Positions 1 through 42,105 of a DNA stretch of 42,105 nt are shown here, in pieces. The stretch is from Flavobacteriaceae bacterium (GTDB lineage Bacteria > Bacteroidota > Bacteroidia > Flavobacteriales > Flavobacteriaceae), in NCBI GenBank assembly GCA_029249225.1, contig JAQWHT010000044.1:1-42105 (forward strand), given 5' to 3'. Made by a program: the position numbers and the translations under genes. The notes below the pieces were generated by a model. That model was not told the origin of the DNA. It ran no database searches and saw nothing but the letters and a program-made list of their open reading frames with translations. How positions within the stretch are numbered: the first letter of the stretch is position 1; each line of letters opens with the position of its first letter.

Positions 1-427
1 GGATGTTACTTACATGGCTAATTATTGATTTTGTTTCAATCGCCTTTTGAACAGAAAGACTGTCTAAAAAAACACCATTTTCAAATTTAGATCCACCACC
101 TATAAAAAGTAATGATGCAGACGTATCTATTGTATCTGGAATTACAATATCAATCCAGTGCCACCATAAAGGCTCATCAACCAATTCTTTGGTTAACCAC
201 TTTCCAGAATCCATTTTAATCCTATATAATGAAGCACCATTATATTTTATGGTATCCTTTATCGCATAATTAAAATCACTTTTATCTTGAACATAATGTA
301 TAAGAGTCTGTATTTCTTCAGAGTAAATTTTTGATTTTTCATTAGATGAACAAGAGTTCAATAAAATTGAAAAGACAAGTATCTTTAAATAATTATTATT
401 TCTAAATTTTTTTAAAATGAGAGTCAT
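1..427 (-). CDS. PhoPQ-activated pathogenicity-related (PqaA-like) lipoprotein, 5' part only
   Basis: An open frame starts at the ATG on the minus strand at 427 and runs off the window edge, so the C-terminal part is missing. The first 26 residues form a lipoprotein signal ending in LLNSC. Further in come WWHWIDIVIPDT and then LLFIGGGSKFENG, which match the start of the PhoPQ-activated pathogenicity-related family (Pfam PhoPQ_related), where a tryptophan-rich strand is followed by a Gly-rich turn of an alpha/beta-hydrolase-like fold. The role in flavobacteria is unknown; members are secreted or envelope-anchored. The family call rests on about 140 visible residues and on remembered motifs. 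Confidence 0.7.
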   Translation of the reverse strand, partial: MTLILKKFRNNNYLKILVFSILLNSCSSNEKSKIYSEEIQTLIHYVQDKSDFNYAIKDTIKYNGASLYRIKMDSGKWLTKELVDEPLWWHWIDIVIPDTIDTSASLLFIGGGSKFENGVFLDSLSVQKAIETKSIISHVSNI

Positions 428-717
428 AATATTATTCGTTAGTTTAACACTAATATATTGATATTTTTCACTTGAATTCCATTAAATGAAAACTAAGAAA
501 GACTTTTTGGAAACTGTAATTTATGCCTAAACATCAATTTTTTCTGGTGTTATAATTTTGTGCCTCCTGTTTTAACTCTATCCTTATTTGAAAAAATTTG
601 ATTAACCAATTCTATTTTAAGCTACTTTAGAAATGTTGAGATTATTTTAGAACTTATTGAAGAGGATATGCCTTTGATTTGGTTTTCATTTGGTCCTTTG
701 TTTTTTTATAAAAAAAA

Positions 718-1005
718 TTATTTCATTGGTGCATTGGATGGAACACCTCGTGTTGGTGTTGGAGGTGCCAAAGGGTCTAACTCTAAAGTTACGGCCTTGC
801 TGTGAATTTTCACTGCATTCGCATTTATTTCTCTTATAACATCGGTCCACTTTGTATAATACTTTTCAAACGGGTCCATAAAACCATTTTTATTTGAGCT
901 CACGTCCCCTCTGGCAGAGCCATCCCACTGCTGTAGCATTCCGCAATGATGCATTCCAATCACATAGGGTGTAGACAACATCCCAATCATTTGATCAGCA
1001 TACAT
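718..1005 (-). pseudogene. C-terminal remnant of a clan GH-A-like (agarase-like) glycosidase
   Basis: About 95 to 110 codons remain in one frame, ending in TAA at 718-720. The frame stays open up to about 1083, but there it runs through the 3' end of the TspO-like gene in another register, so no proper start is seen; the ATG at 1005 is only the first available one. The text PYVIGMHHCGMLQQW, followed by NGFMDPFEKYYTKWTD and INANAVKIHSKA, resembles the last barrel strand and closing helix of agarase-like GH-A enzymes (pattern: PYVVGxHWxxxxD, then GFxDxxxxPY). The barrel and both catalytic acids are absent. Most likely this is the tail of a gene cut by a deletion that joined it to the TspO-like gene. 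The exact GH family cannot be fixed from this piece. Confidence 0.5.
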
Positions 1006-1048
1006 TAATTTCCAGTTGATTGGGTGAGTTAAAATGGGGAAAGTATAA

Positions 1049-1813
1049 TCAAGAGTCTTTTTTATAATAGGAGAGTAAGACTCTCAAACCTCCCAATGAC
1101 AATACGCCTAAACAGCAGATCAAAACGGTTATAATATTGGGATAATTAGTATTAAAACCATCAATGCTCGTGTGCTTTCCATAAATTCCAGCATATGCCC
1201 AAATAACGACAAAAAGGTATGCAATCTGTTTAAAGTAAAAGAATTGACTAAAAGCGACTAAAACTCCAACAACCAAGATTATTATAGTCCAAACCTCTTC
1301 TGACATACCAAACCCCGTCCACTCATAACCTACCAAAACAGCAGTGAGATTTGCTATAGTAGCAATTGAAATCCAGCCAAAATATACTGTAAATGGAAGC
1401 TGAAGTGTTATTTTGTTTGTCCAATCAGGGGTGTTTTTTAAAAGCAGATTTATCTGTATAAGATTAATCAAAATTCCAAACATCAGAACTAGAGAAACCG
1501 TTAAGAACTCGTAGTGCCAAGCAAAGATCCAGCCGCTATTTAATAATGAATTTATAATGAAAAGTTTACTCAACTGTTCTGTCTTGTTGTCTATCGGTCT
1601 AATCAATACTCTGAATATAAAAATAAGGAGCAAGAGATAAATCACTCCCCAAATTGCAAAAGTAGCACCCTGAGGAGTGAATAAATTTTTCAGTTGATCC
1701 GATAGGTCTCCTGTTGTCTTACCGTTAATGGGGAGGATATTTGCAAGAGAATTAATTAGAATCATCTGAGCAAATCCTACCAGAGTAAAAAATTTAAGCC
1801 ACTTTTTTTTCAT
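1049..1813 (-). CDS. TspO/MBR-related tryptophan-rich membrane protein
   Basis: A 254-residue polytopic membrane protein with about seven hydrophobic segments. Its N-terminal region carries NSLANILPINGKTTG, then LFTPQGATFAIWGVIYLLLL, a signature of the bacterial TspO/MBR-related family, with conserved Trp and Tyr through the helices. Classical TspO proteins are about 160 residues with five helices and bind porphyrins, so this is the longer relative common in Firmicutes and Bacteroidota, whose function is not established. It starts at the ATG at 1813 and is divergent from the nitric oxide synthase gene, sharing a 258-bp intergenic region. A link through heme or oxidative stress is possible but is inference only. 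Confidence 0.75.
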   Translation of the reverse strand: MKKKWLKFFTLVGFAQMILINSLANILPINGKTTGDLSDQLKNLFTPQGATFAIWGVIYLLLLIFIFRVLIRPIDNKTEQLSKLFIINSLLNSGWIFAWHYEFLTVSLVLMFGILINLIQINLLLKNTPDWTNKITLQLPFTVYFGWISIATIANLTAVLVGYEWTGFGMSEEVWTIIILVVGVLVAFSQFFYFKQIAYLFVVIWAYAGIYGKHTSIDGFNTNYPNIITVLICCLGVLSLGGLRVLLSYYKKDS

Positions 1814-2071
1814 TTAATTAAGATACGGTGAATTTTTTAAACCTAAAGGATACACTGTCAGGGAAGAAATGATGTGAGAAGTCGTAATAGGGAAATATCT
1901 TGAGATTTAACGCAAGGAATTAAGCAAACCCTCTAATATTTTCAAGACTTTATTTTACGAGTCCAATTAATATTCAGGGGGCCTACAAGACAATTTTTTT
2001 TCCACTCAAGTTTATTTTCAAAAGAAAAAACTAAATTTAGAGTATACTATTACTATTTAAAAATAAATGAA

Positions 2072-5000
2072 ATGGCTTTCTTTCCACTGCTTAATAACGA
2101 TAATCCTTCGTTACTCCTTCAATTGTCTAAAAAGGTCAATACCCAAGATAAAAAGGGGATACACATTATAGAGATCAACCAACTAGCTGAGGCTGAAAAA
2201 CAAGCTAAAGCTCTTATAAAAGCTCATGAGGAAGAGCATTTTGATTTACTGGTATGGATTGTTCCAGCATTAAAAGAGAGCAAAACTTTATCTAAAGCAT
2301 TAAGTGTTTTAGATCAAAGTGGTGCTCCAGTATCGATCATTTTTTACCCCCCTTTATTAGAGTTTATATTATATCAGGAACAACAGATTAAAACGGAACG
2401 ATTATTTTTATTTCCTTTTGAAAAACTTGCATGGAGCTCTTTAAAAGAAATTGAAAATGGGATTCACAAATCAGAAGCGAAAGATCGTAATTATTTGTCG
2501 GGTCAAGTATTTTCTCATAAAACCCTTTTACGAGCCTTAGAAAAAGGTTTAGAAGAAGCCAAAGAAAGCGATCGCTTTCTTTGGAATCAGTTTCAAAAAA
2601 TGGATCTCAATAAGGATGGATATTTAACAGCAGATGAAATATATCATCTCCTAGCTCAAATGGGATTTTCTAAAACAGATGTCTTATCCTTAGTGAGTGC
2701 AGCAGACCAAAATAAAGATGGAGTAATTGCTTTTGAGGAATTTCAATTTAATCTTGACCAGGACATCCAAAAAATGTTATCCAAAGTGGAAACACACATA
2801 AAAAATGGGATTTTTGAGAAAGACACATACAAACAATTTTTGAAAGAAGAGCACCAATTTTCAAGTGAGGCAGCTTCTGAAACCCTAAGATGGTTTGAAG
2901 AGACCGCAGCGTCTGTTGGCAATCAAGAAGAAGGGTCAGATCGAACAGTCTTGACGGAATGGATGTCAGAAAATGCATCACCATTTTTGGGTGTTGAGGT
3001 GCTTCCTGGAAAAGGATTATTCACAAGTAAAAAGAGTTATATAGAGGGCCAACAGGTTCAGCGCACCCAACTAATTTATCCTGACAACCAAAGTCTTTTT
3101 ATTGAACGAGGAGAAAAATCGATCAAAGTTTATTTTGATAAGACCGACACCATTGGTAAAGAAGAAACGATCAAAGGGGATGGGGATGAATTTACATACC
3201 GTTTATCCTTGAGTAATAATTTTATTCGTACGATTGAAGTTGAAGGAAAATGGCCTGAACTTCCAATAGCAATGGAAAAAATTCTTTTCCAGTCAGAGAT
3301 AAAGCCTTGGCAACAATCTGTTTTAAGGGAAATGGGAAGTTTCACATTAGAGGATCCTTCTGTAAATACACCAGATCGAATAGTTTGTAATTGTATGAGT
3401 TTATGTCAAAAAGACTTTCAACCATTTATTAAAGCAGGAATTAAAGAACTTTCTGCGCTAGTTGAAAAAACAAAAGCGACAACTATTTGTGGTGGTTGTG
3501 AACCGTTAGTAGAATCCCTCTGTGGCATCAACAGTATGTCATTGGCGGTGTTAGAGCGAAAGAGTGAAACAGAAAATAAAGACATAAAAATCTTTGCTAT
3601 AAAGCCTATAGAAGCCCAAGTGAAATCCTTTAAGCCTGGTCAGCATATTGTTGTTCAGGCGTATTTTCAAAGTCAGTGGGTTACAAGAGCGTATAGTTTA
3701 GTTTCTTCTGGCAATAATTCAACTCATTATGAGATTGGGGTTAAACGAGAGGAATTAGGAACCCTTTCTAGGTGGTTAAATGACCATGCGGACTCTAGTT
3801 CAATAATTCGTATTTCAGAACCTAAGGGGACTTATCATCTAGAAGATTCCCAAGATGAGATAGTCTTTTTCGCTGCGGGTATTGGGGTTACTCCAGCTCT
3901 TTCTATGTTGCGTACTCTAAGCTCTAAAAATGACCCTCGCTCTTTGTCATTAGATTGGTCTGTACCCTATGAGAAAAATTTTATTCTCAAAACGGAATTT
4001 GAGCGCTATGCGGATCTTCCTCAATACCAAATTAACTTTCGAGTTACCAAAAAAGAGGGGCGAATCACACAACCTTTTATAGAAAAAAAGTATTCTTACA
4101 CTCCTGGTAAATTCGCTTTCCTTTGTGGTCCTCAGGCCTTTATGGAGAACATCCAAACTCTTTTAAAACAAAATAACTGGCCTGAAGAAGCAATTAAAAT
4201 TGAACATTTTAATGCTCAAGTTGATCCAGAGGGAGAACTGCAACAAGTGGTAACTCAAGAGAAAATACACTGCAAAAGAGACGCTTCCAAAAATGAGGAT
4301 GAGATCATAGAATCTGACAGCTTTTTTATTTCTCCCATTGAAGACATCAAAAAAGAAGCTGTACTGTTTTTAAAACAGTTTTATGGAGAAAAAGGCCTCT
4401 CCGAAAAGGCATTAAATCTTAGAATTCAAGAGGTTGAAGAAGAGATAAATTCAAAAAGTACTTATACGCATACAATTGACGAACTCACATTTGCGTCTAG
4501 AGTTGCCTGGAGAAACAGTTCACGCTGTGTAGGACGGTATTTTTGGGGCAATATGATTGTTCGAGATTGTAGACATATAACAGACGAAAAAGCTGTTTAT
4601 GAAAGTTTAGTAGAGCACCTTCGATTGGGTATTAATGATGGGAACTTGCGTGCGGTCATCTCCATTTTTAGTCACAACAAACCGTTTATTAGACTTTATA
4701 ATCCACTTTTATTAATGTTTGCAGGTTATATTCAAGAGGACGGCAGTATTCTTGGAGATCAAGCAACAGTTGAGCTCACAAAAATTGCTCTTGAATTAGG
4801 CTGGAAACCAAAAAATCAACAAACCAATTTTGACCCCCTTCCTTTGATTTTGGAAATCGACGGAAACCCACCACAATGGTTTGAATGGCCTGATGACATT
4901 ACAAGAACAATCCCAATAGAACATCCAGAGTTAAAATGGTTTAAATCACTTGAATTAGAATGGTTTATGGTTCCTGCTGTAGCGGGGCTAGCATTAGATG

Positions 5001-5449
5001 CTGGTGGAATACAATATCGATGTGCTCCTTCTAACGGATTTTTTATCAGCACCGAAGTTGGAGCCCGGGACTTGGGGGATATATCCCGCTACAATATGTT
5101 GCCTGTTATTGCTGAAAAAATGGGCCTCGACATGAGCTCAAATGAAACTCACTGGAAAGATCGTGCAGTGGTTGAGTTGAATCTCGCAGTACAATGGTCG
5201 TACAGAAAACACAAGATTAGAATGTTAGATCACCATACAATAGTAGACTATTTTATGAAGTTTCATGGTGAAGAACTTGATGCAGGGAGACCAGTACATG
5301 CAGATTGGAAATGGATTGTTCCGCCAATTTCAGGGTCAACCGTTGAGGCGTTTCATATGGATTTAGTTAATAAAATTCTTAAGCCGAATTATTTTTATCA
5401 ACAAGACCCATGGAAATCTAACGATTGGAGAAGTCTTTCTAAAGTTTAG
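2072..5449 (+). CDS. nos: Self-sufficient nitric oxide synthase with EF-hands, [2Fe-2S] and FAD/NAD reductase modules
   Basis: 1125 residues; expected to oxidise L-arginine to citrulline and NO using NAD(P)H. Order of parts: an unrecognised alpha/beta-like region (1-150); two canonical EF-hand loops (D178-E189 and D212-E223); an unrecognised helical then beta-rich region (about 230-430); a BFD-like [2Fe-2S] site (C439-x-C441 and C473-x-x-C476); a ferredoxin-reductase-type FAD/NAD module (RAYSL at 539, GIGVTP at 603, CGPQ at 685); and the NOS oxygenase domain (about 740-1125). The last has the heme-thiolate signature AWRNSSRCVGR with C819, substrate glutamate E995 in STEVGARD, and a WIVPPISGS pterin/heme-edge motif with W1081. 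No flavodoxin-like FMN domain is seen. Reductase-first order with an iron-sulfur centre recalls the self-sufficient Sorangium cellulosum NOS. No signal peptide, so cytoplasmic. It stands alone, divergent from a TspO-like gene. Confidence 0.92.
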   Translation: MAFFPLLNNDNPSLLLQLSKKVNTQDKKGIHIIEINQLAEAEKQAKALIKAHEEEHFDLLVWIVPALKESKTLSKALSVLDQSGAPVSIIFYPPLLEFILYQEQQIKTERLFLFPFEKLAWSSLKEIENGIHKSEAKDRNYLSGQVFSHKTLLRALEKGLEEAKESDRFLWNQFQKMDLNKDGYLTADEIYHLLAQMGFSKTDVLSLVSAADQNKDGVIAFEEFQFNLDQDIQKMLSKVETHIKNGIFEKDTYKQFLKEEHQFSSEAASETLRWFEETAASVGNQEEGSDRTVLTEWMSENASPFLGVEVLPGKGLFTSKKSYIEGQQVQRTQLIYPDNQSLFIERGEKSIKVYFDKTDTIGKEETIKGDGDEFTYRLSLSNNFIRTIEVEGKWPELPIAMEKILFQSEIKPWQQSVLREMGSFTLEDPSVNTPDRIVCNCMSLCQKDFQPFIKAGIKELSALVEKTKATTICGGCEPLVESLCGINSMSLAVLERKSETENKDIKIFAIKPIEAQVKSFKPGQHIVVQAYFQSQWVTRAYSLVSSGNNSTHYEIGVKREELGTLSRWLNDHADSSSIIRISEPKGTYHLEDSQDEIVFFAAGIGVTPALSMLRTLSSKNDPRSLSLDWSVPYEKNFILKTEFERYADLPQYQINFRVTKKEGRITQPFIEKKYSYTPGKFAFLCGPQAFMENIQTLLKQNNWPEEAIKIEHFNAQVDPEGELQQVVTQEKIHCKRDASKNEDEIIESDSFFISPIEDIKKEAVLFLKQFYGEKGLSEKALNLRIQEVEEEINSKSTYTHTIDELTFASRVAWRNSSRCVGRYFWGNMIVRDCRHITDEKAVYESLVEHLRLGINDGNLRAVISIFSHNKPFIRLYNPLLLMFAGYIQEDGSILGDQATVELTKIALELGWKPKNQQTNFDPLPLILEIDGNPPQWFEWPDDITRTIPIEHPELKWFKSLELEWFMVPAVAGLALDAGGIQYRCAPSNGFFISTEVGARDLGDISRYNMLPVIAEKMGLDMSSNETHWKDRAVVELNLAVQWSYRKHKIRMLDHHTIVDYFMKFHGEELDAGRPVHADWKWIVPPISGSTVEAFHMDLVNKILKPNYFYQQDPWKSNDWRSLSKV

Positions 5450-5824
5450 GTCTAATGTTTTCCAATTCGCTGGGGTAGTCACTCTTTCACCCAGTCAAAA
5501 AATAATCTCAGCGAATTTATGCAGATGAGATAGTTTTTGCTGCAAGTGAATTTGGTGATCAAGTCACCTATTCCAACTCCAAACTGTTTTCAAAAGGAAT
5601 CGAGTAGTTGTTAGTTACTAGACGTATTGTGATATCCGAAGAGGAACGTACTCATCAACTCAACTGCGGTAGATATAAAATTGAATCATAAGATTCATTC
5701 TAAATTTACAGATGTTGTTCAAGCGATGGATCAAAAGTCAAAAACCTTTTGCCCCTAAAACATTGAGACTAACTACTGATTTTATATCTTGGGCGAGAAT
5801 TTAAACAAATTAATTTTTTTCAAA
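5450..5824 (+). other. Intergenic region after nos; inverted repeat and no convincing gene
   Basis: No complete gene is recognised. The 9-bp inverted repeat AATTCGCTG / CAGCGAATT (5464-5472 and 5509-5517) begins 14 bp after the nos stop and may form the 3' end of its transcript. Short open stretches follow, such as YADEIVFAASEFGDQVTY in one plus frame, but each is closed by stops and none matches a family I know. They could be gene debris or chance. The GH3 promoter should lie in the last 100 bases, but no clear TAnnTTTG box was found. Confidence 0.5.
5464..5517. repeat. 9-bp perfect inverted repeat downstream of nos
   Basis: AATTCGCTG at 5464-5472 is the exact reverse complement of CAGCGAATT at 5509-5517, with a 36-base spacer that itself holds TGGG and CCCA facing each other. 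Its position just after the nos stop fits a 3' transcript hairpin. There is no U-run directly after it, so it is not a standard intrinsic terminator. In AT-rich DNA a repeat of this length can arise by chance. Confidence 0.35.
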
Positions 5825-8089
5825 ATGAACGCTAAAACGGTTACTTTTTTCCTATTCCTTGTAATCAATTGTATTTACGCCCAGCAATCAGTTGACCAAA
5901 AAGTTGAGGAACTTCTTTCAAAAATGACACTTCAAGAAAAGATTGGTCAAATGAACCAATACAATGGGTTTTGGAATTTTACTGGACCAACACCAGAGGG
6001 AGGAGATCAAAAAATAAAATACGAACACTTAGCCAGCGGATTAGTTGGTTCCATGCTTAATGTAAGGGGGGTAGAAGAAGTAAAAGCAGTTCAAAAAATT
6101 GCAGTAGAAGAATCACGTTTAGGGATACCTCTACTTTTTGGGTTCGATTTAATTCATGGGTACAAAACGGTTTTTCCTATTCCTCTTGCTGAAGCAGCAA
6201 GCTGGGATTTAGATGCTATAAAGCGTTCTGCCTCACTTTCAGCAAAAGAAGCAGCAGCAGCTGGAATCAATTGGACATTTGCTCCAATGGTTGATATTAC
6301 TCGAGATGCAAGATGGGGACGGGTAATGGAAGGAGCAGGAGAAGATCCATATTTGGGAAGCCTTGTAGCTGCTGCAAGAGTTCATGGATTTCAAGGTGAA
6401 GATCTTTCATCTCCACATACAATTGCTGCATCAGCTAAACACTTTGCAGCCTATGGTTTTGCAGAGTCAGGGAGAGATTACAATACGGTTGATATTGGTT
6501 TGAACACGCTACATAATATGGTGTTGCCTCCCTTTAAGGCAGCTGTTGATGCTGGGATCAAAACTTTTATGAATTCGTTTAATGATTTAAATGGTATTCC
6601 TGCAACTGCTGATGCCTATCTTCAAAGAGAGATTCTCAAGGGGGAATGGAACTTTGAAGGGTTTGTTGTTTCAGACTGGGGCTCAATTAGAGAGATGATA
6701 GACCATGGGTACGCTAAAGACAGAAAACAAGCAGGAAAAATGGCTTTATTGGGAGGTTCTGACATGGATATGGAATCTTCAATTTACATTAATGAATTAG
6801 AAGCCCTGCTTAAGGAAGGGAAAGTAAAGTTAGATCTAATTGATGACGCTGTAAAAAGAATTTTAAAAGTAAAATTTGAGCTAGGTCTTTTTGAAAACCC
6901 TTACCTATATTGTGATGAAGTTCTTGAAAAACAAATTACAGGAGCTGAAGAAATTATTGAGGCAACATTGGATGTGGCTAAAAAATCCATTGTTTTGTTA
7001 AAGAACGAAAACAGGATCCTTCCTTTAAAAAAAGAGGGTCAAAAAATCGGATTAATAGGCCCCTTAGCTGCGGATAAAACAAGCCCTCTTGGGAATTGGA
7101 GGATAGCTGCAGACAACAACACCGCTGTTTCGGTACTGGAGGGTCTTCAAAAATTTAAAGAAAACCAAATAAATTATGCTCAAGGAGTAAAATTGATTAA
7201 CAAAATACCCGAAGGGTTTCATGAAGAAGTTGACATCAATACTACAGACCAGACTGGCCTTGAAGAAGCGATAGCTTTGGCAAAAAAGGTAGATGTTGTA
7301 GTAATGGTTTTGGGAGAATATGGGTTTCAATCAGGGGAAGGACGAAGTAGAACCAAACTAGGATTGCCTGGTTTCCAACAAGAACTACTTGAAAAAGTAG
7401 CTGAGGTAAATCCCAACATTGTACTTGTACTGATGAATGGACGGCCATTAATTATTAACTGGGCTTCAGAAAATATTCCAGCAATAGTAGAGGCCTGGCA
7501 TTTGGGAACACAAAGCGGAAACGCGATAGCCCAAGTTTTGTATGGAGAGTATAACCCTAGTGGTAAGTTGCCAATGAGCTTCCCCAGAAGCATTGGTCAA
7601 CTTCCATTGTATTACAATAACAAAAGTACAGGCAGACCAGGAGCTGATGGAGAAGATGCAGGAAGCGTTTTTTGGTCACACTACGGCGACGAAAAGAATA
7701 GTCCCTTATACGCTTTTGGACATGGCCTCAGTTACACTCAGTTTGAATACACCCCGGTGATACTGAGTTCAAATGAAATGCGGAAAGGAAGCTCAATAAT
7801 GGCCTCAGTCAACATTACAAACACTGGAAAAGTTAAGGGGAAAGAAGTCGTTCAACTTTATGTACAAGATCCCTATGGAAGTGCAACTAGACCAATTAAA
7901 GAATTAAAAGGGTTTCAACTCATAGAGCTCAATCCAGGGGAAACTAAAAAGGTTTCTTTTACGATCAACGAGGAACTCTTGAAGTTTTATAATGCTCAAC
8001 AGAAGTGGGTTGCCGAAGAAGGAATTTTTTATGTTTTTATTGGAACGGATTCTACTGTTAAATTAAAAAAGCCTTTTGAGTTGCTTTAA
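5825..8089 (+). CDS. bglX: Glycoside hydrolase family 3 beta-glucosidase, secreted
   Basis: 754 residues from the ATG at 5825, which opens a Sec signal peptide (MNAKTVTFFLFLVINCIYAQ); an upstream in-frame TTG at 5789 would put charged residues before the signal and is not favoured. The GH3 barrel follows, with LFGFDLIHGYKTVFPIP, the KHFAAYG loop and nucleophile Asp284 in VVSDWGS. Next come the alpha/beta sandwich (IGPLAADK, then VVMVLGEYGFQSGEGRSR) and a C-terminal fibronectin-III-like domain (VNITNTGKVKGKEVVQLYV). Length and order match periplasmic BglX enzymes that release glucose from beta-linked oligosaccharides. It stands alone, with no SusC/SusD pair nearby, so its substrate is not indicated. 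The gene appears intact. Confidence 0.93.
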   Translation: MNAKTVTFFLFLVINCIYAQQSVDQKVEELLSKMTLQEKIGQMNQYNGFWNFTGPTPEGGDQKIKYEHLASGLVGSMLNVRGVEEVKAVQKIAVEESRLGIPLLFGFDLIHGYKTVFPIPLAEAASWDLDAIKRSASLSAKEAAAAGINWTFAPMVDITRDARWGRVMEGAGEDPYLGSLVAAARVHGFQGEDLSSPHTIAASAKHFAAYGFAESGRDYNTVDIGLNTLHNMVLPPFKAAVDAGIKTFMNSFNDLNGIPATADAYLQREILKGEWNFEGFVVSDWGSIREMIDHGYAKDRKQAGKMALLGGSDMDMESSIYINELEALLKEGKVKLDLIDDAVKRILKVKFELGLFENPYLYCDEVLEKQITGAEEIIEATLDVAKKSIVLLKNENRILPLKKEGQKIGLIGPLAADKTSPLGNWRIAADNNTAVSVLEGLQKFKENQINYAQGVKLINKIPEGFHEEVDINTTDQTGLEEAIALAKKVDVVVMVLGEYGFQSGEGRSRTKLGLPGFQQELLEKVAEVNPNIVLVLMNGRPLIINWASENIPAIVEAWHLGTQSGNAIAQVLYGEYNPSGKLPMSFPRSIGQLPLYYNNKSTGRPGADGEDAGSVFWSHYGDEKNSPLYAFGHGLSYTQFEYTPVILSSNEMRKGSSIMASVNITNTGKVKGKEVVQLYVQDPYGSATRPIKELKGFQLIELNPGETKKVSFTINEELLKFYNAQQKWVAEEGIFYVFIGTDSTVKLKKPFELL

Positions 8090-8179
8090 GACCATTTGAT
8101 TCATGAAAATAGTATTTTCACTGATGCTGAAGAGTTATAGTAGTAGTTGGAAATATAGATCAAGTTGTCGTCAAAATGG

Positions 8180-8214
8180 ACAGTTTCTAGCGTGTTTTGT
8201 TACGCTTAAACTGT
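8180..8214. repeat. Long imperfect hairpin downstream of the GH3 gene
   Basis: The outer arms ACAGTTT (8180-8186) and AAACTGT (8208-8214) are perfect reverse complements. After a 2x2 internal mismatch the inner arms AGCGT (8189-8193) and ACGCT (8202-8206) also pair, leaving an 8-base loop. Two further G-T pairs could extend the base. It lies about 90 bp after the GH3 stop. It may be a transcript-end hairpin, but the following bases are only partly T-rich, so it is not called a terminator. Confidence 0.4.
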
Positions 8215-8507
8215 TTACCCTTTCTTTGCTCAAGAACAATTCATTTTTAATATTTTTAAGGAGAGGAATTGTATTAAAATAAGAAACAAATCGTCAAACA
8301 AAGAGGAGAATAAAACATAATTGGAAGGATTTTGTTTATATTTAGTAAATAAAAACCCAACAACGATGCTAGAAAGAAAGATCATGTCTCAACTTGACCC
8401 AAACACTAGATTTATTCGCTTTGATCGATATTCAAAACTTAAAACACTACTTTGGTTTTATAAAAGTATGATTTTTTAGTGTTAAACAGTTGTTTAATTT
8501 TTAACAT

Positions 8508-8606
8508 TCAATTCTTCTTAACGACATTAATCGTAGCTGAATAACCAACGAATATTTTATTCAAACCATAAGATATAATGAGTGTTTGATCATCAATAAA
8601 TTCTTT
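8508..8606 (-). pseudogene. Possible C-terminal coding remnant, decayed
   Basis: On the minus strand about 33 codons read KEFIDDQTLIISYGLNKIFV, then GYSATINVVKKN and a stop, with an in-frame TGA directly upstream. The pattern DxLxISYGxxD is common near the C-terminus of some glycosidase and glycosyltransferase families (for example GH130-like proteins), but this piece is too short to assign. It may be the tail of a lost gene or a chance frame. Confidence 0.22.
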
Positions 8607-8738
8607 TCAACGGAACAAGATAAAAAGCTGTTTTTTCTTAAAAAAACCATTTTTATGCTATTTTTAGTTTAGCAGTTTAGAGATTTTCTCATTCTTTACC
8701 AGTGGATCTCTATTCTTCATATCCTAACTAAAGACAAA

Positions 8739-9062
8739 ATGTTTAAAGCCTATTTCGATAATGGCCAATTAAAGGTAGAAGGCATTTACAATTCTGGTAA
8801 AAAGCAGGGACAGTGGACACATTATTACCAAACAGGAATTATTCGAGCCATATTCAATTATCATGCAGGCCTTCTTGAGGGCAAATCGTATTGGTACCAT
8901 CCTAATGGATTTGTTGGTTGGGAAGAGAATTATTGCAATGGAATTCCCGATGGAAAATTCTTATATTTTGATGATATTGGTCAACTGAGAATTGAAAAGG
9001 TTTATATGCATGGGAAAGAAGTTTCTTACAACTTTGATGGAAAGGAAATGAAGAAAAATTAA
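8739..9062 (+). CDS. YwqK/MORN-repeat protein
   Basis: 107 residues made of about four copies of a 22-24 residue unit of the type (Y/F)xxGxxxGxWxxYYxxGxxxxxxxY, for instance GIYNSGKKQGQWTHYYQTG and GLLEGKSYWYHPNGFVG. These are MORN-like repeats as in YwqK family proteins, which databases often label as antitoxins of a toxin-antitoxin pair; that label is weakly founded and no toxin gene is adjacent. No signal peptide is seen although many relatives are exported, so it begins almost directly with the repeats. It sits 31 bp before the start of the M14 peptidase gene and may be cotranscribed with it. Function unknown. Confidence 0.75.
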   Translation: MFKAYFDNGQLKVEGIYNSGKKQGQWTHYYQTGIIRAIFNYHAGLLEGKSYWYHPNGFVGWEENYCNGIPDGKFLYFDDIGQLRIEKVYMHGKEVSYNFDGKEMKKN

Positions 9063-9093
9063 ATTGCTTAGCTTTGAGTCTAAGGAACAATTT

Positions 9094-11613
9094 ATGAGAC
9101 CACTATTCTTTCTTTTATTGATATCCGCACAGCTATGTGGACAAGATTATTTTACAGAACAATACAAACCTTTTCATGAAGAGATTCAGTCTCCAAACCA
9201 ATTTTTAGGGTATGAAATAGGATCTCAACATACACGACATGATCAGATAGTCTCTTATTTAGAGTATCTAGCCTCGAGCTCCTCCGATGCTAAAATATCG
9301 TATTATGGTAAAACACATGAGGGAAGAAAACTCCCATTATTAGCGATCGGCACTCAAGAAACACTTTCAAACATGAAAGAAATTCAAAAAGCACATGTAG
9401 ACTTTGCTCATGGAACTCTTTCAGAAGAGCCAGACATTCCCTTGGTTGTAAACCTAGGATATAATGTACATGGAAACGAACCGTCAAGTTCAGAAGCAGC
9501 CTTGCTTACAGCCTATACTTTAGTTGCATCAAACCATAGTCAAATTAAACATTTCAGAACCCAAGCCTTAATTTTTATTGATCCTACGATTAATCCAGAC
9601 GGAAGGGATAGGCACACCCAGTGGGCAAATTCATACAAGGGGACACCGTTGGTTTCAGACCCCATGGATGCCGAACACAACGAAGCATGGCCTCGTGGAA
9701 GAACAAATCACTATTGGTTTGACCTCAATCGAGATTGGCTATTGGCCATTAATCCAGAAAGTCAAGGTAAATTAGCCTGGTACCACCAGTGGTACCCAAA
9801 TGTCGTAACTGACTTTCATGAAATGGGATCACAAAGCACCTACTTTTTTGAACCGATGAAGGCAAATGGATCCCTAGATCCAATTATGCCTAAAGACAAC
9901 TATATAAAGCTCAACGATATATTTGCCACATACTTTTCAAAGCAACTGGATAGTATTGGATCCTTATACTTTACAAAGGAAGTTTTTGACGGAACATATC
10001 CGGGTTATGGCTCTTCCTATCCTGATCTACAAGGAGGCTTGGGGATACTTTTTGAACAAGCAAGTTCAAGGGGATTAAAACAGAAGACGGCCTTTGGTGA
10101 AATTACTTTTCCATTTACCATACGAAATCAATATGTTTCCAGTCTCGCTACTGTTCAAGCTGCAGTTGAAAATAAAAGTATTCTGCGGAAGTACCAAAAA
10201 GACTTTTTTGAAAGCGCTTTGGAGCGAAGCACAAAAAGTAAGATCAAAGCTTATACCTTTAAAGATCTTGATCAAAATAAAACAATAGCTTTTGTAGATA
10301 AATTATTGCGTCATCAAATTGAGGTTTATCAAACTGCAGAAAATAATTTTGCAGTCCCTACAGAACAAAAACAGTATCGAATGGTTCAAAGCTTTTTTGA
10401 AACGTATGACACTTACAGAGATAGTGTTTATTATGATGCTTCAGCTTGGTCGGTAGCTCATTTTTATAACATTAATTATAAGGAGACTAGCAAGGCTCCA
10501 CAGGGCAAGCGGATTGAAAAATCCTCAGATCTTGTTTCACTTTTACCTCTTAAAAAGTCAAGTTATGCTTATGCTGTGAACGCTCAAGACTACAATGTCC
10601 CTGCATTAATACAAGGGTTGCAAGACAATAGTTTAGTTACGTCAACAGCGTTTAAACCATTTAAAAGTAAAGGGAATCTTTCTTTTCCTTATGGTTCACT
10701 GGTTATTCCGGTAGCATTACAGAGCAAATCAGCTGATGACACGTATACAATTCTTCAAACACTTCAAAAGAAATACCACGTTCAGATTCATGGACTATCC
10801 ACAGGATTTAGTGCTCAAGGGGTTGATCTAGGAAGTAGAAATATAAGGCCCATCAAAAAGCCAAAAGCGCTGATGATAATTGGAGATGGAACACGTTCTT
10901 ATGAGGCTGGAGAGGTGTGGCATTTGTTGGATACTCGTGTTGGGATGCCAATTACCAAAGTACACCAACACCGTTTTAACAGTCTTGATTTAGAAAAATA
11001 CAACACTTTAGTTTTAATTTCAGGCAGATATGACTGGGATGATAAAATGGTAACTAAAGTAAAAAGCTGGGTTGAAAAAGGGAATTCTATAGTTGCAATA
11101 GGAACTGCAAATAACAGCTTGATAAAACATAAAATCGTTAATGAAAAACGAGTTAAAAAAGAAGCAGATTCTACCGTTGCTGTGAAACCAAAACCCTATG
11201 TTGATGCATCTGAAAACCTAGGGCGAGAAGAATTGGGAGGAGTTTTTCTCAAAGGGAATTTAGATCTGAGCCATCCTTTAAATTTTGGCTATATCAATGA
11301 AACAATAAGTCTGTACAAAAATAACCTGGTTTGGCTAAATCCAAGTAAAAACCCATACGGGACACCAGTGACTTATGATCAAGACCCTCATTTAGATGGT
11401 TACATTTCAAATGATATTCTTAACAATTACCTGCCAAAAGCAGCTCCAGTTGTAGTCTCTTCTGTAGGCAAAGGAAGAGTCATCATGTTTGCTGAAAACC
11501 CAAATTTCAGAGGAACAGCCTATGGAACAAACCGGATGTTTTTGAATGCACTGTTTTTAGGGAACCATATTGTTGTACCAAAAAAGAGAGCTGCTGAGGA
11601 CAACAATCATTAA
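9094..11613 (+). CDS. M14 family zinc carboxypeptidase, secreted, with GATase-like C-terminal domain
   Basis: 839 residues from the ATG at 9094, which opens the signal peptide MRPLFFLLLISAQLCGQ; an upstream TTG at 9064 would bury the signal and is rejected. The M14 catalytic domain shows the zinc motif H126-G-N-E129, then INPDGRDRHTQW, DLNRDW, the third zinc ligand H242 in TDFHEMGS, and the general base E321 in LFEQASSRG. A long C-terminal half includes a class I glutamine-amidotransferase-like fold (ALMIIGDG ... LVLISGRYDWDD) lacking an evident catalytic cysteine. Such two-part M14 peptidases are common in Bacteroidota and probably trim peptides in the periplasm. Its stop overlaps the convergent penicillin acylase gene by 4 bp. 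Confidence 0.9.
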   Translation: MRPLFFLLLISAQLCGQDYFTEQYKPFHEEIQSPNQFLGYEIGSQHTRHDQIVSYLEYLASSSSDAKISYYGKTHEGRKLPLLAIGTQETLSNMKEIQKAHVDFAHGTLSEEPDIPLVVNLGYNVHGNEPSSSEAALLTAYTLVASNHSQIKHFRTQALIFIDPTINPDGRDRHTQWANSYKGTPLVSDPMDAEHNEAWPRGRTNHYWFDLNRDWLLAINPESQGKLAWYHQWYPNVVTDFHEMGSQSTYFFEPMKANGSLDPIMPKDNYIKLNDIFATYFSKQLDSIGSLYFTKEVFDGTYPGYGSSYPDLQGGLGILFEQASSRGLKQKTAFGEITFPFTIRNQYVSSLATVQAAVENKSILRKYQKDFFESALERSTKSKIKAYTFKDLDQNKTIAFVDKLLRHQIEVYQTAENNFAVPTEQKQYRMVQSFFETYDTYRDSVYYDASAWSVAHFYNINYKETSKAPQGKRIEKSSDLVSLLPLKKSSYAYAVNAQDYNVPALIQGLQDNSLVTSTAFKPFKSKGNLSFPYGSLVIPVALQSKSADDTYTILQTLQKKYHVQIHGLSTGFSAQGVDLGSRNIRPIKKPKALMIIGDGTRSYEAGEVWHLLDTRVGMPITKVHQHRFNSLDLEKYNTLVLISGRYDWDDKMVTKVKSWVEKGNSIVAIGTANNSLIKHKIVNEKRVKKEADSTVAVKPKPYVDASENLGREELGGVFLKGNLDLSHPLNFGYINETISLYKNNLVWLNPSKNPYGTPVTYDQDPHLDGYISNDILNNYLPKAAPVVVSSVGKGRVIMFAENPNFRGTAYGTNRMFLNALFLGNHIVVPKKRAAEDNNH

Positions 11614-14000
11614 GGCTTTAACAGGGTTTTTTTATAAAGATGAGCTTCGATTTTTTCCTTGGAATAATAGACCGGGAAATAGTTGTCTTTTGACCATTCT
11701 TCATACAAATTATCATAAAAAGGGCTATCAGGATTTCCAGATTGTCCAGGTGCATTTGTTCCTAGAGTTGCATCCCAGTCACCAGTATTGACAATCATTC
11801 TAAAACTGGCACCACTACTTTGTCGTTTATTACTTCCTGTTGAACCCGGAGTATAGGCATTTCCTCCGCGAGGAAAAGGACCAAGATTTAATTTTGATGC
11901 AGTTTCTGATTCAGCAACTGCACCTAGCGCATGGGTGAGTGCACTATGCTTATATTTTTCTTGTCCATAAAACCACAGATTAGGATCGTTTCCAAGAGTA
12001 TTTCGCAACTCTTTTATGGCATTCTCAAAAGTTTTTTTGAGGAACATATTCCTTATAAGATAAGATTTAAAAGGACTATTTTCTGGGTTTTCGACCCAAT
12101 CCAAAATTCGTTTAAGCTGAAGACTCTTAAGATGTTTTTTAACTTTTTCGGGGATAAATTTTTTATGAGCTTCTTTTTTTATTTCATCTTCCCAGGCAAC
12201 ATATATTCCTGCTTCAACAGATGTTGGATCTAATTTTTGATTCCAGTGTTCTAGTTGTTCTTTAAAATTTTCTAAAGAATCTTTGAATGTCAATTGATTC
12301 AGAAACGGAATCAGAGTTCTTGCAGGTAAAGAGACCACATCGGTTTGCAATAGTTTCATGTCCTCCATTTTTAAATCATTCCTTTGATCCAAAAACTCAT
12401 TTACTCGCTCTCCACGATAGGGATCGGACCAGGAAAAACCAATAGCGTTCCAATGTTTATAGTTTGGAGGTGTTACATTTTGATTTGCAGTAGCGAGATA
12501 TCCTTTTTTAGGGTTGAAGTCATTTGGTTTTTCTCTGATTGGAAGGTAGCCGTCCCAGTCATAAGAACCGTCACCAGGTACTGGAACCAGTCCGCTAGAT
12601 TGATTTCGTACAGGAGCGATTCCAACCGCTTGCCATCCTATATTTCCATCTTGATCAGCCCAAATCATATTTTCTCCAGGGATATGGCTGTAGTCACAGG
12701 CGTTTCGGAATTCATCCCAATTTTTTGCTTGATCCATCCGTAAGGAAGCTAAATAGGGAGAACCTCCGGGTTCTAGCCAAGCACAACGAACTCCAAAAGC
12801 TTTAAATTCTTTTGGATTTCTATAAGTGATTGGGCCATGGTGGCTATAATAAAAGTCTACCTTTTCATCTTTGGCCCCTTTAACTTTAATCACCTCAGAG
12901 ATTACTTTAAAGTCTTTCCATTCTCCCTTATATTTGTATTGAAGAGGGTTTTTTGGATTGAGTTCATATTGATAAAGATCTTCTCCATCAGTTCTAAAAA
13001 CAGTAAGTCCCCAAGCTCCTATCCCATTATGTCCAATGGAAATACCAGGAATCTCAGGTTCACCACCTCCTATAACATTCCACCCAGGCGCAACCAGATG
13101 CGCCATGTACCGCAAAGAGGGTACAGCAATAGTTCGATGGGGATCATTGGCCATAAAGGTTGTTCCTTCGGCAGTTTTTGAACCTGCTACGACCCAATTA
13201 TTACTGCCTATTGCAAGTGAATCTTTGGAAAGATCGTTAAACTGATTTAGAACAGCACTAATTTCAGAAGTCTGGTAAGCTTTTTCCAAATCCTCAGTAT
13301 GAAATTGAACGGGCTTTCTATAAGCGAAATAAGGCGCTAGAATATCTTCAAAAAGTAATTTTTTATCAAGTTTTGGATCTAGCTCTAGTTTTGGGTCTTG
13401 AGGGTGTAGCCAGAGTAAATTCTTTACTTGTTCTGGACCAATTAGGGCCACAGCACGTCCAATCTCAAGTTCCTGCCCAATATTTCCTAATAAGCCTTGA
13501 TGCCTTGAAATAACGACTTCAGGAGTCCAGAGTTGAGGTTGTATTCCGAGCGCCTTAAAAGGTAAAGGCAACTCGTTTGGGGTTTTCATAATTGTTTTGA
13601 TGTAAGCATTTACACCATCAACATAAGCCTCAATAATAACCTTTCCTTCAGAATGATAATGGTTTAATTCTGCTGTGAGATCACCTCGATATTTGAAAAG
13701 ACGTGTGCCGATGTCCCGTTCCAATTCTCTTGAGCCAAGAATTTCTGCAACTGTTCCAGTAGCTTGTCTTCTCCAAATTTCAAATTGAAACAAACGATCC
13801 TGGGCAGCAGCATACCCTTGAGCAAAAAAAAGATCATGCTGATTTTCAGCGTAAATATGGTTGATACCCCAGTGGTCTCGAAGAATTTCAACAGTATTGT
13901 CTAGTCCAGACACTTTTCTCTCTTCATATATTAAAGGATTTTTATTTTCAGCACAACTTACTAATAGGTGAATACCAAGACAAAAAATAATTTTTTTCAT
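11610..14000 (-). CDS. Penicillin acylase family Ntn-hydrolase, lipoprotein
   Basis: 796 residues with a lipoprotein signal (LLVSCAEN; Cys16). An N-terminal alpha part (VEILRDHWGINHIYAEN, then FAQGYAAAQDRLFQFE) precedes the autocatalytic cleavage site: S266 in AIGSNNWVVAG should become the N-terminal nucleophile of the beta chain. Downstream, MANDPH, IPGISIGHNG and FRTDGEDLYQYE match the penicillin amidase/AHL acylase family, which hydrolyses amide-linked acyl groups from beta-lactams, acyl-homoserine lactones or N-acyl amino acids. Substrate cannot be read from sequence. It follows the M81 gene with a 13-bp gap and is surely in the same operon. Intact, about normal length. Confidence 0.92.
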   Translation of the reverse strand: MKKIIFCLGIHLLVSCAENKNPLIYEERKVSGLDNTVEILRDHWGINHIYAENQHDLFFAQGYAAAQDRLFQFEIWRRQATGTVAEILGSRELERDIGTRLFKYRGDLTAELNHYHSEGKVIIEAYVDGVNAYIKTIMKTPNELPLPFKALGIQPQLWTPEVVISRHQGLLGNIGQELEIGRAVALIGPEQVKNLLWLHPQDPKLELDPKLDKKLLFEDILAPYFAYRKPVQFHTEDLEKAYQTSEISAVLNQFNDLSKDSLAIGSNNWVVAGSKTAEGTTFMANDPHRTIAVPSLRYMAHLVAPGWNVIGGGEPEIPGISIGHNGIGAWGLTVFRTDGEDLYQYELNPKNPLQYKYKGEWKDFKVISEVIKVKGAKDEKVDFYYSHHGPITYRNPKEFKAFGVRCAWLEPGGSPYLASLRMDQAKNWDEFRNACDYSHIPGENMIWADQDGNIGWQAVGIAPVRNQSSGLVPVPGDGSYDWDGYLPIREKPNDFNPKKGYLATANQNVTPPNYKHWNAIGFSWSDPYRGERVNEFLDQRNDLKMEDMKLLQTDVVSLPARTLIPFLNQLTFKDSLENFKEQLEHWNQKLDPTSVEAGIYVAWEDEIKKEAHKKFIPEKVKKHLKSLQLKRILDWVENPENSPFKSYLIRNMFLKKTFENAIKELRNTLGNDPNLWFYGQEKYKHSALTHALGAVAESETASKLNLGPFPRGGNAYTPGSTGSNKRQSSGASFRMIVNTGDWDATLGTNAPGQSGNPDSPFYDNLYEEWSKDNYFPVYYSKEKIEAHLYKKTLLKP

Positions 14001-14013
14001 TGTTTTTAAATTT

Positions 14014-15585
14014 TTATTTAAATTCTGAGGAGGGAATCCACCGTGTAGTTAAATCAACAGACGTCATCTCCTTATCAAGAGGAAATAACGGTCTTTGAAC
14101 TCTTTTATAGCCCAGGCGTTTTAAGTCTTGGTCTACACCACCGGGAGTTAGAGCCATAATCCAGTCTCCCCGAAGATTATAAAGTTCAGGCACTAAGTAT
14201 CCGATTTTTACAACGAGAATATCACTAGTTCTGGGGTTCAATTTCAATTGTGTAAAGTCTTTTTCATGGTGATACGGCTTTCTTTTTTTAGTGACGATAA
14301 CACGGATGCTTCCAACCCGAACTACAGTCTCAACTTCTGCATATACATCCCCTTTATGGATAGCTTCAACCACTCCGTCTAATACAATAGGAGGAGAAAA
14401 GCGATCGTCTACCTGAGCACCTACATTAGCTTTTACTTTTCCGCCCACGCCCACTTTTAGTGCAGCATCAATCATTTCAGGACCTGGGATTGAAGCATAA
14501 ATTAAAGAGGGTCCAGATTCAGATTTAAATTCAGGGCGATTCAATAAGGCTCTTAAGGTCCAAGTTACATCCCCTGCTCCTCCAGCCGTAGGATTATCTC
14601 CCATATCACTGATGATAAACGGTTTTTTAGAGGACAATAAGGCGAGTTTAAGACTTTGCTCTAAGGTTGCTGTTGGAGCTACAAACTCAAATTCATTTCG
14701 AACGTCCCAAAAGTGATTTGCTAAGCTTTCAGCACTTTCGCTAACAGTTGATCTATCATCACCTGTAACCATAACAACGGCATGATTTCTGGGCTCATCT
14801 GCCCATGCATAACCAATCCAGATTGCTGCATCAATCACACCCTTTTTTTCTGTAATTGGCTGTACTTTTGCGTAAAGACTCTTTCCAGGTTCAATACGGG
14901 TACTTGTTTTTTCTCCAGGCAGTAAAATAGGGACAGGAATCCAAGCTTTATATTGTGGTTTTCCTTTCCCACTTCTTATCCGATCCAACATGTTGTCAAC
15001 GGCTCTTTGCTTAGACTCTAAGGCATCCTCATGAGGAGCCATTCGGTAGCAAGTAATCAAATCGGTATGCTTGGCTAACCGTTTCGAAACATTTCCATGA
15101 AGATCCATAGAGGTAGAAATCAAGGTCTCAGTACCAATAAGCGCTCTAATTTTTTCTATAAAATCACCTTCTGGATCATCAATTCCCTGAACACTCATTG
15201 CCCCATGAATATCAAAAAACAAACCGTCGTAAGGCATATTTTCTTCTAGTAAAGTTAAAGTAACTCCCACAAGGGAGTCATAGGCCTCACGAGTAACGAT
15301 CCCTCCAGGCAGTGCATGACCTCTTAATGTTGGAAACCACTCTGCTGCTTTTCGTTGGGGACTTTCATCTTGAAGAAAAGGATAGTATTCGAAGACCGCT
15401 TCTCCCTGACGTGCTAAAAAAGCGGAAGCATCTGATGTTGCAGGAGAAAAAGTACTGGATTCAATCGCAAGACCTGCGATAGCAATTTTAGGTTTGAAAC
15501 TTTTGCTCGAAGTGGACTTTGAGTTACAGCCTGTTACTAATAAGACCAAAAATAATAAGCTATAAAAATTGTTTAAGAATCTCAT
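14014..15585 (-). CDS. M81 family metallopeptidase (MlrC-like), lipoprotein
   Basis: 523 residues. The first 20 form a lipoprotein signal ending LVTGC. The mature part begins IAIAGLAIESSTFSP and contains FFDIHGAMSVQGIDDPEGDF, SMDLHGNVS and CYRMAPHEDA, which carry the conserved Asp/His metal ligands of the M81 family, known from MlrC, the last enzyme in microcystin breakdown. The C-terminal MlrC domain (DMGDNPTAGGAGDVTWTLRA, then GGKV) is also present. Most relatives have nothing to do with microcystin and probably act on small or modified peptides. First gene of an operon with the penicillin acylase, divergent from the sugar-porter operon across a 166-bp region. Confidence 0.9.
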   Translation of the reverse strand: MRFLNNFYSLLFLVLLVTGCNSKSTSSKSFKPKIAIAGLAIESSTFSPATSDASAFLARQGEAVFEYYPFLQDESPQRKAAEWFPTLRGHALPGGIVTREAYDSLVGVTLTLLEENMPYDGLFFDIHGAMSVQGIDDPEGDFIEKIRALIGTETLISTSMDLHGNVSKRLAKHTDLITCYRMAPHEDALESKQRAVDNMLDRIRSGKGKPQYKAWIPVPILLPGEKTSTRIEPGKSLYAKVQPITEKKGVIDAAIWIGYAWADEPRNHAVVMVTGDDRSTVSESAESLANHFWDVRNEFEFVAPTATLEQSLKLALLSSKKPFIISDMGDNPTAGGAGDVTWTLRALLNRPEFKSESGPSLIYASIPGPEMIDAALKVGVGGKVKANVGAQVDDRFSPPIVLDGVVEAIHKGDVYAEVETVVRVGSIRVIVTKKRKPYHHEKDFTQLKLNPRTSDILVVKIGYLVPELYNLRGDWIMALTPGGVDQDLKRLGYKRVQRPLFPLDKEMTSVDLTTRWIPSSEFK

Positions 15586-15751
15586 ATCACATCTTTTGTT
15601 TACAATACTGATGTTAAAATAAGCATATTTGGTAACTTATAAAGCATTCATCAAATAATCAATCAGATGAAGTCAAATTGTCTTTAATTCTCTTATTTTT
15701 AAACTAGCTTAGGTTAAAAATAAAACGTTAACAATAAAAACTTTCTTAACA

Positions 15752-17071
15752 ATGAAGCAGGTTTTGTACTGGTCTTTTGTAGCAGCTTTAGCCGGTTTTC
15801 TTTTTGGTTTTGATACTGTTGTCATCTCTGGCGCCGATAAAAAACTCCAAGTTTTATGGGATTCTTCAGATGGATTTCACGGTTTTGTGGTCATGGCAAT
15901 GGCACTTTGGGGAACTGTTGCAGGGGCAATATTCGGAGGATACCCTACCCAGCGTTTTGGAAGAAAACAAACACTATTGTGGATAGGTATATTTTATACC
16001 CTTTCATCTGTGGGTTCTGCTTTAGCAAATGATCCTATTTCGTTTGCTGCATTTCGATTTTTGGGTGGATTGGGGGTTGGGATTTCAACGATAGCGGCTC
16101 CAGCCTATATTTCCGAAATAGCTCCTGCTAAACACAGAGGCCGTTTGGTTGGGCTCTACCAATTTAGTTTAGTACTTGGAATTTTATTGGCCTTTGTTTC
16201 CAATTATTTCCTTAGCGGTATCGGCGAACATGATTGGCGATGGATGATGGGCGTTGAAGCATTTCCTGCTGTGTTTTACACCATTCTATGTTTAAGAATA
16301 CCAATGAGTCCAAGATGGCTGATCACAAAAAACAGAATAGATGAGGCCAGAGCCATATATTCTAAAATTAACTCAGAAGGTTCATTTGAAGGATTGATGT
16401 CCGAAATGAAAGGTAATACCTCAAAACAAAACGACAATGAATCAATTTTTCACTCAAAGTATCGCTTTCCTCTTAAACTTGCATTTTTAGTTGCCTTTTT
16501 TAATCAGCTTTCAGGGATCAATGCCTTTTTATATTACGCACCAAGAATTTTTGAAGAGGGAGGATTGGGAGAAAGCACTTCATTGCTTAGTAGTATAGGG
16601 ATAGGGGTGACTAACCTTATCTTTACATTTGTGGGCATCTCTTTGATCGATAAACTTGGCCGTAGACAGTTATTGTATATAGGCTCTTTCGGATATATAA
16701 TCTCGCTTAGTTTGGTAGCTTGCGCGTTCTTTTTTGAGTGGGGAGGCATTTTGATTCCAATTTTCCTATTCCTTTTTATTGCTGCACACGCCATTGGTCA
16801 GGGAACGGTAATATGGGTATTTATTTCCGAGATTTTCCCTAATCATTTGAGAAATTCTGGACAGGCTTTTGGAACAAGTGTGCATTGGATTTTAGCGGCT
16901 GTAATTCCCTCATTTGTTCCCATATTATTTTCTACAATTGGAGCTGGAATTGTTTTTTTAATTTTTGCAATTTTCATGCTATTACAACTAATTTTTGTTC
17001 ATTATATGATGCCAGAAACAAGGGGGGTTTCATTAGAAGAATTAAGTGAAAAATTAATTAAAAAAAAGTAA
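15752..17071 (+). CDS. MFS sugar:H+ symporter (sugar porter family)
   Basis: 439 residues, about twelve membrane segments. Diagnostic sugar-porter motifs are present: GFDTVVISGA in helix 1, GGYPTQRFGRKQTLL after helix 2, PAYISEIAPAKHRGRLVGLYQ in the middle of the first half, a variant SPRWL, FNQLSGINAFLYYAP in helix 7 and PETRGVSLEEL at the end. Such proteins (XylE and relatives) import hexoses or pentoses with protons. It is the first gene of an operon and lies 8 bp before the GH32 gene, so fructose or glucose released by that enzyme is the likely cargo (inference). Confidence 0.93.
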   Translation: MKQVLYWSFVAALAGFLFGFDTVVISGADKKLQVLWDSSDGFHGFVVMAMALWGTVAGAIFGGYPTQRFGRKQTLLWIGIFYTLSSVGSALANDPISFAAFRFLGGLGVGISTIAAPAYISEIAPAKHRGRLVGLYQFSLVLGILLAFVSNYFLSGIGEHDWRWMMGVEAFPAVFYTILCLRIPMSPRWLITKNRIDEARAIYSKINSEGSFEGLMSEMKGNTSKQNDNESIFHSKYRFPLKLAFLVAFFNQLSGINAFLYYAPRIFEEGGLGESTSLLSSIGIGVTNLIFTFVGISLIDKLGRRQLLYIGSFGYIISLSLVACAFFFEWGGILIPIFLFLFIAAHAIGQGTVIWVFISEIFPNHLRNSGQAFGTSVHWILAAVIPSFVPILFSTIGAGIVFLIFAIFMLLQLIFVHYMMPETRGVSLEELSEKLIKKK

Positions 17072-17079
17072 TCCTTTGA

Positions 17080-18711
17080 ATGAAGACCAACCGAGATTTT
17101 TTTTTCTTTGTAAGCACACTTTTGATTTTTATTAGTGCATGCTCAAATGGGAAAACAAACAATACAGATAAAATGAAAAAAGTGTTAACTGAAGAAGAGA
17201 AGTATCGGCCAAATTTTCATTTTACACCACAAAAAAACTGGATGAATGATCCGAATGGAATGTTTTTTTTGAATGAGGTTTTTCATCTTTATTTCCAGTA
17301 CCATCCAGACTCAAACGTATGGGGACCAATGCACTGGGGGCATGCCACAAGTGAAGATTTAATAAACTGGACTGAGCATCCTATTGCATTATATCCAGAC
17401 AAATTAGGCACTATTTTTTCGGGGAGTGCAGTGGTAGATTTTGAAAATACTTCAGGACTAGGGACCCTTGAAAACCCACCCATTATTGCAATTTATACCA
17501 ACCATGATACTGAGGAAGAAAAAAAGGGAGGTGCTCTTTTCCAAACTCAAAGTATCGCGTACTCTCTTGATAAAGGATACAGTTGGGATAAATATGAGAA
17601 TAACCCTGTAATTGAGAATCCGGGTATCCGTGATTTTAGAGATCCAAAAGTTTTTTGGATGGAAAGTCAACAAAAATGGATCATGACTCTTGCAGCGGGT
17701 CAAGAAACCCAATTTTATGCCTCTTTTGACTTAAAAAAATGGTCTTACTTATCCAATTTTGGCAAAGGTTTTGGGAATCACGACGGGGTCTGGGAATGTC
17801 CAGACTTGTTCCCATTAAAAGTAAATGGAAGCGATACAATAAAATGGGTTCTTTTGGTAAGTATAAATCCTGGTGGGCCTAATGGAGGCAGCGCAACTCA
17901 GTATTTTATTGGGGACTTTGATGGAACGCGATTTACTATTGATACTAAATTCAAAACAGAGCTTGAAACAAATCATAGTTTTTGGATAGATTTTGGTAAA
18001 GACAATTATGCAGGCGTAACGTTTTCAAATTTTGAAACAGATAAAAAAAGCGCACTTCTCCTTGGATGGATGTCCAATTGGGAATACGCAAAAAAGGTTC
18101 CAACGTTTAATTGGAGAAGTTCAATGACCTTACCACGAATTCTGGAGTTGAATGAAACGGAGTCGAGCTATAGACTTCAATCTAAATTATCAGTGAATTG
18201 GGACCTCTTTTCTTCAAAAAAGATACTAACAAAAGAACGTTCCATTGAGGAAGGGATCACAATTGTAGCAGCAAACGCTATAAACCTTTCATCTGCTAGA
18301 GCAAAGGTTAAGCTGAAAAATTTGGAGCCAACAACCTACACTTTTGTCCTCTCAAATCACTCAGGAGACTCTCTTTTATTTGGATACAACCATAAAGAAA
18401 GGCAGTTTTTTATCGATAGAAGTAAATCTGGAAAGGTCAGCTTTTCTGATGACTTTTCTAAAAATCAATCTTTAGCCCCACGGTTTTACGATAAAAAAGA
18501 GCTGGAGGTTGAATTTGTTCTTGACAAAACCTCGGTTGAGGTTTTTTTCGATGATGGAGAAACTGTAATGACTGAAATCTTTTTCCCAGATCAACCTTTT
18601 CAAACATTAGGCTTACTTCCTAAGACATCAAGCAAAACGATATTTAGTGCTGAACTTTTTGAGTTGGAGCCGAAAAAAAACATATTTAAAGCAATAGAAA
18701 ATGAAGATTAG
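17080..18711 (+). CDS. Glycoside hydrolase family 32 fructosidase (levanase/inulinase/invertase type), lipoprotein
   Basis: 543 residues. The N-terminus (LLIFISACSNGK) is a lipoprotein signal with Cys21, so the enzyme is membrane-anchored. The three GH32 catalytic acids are in place: nucleophile D57 in NWMNDPNG, stabiliser D188 in FRDPKVFW and acid/base E239 in WECPDLFP. The five-bladed propeller is followed by the usual beta-sandwich. GH32 enzymes release fructose from sucrose, levan or inulin; the subtype is not evident from motifs. Its 3' end overlaps the epimerase start by 11 bp, which implies translational coupling. No SusC/SusD pair is nearby, arguing for small fructosides as substrate. 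Confidence 0.93.
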   Translation: MKTNRDFFFFVSTLLIFISACSNGKTNNTDKMKKVLTEEEKYRPNFHFTPQKNWMNDPNGMFFLNEVFHLYFQYHPDSNVWGPMHWGHATSEDLINWTEHPIALYPDKLGTIFSGSAVVDFENTSGLGTLENPPIIAIYTNHDTEEEKKGGALFQTQSIAYSLDKGYSWDKYENNPVIENPGIRDFRDPKVFWMESQQKWIMTLAAGQETQFYASFDLKKWSYLSNFGKGFGNHDGVWECPDLFPLKVNGSDTIKWVLLVSINPGGPNGGSATQYFIGDFDGTRFTIDTKFKTELETNHSFWIDFGKDNYAGVTFSNFETDKKSALLLGWMSNWEYAKKVPTFNWRSSMTLPRILELNETESSYRLQSKLSVNWDLFSSKKILTKERSIEEGITIVAANAINLSSARAKVKLKNLEPTTYTFVLSNHSGDSLLFGYNHKERQFFIDRSKSGKVSFSDDFSKNQSLAPRFYDKKELEVEFVLDKTSVEVFFDDGETVMTEIFFPDQPFQTLGLLPKTSSKTIFSAELFELEPKKNIFKAIENED

Positions 18712-19750
18712 CTATCATAAAGTTACACTAGAAAAACGGTTTCCACTTGCAATTAGCAGAGGAGTAAGATATAATTCTGACAACGTTTTTCTGTGCCTTG
18801 AAAAAGAAGGAATAACGGCTTGGGGAGAGGGAGCCCCAGGAAAATCTGAGGGTGCTGGGACAGTTGAAGAAGTACAACAAATTCTTGAAAAATTTATAGC
18901 TCAGGGAATCGAAGGAGCTTCAATCCAATCTTTATATGACCAAGCTAGAGCTCAAAAAATCCCTCCATGTGCATATGTTGCCCTGGATACTGCTTTGTGG
19001 GATTGGACTGCTAAAAAAGCAGGAATGCCATTGTATGAAATGCTTGGGTTTTCAAAACCCCGAACACCAACTTCTGTTACCATAGGGATCAATCCACCTG
19101 AAGTAGTTAAAGAACGTGTTCCGTTGCTTTTAGAAGGGACAGATGTAAAATCTTTAAAAATAAAACTAGGTTCTCCTGATGGACTAGATGCTGATAAAGC
19201 CATGTTTTCACAAGTAGTGAAAAGCACTAGAAATTACAATGTAAAATTACGGGTAGATGCCAATGGAGGGTGGAATGTCTCTGAGGCACAATACATGATG
19301 CAATGGTTAGCTGACCGAGGAGTAGATTATATCGAACAGCCGCTTAAAGAGGGAGAAGAATCAGAACTCAAGCAGTTGTATAACAATCGACCTCTACCGA
19401 TTTATGTTGACGAATCTTGCCGGTTTGCAGAGAACATACCCTTATTTGCTGATTATGTTGACGGTGTAAATATGAAGTTGATGAAATGCGGTGGGATTAC
19501 TGAAGCTCTTCGAATTATTGCAACTGCCAGAGCGCATGGATTAAAAACAATGATAGGTTGTATGAGTGAGTCGTCTGTTGCTATTGCTGCAGCTGCTGCA
19601 ATTTCAGGGGGGATAGACCACGTAGATTTAGATTCTCATTACAATCTAGCACCTGATCCTGCAAATGGAGCTCCTATGGTTGACGGAGTAACTTTACCAA
19701 CGGATTTACCAGGTCACGGAGCAGTATTAAAAAAAGAATTTTATGCTTGA
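18701..19750 (+). CDS. Enolase-superfamily dipeptide epimerase / N-acetyl-D-glutamate racemase (DgcA-like)
   Basis: 349 residues of the muconate-lactonizing/L-Ala-D/L-Glu epimerase subgroup. Catalytic features: K153-x-K155 in SLKIKLG, metal ligands D186 (VDANGGW), E212 (YIEQP) and D237 (VDESC), and the second lysine K259 in MKLMKCGG. The C-terminal MIGCMSES loop is typical of dipeptide epimerases. No signal peptide, so cytoplasmic. The next gene is a DUF1611 protein overlapping by 8 bp; that pairing matches the DgcA/DgcN D-glutamate pathway, in which DgcA is an enolase-superfamily N-acetyl-D-glutamate racemase. Without a test, muropeptide L-Ala-D-Glu epimerisation is equally possible. Confidence 0.88.
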   Translation: MKISYHKVTLEKRFPLAISRGVRYNSDNVFLCLEKEGITAWGEGAPGKSEGAGTVEEVQQILEKFIAQGIEGASIQSLYDQARAQKIPPCAYVALDTALWDWTAKKAGMPLYEMLGFSKPRTPTSVTIGINPPEVVKERVPLLLEGTDVKSLKIKLGSPDGLDADKAMFSQVVKSTRNYNVKLRVDANGGWNVSEAQYMMQWLADRGVDYIEQPLKEGEESELKQLYNNRPLPIYVDESCRFAENIPLFADYVDGVNMKLMKCGGITEALRIIATARAHGLKTMIGCMSESSVAIAAAAAISGGIDHVDLDSHYNLAPDPANGAPMVDGVTLPTDLPGHGAVLKKEFYA

Positions 19751-20780
19751 TCCATCAGACAAAATAGCGGTTTATATGGAAGCTCATATAGACAGTGATT
19801 ACGGAAAAATGGGCAGTGGTGTGGTACGCTATCTTCCTAACCCCATAGTTGGTGTCATTGACAAAACACTTGCTGGAAACAAGGCACAAGATTTTATGCC
19901 AACCTCTAAGGATATTCCAATTCTTGCTAGTTTAACAGAGGCTATTGAAAAAGGAGCCGAGGTGTTGGTTTTGGGGATTGCTCCATCGGGAGGAAGGATC
20001 CCCGATAGTTGGAACCCTGTCATTGAGGAGGCACTCCAAAAGGGGCTTAGTGTCGTAAATGGACTGCATGATTTACTGAGTGATAAATGGGGGAATTCTA
20101 TTCAAAATCCTGATAAACAATGGATATGGGATGTTAGAATACCTCAGTTTACACCCAAAATAGCAACAGCAAAAGCTGCTTTACTGAAGAACAAACGAAT
20201 CCTTTTTATAGGAACCGACATGGCGGTAGGAAAAATGACAGCGGGTCTAGAATTGTATTCATATTATTTGGAAAATGAAAGAAATATTGGTTTTGTAGCA
20301 ACCGGTCAAATCGGAATTACCGTGACAGGAAAAGGAATTCCTTTAGATGCTTTTAAGGTAGATCATGCATGTGGTGCAGTTGAAAAAATGGTATTAGAAC
20401 AAGAGGATAAAGACATTGTAATTATTGAAGGACAAGGCTCTATTCTGCATCCAGGAAGTACTGCGACCCTCCCCTTGATGCGAGGAAGTTGTCCTACTCA
20501 TTTAGTTTTGTGTCTTCGAGCTGAAAAACAAACGTTGAGAAGTCCAGAAAACATAAGAATTCCTGATTTAGAAAAGTTTATTCAATTAAATGAATCTTTA
20601 TGCAGCGTGTTTGGAACCTTTCCACAGTCAAAAGTAATTGGAGTTGCTGCAAATACAAGTACATTTTCAGAGGAAGAATCCGTTAATTACATCGGAGCAT
20701 TAGAAGAAAAACTGCAACTGCCAGTTACAGATCCTATACGATTTGGAATGAAAAAGATAGCAGATGTTATAGAGCTTTAA
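19743..20780 (+). CDS. DUF1611 protein (DgcN-like D-glutamate N-acetyltransferase)
   Basis: 345 residues. An N-terminal Rossmann-like part (VGVIDKTLAG, then VLVLGIAPSGGRIP) precedes a P-loop-like GTDMAVGKMTAGLEL and the family marks ATGQIGI, DHACGAVEKMV and IEGQGSILHPG. These define DUF1611, long annotated only as an NAD-epimerase-like domain. Members named DgcN were shown in marine Proteobacteria and haloarchaea to acetylate D-glutamate; this is remembered literature, not something visible here. Overlap with the DgcA-like gene upstream supports that role. The gene ends convergently, overlapping the GhrA-like gene by 4 bp. Confidence 0.85.
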   Translation: MLDPSDKIAVYMEAHIDSDYGKMGSGVVRYLPNPIVGVIDKTLAGNKAQDFMPTSKDIPILASLTEAIEKGAEVLVLGIAPSGGRIPDSWNPVIEEALQKGLSVVNGLHDLLSDKWGNSIQNPDKQWIWDVRIPQFTPKIATAKAALLKNKRILFIGTDMAVGKMTAGLELYSYYLENERNIGFVATGQIGITVTGKGIPLDAFKVDHACGAVEKMVLEQEDKDIVIIEGQGSILHPGSTATLPLMRGSCPTHLVLCLRAEKQTLRSPENIRIPDLEKFIQLNESLCSVFGTFPQSKVIGVAANTSTFSEEESVNYIGALEEKLQLPVTDPIRFGMKKIADVIEL

Positions 20781-21697
20781 TACATTTTCTCTCGACTTAC
20801 TTCTTGGGTTAAAGGGAGGTCTTTTTCAATTTTTTCTAAACAATCCATCATTTGAAGGACACTTTCTTTGGGATAGGTTAAACTTGCAATATGAGGTGTA
20901 ATTTGCACCAAAGGATGTTTCCACAAGGGACTATTACTAGGAAGTGGCTCATGCTCAAAAACATCTAAAAAAGCGCCACTTAAAATACCTTCATCTAACG
21001 CTGTTAAAATATCTTTTTCAACGTGAACAGATCCTCGAGAAACATTAATCAAATAGGTAGGTTCTGAGAATTTTTTAAAGAGATTATAGTTTAGTAAACC
21101 TTGAGTTTTTGGGGTGTAAGGAACCAAACAGATCAGTACATTTATTTTGGAAAGAAAAGTATCAATTTGATCTCCAGCATAGGAAGGGAACGGGGTATCT
21201 TTATGAGAATTACTATATCCAGATACTGAAAACCCAAGAGCATGAAGTTTTTTAGCAATATCCATTCCTAAAAACCCAGTGCCTAAAACACCAATTTTTA
21301 AAGAGCGCTCCTCAAATTCAAATTGAGCCCAGTGACTTTTCTCTCTGGCCTGTTGAAAATCATAAAATGATCGATTGTGATTAAGAACAGCCATCAAAAT
21401 AAAATTACTCATTGAAAAAGCCATTTGCGGATCTACAACTCTACAAATTGGAATATGTTTTGGAATGGTATCATCAGCAAGAACGTGATCAACTCCAGCA
21501 CCCATGGAAAAAATCAACTTTAAGTTTTCAAAACGGTTTAAAATACCACGTTCTTGCTTCCAAACCATCGCGCAAATTACCTCTTCTGGATGGTCTGTTT
21601 CCGGACCAATTATTAATGGAATTTCTGGAGCAATTATTTCTAATTCTTCTTTCCATTTCTGAGTAGGTACTGGTGGGGCGATGATGATATAACTCAT
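20777..21697 (-). CDS. D-isomer-specific 2-hydroxyacid dehydrogenase (GhrA-like)
   Basis: 306 residues from the ATG at 21697 (MSYIIIAPPVPTQ); an upstream extension to 21904 is open but would cross the divergent CAP gene start and lacks family similarity. The NAD(P)-binding motif is GVLGTGFLGMDIAKKL. Substrate and catalytic residues fall in LINVSRGSVH (Arg), FEHEPLP and TPHIAS (His). The short N-terminal domain and the sequence SMGAGVDHVLAD resemble glyoxylate/hydroxypyruvate reductase A. It probably reduces a small 2-oxoacid in the cytoplasm. Possible substrates from its position near D-amino-acid genes are speculation. Confidence 0.85.
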   Translation of the reverse strand: MSYIIIAPPVPTQKWKEELEIIAPEIPLIIGPETDHPEEVICAMVWKQERGILNRFENLKLIFSMGAGVDHVLADDTIPKHIPICRVVDPQMAFSMSNFILMAVLNHNRSFYDFQQAREKSHWAQFEFEERSLKIGVLGTGFLGMDIAKKLHALGFSVSGYSNSHKDTPFPSYAGDQIDTFLSKINVLICLVPYTPKTQGLLNYNLFKKFSEPTYLINVSRGSVHVEKDILTALDEGILSGAFLDVFEHEPLPSNSPLWKHPLVQITPHIASLTYPKESVLQMMDCLEKIEKDLPLTQEVSREKMY

Positions 21698-21761
21698 ACA
21701 AGACCTTTTTAGGATTCGATAAAGATAGACAAATTGTGTACTTTTATTGAAAATTAATACC

Positions 21762-22289
21762 ATGCGTTTAAACACCTTGTTGTCAATATTATTTTCATTG
21801 ATTTTTATTACTTGTTCAAAAGAATTAGATGAAGATGAGTCTGTTGAAAGTTTAACCTTGAGGGAAACAATTGCAGTAAAAATTCTCTCAAAGACAAATG
21901 CCATTAGAAACGCACAAGGCTTGTCAGATTTGATTCAGGATGATGAAATGGATGTTCTTGCAACAGTCCACAGTAAGAATATGGTTGAGCATGATTTTTT
22001 TGATCATATAGATCATGAGGGAAAGTCTCCATCTAATCGGGCAGATGACCTTGACTATGGATTTTCTAGATTGGCTGAGAACGTAGGTTATGTACCTTGG
22101 TTTGAAAATGTTTCAGGATGTGGAGATACCAGAAGTGCAGAGGCCATTGCTGAATGTGTGGTTGATGGGTGGAAAAATTCTCCTGGTCATTACACCAATA
22201 TGATAGGAGATTATATAGAATTGGGCGTTGGAGTCTTTTTTACACAAGACAGCATTGCTTATTTCACACAAGTTTTTAGAACTCGCTAA
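21762..22289 (+). CDS. CAP (SCP/PR-1) domain lipoprotein
   Basis: 175 residues from the ATG at 21762. A lipoprotein signal ends LIFITCSKE. The mature protein is one CAP domain: ILSKTNAIRNAQGL, HSKNMVEHDFFDH, RLAENVGYV and VDGWKNSPGHYTNM, with the conserved cavity His/Glu pairs. Bacterial CAP proteins of this short type are envelope proteins of unclear function, related to YkwD of Bacillus. An acidic stretch (ELDEDESVES) follows the lipid cysteine and may act as a surface-export signal. The stop codon directly abuts that of the convergent YkuK-like gene. Confidence 0.87.
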   Translation: MRLNTLLSILFSLIFITCSKELDEDESVESLTLRETIAVKILSKTNAIRNAQGLSDLIQDDEMDVLATVHSKNMVEHDFFDHIDHEGKSPSNRADDLDYGFSRLAENVGYVPWFENVSGCGDTRSAEAIAECVVDGWKNSPGHYTNMIGDYIELGVGVFFTQDSIAYFTQVFRTR

Positions 22290-22739
22290 TCACCTACAAT
22301 GATAATCAGCTGCACGGGTTGCAATCTGATTATTTGGCTTTACATTTACTTTGTATCCTAGAGAATTAGCCCATCCTTTCGCTGCTGAGATTAGTTTATA
22401 CGATTTAAATTTTTCGTCCCCATTGTAATCCATGTCAATTTCTACTTTTACACTTACTTTTCGAGTTAACCACTCTGCAGTATCTACACTCATTTCTGCC
22501 TCTTTCCAAAGACGTGTCCACATATCCCGTATGATGTTGATATTATTTTTGCTTAATATATAATGTACTCCTCTGCTACCTAATTTATAGGCAATAACTG
22601 TTGTGTATCGACTTTGCTTATTTATATTTTGAGAATCGGTACCAATGTGAATTTCAACATAAGGGTAATTTTTAATAACTCCTATAGTGTGACTTACAGG
22701 ATCTACTGGACTACCATTGATGTCTTTAAAAAGCAACAT
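22290..22739 (-). CDS. YkuK-like (DUF458) RNase H-fold protein
   Basis: 149 residues. The motif YVEIHIGTDSQ near the start, then YTTVIAYKLGSRGVHYI and VEIDMDYN, matches the YkuK/DUF458 family, which has an RNase H-like fold with acidic residues on the first and later strands. The family's role is unknown; relatives in Bacillus are linked to spore or stress proteins by name only. Cytoplasmic, no signal. It converges with the CAP gene with no intergenic base. Confidence 0.82.
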   Translation of the reverse strand: MLLFKDINGSPVDPVSHTIGVIKNYPYVEIHIGTDSQNINKQSRYTTVIAYKLGSRGVHYILSKNNINIIRDMWTRLWKEAEMSVDTAEWLTRKVSVKVEIDMDYNGDEKFKSYKLISAAKGWANSLGYKVNVKPNNQIATRAADYHCR

Positions 22740-22792
22740 GTAGACTAAATTAAAAAGAGTATTTTGCTTTAAAGAATAATAACTAAACTTTT

Positions 22793-23230
22793 ATGACAAC
22801 TTTACTTTTTAATCTTTGCAATGGCCTTATACTTCTTGCATGGGGAGGAATTATTGGATTTCCTAAACAAAAAGTTTCCTTAGCATTAATTTCTTATCCT
22901 TGGATTCCTCTTGGATTAAGTAGCGTTTACGTGTATTTTATTATCCTTTCAGGAGGCTTAATGGAGGCTGATTTTAGCTCTTTAGAAGGAATTGTAACTT
23001 TATTTAGAAAGGCAACTCCTGAATCAGCAGCAGCAGGCTGGCTCCATTATTTAGCTTTCGATTTTTGGGTAGGTACGTGGATAATTAGGCATAGTAGGAA
23101 AAAAAAAATTTCTCACAAAATCATAATTTTACCCCTTCTTTTCACTTTTATGTTAGGCCCTGTAGGGATATTGGTTTACAGTATAATTCTTCTCATGTTT
23201 AGAGTGTTTAATCTGGCCAATGAAAGTTAA
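22793..23230 (+). CDS. ABA4-like (DUF4281) integral membrane protein
   Basis: 145 residues with four predicted membrane helices. The pairs of motifs WLHYLAFDFWVGTWIIRHS and LLFTFMLGPVGILVYSIIL match the ABA4-like family, named for the plant ABSCISIC ACID DEFICIENT 4 protein needed for neoxanthin formation. Bacterial members are widespread and not characterised; a link with carotenoids is an inference from the plant relative. Its 3' end overlaps the convergent OsmC gene by 23 bp. Confidence 0.85.
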   Translation: MTTLLFNLCNGLILLAWGGIIGFPKQKVSLALISYPWIPLGLSSVYVYFIILSGGLMEADFSSLEGIVTLFRKATPESAAAGWLHYLAFDFWVGTWIIRHSRKKKISHKIIILPLLFTFMLGPVGILVYSIILLMFRVFNLANES

Positions 23231-23612
23231 TATTTTGTTTTAGATCAGGATGTAAAGACTGGGCAACTGGGCAACTTAGCGCAGCTCGCTCTAGGATTAA
23301 TTTTGTTTTAGCATCTACTGCTTGCGGAAAAGAGATATCAATTTTGATCTCAGTAATTCTTCTTGGGTTTGAAGCCATTACTTTCACCACCTCAGCACGA
23401 GTGTCTTTTAAGTCAACATCGAGAGTGTTTGATTTAATTCCTAAGATAGTGAGAATGCAGGAAGCCAAACCAGTTGCTACCGTATCAGTAGGGGAGAAGG
23501 CCTCCCCCTTTCCTTGGTTGTCAACGGGTGCATCAGTGATTAATTTTTGAGAAGAAGATAAGTGGATTGCTTCAGTGCGAAGTTCTCCTAAATATTTTAC
23601 GGTACTGGTCAT
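23208..23612 (-). CDS. OsmC family peroxiredoxin-like protein
   Basis: 134 residues. The two redox cysteines of the OsmC/Ohr family are present: C52 in TGLASCILTILG and C114 in ALSCPVAQSLHPDL. Such proteins reduce organic hydroperoxides using a cysteine pair, although members of the YhfA-like branch have uncertain activity; the short length and the C-terminal SCPVAQSL motif point to that branch. Cytoplasmic. Its ATG overlaps the stop of the small membrane-protein gene upstream (ATGA), so the two are translationally coupled. Confidence 0.9.
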   Translation of the reverse strand: MTSTVKYLGELRTEAIHLSSSQKLITDAPVDNQGKGEAFSPTDTVATGLASCILTILGIKSNTLDVDLKDTRAEVVKVMASNPRRITEIKIDISFPQAVDAKTKLILERAALSCPVAQSLHPDLKQNINFHWPD

Positions 23613-23851
23613 AATGAAAAAAGTTTGAGGTAAATTAGGTTACCAAATGAAGATCCTAACCCTAAGAGTAAAGGATAAAAAAGGAATAGCCACAGCCCAT
23701 CTTTAAAGTTAACTTCCGACCAATAAGACTTCGAAACTGCCAATCCATTGAGTAAGTCATACCACGATTTTAGCCCTAACGTACTTGCTAGAAAATTTGC
23801 TAAGATCGCTGCGATTAAAATAAAAATTCCTAAAAAATAAAATCGTAGCAT
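23609..23851 (-). CDS. Small membrane protein of unknown function, coupled to OsmC
   Basis: 80 residues from the ATG at 23851 (MLRFYFLG). Two strongly hydrophobic segments, FLGIFILIAAILANFLA and LWLFLFYPLLLGLGS, enclose a polar loop with a SYWSEVNFKDG stretch. I recognise no family. Its stop overlaps the OsmC start in an ATGA arrangement, which supports that it is a real, cotranslated gene. Confidence 0.65.
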   Translation of the reverse strand: MLRFYFLGIFILIAAILANFLASTLGLKSWYDLLNGLAVSKSYWSEVNFKDGLWLFLFYPLLLGLGSSFGNLIYLKLFSL

Positions 23852-23907
23852 AAACAAAAATAAGCAAGTTTATATACTATTGCGTAAATTGAAAGCAAAC
23901 TAAATGT

Positions 23908-24084
23908 ATGAGATCACGTTGGGTACTAAAAATTATATTTGGAATTGGTGCCATTCTTTGTAGTTTAGTAGTCATATTAATGTATTATAAACTTTCTTTT
24001 ATTGATTGGCCTTATGTGATAGGAGGATTACTTTTCCTTGTATTTGAAATATTTCTACTAACTCAAAAGAAAAAAAATTTTTAA
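23908..24084 (+). CDS. Small two-helix membrane protein, 58 residues
   Basis: A 58-codon frame from the ATG at 23908 (MRSRWVLKIIFGIGAIL) to TAA at 24082. It encodes two hydrophobic helices (IIFGIGAILCSLVVILMYY and VIGGLLFLVFEIFLL) with a positive N-terminus and a lysine-rich C-terminus (TQKKKNF). It ends 3 bp before the start of the M20 amidohydrolase, so it is very likely cotranscribed with it. No family recognised. Confidence 0.6.
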   Translation: MRSRWVLKIIFGIGAILCSLVVILMYYKLSFIDWPYVIGGLLFLVFEIFLLTQKKKNF

Positions 24085-24087
24085 AAA

Positions 24088-25557
24088 ATGAAAAATATCA
24101 ACAAATATATTAGTGTCTTTTTATCACTAGCCTTTACATCAATCGTATTCGGGCAACAATCTTCTCTTTCAGAGCTTATTTCTCTTCATGAGGAAGAATT
24201 AAAACCCATTAAAGAAGAAATTCAGGCTTCAATAGAAACACAAGAAAAGAACCTTATAAAGATAAGTGATGCCATTTGGGAAGCAGCAGAAACGTCCTTA
24301 GAAGAACATATTTCTTCTAAACTATTAAAGGATTATGCACGTGCAAACGGTTTTGAAGTCACGGAAAATGTAGCTGATATTCCTACTGCATTCATGGCAA
24401 AGTACGGTTCGGGGAAACCAGTGATCGGAATATTGGGAGAATTTGATGCAAACGCTGGAATATCTCAGAAGAGACAACCAACTAAAGAAGCTCGTATAGA
24501 AGGTGCAGCAGGCCACGGTTGCGGACACAACCTTTTTGGCACCGCAAGTCTAGGTGCTGCAGTAGCAATTAAGGAACAGATTGAAAAAGGGACCTTCAAG
24601 GGAACAGTTATTTTTTATGGGACACCTGCTGAGGAAACAATTTTTGCGAAGGTCTGGATGGTCAGAGAAGGGGTCTTTGATCAATTGGATGTTTGTATGG
24701 ACTGGCACCCAGGAGACACGAATGTTTCCGGAACGGAAACTAGTAAAGCCCTGGTAGATTATCGAGTTATGTTTTATGGAGATACCTCACATGCGTCTGC
24801 AGACCCATGGAATGGGAATAGCGCTGTAGATGCAATGGAACTTTATACAACAGGATTAAATTATTACAGGGAGCATATTTTACCCACTTCAAGAATCCAT
24901 TACCAAATTGAAGCTGCAGGTGATGTTGTTAATGTAGTTCCAGATTATGCAAAAATTTGGACCCGCCTCCGAGGGAATAGTGTTGAGAACGTTAACGTAT
25001 TGTATGAAAGAGCATTAAACATAGCTGAAGCGGCAGCACTAATGACAGGAACTAAATACGAAACAAAACTGATTTCAGGGATCTATGAGATTTTAGTGAA
25101 CAGAACAGGAGCTGAAATAATGCAAAAAAACATGGAAACTTTAGGTGAAATTACCTACTCAGAAGAAGAAATAGCGTATGCCAATACAATTCTTAAAGAA
25201 ACGGGAAAACCACAGGTCGGTATAGACGGGTCAGTAGTTCCTCTGCAAGAAACACTTCCTGCCTCTGGCGGATCAACTGACGTAGGAGATGTAAGTCAAG
25301 TTGTACCTACAGTACGGATGTCTGCTACTGTTGCTTCTAAAGGAGGGCCGTGGCATTCTTGGGCAGTAGTAGCCTGTACAGGAATGTCTATAGGACATAA
25401 AGGGATGGTTTATGCATCAAAAGCTTTATCAATGACCATGGCAGATTTTTATAAGAATCCCAAGTTAGTTGAAGCGGTAAAGGAAGATTTTAAAAAGAAC
25501 AGAAAAATTGAGGAGTATGTTCCAAGAATTTTACCCGGGCCACCAAGTTTGGATTAA
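24088..25557 (+). CDS. M20 family amidohydrolase (AbgB-like), secreted
   Basis: 489 residues with a Sec signal peptide (LSLAFTSIVFGQQ). Metal-binding and catalytic marks of the M20D/amidohydrolase group are H143-x-C145-x-H147 in AAGHGCGHN and E182-E183 in YGTPAEET. Overall resemblance is to AbgB, the p-aminobenzoyl-glutamate hydrolase subunit (GILGEFDA and a C-terminal GGSTDVGDVS are typical). No AbgA partner is adjacent, so it likely acts alone on N-acylated amino acids or peptides in the periplasm. The gene faces a convergent AGCS symporter, a plausible route for released amino acids (inference). Confidence 0.9.
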   Translation: MKNINKYISVFLSLAFTSIVFGQQSSLSELISLHEEELKPIKEEIQASIETQEKNLIKISDAIWEAAETSLEEHISSKLLKDYARANGFEVTENVADIPTAFMAKYGSGKPVIGILGEFDANAGISQKRQPTKEARIEGAAGHGCGHNLFGTASLGAAVAIKEQIEKGTFKGTVIFYGTPAEETIFAKVWMVREGVFDQLDVCMDWHPGDTNVSGTETSKALVDYRVMFYGDTSHASADPWNGNSAVDAMELYTTGLNYYREHILPTSRIHYQIEAAGDVVNVVPDYAKIWTRLRGNSVENVNVLYERALNIAEAAALMTGTKYETKLISGIYEILVNRTGAEIMQKNMETLGEITYSEEEIAYANTILKETGKPQVGIDGSVVPLQETLPASGGSTDVGDVSQVVPTVRMSATVASKGGPWHSWAVVACTGMSIGHKGMVYASKALSMTMADFYKNPKLVEAVKEDFKKNRKIEEYVPRILPGPPSLD

Positions 25558-25573
25558 ATCAGGGAAAATGGAA

Positions 25574-26923
25574 TCAGTTTAGCCAATTCCGCTCTCGCAT
25601 TTCATTCTTAACTCTTTTTGCTAAATAAATCATTGCAATCATATTGGGAATGCACATCAATGCAAAGGCGAGGTCAATAATTCCTATTACAACTTCAACA
25701 GTAACAAGTGCTGAAAAAACAATACTACCGATATAGAAGTAGTTGTAATATTTTCCCCATTTATTCTGTGTAAGAAAACCAAAACATTTAACTCCATAAT
25801 AAGAATAGGTAAAGAGGGTAGATACACCAAACACAAAGACCATAAGTAGTAAAAGCTGATCACCAAAACCAAAAAATAATCTTCTAAATGCTTCTAAGGT
25901 TAGTACAATTCCATTGAGATTTGGGAGCTGATAAGCTCCACTAATTATTACGATTAGCCCTGTAACAGTACAAACTAAAACAGTGTCTAGTAACGGACCA
26001 AGCATTGCTACCAGCCCTTCGTCAGTACCCTTTGAACTTTGTGATTGACCGTGGTACATGGGTGCATTCCCAACACCACTTTCGTTAGAAAAAACAGCTC
26101 TGCGAACCCCTAAGATCACAAGTCCCCAAAAACCTCCGGTCACAGCAGTTTCAAAATCAAAAGCGTTTTCAATAATAAGCTCAAAAGTAGGGAGGATAGC
26201 CCGGCTGTTTGAAATCAGGATAAAAAGTCCCATCATAAAATAAAGTACAACCATTAAAGGGACTAAGTTAGAGGTTACTTTTACAATTGATTTTAGCCCA
26301 CCAAAAATGACAAATGAACTCACTAATGACAATACTATCCCAATAATTAATTTCCACTGAAAATCACCCAAGGCTACATACGAATCAGGTTCAATGACAT
26401 TAATAAAAGTTTGGGTGAGTTGATTGGCAGTAAAAGCAGGAAGAACACCAAAAAGACCAGCAATAGAAAACCAAATAGCAAGTGACTTCCCCCATTTTTT
26501 TATCCCTAATTGCATATAAAACATTGGCCCGCCTAAAGGACTACCGTCTTGTTCAGTCGTTCTAAGCTGAACGGCCAATGTACAAGAGTAAAATTTGATT
26601 ATCATCCCAATTAATGCAGTAAGCCACATCCACACAAGCACCCCAGGGCCACCCATATGAATAGCGATAGCAACACCAGAAATATTACCCAGTCCAACTG
26701 TTGCTGCAAGTACAGCTGAGAGCGCTTGAAACCTTGAAATTCCTTTATACTTCTCTTTTTTAAAAAGTAATTCAAAGGCAGATTTAAGTTTTAAAAGTGG
26801 GACTCCCTTACTTTGAATCATTAGGTAGACTCCTCCACCTACAACAGCAAAAAGCATGACCCACTCAAGGGGGCTGATCATACTTTGTAATATTTTTTCC
26901 AAGAATGATACCCATTCGAACAT
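25574..26923 (-). CDS. AGCS family sodium:alanine/glycine symporter
   Basis: 449 residues with about eleven membrane helices. The AGCS signature region is clear: FQALSAVLAATVGLGNISGV, then MGGPGVLVWMWLTALIGM, and PLGGPMFYM and the FSNESGVGNAPM loop. Family members carry alanine, glycine and sometimes D-alanine with Na+ across the inner membrane. Convergent with the M20 gene and divergent from the Tat-signal aminotransferase (106-bp gap). Confidence 0.93.
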   Translation of the reverse strand: MFEWVSFLEKILQSMISPLEWVMLFAVVGGGVYLMIQSKGVPLLKLKSAFELLFKKEKYKGISRFQALSAVLAATVGLGNISGVAIAIHMGGPGVLVWMWLTALIGMIIKFYSCTLAVQLRTTEQDGSPLGGPMFYMQLGIKKWGKSLAIWFSIAGLFGVLPAFTANQLTQTFINVIEPDSYVALGDFQWKLIIGIVLSLVSSFVIFGGLKSIVKVTSNLVPLMVVLYFMMGLFILISNSRAILPTFELIIENAFDFETAVTGGFWGLVILGVRRAVFSNESGVGNAPMYHGQSQSSKGTDEGLVAMLGPLLDTVLVCTVTGLIVIISGAYQLPNLNGIVLTLEAFRRLFFGFGDQLLLLMVFVFGVSTLFTYSYYGVKCFGFLTQNKWGKYYNYFYIGSIVFSALVTVEVVIGIIDLAFALMCIPNMIAMIYLAKRVKNEMRERNWLN

Positions 26924-27029
26924 TTCGAAAAGTAGGCATTAATTTTTAGTTTTTAAAAAAAAAAAGAACCCTTATTAAATTTCAAAAATTAATTAAAAAA
27001 AAAGGTAACTTCGATAAAAATCATAAAAT

Positions 27030-28142
27030 ATGCAGTCAAGAAGAGATTGGTTAAAAGCATCGATGGGGATAGGAGGTTTAATGATGGCGCCTACCACATT
27101 ACTCACAGCCCAAGAAAAAGACAAATTTCAGCCAAGAAAATTAGAATCGATTGTTAGATTGAGTTCAAACGAAAATCCATACGGTCCCTCGAAAAGAGTT
27201 CAGGATCGTATTGTAAATTCTTTTTCAGAGGCCTGCCGTTATCCTTATGCTTACTCAGACGGTTTAGCAGAGCAGCTGGCAAAAAAACACAGCGTATCTC
27301 CAGAATCAATAATTATTACAGGAGGCTCAACAGAGGGCTTAAAAATTGCTGGGATTACTTTTGCAGCTAATGGTGGAGAAATTATTTCTGGCCAGCCTAC
27401 TTTTTTAGCCATGATGGATTATGCAAAGCAATGGGGCGCAACTGTTAATTGGGTACCAGTAGGAGAAGATAAAGGGTATGATTTGGATGCAATTGAAAAT
27501 CAAATATCAGATCAGACCAAACTGATCTTTTTGTGTAATCCGAATAATCCAACAGGGACATTGGTTCCAGCTCAAAGGCTTGTAGATTTTTGTGATGTCG
27601 CTAGTAAAAAAGCAATTGTATTTTCTGATGAGGCGTATTACGATTTTATCGAATCCCCAAACTATCCAAGTATGATTGAAGCTGTAAAGCGAGGGGATAA
27701 TGTCATTGTTTCAAAAACATTTTCAAAAGTTTATGGAATGGCAGGATTACGAGTTGGATACCTGGTAGCAAAGCCTGAGATTGCCAATAAAATACGAAAA
27801 AATGTTGTTGCGATGAGCAATGTTCTCGCCGTAGAGGCTGCCAAAGAAGCGCTTCGGGATGAGGAATTTTATAGGTTTTCATTAGCACAAAATAAAGAAG
27901 CTAAACAACGTATTTATAAGCTACTTGATCATCTAAAATTGGATTACGTTTTGTCGCATACAAACTTTATCTTTTTTCATTCCAAAAGAGATATTCGAAA
28001 GTTAGGTCCTGAGATGTTAGCAAAAGGAGTTCGAATCGGGCGACCCTTTCCTCCTTTTTATGATTGGTGTAGAATTAGTACGGGAACTCTTGAAGAAGTA
28101 GACCTCTTTATAAAAGGGATGCTAGAGGTTTACCAAGGATAG
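27030..28142 (+). CDS. HisC-like PLP aminotransferase with Tat export signal
   Basis: 370 residues of the class I/II aminotransferase fold, nearest to histidinol-phosphate aminotransferase (LSSNENPYGPS, GGSTEGLKI, FLCNPNNPTGT, SDEAYYDF). The PLP lysine is K233 in KTFSKVYGMAGLRVGYL. Unusually the N-terminus is a twin-arginine signal: SRRDWLKASMGIGGLMM followed by TLLTAQE. Export of a folded PLP enzyme through Tat makes sense because the cofactor must be loaded in the cytoplasm. No his genes are near, so histidine biosynthesis is unlikely; a periplasmic amino-acid transamination is more probable but unproven. Confidence 0.88.
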   Translation: MQSRRDWLKASMGIGGLMMAPTTLLTAQEKDKFQPRKLESIVRLSSNENPYGPSKRVQDRIVNSFSEACRYPYAYSDGLAEQLAKKHSVSPESIIITGGSTEGLKIAGITFAANGGEIISGQPTFLAMMDYAKQWGATVNWVPVGEDKGYDLDAIENQISDQTKLIFLCNPNNPTGTLVPAQRLVDFCDVASKKAIVFSDEAYYDFIESPNYPSMIEAVKRGDNVIVSKTFSKVYGMAGLRVGYLVAKPEIANKIRKNVVAMSNVLAVEAAKEALRDEEFYRFSLAQNKEAKQRIYKLLDHLKLDYVLSHTNFIFFHSKRDIRKLGPEMLAKGVRIGRPFPPFYDWCRISTGTLEEVDLFIKGMLEVYQG

Positions 28143-28144
28143 TA

Positions 28145-28813
28145 TTATTTTTCTTTGACAATGATATAGGTAGCCTTTACTCCAGTAGCGAGATTCCATC
28201 TGTTAGATCCCACAAGTTTTCCCTCGTCGTCAAAAACACGTACTTCAGCGGTATTGGGGCCTGATTCACCCTGATTCAAGGCAACAAAATCAATCTTGTT
28301 GAAGCCCATGACCAAGTTAATAGAAATGCTTTTAAAGCGTTCTTGAAGAAGGATCCTTGGTACAACTTCTTTATCGTTTAGCATGATACGAATTAAATCT
28401 CCATCTGGAGATTCGTGATCACGAACGGCAATTTGAACAAAACGACCGTTATTTCTAAAATCCCCTAAATACTGGTCTACTTTAAATTGGTTGGGATTTT
28501 TCTCTTTTTCTGGACTACGATTTAAGCGATTTAAATATCGTTTACCAGGGTCTAGAAACGCTTCGCCTTTCCCAAAATTTAGTGGAGGATTGTTCAGTTC
28601 ATTTTTAGGATCCTTAAATTCTATTTTTGGGTTAAAAAAATCTTCTGAAAGAAACTCTTTTTGCGTTTTGGGAGCCAATAAGCTTGGGCTATTATTTTCG
28701 GGGGGAGGCGCGAGTATAATACTCGATTCATTAGTTTCACCTACAATCTGACCCAAAAGGAAGCTTACTCCTAGGGTAAAATAACAGACTGTAAATGAAA
28801 ACAAATTCTTCAT
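28145..28813 (-). CDS. Secreted protein of unknown function, conserved flavobacterial type
   Basis: 222 residues. A signal peptide (FTVCYFTLGVSFLLGQ) is followed by a Pro/Asn-rich linker and a C-terminal domain of about 110 residues beginning FKVDQYLGDFRNNG. The domain includes IAVRDHESPDGDLIRIMLND, FNKIDFVALNQGESGPNT and NLATGVKATYIIV, a pattern I recall in secreted hypothetical proteins of many flavobacteria; a beta-sandwich is likely. Function unknown. Converges with the HisC-like gene with a 2-bp gap. Confidence 0.75.
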   Translation of the reverse strand: MKNLFSFTVCYFTLGVSFLLGQIVGETNESSIILAPPPENNSPSLLAPKTQKEFLSEDFFNPKIEFKDPKNELNNPPLNFGKGEAFLDPGKRYLNRLNRSPEKEKNPNQFKVDQYLGDFRNNGRFVQIAVRDHESPDGDLIRIMLNDKEVVPRILLQERFKSISINLVMGFNKIDFVALNQGESGPNTAEVRVFDDEGKLVGSNRWNLATGVKATYIIVKEK

Positions 28814-28933
28814 TGCAATGATCTAGCAACACAAACCTAGGATGAATTCGCCTCATTCTCAAGGCTTTTAACAACTATTTAATGTAAAACCACTTTTTTA
28901 GCTATCTTTAAAACAACCAAATAATTTAAACTT

Positions 28934-30748
28934 ATGGAATTAGCAATACTTGACTGGCTAATTATTTTTTTATTTTTTGTGATTTCTTTAGGGATTGGAA
29001 TTTATGTTTCCAAATCCTCTGGTCAGAGTGCAAATGAATTCTTTCTCTCGGGCAGGAGTATGCCATGGTGGCTCTTAGGTCTTTCCATGGTAGCAACCAC
29101 TTTTTCAACGGACACACCCAATCTAGTGACTGACATCGTTCGAACTAATGGAGTTTCCGGGAACTGGGTTTGGTGGGCTTTTTTAATTACTGGTCTTCTA
29201 ACGGTTTTCGTTTACGCCAAGTTATGGAGAAAGTCTAATGTGAATACTGATTTAGAATTCTATGAACTTCGTTATGGAGGAAAGCCAGCAAGTTTTTTAA
29301 GAAAATTTAGAGCAATTTATTTGGGAATAATTTTCAACGTTATTACGATGTCTGCAGTCACTCTTGCAGCCATTAAAATTGGTGGAATAATGCTTGGCTT
29401 AGAGCCGTGGGAGACTGTAATTACAGCAGGCTTAGTCACGGTAACGTTCAGTGCTATAGGCGGTTTTAAAGGTGTTGTTTACACAGATGTTATTTTATTT
29501 TTTGTCGCTATGGGAGGTGCTATTGGCGCAGCCTATTATCTTGTAAACCTTCCAGAGGTAGGGGGTATGCAAGCTTTACTTACTCATGAAAATGTGGTAG
29601 ATAAAATCTCAATTCTCCCCAATTTTGGAAATAGAGAAGCGCTAATTACCTTACTGATTATTCCATTAGCTGTACAATGGTGGAGTTCGTGGTATCCAGG
29701 TGCGGAACCCGGTGGAGGGGGGTATATTGCCCAAAGGATGCTTGCTGCAAAAGATGAAAATCATGCTATCGGAGCAACTTTTTTCTTTAATATCATGCAT
29801 TACGCATTAAGACCGTGGCCTTGGATACTAGTCGCATTAGCTTCCCTTGTTGTATTTCCCGATTTAGAAAGTATCCAAGCTGCATTTCCAAAAATTACAG
29901 CAGATAAATTGGGCCACGATTTAGCATACCCTGCCATGCTAACAAAACTTCCTACAGGGCTTTTGGGACTGGTTTTAGCCTCTTTAATTTCAGCTTATAT
30001 GAGTACGATCTCAACTCAATTAAATTGGGGTTCTTCCTATATCGTTTATGATTTTTATAAACGGCAAATTAACCCTGAGGCCTCCCAAAAAAGACTCGTG
30101 GCAGTAGGCCGTTTATCAACAGTTTTATTGATGGTATTAAGTACCTTATTAGCTTTATTACTTCAGAACGCAATGCAATTGTTTAATCTCTTGCTAGTGT
30201 TTGGAGCAGGAACAGGTTTAATTTTTATACTCAGATGGTTTTGGTGGCGGATTAATGCTTGGAGTGAAATTGCAGCCATGGTCGTTTCGGGCTTAATATC
30301 CCTACTTCTTGCAATTCCTTCTTTTGGAATAAAAGAAGCGTTATTTGGGATAGAAGGCGTTTTTCCACCCTGGGCAGAATTTCCTTTTGTGGTATTTGTG
30401 ACTACATCAATTTGGCTTCTTACAACTTATTTTACTCCTTCAGAGAGTAAAGAAGTTTTACGGTCTTTTTACACTAAAATACAACCTGGAGGCCCTGGAT
30501 GGAAAAAGGTAATTGACGACGCCCAAAAAGATGAAATTGACCTAACTAAAGGGGAAAAAGGATGGACCGTTCCTTCTGGAATTGTGGCAATGTTACTAGG
30601 CTGTTTGTTAATTTATAGTATTATGTTTGCTACTGGCTACTTTATTTATGGAGACTACCAATTTGCATTTCCATTATTTGGAATTGCTTTAGTCTCTGCT
30701 TTTTTCCTTGTAAAAACATGGAAAAAAATACGTGTTCGGATACTGTAG
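28934..30748 (+). CDS. Sodium:solute symporter (SSS family)
   Basis: 604 residues with thirteen or more membrane segments. The N-terminal SANEFFLSGRSMPWWLLGLS is a hallmark of the SSS family, as are AIGGFKGVVYTDV and the LISAYMSTISTQLNWGSS sodium-site region. It is longer than bacterial PutP because of an extra C-terminal pair of helices (IVAMLLGCLLIYSIMFATGY). The cargo (sugar, nucleoside, amino acid or other) cannot be read from sequence. The stop codon directly abuts that of the convergent CNT transporter gene. Confidence 0.9.
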   Translation: MELAILDWLIIFLFFVISLGIGIYVSKSSGQSANEFFLSGRSMPWWLLGLSMVATTFSTDTPNLVTDIVRTNGVSGNWVWWAFLITGLLTVFVYAKLWRKSNVNTDLEFYELRYGGKPASFLRKFRAIYLGIIFNVITMSAVTLAAIKIGGIMLGLEPWETVITAGLVTVTFSAIGGFKGVVYTDVILFFVAMGGAIGAAYYLVNLPEVGGMQALLTHENVVDKISILPNFGNREALITLLIIPLAVQWWSSWYPGAEPGGGGYIAQRMLAAKDENHAIGATFFFNIMHYALRPWPWILVALASLVVFPDLESIQAAFPKITADKLGHDLAYPAMLTKLPTGLLGLVLASLISAYMSTISTQLNWGSSYIVYDFYKRQINPEASQKRLVAVGRLSTVLLMVLSTLLALLLQNAMQLFNLLLVFGAGTGLIFILRWFWWRINAWSEIAAMVVSGLISLLLAIPSFGIKEALFGIEGVFPPWAEFPFVVFVTTSIWLLTTYFTPSESKEVLRSFYTKIQPGGPGWKKVIDDAQKDEIDLTKGEKGWTVPSGIVAMLLGCLLIYSIMFATGYFIYGDYQFAFPLFGIALVSAFFLVKTWKKIRVRIL

Positions 30749-32068
30749 TTATCCTAAAATAATTCCAGCGATTGTCGCGGACATAAGCGAAACTAATGTG
30801 CCCGCAATCATTGCTTTAAACCCAAGTTCGGTGAGAGTCTTTCGAATTTTAGGGGCAATGATTCCGATACCTCCAACTTGTATTCCGATGGAGGCAAAAT
30901 TTGCAAAGCCACAAAGCATATAGGTCGCCATGACTACTGACTTTTGATAAGTAAGGTGAATAGCACTACTACTGTTTTTTAAATCAACCAATTGGGTATA
31001 CCCCACAAATTCACTAGCAACAAGTTTAATCCCTATAAGTTGACCCATAAGTGCCATATCTTCTTTTGCAATACCAATAAGCCACATAAGTGGAGCAAAA
31101 AGGTAGCCTAATATGAATTCAATTGAAAAAGTTTTATAAAGAGTATGTTCTGAAATCCAGGCATTGAGCCCTATGAATTCTCCAAAGCTTGCAAGTACTC
31201 CACTCAGCATTGCAATAAGGGCAATAAAAACCAAGAGCATTGCACCCACATTTACAGCCATTTTAACGCCTTCATTAGTCCCAATCGATATAGCAGAAAG
31301 AAAATTTGATCCAATTTTATCGCGAGAAACTTGAATATCTGTTTGAATATCATCTGTTTGAGGATAGATAATTTTGGCAATAACGACTGCTCCAGGGGCA
31401 GCCATAACTGATGCGGCTAATAAACTTTTTGCAAATTCTAATCGTTGAACAGGATCATTCCCACCCAAAAAACCGATATAGGCCCCTAAGACACTCCCCG
31501 CAACAGTTGCCATTCCACCTACCATGACTAAGAAAATCTCAGAACGGTTCATTTTCTCTAGGTAGGCTTTTATCATTAGAGGTGCTTCCGTTTGACCTAA
31601 AAAAATGTTTCCTGCAACAGAAAGACTTTCAGTACCGGAAATTTTAAAAAGTTTTGTCAGACCCCAAGCCAAGAATCCAACTACTTTTTGAATGATACCG
31701 AAGTAGTATAGAATGGAACTCAGTGCAGAAAAGAAAATGATCACTGGCAGGGCTTGAAACACAAAAATAAAACCGTATTGATCCACGTCACCAAACTGAC
31801 CTAATAACATTTTAGCTCCTTCACCAGTGTATTCAAGTACATTGATAAAAAAGCCCCCTAATCCTTCAAACAAACTTTTGACCCAGTCTACTTTCAAGAC
31901 GCCAATTGCAATGATCACTTGGGTAAGTAAGCCAAGCCCCACTGTTTTCCATGCAATTTGTTTTCTATCCACACTAAACAAATAGGCTATAAAAAGAAGA
32001 GAAAGCATCCCTACAAAGCCCCTAACAAGTGACATAAGGGTAAACCCAGAATTGGGAATTAAATCCAT
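30749..32068 (-). CDS. CNT family Na+/nucleoside transporter (NupC-like)
   Basis: 439 residues, about ten membrane helices and re-entrant loops. Family motifs are present: NIFLGQTEAPLMIKAYL for the substrate loop, MVGGMATVAGSVLGAYIGF, GTNEGVKMAVNVGAMLL and LCGFANFASIGIQVGG near the end. CNT proteins import nucleosides with Na+ or H+. Starts at the ATG at 32068. No nucleoside catabolic genes are adjacent. Confidence 0.93.
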   Translation of the reverse strand: MDLIPNSGFTLMSLVRGFVGMLSLLFIAYLFSVDRKQIAWKTVGLGLLTQVIIAIGVLKVDWVKSLFEGLGGFFINVLEYTGEGAKMLLGQFGDVDQYGFIFVFQALPVIIFFSALSSILYYFGIIQKVVGFLAWGLTKLFKISGTESLSVAGNIFLGQTEAPLMIKAYLEKMNRSEIFLVMVGGMATVAGSVLGAYIGFLGGNDPVQRLEFAKSLLAASVMAAPGAVVIAKIIYPQTDDIQTDIQVSRDKIGSNFLSAISIGTNEGVKMAVNVGAMLLVFIALIAMLSGVLASFGEFIGLNAWISEHTLYKTFSIEFILGYLFAPLMWLIGIAKEDMALMGQLIGIKLVASEFVGYTQLVDLKNSSSAIHLTYQKSVVMATYMLCGFANFASIGIQVGGIGIIAPKIRKTLTELGFKAMIAGTLVSLMSATIAGIILG

Positions 32069-32132
32069 GATAAAATATTATGCCTAAATATAGTAAAACA
32101 CTTACCTTAAAATTCATTTTGATCTATGAATA

Positions 32133-32699
32133 ATGCGCATAAGCTTTTTTCTTTTTTTCATTATAATTAGTTTCAATAATGTGGGAGAACTATCAGCGTC
32201 GATCATTATAGATATTACTTTTCCATCCAGAAATAATTAATCCGAAATTGAAAACTCACTAGAATTAGTTTATTCAGACGAATTTGAAGGAAGCGAGCTC
32301 AACTTGGATAACTGGACTTTTGAATTGGGTTATGGATGCCCAAAACTTTGCAATAGGGGAGACAATAAAAGACAAGTTTTTACAGAAACCAACCACGGTT
32401 TAAATAATGGATATACCTTCAGCAAGGATTATCAGAAAAGGGAAACAGGAATTTAAAAACTAAGGTTTTAGGCAATAATAAAAGTACCCTCAGGCGCATG
32501 ACCTTACCAAAATTTTATATCGAGAAGTTGGTTTATTTCTATTTTTCAACATTTGCAAACTATGAAACATGGTCTTTGAGCAAATGTTTTTTTCTTGATT
32601 CTTAATATGGAAATCATGGGGAATTTTGGTGGAAGTATTGAATTGAACCTTGAATTTCCAAGAGAGAATATTATCGATTATTTCAGGGCGTATCAATAA
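32133..32699 (+). pseudogene. Decayed GH16 laminarinase-like gene
   Basis: Frame 32133 starts with a signal-like MRISFFLFFIIISF. After an in-frame TAA at 32238-32240 the same frame reads ELVYSDEFEGSELNLDNW, then TFELGYGCPKLCNRGDNKRQ and VFTETNH, the typical beginning of a GH16 beta-1,3-glucanase. It stops at 32454-32456. Further on, with a frameshift near 32577, FFLILNMEIMGNFGGSIE and then IIDYFRAYQ plus stop match the GH16 C-terminus (LNxAxGGNFGG ... VDYVRVYQ). About 100 or more middle residues, including the catalytic ExDxxE motif, are missing. So this is a laminarinase gene broken by stops, a frameshift and a deletion. Confidence 0.8.
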
Positions 32700-32714
32700 A
32701 AACTTCGATCAGAA

Positions 32715-32861
32715 TTATAATTCGGTTTGGAGAATTTTTTTGATTACATCTCGCGCAGTCATTAGTTTGATTTTATGTACACTATCATTGAAGTCTCCCT
32801 CTGAGATTTTTTTCTCAAGAAGAGCTAAAAGGGATTGAGCGGAAGGGTTATTGTTTTTCAT
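32715..32861 (-). CDS. 48-residue protein translationally coupled to pirin
   Basis: A 48-codon frame that starts in a TAATG overlap with the pirin stop codon and ends at TAA 32715-32717. The product begins MKNNNPSAQSLLALLEKKI and continues SEGDFNDSVHKIKLMTARDV, then ends KKILQTEL. It is soluble, probably all-helical and has no signal. The stop/start overlap and sensible composition support a real gene. No family recognised; it could be a small regulator or partner of pirin. Confidence 0.55.
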   Translation of the reverse strand: MKNNNPSAQSLLALLEKKISEGDFNDSVHKIKLMTARDVIKKILQTEL

Positions 32862-33574
32862 TATTGTTGCATTGGGACCTCTAAAAGAAGGATTCTTGAA
32901 TTTTTTTTAGCAGTGATTGAAAGGGATTCTGTTTCCCAAAGACCTAGTGCGTCTCGTTTGCTTAAAGGTTGGTCTGAAACACTTGCATCACCCTCAATCA
33001 TAAAAACATATATTCCATTTCCTGGCTTATGAATACTGTATTTAATATGAGTTTCTTGATCAAACTCTCCCAAATGAAACCATGCATCTTGGTGAATCCA
33101 CATTCCAGGACCTTCAGGGTCAGGAGTGACTACAGGATAGAAAGAATTGAGCGTTTTCAACTCTTTGATGTTTTTTTGGTCGTAGCGAGGGGTAACATTT
33201 TGTGTATGTGGAAAAACCCAAAGCTGTAATAATTTTAATGATTGATCTTTATTTTTATTGTATTCGCTGTGGTAAATCCCAGTTCCTGCGCTCATGACCT
33301 GAATTTCATCTGCTTCTATAACTCCAATATTGTCCATGCTGTCTTTGTGCTCTAAAGCACCTTGGAGTGGGATTGTTATAATTTCCATATTATCATGGGG
33401 ATGCGTTCCAAACCCCATTCCAGGAGCAATTATGTCGTCATTAAGTACTCTTAAAACGCCAAACTGTATGCGTTCTGGATTGTAAAAATTAGCAAAACTA
33501 AACGAATGCTTGGCGTGCAGCCAACCATGATTAGCTTCTCCTCGTGAACCAGCACTATGAAATATTTTTTTCAT
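32861..33574 (-). CDS. Pirin family protein
   Basis: 237 residues of the bicupin pirin family. The N-terminal cupin holds the metal site H58-x-H60 (FGTHPHDNMEI) and H102-x-E104 (GIYHSEYN), as in human pirin and YhhW. YhhW-type members have quercetinase activity in vitro, while others act as redox-sensing partners of transcription factors or enzymes; the role here is unknown. Cytoplasmic. The first of two coupled genes: the small 48-residue gene starts in its stop codon. Confidence 0.9.
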   Translation of the reverse strand: MKKIFHSAGSRGEANHGWLHAKHSFSFANFYNPERIQFGVLRVLNDDIIAPGMGFGTHPHDNMEIITIPLQGALEHKDSMDNIGVIEADEIQVMSAGTGIYHSEYNKNKDQSLKLLQLWVFPHTQNVTPRYDQKNIKELKTLNSFYPVVTPDPEGPGMWIHQDAWFHLGEFDQETHIKYSIHKPGNGIYVFMIEGDASVSDQPLSKRDALGLWETESLSITAKKNSRILLLEVPMQQ

Positions 33575-33618
33575 TTTTCAGGATTCTTTAAACAACTGTT
33601 GTAGGTACAAATGTAAAG

Positions 33619-33867
33619 TTATTTTTCGGTTTTCCCGTCTTTCATAGCTTTATTGAACTTCGCGACATTATCAATAAGTTTTTTCTTAGTGTTGAAATAA
33701 CTGATTAGTGTTCTAATTTTCTCCTCATTCTCTTTTTGTTCTCGATGCTTTTGTTTTTCTTCACGAATCGTATTTTTAATTTCCACATATGTGGATACTC
33801 CAAAGCCAATAACAATAGCAATACAAATGGCGTAAGCGACAAGTTCTTCGAGTTCTGAGAGGTACAT
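33619..33867 (-). CDS. Small membrane-anchored coiled-coil protein
   Basis: 82 residues: one N-terminal membrane helix (LVAYAICIAIVIGFGVSTYV) followed by a highly charged helix (REEKQKHREQKENEEKIRTL) likely to form a coiled coil, and a lysine-rich tail. Divergent from the TonB-dependent receptor with a 28-bp gap. No family recognised; codon content and a clean start at 33867 support a real gene. Confidence 0.6.
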   Translation of the reverse strand: MYLSELEELVAYAICIAIVIGFGVSTYVEIKNTIREEKQKHREQKENEEKIRTLISYFNTKKKLIDNVAKFNKAMKDGKTEK

Positions 33868-33895
33868 ATTCGTTATCTTAGCACAAATTTAAAAA

Positions 33896-35944
33896 ATGCA
33901 GCAAAAGATTTTCTCTCAAAGAGACAGAATTTGGAAGCTCTTTGCCTTTGGCATCTTGCTTGTGTTTCCACTCATTTTATTGGCTCAAACCTCTTCTAAG
34001 ACCGCAACTATAACGCTTAAAGAAGTTGCACTGGAGGCTCCAAAACTAAAAACATCGCGTTTTAAGATGCCCAGTTCTATCAGTTCACTCAATTTGATTC
34101 CTCTACAAGGATTTCAACAACAGCTCTCATTACAAGAGTATTTGAGAGCAGTTCCAGGATTATTTTCTTTGAATTCGAATAATTACGCTCAAGATCTAAG
34201 ATTGTCAATACGGGGCTTCGGTTCACGTGCTGCATTTGGAATTAGAGGAGTTAAACTTATTGTAGACGGAATTCCTGAGACAACTCCTGATGGGCAAGGG
34301 CAAGTTGATAATCTTCCTTTGGGAATTCTGAGACAATTGGAAGTTTTAAGAGGTCCGTCTGCAAGTCTTTACGGGAATGCTGCAGGTGGGGTAGTGTATT
34401 TAAACACCTTGGACAGTTTGCAGGGGGAGACGATAATATTTCGGGCCACAATGGGATCATATGCCTACCAAAATTATCAACTAACGACCCAAATAGGAGG
34501 AAAGAAAACAACAGCTCTTGTACATTTAAACCGAACAACTACTGATGGTTTTAGAAAATTTAGTCGTTTAGAACAAAATATTTTTAACGCTAAAATAAAG
34601 CATGAGTTGAGTTCCCGCTCTAGAGTTAGCTTCCAAATGAACTTCACCAATAGTCCTAAGGCTGAGGATCCTGGGGGTTTAAAATTAGAAGAAACAGAAG
34701 TTGATTTTATGCAGGCAAGAGGGAGGAATGTAGAGTATAATACCTTTGAAAAGATTGATCAGTTTAAGATTGGATTTCGATGGGAGCAACAATGGGGTTC
34801 GCATTGGGATTTAGACAGTTATGCGTTTTATAGCTTTCGAGATTTTTATGGGAAACTCCCTTTTGAAAATGGTGGAATTATCGATTTATTTCGAAACTAT
34901 TATGGTTTAGGCACACGTTTAACGTATAAAGAAACTCAAGAGCAATTCACCCACCGATGGCAGTTAGGTATTGAAAATAGTTCTCAAAGAGACCAAAGAG
35001 AACGGTTTTTGAATTTGAAGGGGAATCAGGGGGATAGCGTGTTTTCACAAGAAGAACGCTTTGGAAATTTTGGTGTGTCACTTTTGGATGAGTTGCAATG
35101 GGAGAAGGTATTGATTAGAACAGGGCTTCGCTATGATTATCAAACCCTTGGAGTAAATACAGACACAGAGAATCAAGAATATACAGTACTGAACCCGAGT
35201 ATAGGGCTGAGTTATGCCATTGCAAAAAATCAACGCGTTTTCGTTAATTTTTCTACTAGTTTTGAAACTCCAACGTTGTCAGAACTTTCAGCAAACCCTT
35301 CTGGTGAAGAAGGGCTAAATTTAGATCTAAATCCCTCGAAAGCAATCAATTATGAATTGGGCTGGAAATGCCAAACCGCTTTGGCGTATTTTGAAGCTAC
35401 GTCCTTTTATATTCAAAGTTCGAATGAAATTCTGCCCTATGAACTAGAGGACTTTCCAGGGCGCTCATTTTATCGAAATGTGGGAGCAACAATACGATAC
35501 GGACTGGAATTAGCAGCAACTCTACAATGGAATCAATGGGCCTTTCAAGCTAGCCTCACTCAAGCACAATATCAATTTGATCAAGAAAATGAAGCAGATG
35601 GTTTAGACGGTAAAAGCCTTCCTGGAATCCCAAACAGTCAACTTTTCTTCCAATTAGATTACACTTCCCAAGCCGATTGGAAATGGGTACTTTCTGGAGA
35701 ACATATAGGAAGCTTTTATGCCGATAATACTAATAGTGTAGAAATAAAAAACTTTCAAAAAGTTCAGTTTCAAGTACAAAAAACAGTCAGTCTATCTTGG
35801 TCTGAATTTGATTTTTTTGCAGGAATAAACAATCTGTTGAACACAACCTACTTTGATAATATTCGTTTAAACGCATTTGGAGGAAGATTTTATGAACCAG
35901 CCCCAGGCCGTAATTTTTTCTTTGGAACTAGATTTACTTTATAA
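33896..35944 (+). CDS. TonB-dependent outer-membrane receptor, YncD/PqqU-like
   Basis: 682 residues. A signal peptide (ILLVFPLILLAQ) leads into a plug domain: LSLQEYLRAVPGLFSL, NNYAQDLRLSIRGFGSRAAF and VDGIPETTPDGQGQVDN, then LEVLRGPSASLYGNAAGGVV. The remaining two thirds form the 22-strand barrel, ending with FFFGTRFTL, which has the aromatic end needed for insertion. The stretch NNYAQDLRLSIRGFGSR...DGIPxTxPDGQGQ closely recalls E. coli YncD, recently renamed PqqU as an importer of pyrroloquinoline quinone. PQQ uptake is therefore a testable idea. It is not of the SusC type: no carboxypeptidase-like N-terminal domain or SusD partner. Confidence 0.9.
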   Translation: MQQKIFSQRDRIWKLFAFGILLVFPLILLAQTSSKTATITLKEVALEAPKLKTSRFKMPSSISSLNLIPLQGFQQQLSLQEYLRAVPGLFSLNSNNYAQDLRLSIRGFGSRAAFGIRGVKLIVDGIPETTPDGQGQVDNLPLGILRQLEVLRGPSASLYGNAAGGVVYLNTLDSLQGETIIFRATMGSYAYQNYQLTTQIGGKKTTALVHLNRTTTDGFRKFSRLEQNIFNAKIKHELSSRSRVSFQMNFTNSPKAEDPGGLKLEETEVDFMQARGRNVEYNTFEKIDQFKIGFRWEQQWGSHWDLDSYAFYSFRDFYGKLPFENGGIIDLFRNYYGLGTRLTYKETQEQFTHRWQLGIENSSQRDQRERFLNLKGNQGDSVFSQEERFGNFGVSLLDELQWEKVLIRTGLRYDYQTLGVNTDTENQEYTVLNPSIGLSYAIAKNQRVFVNFSTSFETPTLSELSANPSGEEGLNLDLNPSKAINYELGWKCQTALAYFEATSFYIQSSNEILPYELEDFPGRSFYRNVGATIRYGLELAATLQWNQWAFQASLTQAQYQFDQENEADGLDGKSLPGIPNSQLFFQLDYTSQADWKWVLSGEHIGSFYADNTNSVEIKNFQKVQFQVQKTVSLSWSEFDFFAGINNLLNTTYFDNIRLNAFGGRFYEPAPGRNFFFGTRFTL

Positions 35945-36001
35945 ATCTTTTAATTAGAATAGTTATAAGCCTTAAATAAAGAGATTTAGTAAATTTATAA
36001 T

Positions 36002-37270
36002 ATGAGATTGTTTTTTTTATGTGTGATGCTTTTTCAAGTAAAATTTTTACTTGGTCAAGCGATTAATGAAAAAAAGCTTACACGATTTATTAAAACAAAA
36101 CCACAATTATCAAACACATTTATTGGGATATATATTGAAGATTTAAATTCAAAAAAGATAATTGCCGATTTGAATGGGAATAAATATATGACCCCTGCTT
36201 CAAACACTAAACTGTTAACTTTTCTAGCCAGCACTCAGACTTTTTCAAATCTTCCTGCCCTAGAATTTGCTATAGATAAGCAAGGTCAAGCTCATTTTAA
36301 GTCTACTGGATATCCCCTTTTATTTCATCCTTTTTATCCTGACAGCACTCTAGTTCAATTTATTAAAGACTTTCCTAAATGGATATACCATCTTCCAACC
36401 ACCAAACCTAAACCCATGGGGTCGGGCTGGGCCTGGGATGATTATAAGTATTACTTTGCAGCCCCAAGTAGCGTTTTCCCAATTTATGGGAATACTATCC
36501 GCGGAGTATTTGGAGCCTCTAAGGTAAAATTAGTACCCCCTTTACCTTCTGTTAAAGACAGTACAGTCAGTAATTTAGAACGTTATCGATTTATTAATAA
36601 ATTTAAATACAACCCCCAAAATTGGAAGGAAAAGGATACCCTTTACCGGCCTTTTATTCCAAATGACACTTTGTTTGTTAAGCTTTTAGAAGGCGCCACA
36701 AAATCAAAGATTTCATTGGTCAAACAAAAAGATTCTTTAGTGTGGGAACCATTTTATACAGCTAACGAAACCCTACTCTATAAAGCTCTTCTTCATGACA
36801 GTGATAATGGAATTGCAGAAGCACTTTTATTGATGATAGCCAACCGTCAAAAAGGTGTTTTTACTCCTGAAGCGGCTATAGACAGTCTTCAAAAGCGTTG
36901 GAGTTCATGGCTTCCTGATCCGCTAGAATGGGTCGACGGCTCTGGGGTTTCCCGATACAATATGGTAACACCCAGAACTTTAGTGGCCGTACTTCAAAAA
37001 ATTGAGCAGGAACTTTCTTGGGAAACAATTCAAGACCTTTTCCCCCAAAGTGGTGTTTCGGGAACTCTTAAAGCCTACCCAGAGTTAAAAGAGGTCTTTG
37101 CCAAAACAGGAACTCTACGCCATAATCACAACTTGTCAGGCTTTTGGGTAAGTGCCAAAGGTGAACGGTATGCCTTTTCAATAATGGTCAATCATTTTAC
37201 CAAACCCACAGCCGAAATACGACAAGGAATCAGCGAATTATTAACATGGCTTCAAAAAAAGATGAGGTAA
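36002..37270 (+). CDS. dacB: D-alanyl-D-alanine carboxypeptidase/endopeptidase PBP4 (S13)
   Basis: 422 residues with a signal peptide (FFLCVMLFQVKFLLGQ). The penicillin-binding motifs are in order: S67-N-T-K70 (PASNTKLL), DGSGVSRYN and K368-T-G (FAKTGTLRH). This defines peptidase family S13, which trims or opens peptidoglycan cross-links in the periplasm. Length is slightly under E. coli PBP4, consistent with a reduced insertion domain between the SxxK and SxN motifs. It follows the TonB receptor by 57 bp and converges with the M19 dipeptidase with a 15-bp gap. Confidence 0.92.
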   Translation: MRLFFLCVMLFQVKFLLGQAINEKKLTRFIKTKPQLSNTFIGIYIEDLNSKKIIADLNGNKYMTPASNTKLLTFLASTQTFSNLPALEFAIDKQGQAHFKSTGYPLLFHPFYPDSTLVQFIKDFPKWIYHLPTTKPKPMGSGWAWDDYKYYFAAPSSVFPIYGNTIRGVFGASKVKLVPPLPSVKDSTVSNLERYRFINKFKYNPQNWKEKDTLYRPFIPNDTLFVKLLEGATKSKISLVKQKDSLVWEPFYTANETLLYKALLHDSDNGIAEALLLMIANRQKGVFTPEAAIDSLQKRWSSWLPDPLEWVDGSGVSRYNMVTPRTLVAVLQKIEQELSWETIQDLFPQSGVSGTLKAYPELKEVFAKTGTLRHNHNLSGFWVSAKGERYAFSIMVNHFTKPTAEIRQGISELLTWLQKKMR

Positions 37271-37285
37271 ACAAATCTTCTTCTT

Positions 37286-38575
37286 TTATTTTAATTGAAT
37301 TTTTTCTGCTGTAGCTTCTACTTCATCCAAAACTCTTAACAAATTTCCACTCCAGATTTTTCCAATTTCCTTTTCAGTGTACCCTCTTTTAACTAACTCC
37401 AGGGTTACATTAAAGGTTTCAGAAGCATCTTGCCAGCCCTCAATTCCCCCTCCTCCGTCAAAATCTGAGCTAATACCTACATGATTGACACCAATTTTAT
37501 TTTTGATGTAATCAATATGATCTACAAAATCAGCAACGTTTACAGCTGGAAATTTAGCCTTGGCTTTTTCTAGTCCAGTTACAGCTTCTTTTTGGATTGC
37601 ATCCCACGTTTCTTGGTAAGCGATACGCTTTTCTTCAGAGAGTCCGTAAAGTTGTCTTCTATTAAAATATTCCACATTTAATTTTTCGGCAGTAAATTGA
37701 TAAATAGAATCAACAGCTGACTGGTATTTTTCATGTTTTTCTTTGTTTACAAAAAGGGCCAAAGCTACAGCTTGAACAACACCTCCATTTTCTTTGACCC
37801 ATTCCAGTTGCTCGTCGTCTAGGTTTCTCGGATGGTCTGATAATGCTCTAACCCCAGAGTGTGAAGCAATTATTGGCGCTTTAGAATGTGCTATGGTTTG
37901 TCGAATTGCTTCCTTAGAAGGGTGAGAAATGTCAACCATCATCCCGTAATAGTTCATCGAATCAATTACTTTTTTCCCCAATTCACTTATTCCGTCGTGT
38001 TTAGCGGTTTGATCAAACTCTCCTGTATTGGAATCTGAAAATTGGTTGTGCCCGTTATGCGCTAAAGACATGTAACGCGCTCCTAAATCATAATATCGTT
38101 TCACCTCGTTTAAGTTTTCTCCAATGGGGTAGGCGTTTTCTACTCCAATCATCGCTACTTTTTTTCCCATCATTCTCAGGGTGTCTACATCAGTACTAGA
38201 TCTTGCAAGTCCAATATTTTTTGGTGCATATTGATTAACCAACCTATGAATGGCATCGAACTTTGATTGTGCATTGGCCGCAGCTTTTTCATAGTCCTCA
38301 GCAGTTAGTTCACCCTGTCCAGTATAAACAATGAACCAAGCAACGTCTAATCCTCCACGTTCCATTTTCGGTAAATTGACTTGGGTTTCGGTATCCATGG
38401 TATAATTTATGCTATCTGTAAAATTTTGAACATTTATATCGTCATGGGTGTCTAGGGTAACCGATTTTAGATGGATGAGTTGTGCCTTTTGGAGTAATTC
38501 GGTTTTTGAAGGCGTTGTTTTTTCTTCACACCCGAAAAGTAAAAGAGCTAAGCAAAGGAGAATGATTTTTTTCAT
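37286..38575 (-). CDS. M19 membrane-type dipeptidase, lipoprotein
   Basis: 429 residues. A lipoprotein signal ends LLLFGC (Cys16). The metal site is opened by H44-x-D46 in LDTHDDIN; further family marks are ENAYPIGENLN, SLAHNGHNQFSDS, MVDISHPS and IASHSGVRAL, then GISSDFDGGGGI. M19 enzymes (renal dipeptidase family) cleave L,L- and L,D-dipeptides, so wall-derived or dietary dipeptides could be hydrolysed in the periplasm. Convergent with PBP4, divergent from the large surface lipoprotein across a 264-bp region with a sigma-54 promoter. Confidence 0.93.
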   Translation of the reverse strand: MKKIILLCLALLLFGCEEKTTPSKTELLQKAQLIHLKSVTLDTHDDINVQNFTDSINYTMDTETQVNLPKMERGGLDVAWFIVYTGQGELTAEDYEKAAANAQSKFDAIHRLVNQYAPKNIGLARSSTDVDTLRMMGKKVAMIGVENAYPIGENLNEVKRYYDLGARYMSLAHNGHNQFSDSNTGEFDQTAKHDGISELGKKVIDSMNYYGMMVDISHPSKEAIRQTIAHSKAPIIASHSGVRALSDHPRNLDDEQLEWVKENGGVVQAVALALFVNKEKHEKYQSAVDSIYQFTAEKLNVEYFNRRQLYGLSEEKRIAYQETWDAIQKEAVTGLEKAKAKFPAVNVADFVDHIDYIKNKIGVNHVGISSDFDGGGGIEGWQDASETFNVTLELVKRGYTEKEIGKIWSGNLLRVLDEVEATAEKIQLK

Positions 38576-38659
38576 GAAAGTCTGTTTTAGTGTAAATTTA
38601 GGAATTATTCGGTTATAAATTTGATGCTTCTCGAGTCCAGCATTGCATATTAAAGCAAA

Positions 38660-38697
38660 ATTTGTGAATAAGTCCAGACCACCTTAAATTCACAAAT
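38660..38697. promoter_or_regulatory. Candidate enhancer-binding site: 10-bp inverted repeat upstream of a sigma-54 promoter
   Basis: ATTTGTGAAT (38660-38669) and ATTCACAAAT (38688-38697) are perfect reverse complements with an 18-base spacer. The centre lies about 113 bases before the predicted start of the sigma-54 transcript, the usual place for an upstream activating sequence bound by a sigma-54 activator. The region also serves the divergent M19 gene, so the repeat could belong to that gene instead. AT-rich repeats of this size are not rare, so confidence is moderate. Confidence 0.4.
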
Positions 38698-38764
38698 ACT
38701 TATAAATGAAATGGTTATATTTAAAACTTTATTCGCCACCACTTTTTTTAACAAAAAATTTAGT

Positions 38765-38782
38765 TTGGCACGAAACTTGCAA
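38765..38782 (+). promoter_or_regulatory. Sigma-54 (RpoN) -24/-12 promoter
   Basis: TTGGCACGAAACTTGCAA matches the sigma-54 consensus TTGGCACGnnnnTTGCW at every fixed position. The GG (38767-38768) and GC (38779-38780) are separated by exactly 10 bases, as required. The predicted transcript start is near 38792, 48 bases before the ATG of the 931-residue lipoprotein. A match this exact is unlikely by chance in AT-rich DNA, and it is in the correct orientation and position. Confidence 0.82.
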
Positions 38783-38792
38783 TCACTCACCC

Positions 38793-38806
38793 GTGCACTG
38801 ATGCAC
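38793..38806 (+). promoter_or_regulatory. Short hairpin at the predicted 5' end of the lipoprotein mRNA
   Basis: GTGCACTGATGCAC holds perfect 5-base arms (GTGCA / TGCAC) around a 4-base loop. It starts within a base or two of the transcript start predicted from the sigma-54 promoter, so the RNA would begin with a stem-loop, as seen on stabilised abundant mRNAs. It could instead be an operator for a DNA-binding protein. Confidence 0.4.
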
Positions 38807-38839
38807 ACAAACATTTTTAATTAATTAAATTTTTATCAA

Positions 38840-41635
38840 ATGAAAAAAGGTTTATTATCAATTTTGGCAGCTTCGCTACTTGTAGTAGGATGTCAGGATT
38901 ATGACGATCAATTTGAAAAACTTAACAGCGACATTGCAGCATTAACTGCTTCAGTAGCTGGTTTGTCTCAGGTTCAGAGTGATCTTACTAGCCTTGCAGG
39001 TACAGTTTCTTCTTTAGCGACTACTGTAAATGGGTTAGGTTCTCAAATTGACACAGCTGTAGCTGATGGTCTTGCTGATATTACAGCAGACGTTGAAGCT
39101 ATTGAGGCTGCTGTTGCAAACGTTGCTTCTTCTGACGAAGTTGCTGCAATTTCTGATGCAGTTGAAACTGCTCAGACTGACTTGGATGAACTTCTTACAA
39201 ATTCTAATTTTTATACTGGAAATTTGACAATTAATAGTCCAGCTACTTTAGCTTTTGCTGAAACTCTAGGAGAAAAATTAGCAATTATTAACGGAACCGT
39301 TTCCATGACTCTTAGTCCTTTAATGGACGCAACAAAAGCACAAGCTGTTGTAGATAATATTGGAACTGTAGTTGGTGATTTTGGATTTTCTGCAACTACT
39401 TCTGCAGTTACTGCATTAACATTTGACAATATTGTTGGTACAGCTGATCTAAGTGTAGATCAAGCAGGACCTTATAGCTTTGCTGGTTTAACTTCAGCTG
39501 GAGCGATTACTTTAGGTACATCAAGTGCAGCTAAAGTGACTGTTGTAAATCTTGAAGCTTTAACCACTGTTACTTCAATACAAACAGGTACTGCGACTCA
39601 CACAATTAGTTTTGCTAAAGCGACAAACATCCACCTAACAGCACTTACTCGTTATGGAGCTAATTTAACACTCTTAGGTGATGATGATTCTACAATTTTG
39701 ATTGATAACCTTACTTCTACGGATGCTAACGGACTTGAGTCATCATTAGCCCTAGATATCACTGGAGCTGCATCGTTAGATTTCTCTAAAATAACTCAAG
39801 GATCTATTACAGCTACTGATATTGCTGCTGTAACAGGTGGAGCTGATTTTGATGGAGATATTACAATTACAAATGTTACCAAAGCTGTAATTCCTAATTA
39901 CACAGGTACATTAACTATAGGTGACGCAAATAAAAATAAATTAGAGTATCTTCATGTTATTGGTGCTTTGCCAACTAGAACAGTTGCTGCAACTACATAT
40001 CCTGTTTTAGATACTACAGATCAAACAGCACTTTCAACATTAATTGTTGACGGTACTTTAGGTGATGTTACCATCTCTGGAAATACTGATTTAGAAACTC
40101 TAACTTTTACTGCAAATGTTGATGCCCTTACTATTACAGGTGCATCTAACTTAGCTTCTGCGGAGTTAGCTGGAAAAGCTAAATCAATTGATGTTAATAC
40201 AAATGGTGACTTAGAAACGTTAACCGTTACTACTGCATTGCAAACAGCAAAAATTAATGCTGCTGCTGCTACTTCAGCTTCTTTATCTGTAACAAATAAT
40301 TCAGATCTTGAAAAATTAACTTCTTCTTATAATACGTTAGGTTCATTAACAGTTACTGATAACGCTAAACTAGCTGCAGTTGACTTTACTGGAACTGATG
40401 CAATAGGAACTACAGCTAATGTAGCAATAAACACTAATGCTTTTGAAGCTACAGTGGTTAACTCTTATTCTGCTTCTGACACTACAACAAGTGACTTAAC
40501 TGGATCAGTTTCTGATGAGTCTGGTATATCAACTTTAAAACCTTTTCTTCTAAAAGCTATTGCTGCACCAGGTACTTCTGGAGTGGTAGTAAAAATTGAT
40601 GAGGTTGAATTAACAACTTTTACTAGTGCTACTGATACAGATGGAACAGAATCAGACGTATTAAACTGGGAAATAGTTAATGTAACAGCAGCAGGAGCAG
40701 CTACAGGTGTAGTTACTGCAGCTAAATCTAAGATTGCTCAAGAATTTGATCTTACAACTGTAGGTGGTGCAAAACTCAAATTAGTTCATTCAAATCCTGC
40801 AAACGGAGTTGATACAACTATTATTGACATGACAACTTCTACTAATACTGATGCTTCAGTAATGAATACTAATCCAGCTTTAGCAGTTATTAATGATATT
40901 TTAACAGACAACGCAAAAGCGACTGCTACAGCTGTAGGGGTAACTCTTAATGCTTATGTAGGAGGTTCTTCTTCTGTAGATATCGAATTATTTGCAGATA
41001 ACGATTCTGCCACTGGAGTAGGAAGTGCAGCAACAGTATCTAATACCGTTTTAGCGGCTGATGATGTATTTGGCCTTACAATTGACGGACTTACTGTAAC
41101 ATCTACTGTAGGAGCTGCTGCTGGTTCAAATCTTGGAACAATTGCAGCTGCGATGGTTACAGCGTGGAATACCGCTACTTCAACAACTGCAACTAGCACT
41201 CTCTATACTGTTGCTTCACTTGGAGCTGTTATAACAGTATCAGCTAAACCAGCTGCAGGAAGTAGAGCAGACAGTGGTACAGTAGCAACTATTGTAACTA
41301 CTGGTTCTGACACTTCAACAATACCTGTTCTTGGTCATAAGATTGGATTCCTTAGAGGGTCTTCTGATGATAAAACGGCTTCAACCAATGTAATCGTTAC
41401 AATCGAATCTAATACTGCAGGTTTAGAAGGAGATACTATTGGTGCAGGAGCAACTACCTTTACAGGCTCTACTGGTGCAACAATGCTATCAGTTACAGGA
41501 ACTTATACTGCTGCGGCTTCAACAAATGTGTTTGAAGACGAAGCTTTTTCTGATGTAACTACTGCTTTAGATGCCGATGCTGGAACAGCAGGAGCAGCAG
41601 CTTCTACAACAAACTATTTACCTTGGGTAGACTAA
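38840..41635 (+). CDS. Large Ala/Thr-rich surface lipoprotein with coiled coil and beta-solenoid repeats
   Basis: 931 residues. A lipoprotein signal ends LLVVGC (Cys18) and is followed by QDYDDQF, an acidic start like the surface-export signal of Bacteroidota lipoproteins. Residues 20-125 form an alanine/leucine-rich coiled coil (LTASVAGLSQVQSDLTSLAG). Residues about 130-540 are a solenoid-like series of strands; from about 395 the units are 20-23 residues (DVTISGNTDLETLTF, LTITGASNLASAEL, IDVNTNGDLETLTV, LTVTDNAKLAAVDF), like a leucine-rich or beta-helical repeat. The last 370 residues are Thr/Ala-rich and adhesin-like. Cys is absent after Cys18. I recall paralogous families with this N-terminus in marine flavobacteria. 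Base composition is richer in GC than its neighbours. Probable surface structural or adhesive protein; function unproven. Driven by a sigma-54 promoter and ended by a strong terminator. Confidence 0.8.
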   Translation: MKKGLLSILAASLLVVGCQDYDDQFEKLNSDIAALTASVAGLSQVQSDLTSLAGTVSSLATTVNGLGSQIDTAVADGLADITADVEAIEAAVANVASSDEVAAISDAVETAQTDLDELLTNSNFYTGNLTINSPATLAFAETLGEKLAIINGTVSMTLSPLMDATKAQAVVDNIGTVVGDFGFSATTSAVTALTFDNIVGTADLSVDQAGPYSFAGLTSAGAITLGTSSAAKVTVVNLEALTTVTSIQTGTATHTISFAKATNIHLTALTRYGANLTLLGDDDSTILIDNLTSTDANGLESSLALDITGAASLDFSKITQGSITATDIAAVTGGADFDGDITITNVTKAVIPNYTGTLTIGDANKNKLEYLHVIGALPTRTVAATTYPVLDTTDQTALSTLIVDGTLGDVTISGNTDLETLTFTANVDALTITGASNLASAELAGKAKSIDVNTNGDLETLTVTTALQTAKINAAAATSASLSVTNNSDLEKLTSSYNTLGSLTVTDNAKLAAVDFTGTDAIGTTANVAINTNAFEATVVNSYSASDTTTSDLTGSVSDESGISTLKPFLLKAIAAPGTSGVVVKIDEVELTTFTSATDTDGTESDVLNWEIVNVTAAGAATGVVTAAKSKIAQEFDLTTVGGAKLKLVHSNPANGVDTTIIDMTTSTNTDASVMNTNPALAVINDILTDNAKATATAVGVTLNAYVGGSSSVDIELFADNDSATGVGSAATVSNTVLAADDVFGLTIDGLTVTSTVGAAAGSNLGTIAAAMVTAWNTATSTTATSTLYTVASLGAVITVSAKPAAGSRADSGTVATIVTTGSDTSTIPVLGHKIGFLRGSSDDKTASTNVIVTIESNTAGLEGDTIGAGATTFTGSTGATMLSVTGTYTAAASTNVFEDEAFSDVTTALDADAGTAGAAASTTNYLPWVD

Positions 41636-41674
41636 TTATTTAGTCTAATCATTTAAATTAGTTTTAATATATTG

Positions 41675-41701
41675 ACCTCCCCGAAAGGGGAGGTTTTTTT
41701 T
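41675..41701 (+). terminator. Intrinsic terminator of the surface lipoprotein gene
   Basis: ACCTCCCC (41675-41682), loop GAAA, GGGGAGGT (41687-41694), then a run of T to 41701. A GC-rich 8-bp stem with a stable GNRA tetraloop and U-run is a textbook intrinsic terminator, 40 bp after the stop codon. It isolates the lipoprotein transcript from the following gene. Confidence 0.95.
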
Positions 41702-41713
41702 ATTCTATATTTT

Positions 41714-42105
41714 ATGATTGAATTTATTACAAAAAAAAATTTAGCTGTTCTTTACATTGGTTTATGTCTTACGATATGGATACTTCCAACATATGACGGT
41801 GTGGACATAATAGGAGGGCAATGGCTTAATTTTTCTCTTTTAAATTTTCTTGGATTAGCTTTAGTACTTAAAGGGTACGATAAAAAAATATTAGGGGCAC
41901 TATTTTCAAATCCGATAATCATTTTTTTTTATGGGTTTTTGATTTGGGGGCTTTTAAGCTTCACCTACGCAGGCAATCAACCTGAAACACTAATAGTCTC
42001 TTCTCGAAATCTTAATTTATTTCTTTTTCTATTTAATACTACTTATTTAATACTCTATCATAAATTTAACCATATATATTTTTCCTATTTCCTGACTTTT
42101 TTGTT
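41714..42105 (+). CDS. O-antigen ligase/Wzy polymerase-like membrane protein, N-terminal part
   Basis: An open frame starts at the ATG at 41714 (MIEFITKKNLAVLYIGL) and runs off the window edge after 130 codons. It shows four hydrophobic segments, with LFSNPIIIFFYGFLIWGLL followed by SFTYAGNQPETLIVSSRN, which has the spacing of the third and fourth helices of Wzy/WaaL-type proteins (typically xxxPxEALxxxxR). The conserved C-terminal loop lies outside, so the family is tentative. It would join or polymerise cell-surface polysaccharide at the inner membrane. It begins 12 bp after the terminator, so it needs its own promoter. Confidence 0.5.
   Translation, partial: MIEFITKKNLAVLYIGLCLTIWILPTYDGVDIIGGQWLNFSLLNFLGLALVLKGYDKKILGALFSNPIIIFFYGFLIWGLLSFTYAGNQPETLIVSSRNLNLFLFLFNTTYLILYHKFNHIYFSYFLTFL

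Follow-up and report, generated by a model that had tools for sequence, protein, structure and literature searches.

Domain architecture and described nitric oxide synthases

Making NO under calcium control is commonly regarded as a eukaryotic trait, one that requires calmodulin. The nitric oxide synthase (NOS) of the soil myxobacterium Sorangium cellulosum (scNOS) was reportedly found to be active in a 2009 study. This enzyme is cited as a characterised NOS in PMC3701330, where its inverted domain order and 2Fe2S cluster are described, and its two EF-hands and BFD domain are described in PMC7400543. Cyanobacterial reverse-order NOS from Microcoleus and Crinalium are also already in print. Animal NOS are described in PMC3701330 as having the opposite order, an FMN/FAD reductase and a separate calmodulin. 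The globin-type multidomain NOS of Synechococcus (SyNOS) and Spirosoma are also self-sufficient, and SyNOS is reported in PMC9500659 to require Ca2+. They differ from the reverse-order enzymes in the order globin, oxygenase, flavodoxin, FAD (Pfam on the relative L035), in lacking BFD and in forming a separate clade.

The window, a 42,105-nucleotide stretch of Flavobacteriaceae DNA, encodes a 1125-residue protein, P0001, in a frame with an ATG start and no internal stops (Table 1). The original prediction was of a reductase lying N-terminal to a NOS oxygenase domain within one chain. This was borne out by the Pfam order in the single open reading frame, which runs from an EF-hand pair through a BFD-type [2Fe-2S] domain and an FNR-like FAD/NAD(P) reductase (FAD_binding_6, NAD_binding_1) to a complete NO synthase oxygenase domain. 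No flavodoxin (FMN) domain was matched by Pfam in the 1125 residues, and this, together with the reversed order, rules out an animal-type NOS. An oxygenase-only protein with an unrelated upstream ORF is ruled out by the one uninterrupted frame and by full-length homologues: among the best 80 of 186 relatives, these come from Sorangium, from cyanobacteria and from a Spartobacteria MAG.

Table 1. Features of the reverse-order NOS gene and its product in the window
Feature	Residues	Position	Strand	Evidence
CDS of single-chain scNOS-type nitric oxide synthase (P0001)	1125 aa	2072..5449	+	ORF and Pfam; gene in 4/38 genus genomes
NmrA-like (atypical SDR) domain, first part	14-163	2111..2560	+	AlphaFold2 model, Foldseek, hhalign
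EF-hand pair inserted in NmrA-like domain	164-232	2561..2767	+	Pfam EF-hand_7, 4.7e-10; profile against calmodulin structures
Ca2+ loop 1	178-189	2603..2638	+	Canonical in 4/4 flavobacterial and 4/4 cyanobacterial proteins examined
Ca2+ loop 2	212-223	2705..2740	+	Canonical in 4/4 flavobacterial and 4/4 cyanobacterial proteins examined
C-terminal helical part of NmrA-like domain (less certain)	240-300	2789..2971	+	AlphaFold2 model, reading of alignment
Beta-rich domain, weakly like pyridine-nucleotide oxidoreductase C-terminal domain	301-434	2972..3373	+	AlphaFold2, Foldseek
BFD-like [2Fe-2S] domain; predicted ligands C439, C441, C473, C476	435-486	3374..3529	+	Pfam, profile search, Foldseek
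FAD-binding domain	498-588	3563..3835	+	Pfam FAD_binding_6, E 6.1e-10
NAD(P)-binding domain	600-695	3869..4156	+	Pfam NAD_binding_1, E 6.5e-9
NO synthase oxygenase domain	757-1115	4340..5416	+	Pfam NO_synthase, residue alignment

The proposed likeness to Sorangium NOS was confirmed by full-length homology. scNOS has the same domains in the same order over approximately residues 32-1116 (34-35% identity), likewise beginning with an N-terminal domain that holds an EF-hand pair. The cyanobacterial reverse-order NOS of Cylindrospermum, Pleurocapsa and two MAGs have the same full architecture, with 35-37% overall identity in the three that were aligned; one cyanobacterial NOS, L057, is split by a frameshift. 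A tree was built from 61 of 100 rows after 39 had been removed by hand; most of these nearly duplicated other rows, and the remainder were short rows and two copies of the window. It placed the flavobacterial proteins in a 17-row clade with the Sorangium and cyanobacterial enzymes with 100/100 support. The flavobacterial protein is likely a self-sufficient scNOS-type enzyme. The general type is already known, its reversed order, [2Fe-2S] domain and two EF-hands having been published (PMC3701330, PMC7400543), a precedent in Sorangium and cyanobacteria that the original prediction had passed over or played down, as it had the NmrA-like domain with its EF-hand insert. Two features are new here: the apparent NmrA-like N-terminus with its inserted EF-hand pair, and an altered pocket at the amino-acid end of the substrate site in the flavobacterial proteins.

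In the Pfam search, Fer2_BFD (residues 437-483; E 5.3e-5, 23.9 bits) fell under its cut-off of 26 bits. A 12-homologue profile matched solved Bfd ferredoxins (best E 4.3e-7), and in Foldseek the domain aligned with 4e6k/6e6r with an rmsd of 1.4 Å over 50 columns (probability 1.00, E 0.15-0.16). The BFD assignment, sub-threshold in Pfam alone, is secured by these two comparisons; the cluster itself is predicted, with its four Cys ligands invariant in 12/12 aligned proteins. The preceding residues, 301-434, gave Foldseek matches to PYROXD1, toluene dioxygenase reductase and AIF (E 0.05-0.4) intermixed with lipocalins and other unrelated proteins, weakly suggesting a pyridine-nucleotide-oxidoreductase C-terminal domain in the model. 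At E 0.001, Foldseek returned no match for the N-terminal, beta-rich or BFD parts.

The presence of all cofactor domains and ligands supports the scNOS-type reading. Judging from the domain content and from scNOS, NAD(P)H would reduce the FAD of the FNR-like module, and the BFD-type [2Fe-2S] cluster would then relay electrons from FAD to the thiolate-ligated heme in the C-terminal oxygenase. A guanidine bound at E995 would be oxidised with O2 and tetrahydropterin or folate, releasing NO, and Ca2+ on the EF-hand pair in the NmrA-like scaffold probably gates electron flow in cis, a role played by calmodulin in animal NOS. We consider it likely that the protein is a self-sufficient scNOS-type heme monooxygenase in which Ca2+ probably controls electron flow in cis and NO is made from a guanidine, L-arginine being the likeliest. 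At the level of sequence, the domain order, the intact cofactor residues, the canonical Ca2+ loops and the homology to Sorangium NOS are established.

The N-terminal region and its EF-hand pair

The N-terminal ~300 residues look like a degenerate NmrA-like SDR domain that carries the EF-hand pair as an insert. In hhalign, the probability against NmrA-like proteins was 94.3, compared with at most 1.1 for controls, and the first Foldseek match of the domain was 3e48 (E 1.8e-3, TM 0.32/0.47, rmsd 11.2). Pfam NmrA stayed under its cut-off, with 3/12 members matched (best E 0.003). The domain is without the first Rossmann strand and glycine loop, and the NAD(P)-binding GxxGxxG loop was absent by eye from P0001 and the other alignment rows. 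The local hhalign match stopped before most of the C-terminal helical part, residues 240-300. A conserved SDR-NOS operon as the source of this N-terminus is unsupported, as the SDRs encoded next to two NOS genes on plasmids best fit other SDR families. One SDR beside a plasmid NOS gene also reaches NmrA at 2e-11.

EF-hands had been named in the original prediction only among the domains to be searched for. The Pfam match to the pair spans residues 173-225, and a profile built on residues 1-438 and their homologues matches calmodulin structures. L153, the flavobacterial protein furthest from the others, still has two canonical Ca2+ loops; it is 21-30% identical to the others in the NmrA-like parts and 46-51% identical in the EF stretch. 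The Sorangium enzymes differ, with Gly6 missing from loop 1 in all four proteins and loop 2 off at one position in two of the four. The EF-hands are degenerate in the relatives L058 (Spartobacteria) and L060 (Myxococcota) and absent from L061 and L062, so the wider type can do without Ca2+ binding.

Such degeneration, together with the homology to a characterised Sorangium enzyme, would suit a conventional scNOS-type enzyme that depends on arginine, its EF-hands having survived as structural relics and its pocket changes, described below, being tolerated drift. We regard this as doubtful, because all four flavobacterial proteins retain the EF ligands and the six pocket residues, whereas the sequence around the EF-hands drifts. 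The pocket half of this argument is the weaker one, since conservation is high across the entire oxygenase. With its built-in EF-hand pair, the type offers a bacterial, single-polypeptide test of calmodulin-type calcium logic. With animal NOS, the protein has in common the oxygenase domain, the heme and pterin residues and a valine at iNOS position 346; calcium control is an analogy.

The oxygenase domain and its substrate pocket

The C-terminal residues matched the whole NO_synthase domain (E 3.9e-137, from position 3 to the last, 362, of the PF02898 profile), so the refuting outcome named with the original prediction, a failure to match the oxygenase profile, did not occur. The heme cysteine, substrate glutamate and WIVPP motif were intact as predicted: C819 aligns with iNOS C194, E995 aligns with iNOS E371, and WIVPP lies at 1081-1085. 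The pterin-site residues R999, W1079, W1081 and F1094 are present, W1079 and W1081 being the two pterin Trp. A further point for the scNOS-type reading is V970 (iNOS V346), the animal-type valine. According to PMC6120233, the majority of bacterial NOS carry Ile at this position and release NO much more slowly; the 100 rows compared contain 54 I, 40 V and 6 L. Among the four flavobacterial proteins, identity is higher in the oxygenase (79-92%) than over the full length (55-86%), as expected of a working enzyme.

While the heme, guanidinium and pterin residues are unchanged, six positions around the amino-acid end of L-arginine carry hydrophobic or small side chains: L879, M882, F965, S987, F990 and F991, corresponding to iNOS Q257L, R260M, Y341F, F363S, W366F and Y367F. 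All six occur together in 4/4 flavobacterial proteins. In the 96 rows compared with them (iNOS plus 95 loci), no row has more than three. Of the residues at the alpha-amino-acid end itself, Q257, R260, Y341 and Y367 are replaced and N364, D376 and R382 (N988, D1000, R1006) are retained. Where the other rows reach at least 70% conservation, uniform changes affected 6/10 substrate-pocket columns versus 21/125 elsewhere (one-sided Fisher p 0.0045). One of these six pocket columns is 376, in which the flavobacterial proteins share D with iNOS. In columns at least 80% conserved, the figures were 5/9 and 14/103 (p 0.0069). The first changes were already known when the list of pocket columns was applied. 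The comparison covered 98 of 128 loci, with rows that are best matches to the flavobacterial protein, from the best 80 of 186 relatives, rather than a global census.

The replacement of amino-acid-end residues speaks against tight binding of free L-arginine as substrate. We tentatively entertain, as a possibility on the lesser side of even, a substrate-switched branch that acts on a guanidine without a free alpha-amino-acid end (agmatine-like, N-alkyl or acylated), with NO made from it or not the main product. The joint occurrence of the six replacements, their enrichment in the pocket and the long stem to the flavobacterial pair (0.67 changes per column in the 61-row tree) all point this way. 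According to PMC6120233, nNOS Tyr588 (iNOS Y367) forms a hydrogen bond with the alpha-COOH group, mutating this Tyr has a strong effect on binding, and mammalian NOS can oxidise non-amino-acid alkyl-guanidines. Against a switch stand the retained D1000, R1006 and N988, the counting of column 376, the post hoc pocket list and the best-match loci. Each change also occurs elsewhere: Q257L in 5/95 rows, R260M in 2/95, Y341F in 11/96, F363S in 5/96, W366F in 15/96 and Y367F in 12/96. W366F, alone of the six, is general in the reverse-order type, with all 11 scNOS-type relatives (L050-L060) having it, Q257L and Y341F also occur in three cyanobacterial relatives, which keep R260, F363 and Y367, and Y367F also occurs in globin-type enzymes. 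Sorangium keeps Q257, R260, F363 and Y367, with H at 341 and F at 366. A combination of both features, in which the NmrA-like/EF-hand module would turn on electron flow and a carboxylate-free guanidine would be converted to NO or another N-oxide, seems unlikely.

Under the favoured scNOS-type reading, L-arginine would be the single most likely substrate, though most side chains expected at its amino-acid end are replaced. Of the predicted self-sufficient synthesis of NO from arginine, the part concerning the protein's own reductase and its heme, guanidinium and pterin residues held; direct formation of NO from arginine was not established, and NO from arginine is plausible on sequence grounds but not a safe default. 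With the guanidinium, heme and pterin sites kept and the amino-acid end rebuilt, the flavobacterial branch is a natural experiment in NOS substrate recognition. If the substrate is other than arginine, part of the bacterial "NO synthase" annotation would need a new function.

Distribution and genomic setting

The predicted occurrence of NOS in a flavobacterium was upheld by 4/38 genomes of the genus, in which the gene is intact, its open frame measuring 1130-1170 aa, and its surroundings differ. One of the four congeneric contigs is letter-identical to a public Flavobacteriaceae MAG contig (L049), so the gene is no chimera of assembly GCA_029249225.1. The GC content (0.372) and GC3 (0.291) of the gene are near the values of most neighbouring genes. 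These observations rule out contamination or a chimera. The rarity of NOS in the wider group would fit a dead gene or an assembly in which a flavobacterial contig had been fused to a NOS gene of foreign origin; given these data and the intact cofactor residues, we consider such an artefact extremely improbable. In a search limited to two scored candidates per genome, 12/395 phylum genomes had a NOS oxygenase match among the matches listed, and by open-frame length no other one of these 12 has the reverse-order architecture. A 1553-aa frame in G631 proved to be a globin-type NOS, and a 797-aa frame in G758 an N run joining two genes.

A phage or plasmid origin was rejected: no record reached 80% coverage among 1087 matching plasmid records or, for residues 1-745, among 14 matching phage records. 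One IMG/VR search was empty and another gave three loci matching the oxygenase only. Across the four loci compared, no neighbour was common to all congeners and none indicated function. The scanned genes flanking the NOS gene in the window are carbohydrate, peptide or unknown genes. A related pair of secreted-protein genes, missing from the window and L154, adjoins the NOS gene in L152 and L153, on differing sides and strands.

Domain architecture and the N-terminal module

The architecture of the window's nitric oxide synthase (NOS) is already known: it is that of the Sorangium cellulosum-like (scNOS) type, in which the reductase precedes the oxygenase in one chain. The window protein is a variant within this type. 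Two of its features, an apparent NmrA-like scaffold and an altered substrate pocket, were not met in the literature searched, and no paper there linked "nitric oxide synthase oxygenase" with "Flavobacteriaceae".

Features of the window protein, the window and related loci
Feature	Location	Strand	Evidence or remark
NOS gene	window 2072-5449	+	uninterrupted 1125-codon frame
EF-hand pair	residues 173-225		Pfam
BFD-like [2Fe-2S]	residues 437-483		Pfam, below its cut-off
FAD_binding_6	residues 498-588		Pfam
NAD_binding_1	residues 600-695		Pfam
NO_synthase	residues 757-1115		Pfam, E 3.9e-137
254-aa ORF	window 1049-1813	-	hydrophobic stretches; divergent from NOS gene
931-aa ORF	window 38840-41635	+	low GC3
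Secreted-protein pair	L152:4817-6441; L153:112-5933		adjoins NOS gene
UBA8803 homologue	L057:5695-9026		two frames, frameshift
Planctomycetaceae MAG fusion	L062:5254-8190		possible cNMP-binding domain

The [2Fe-2S] assignment, left open by Pfam alone, is supported by a 12-homologue profile that matched solved bacterioferritin-associated ferredoxins (E 4.3e-7), by Foldseek (probability 1.00 and E 0.15-0.16, with an rmsd of 1.4 Å across 50 columns) and by four cysteines invariant in all 12 aligned proteins. The closest solved structures to the oxygenase domain were those of mouse iNOS, with bacterial NOS 2flq just after. Judging from this domain content and from scNOS, electrons would pass from NAD(P)H through FAD and the [2Fe-2S] cluster to the heme.

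Residues 1-438 were modelled with AlphaFold2 from 12 sequences (mean pLDDT 81.7, pTM 0.75). A Foldseek search with this model gave no match at E 0.001 or better; the top match, ahead of EF-hand proteins, was 3e48 (E 1.8e-3, probability 1.00, 318 columns), listed as a nucleoside-diphosphate-sugar epimerase and which we take to be an NmrA-like protein. An insert interrupting the aligned region would account for the rmsd of 11.2 and TM scores of 0.32/0.47. Pfam NmrA matched weakly (three of 12 members, best E 0.003). Using hhalign, the N-terminal profile with its EF-hand columns removed was compared with eight proteins above the Pfam NmrA cut-off, yielding a probability of 94.3% (E 1e-7, 155 columns); controls peaked at 1.1 with three other domains from the window protein and at 0.4 with 30 column-shuffled profiles, and the reversed profile scored 0.1. 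We read the N-terminal module as a degenerate NmrA-like SDR that lacks the glycine loop and carries an inserted EF-hand pair. For residues 301-434, a weak likeness was seen to the pyridine-nucleotide oxidoreductase C-terminal domain.

Substrate pocket and calcium loops

Active-site residues are numbered as in iNOS (nNOS = iNOS + 221). The window protein retains W188, C194, V346, N364, E371, R375, D376, R382, W455, W457, F470 and Y485. The leading single reading is that the flavobacterial enzyme would convert L-arginine and release NO. A substrate switch in the flavobacterial branch is a serious rival, and six replacements bear on it: Q257L (L879), R260M (M882), Y341F (F965), F363S (S987), W366F (F990) and Y367F (F991). 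All six are common to the four flavobacterial proteins (the window protein and those of three same-genus contigs, L152, L153 and L154), and no more than three occur in any of 96 other rows. Three are found in cyanobacterial L051, L052, L057 and L063 (Q257L, Y341F, W366F) and in L061 from Rhodobacteraceae (Y341F, F363S, W366F). Since W366F is general among scNOS-type relatives, the flavobacterial branch is set apart by R260M, F363S and Y367F; Q257L and Y341F additionally distinguish it from Sorangium. Uniform changes cluster in the pocket that binds substrate, affecting 6 of 10 conserved columns there compared to 21 of 125 outside it (p 0.0045). Two caveats apply: the pocket list was brought in after a first look, and one of the six columns (376) is D, as in iNOS.

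From crystal-structure work, Q257, R260 and Y341 presumably act at the amino-acid end of arginine. Partial support comes from two papers: the Tyr588 hydroxyl holds the α-COOH of arginine, and mutating this residue has a strong effect on how substrate is bound and oxidised (PMC6120233), and Asp597 or its Asn counterpart holds the α-carboxylate (PMC10343299).

Another pocket set (R260L, Y341F, F363S, W366I/V/F) was observed in L043, L073, L083, L088 and L061, the Rhizobium/Roseobacter/Sulfopaludibacter/Rhodobacteraceae group. Here pterin-site Arg375 is Phe (four) or Ile (one), and F470 is Trp.

Both Ca2+ loops are canonical in all four flavobacterial and all four cyanobacterial proteins examined. 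Loop 1 is missing Gly6 in 4/4 Sorangium proteins, and in two of them loop 2 also deviates at a single position. An intact loop 2 is lacking in L058 (Spartobacteria), as is an intact loop 1 in L060 (Myxococcota). Scanned with a loop pattern, 13,684 ORF residues from the window gave both NOS loops and a single further site. When L153 is compared with the remaining three flavobacterial proteins, identity is 46-51% in the EF stretch compared to 21-30% in the flanking NmrA-like parts. The conserved loops suggest that Ca2+ may gate the enzyme. Microcoleus and Sorangium NOS are described as carrying two EF-hand motifs (PMC7400543), and SyNOS, another NOS type, as requiring Ca2+ (PMC9500659), following an earlier suggestion of Ca2+ independence (PMC6104048). 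The literature searched, covering few subscription journals, yielded no Ca2+-dependence test of the scNOS type.

Relatives and genomic setting

Scanning 84,980 genomes turned up 186 relatives; the 80 best were retained. Ten of these 80 match the window protein over near full length: a Flavobacteriaceae MAG (72%), four Sorangium cellulosum strains (34-35%), a Spartobacteria MAG, and cyanobacterial Pleurocapsa, Cylindrospermum and two further MAGs, L057 being one of these. The N-terminus of L060 (1185 aa) is degenerate, L061 (689 aa) begins at the [2Fe-2S] domain and L059 is truncated at a contig end. The L057 frameshift could be error or decay.

A tree built from 61 oxygenase domains pairs the window protein with L049, the Flavobacteriaceae MAG contig, as sisters (100/100); the pair has a long stem and is nested in a 17-row clade (100/100). 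This clade takes in the Sorangium, cyanobacterial, Spartobacteria and L060 enzymes as well as the Rhizobium/Roseobacter/Sulfopaludibacter/Rhodobacteraceae group, whose sole fused member is L061.

The window's own genome has a single NOS oxygenase match. Among the matches listed from 397 sampled genomes of the family, it alone gave a full-length match, and the next ones (E 8e-22 and weaker) span the reductase only. Across the phylum, 12/395 genomes have a NOS oxygenase match; one other is a multidomain NOS by open-frame length, of globin type by Pfam. The genus has the gene in 4 of 38 genomes (open frames 1130-1170 aa), and one of these four contigs is identical to L049, placing the genus within the Flavobacteriaceae.

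Gene neighbourhoods are unlike among the four congeners except for a secreted-protein gene pair common to L152 and L153, and absent from the window and L154. The pair, a TSP_3/sorting-domain protein and an fn3-like protein (56-59% identical), lies on opposite sides of the NOS gene and on different strands in the two contigs. GC and GC3 of the NOS gene are near those of most neighbouring genes measured. The 931-aa ORF has a GC3 of 0.13 compared to 0.295-0.316 in six other genes, with similar overall GC. The 254-aa ORF had no Pfam/NCBIfam match within the limits applied.

L062 combines a possible cNMP-binding domain with a BFD [2Fe-2S] domain, a reductase-like part and a NOS oxygenase. Its cNMP-binding match (E 4.3e-5, 23.8 bits) is below the 27.5 cut-off, the best solved-structure match being 2pqq (0.024), and its oxygenase falls outside the 17-row clade on a long branch of unsure placement; the fusion may thus be a separate one. 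NOS oxygenase matches also lie on three contigs (L046, L047, L048; 103-165 kb) that IMG/VR lists as putatively viral.
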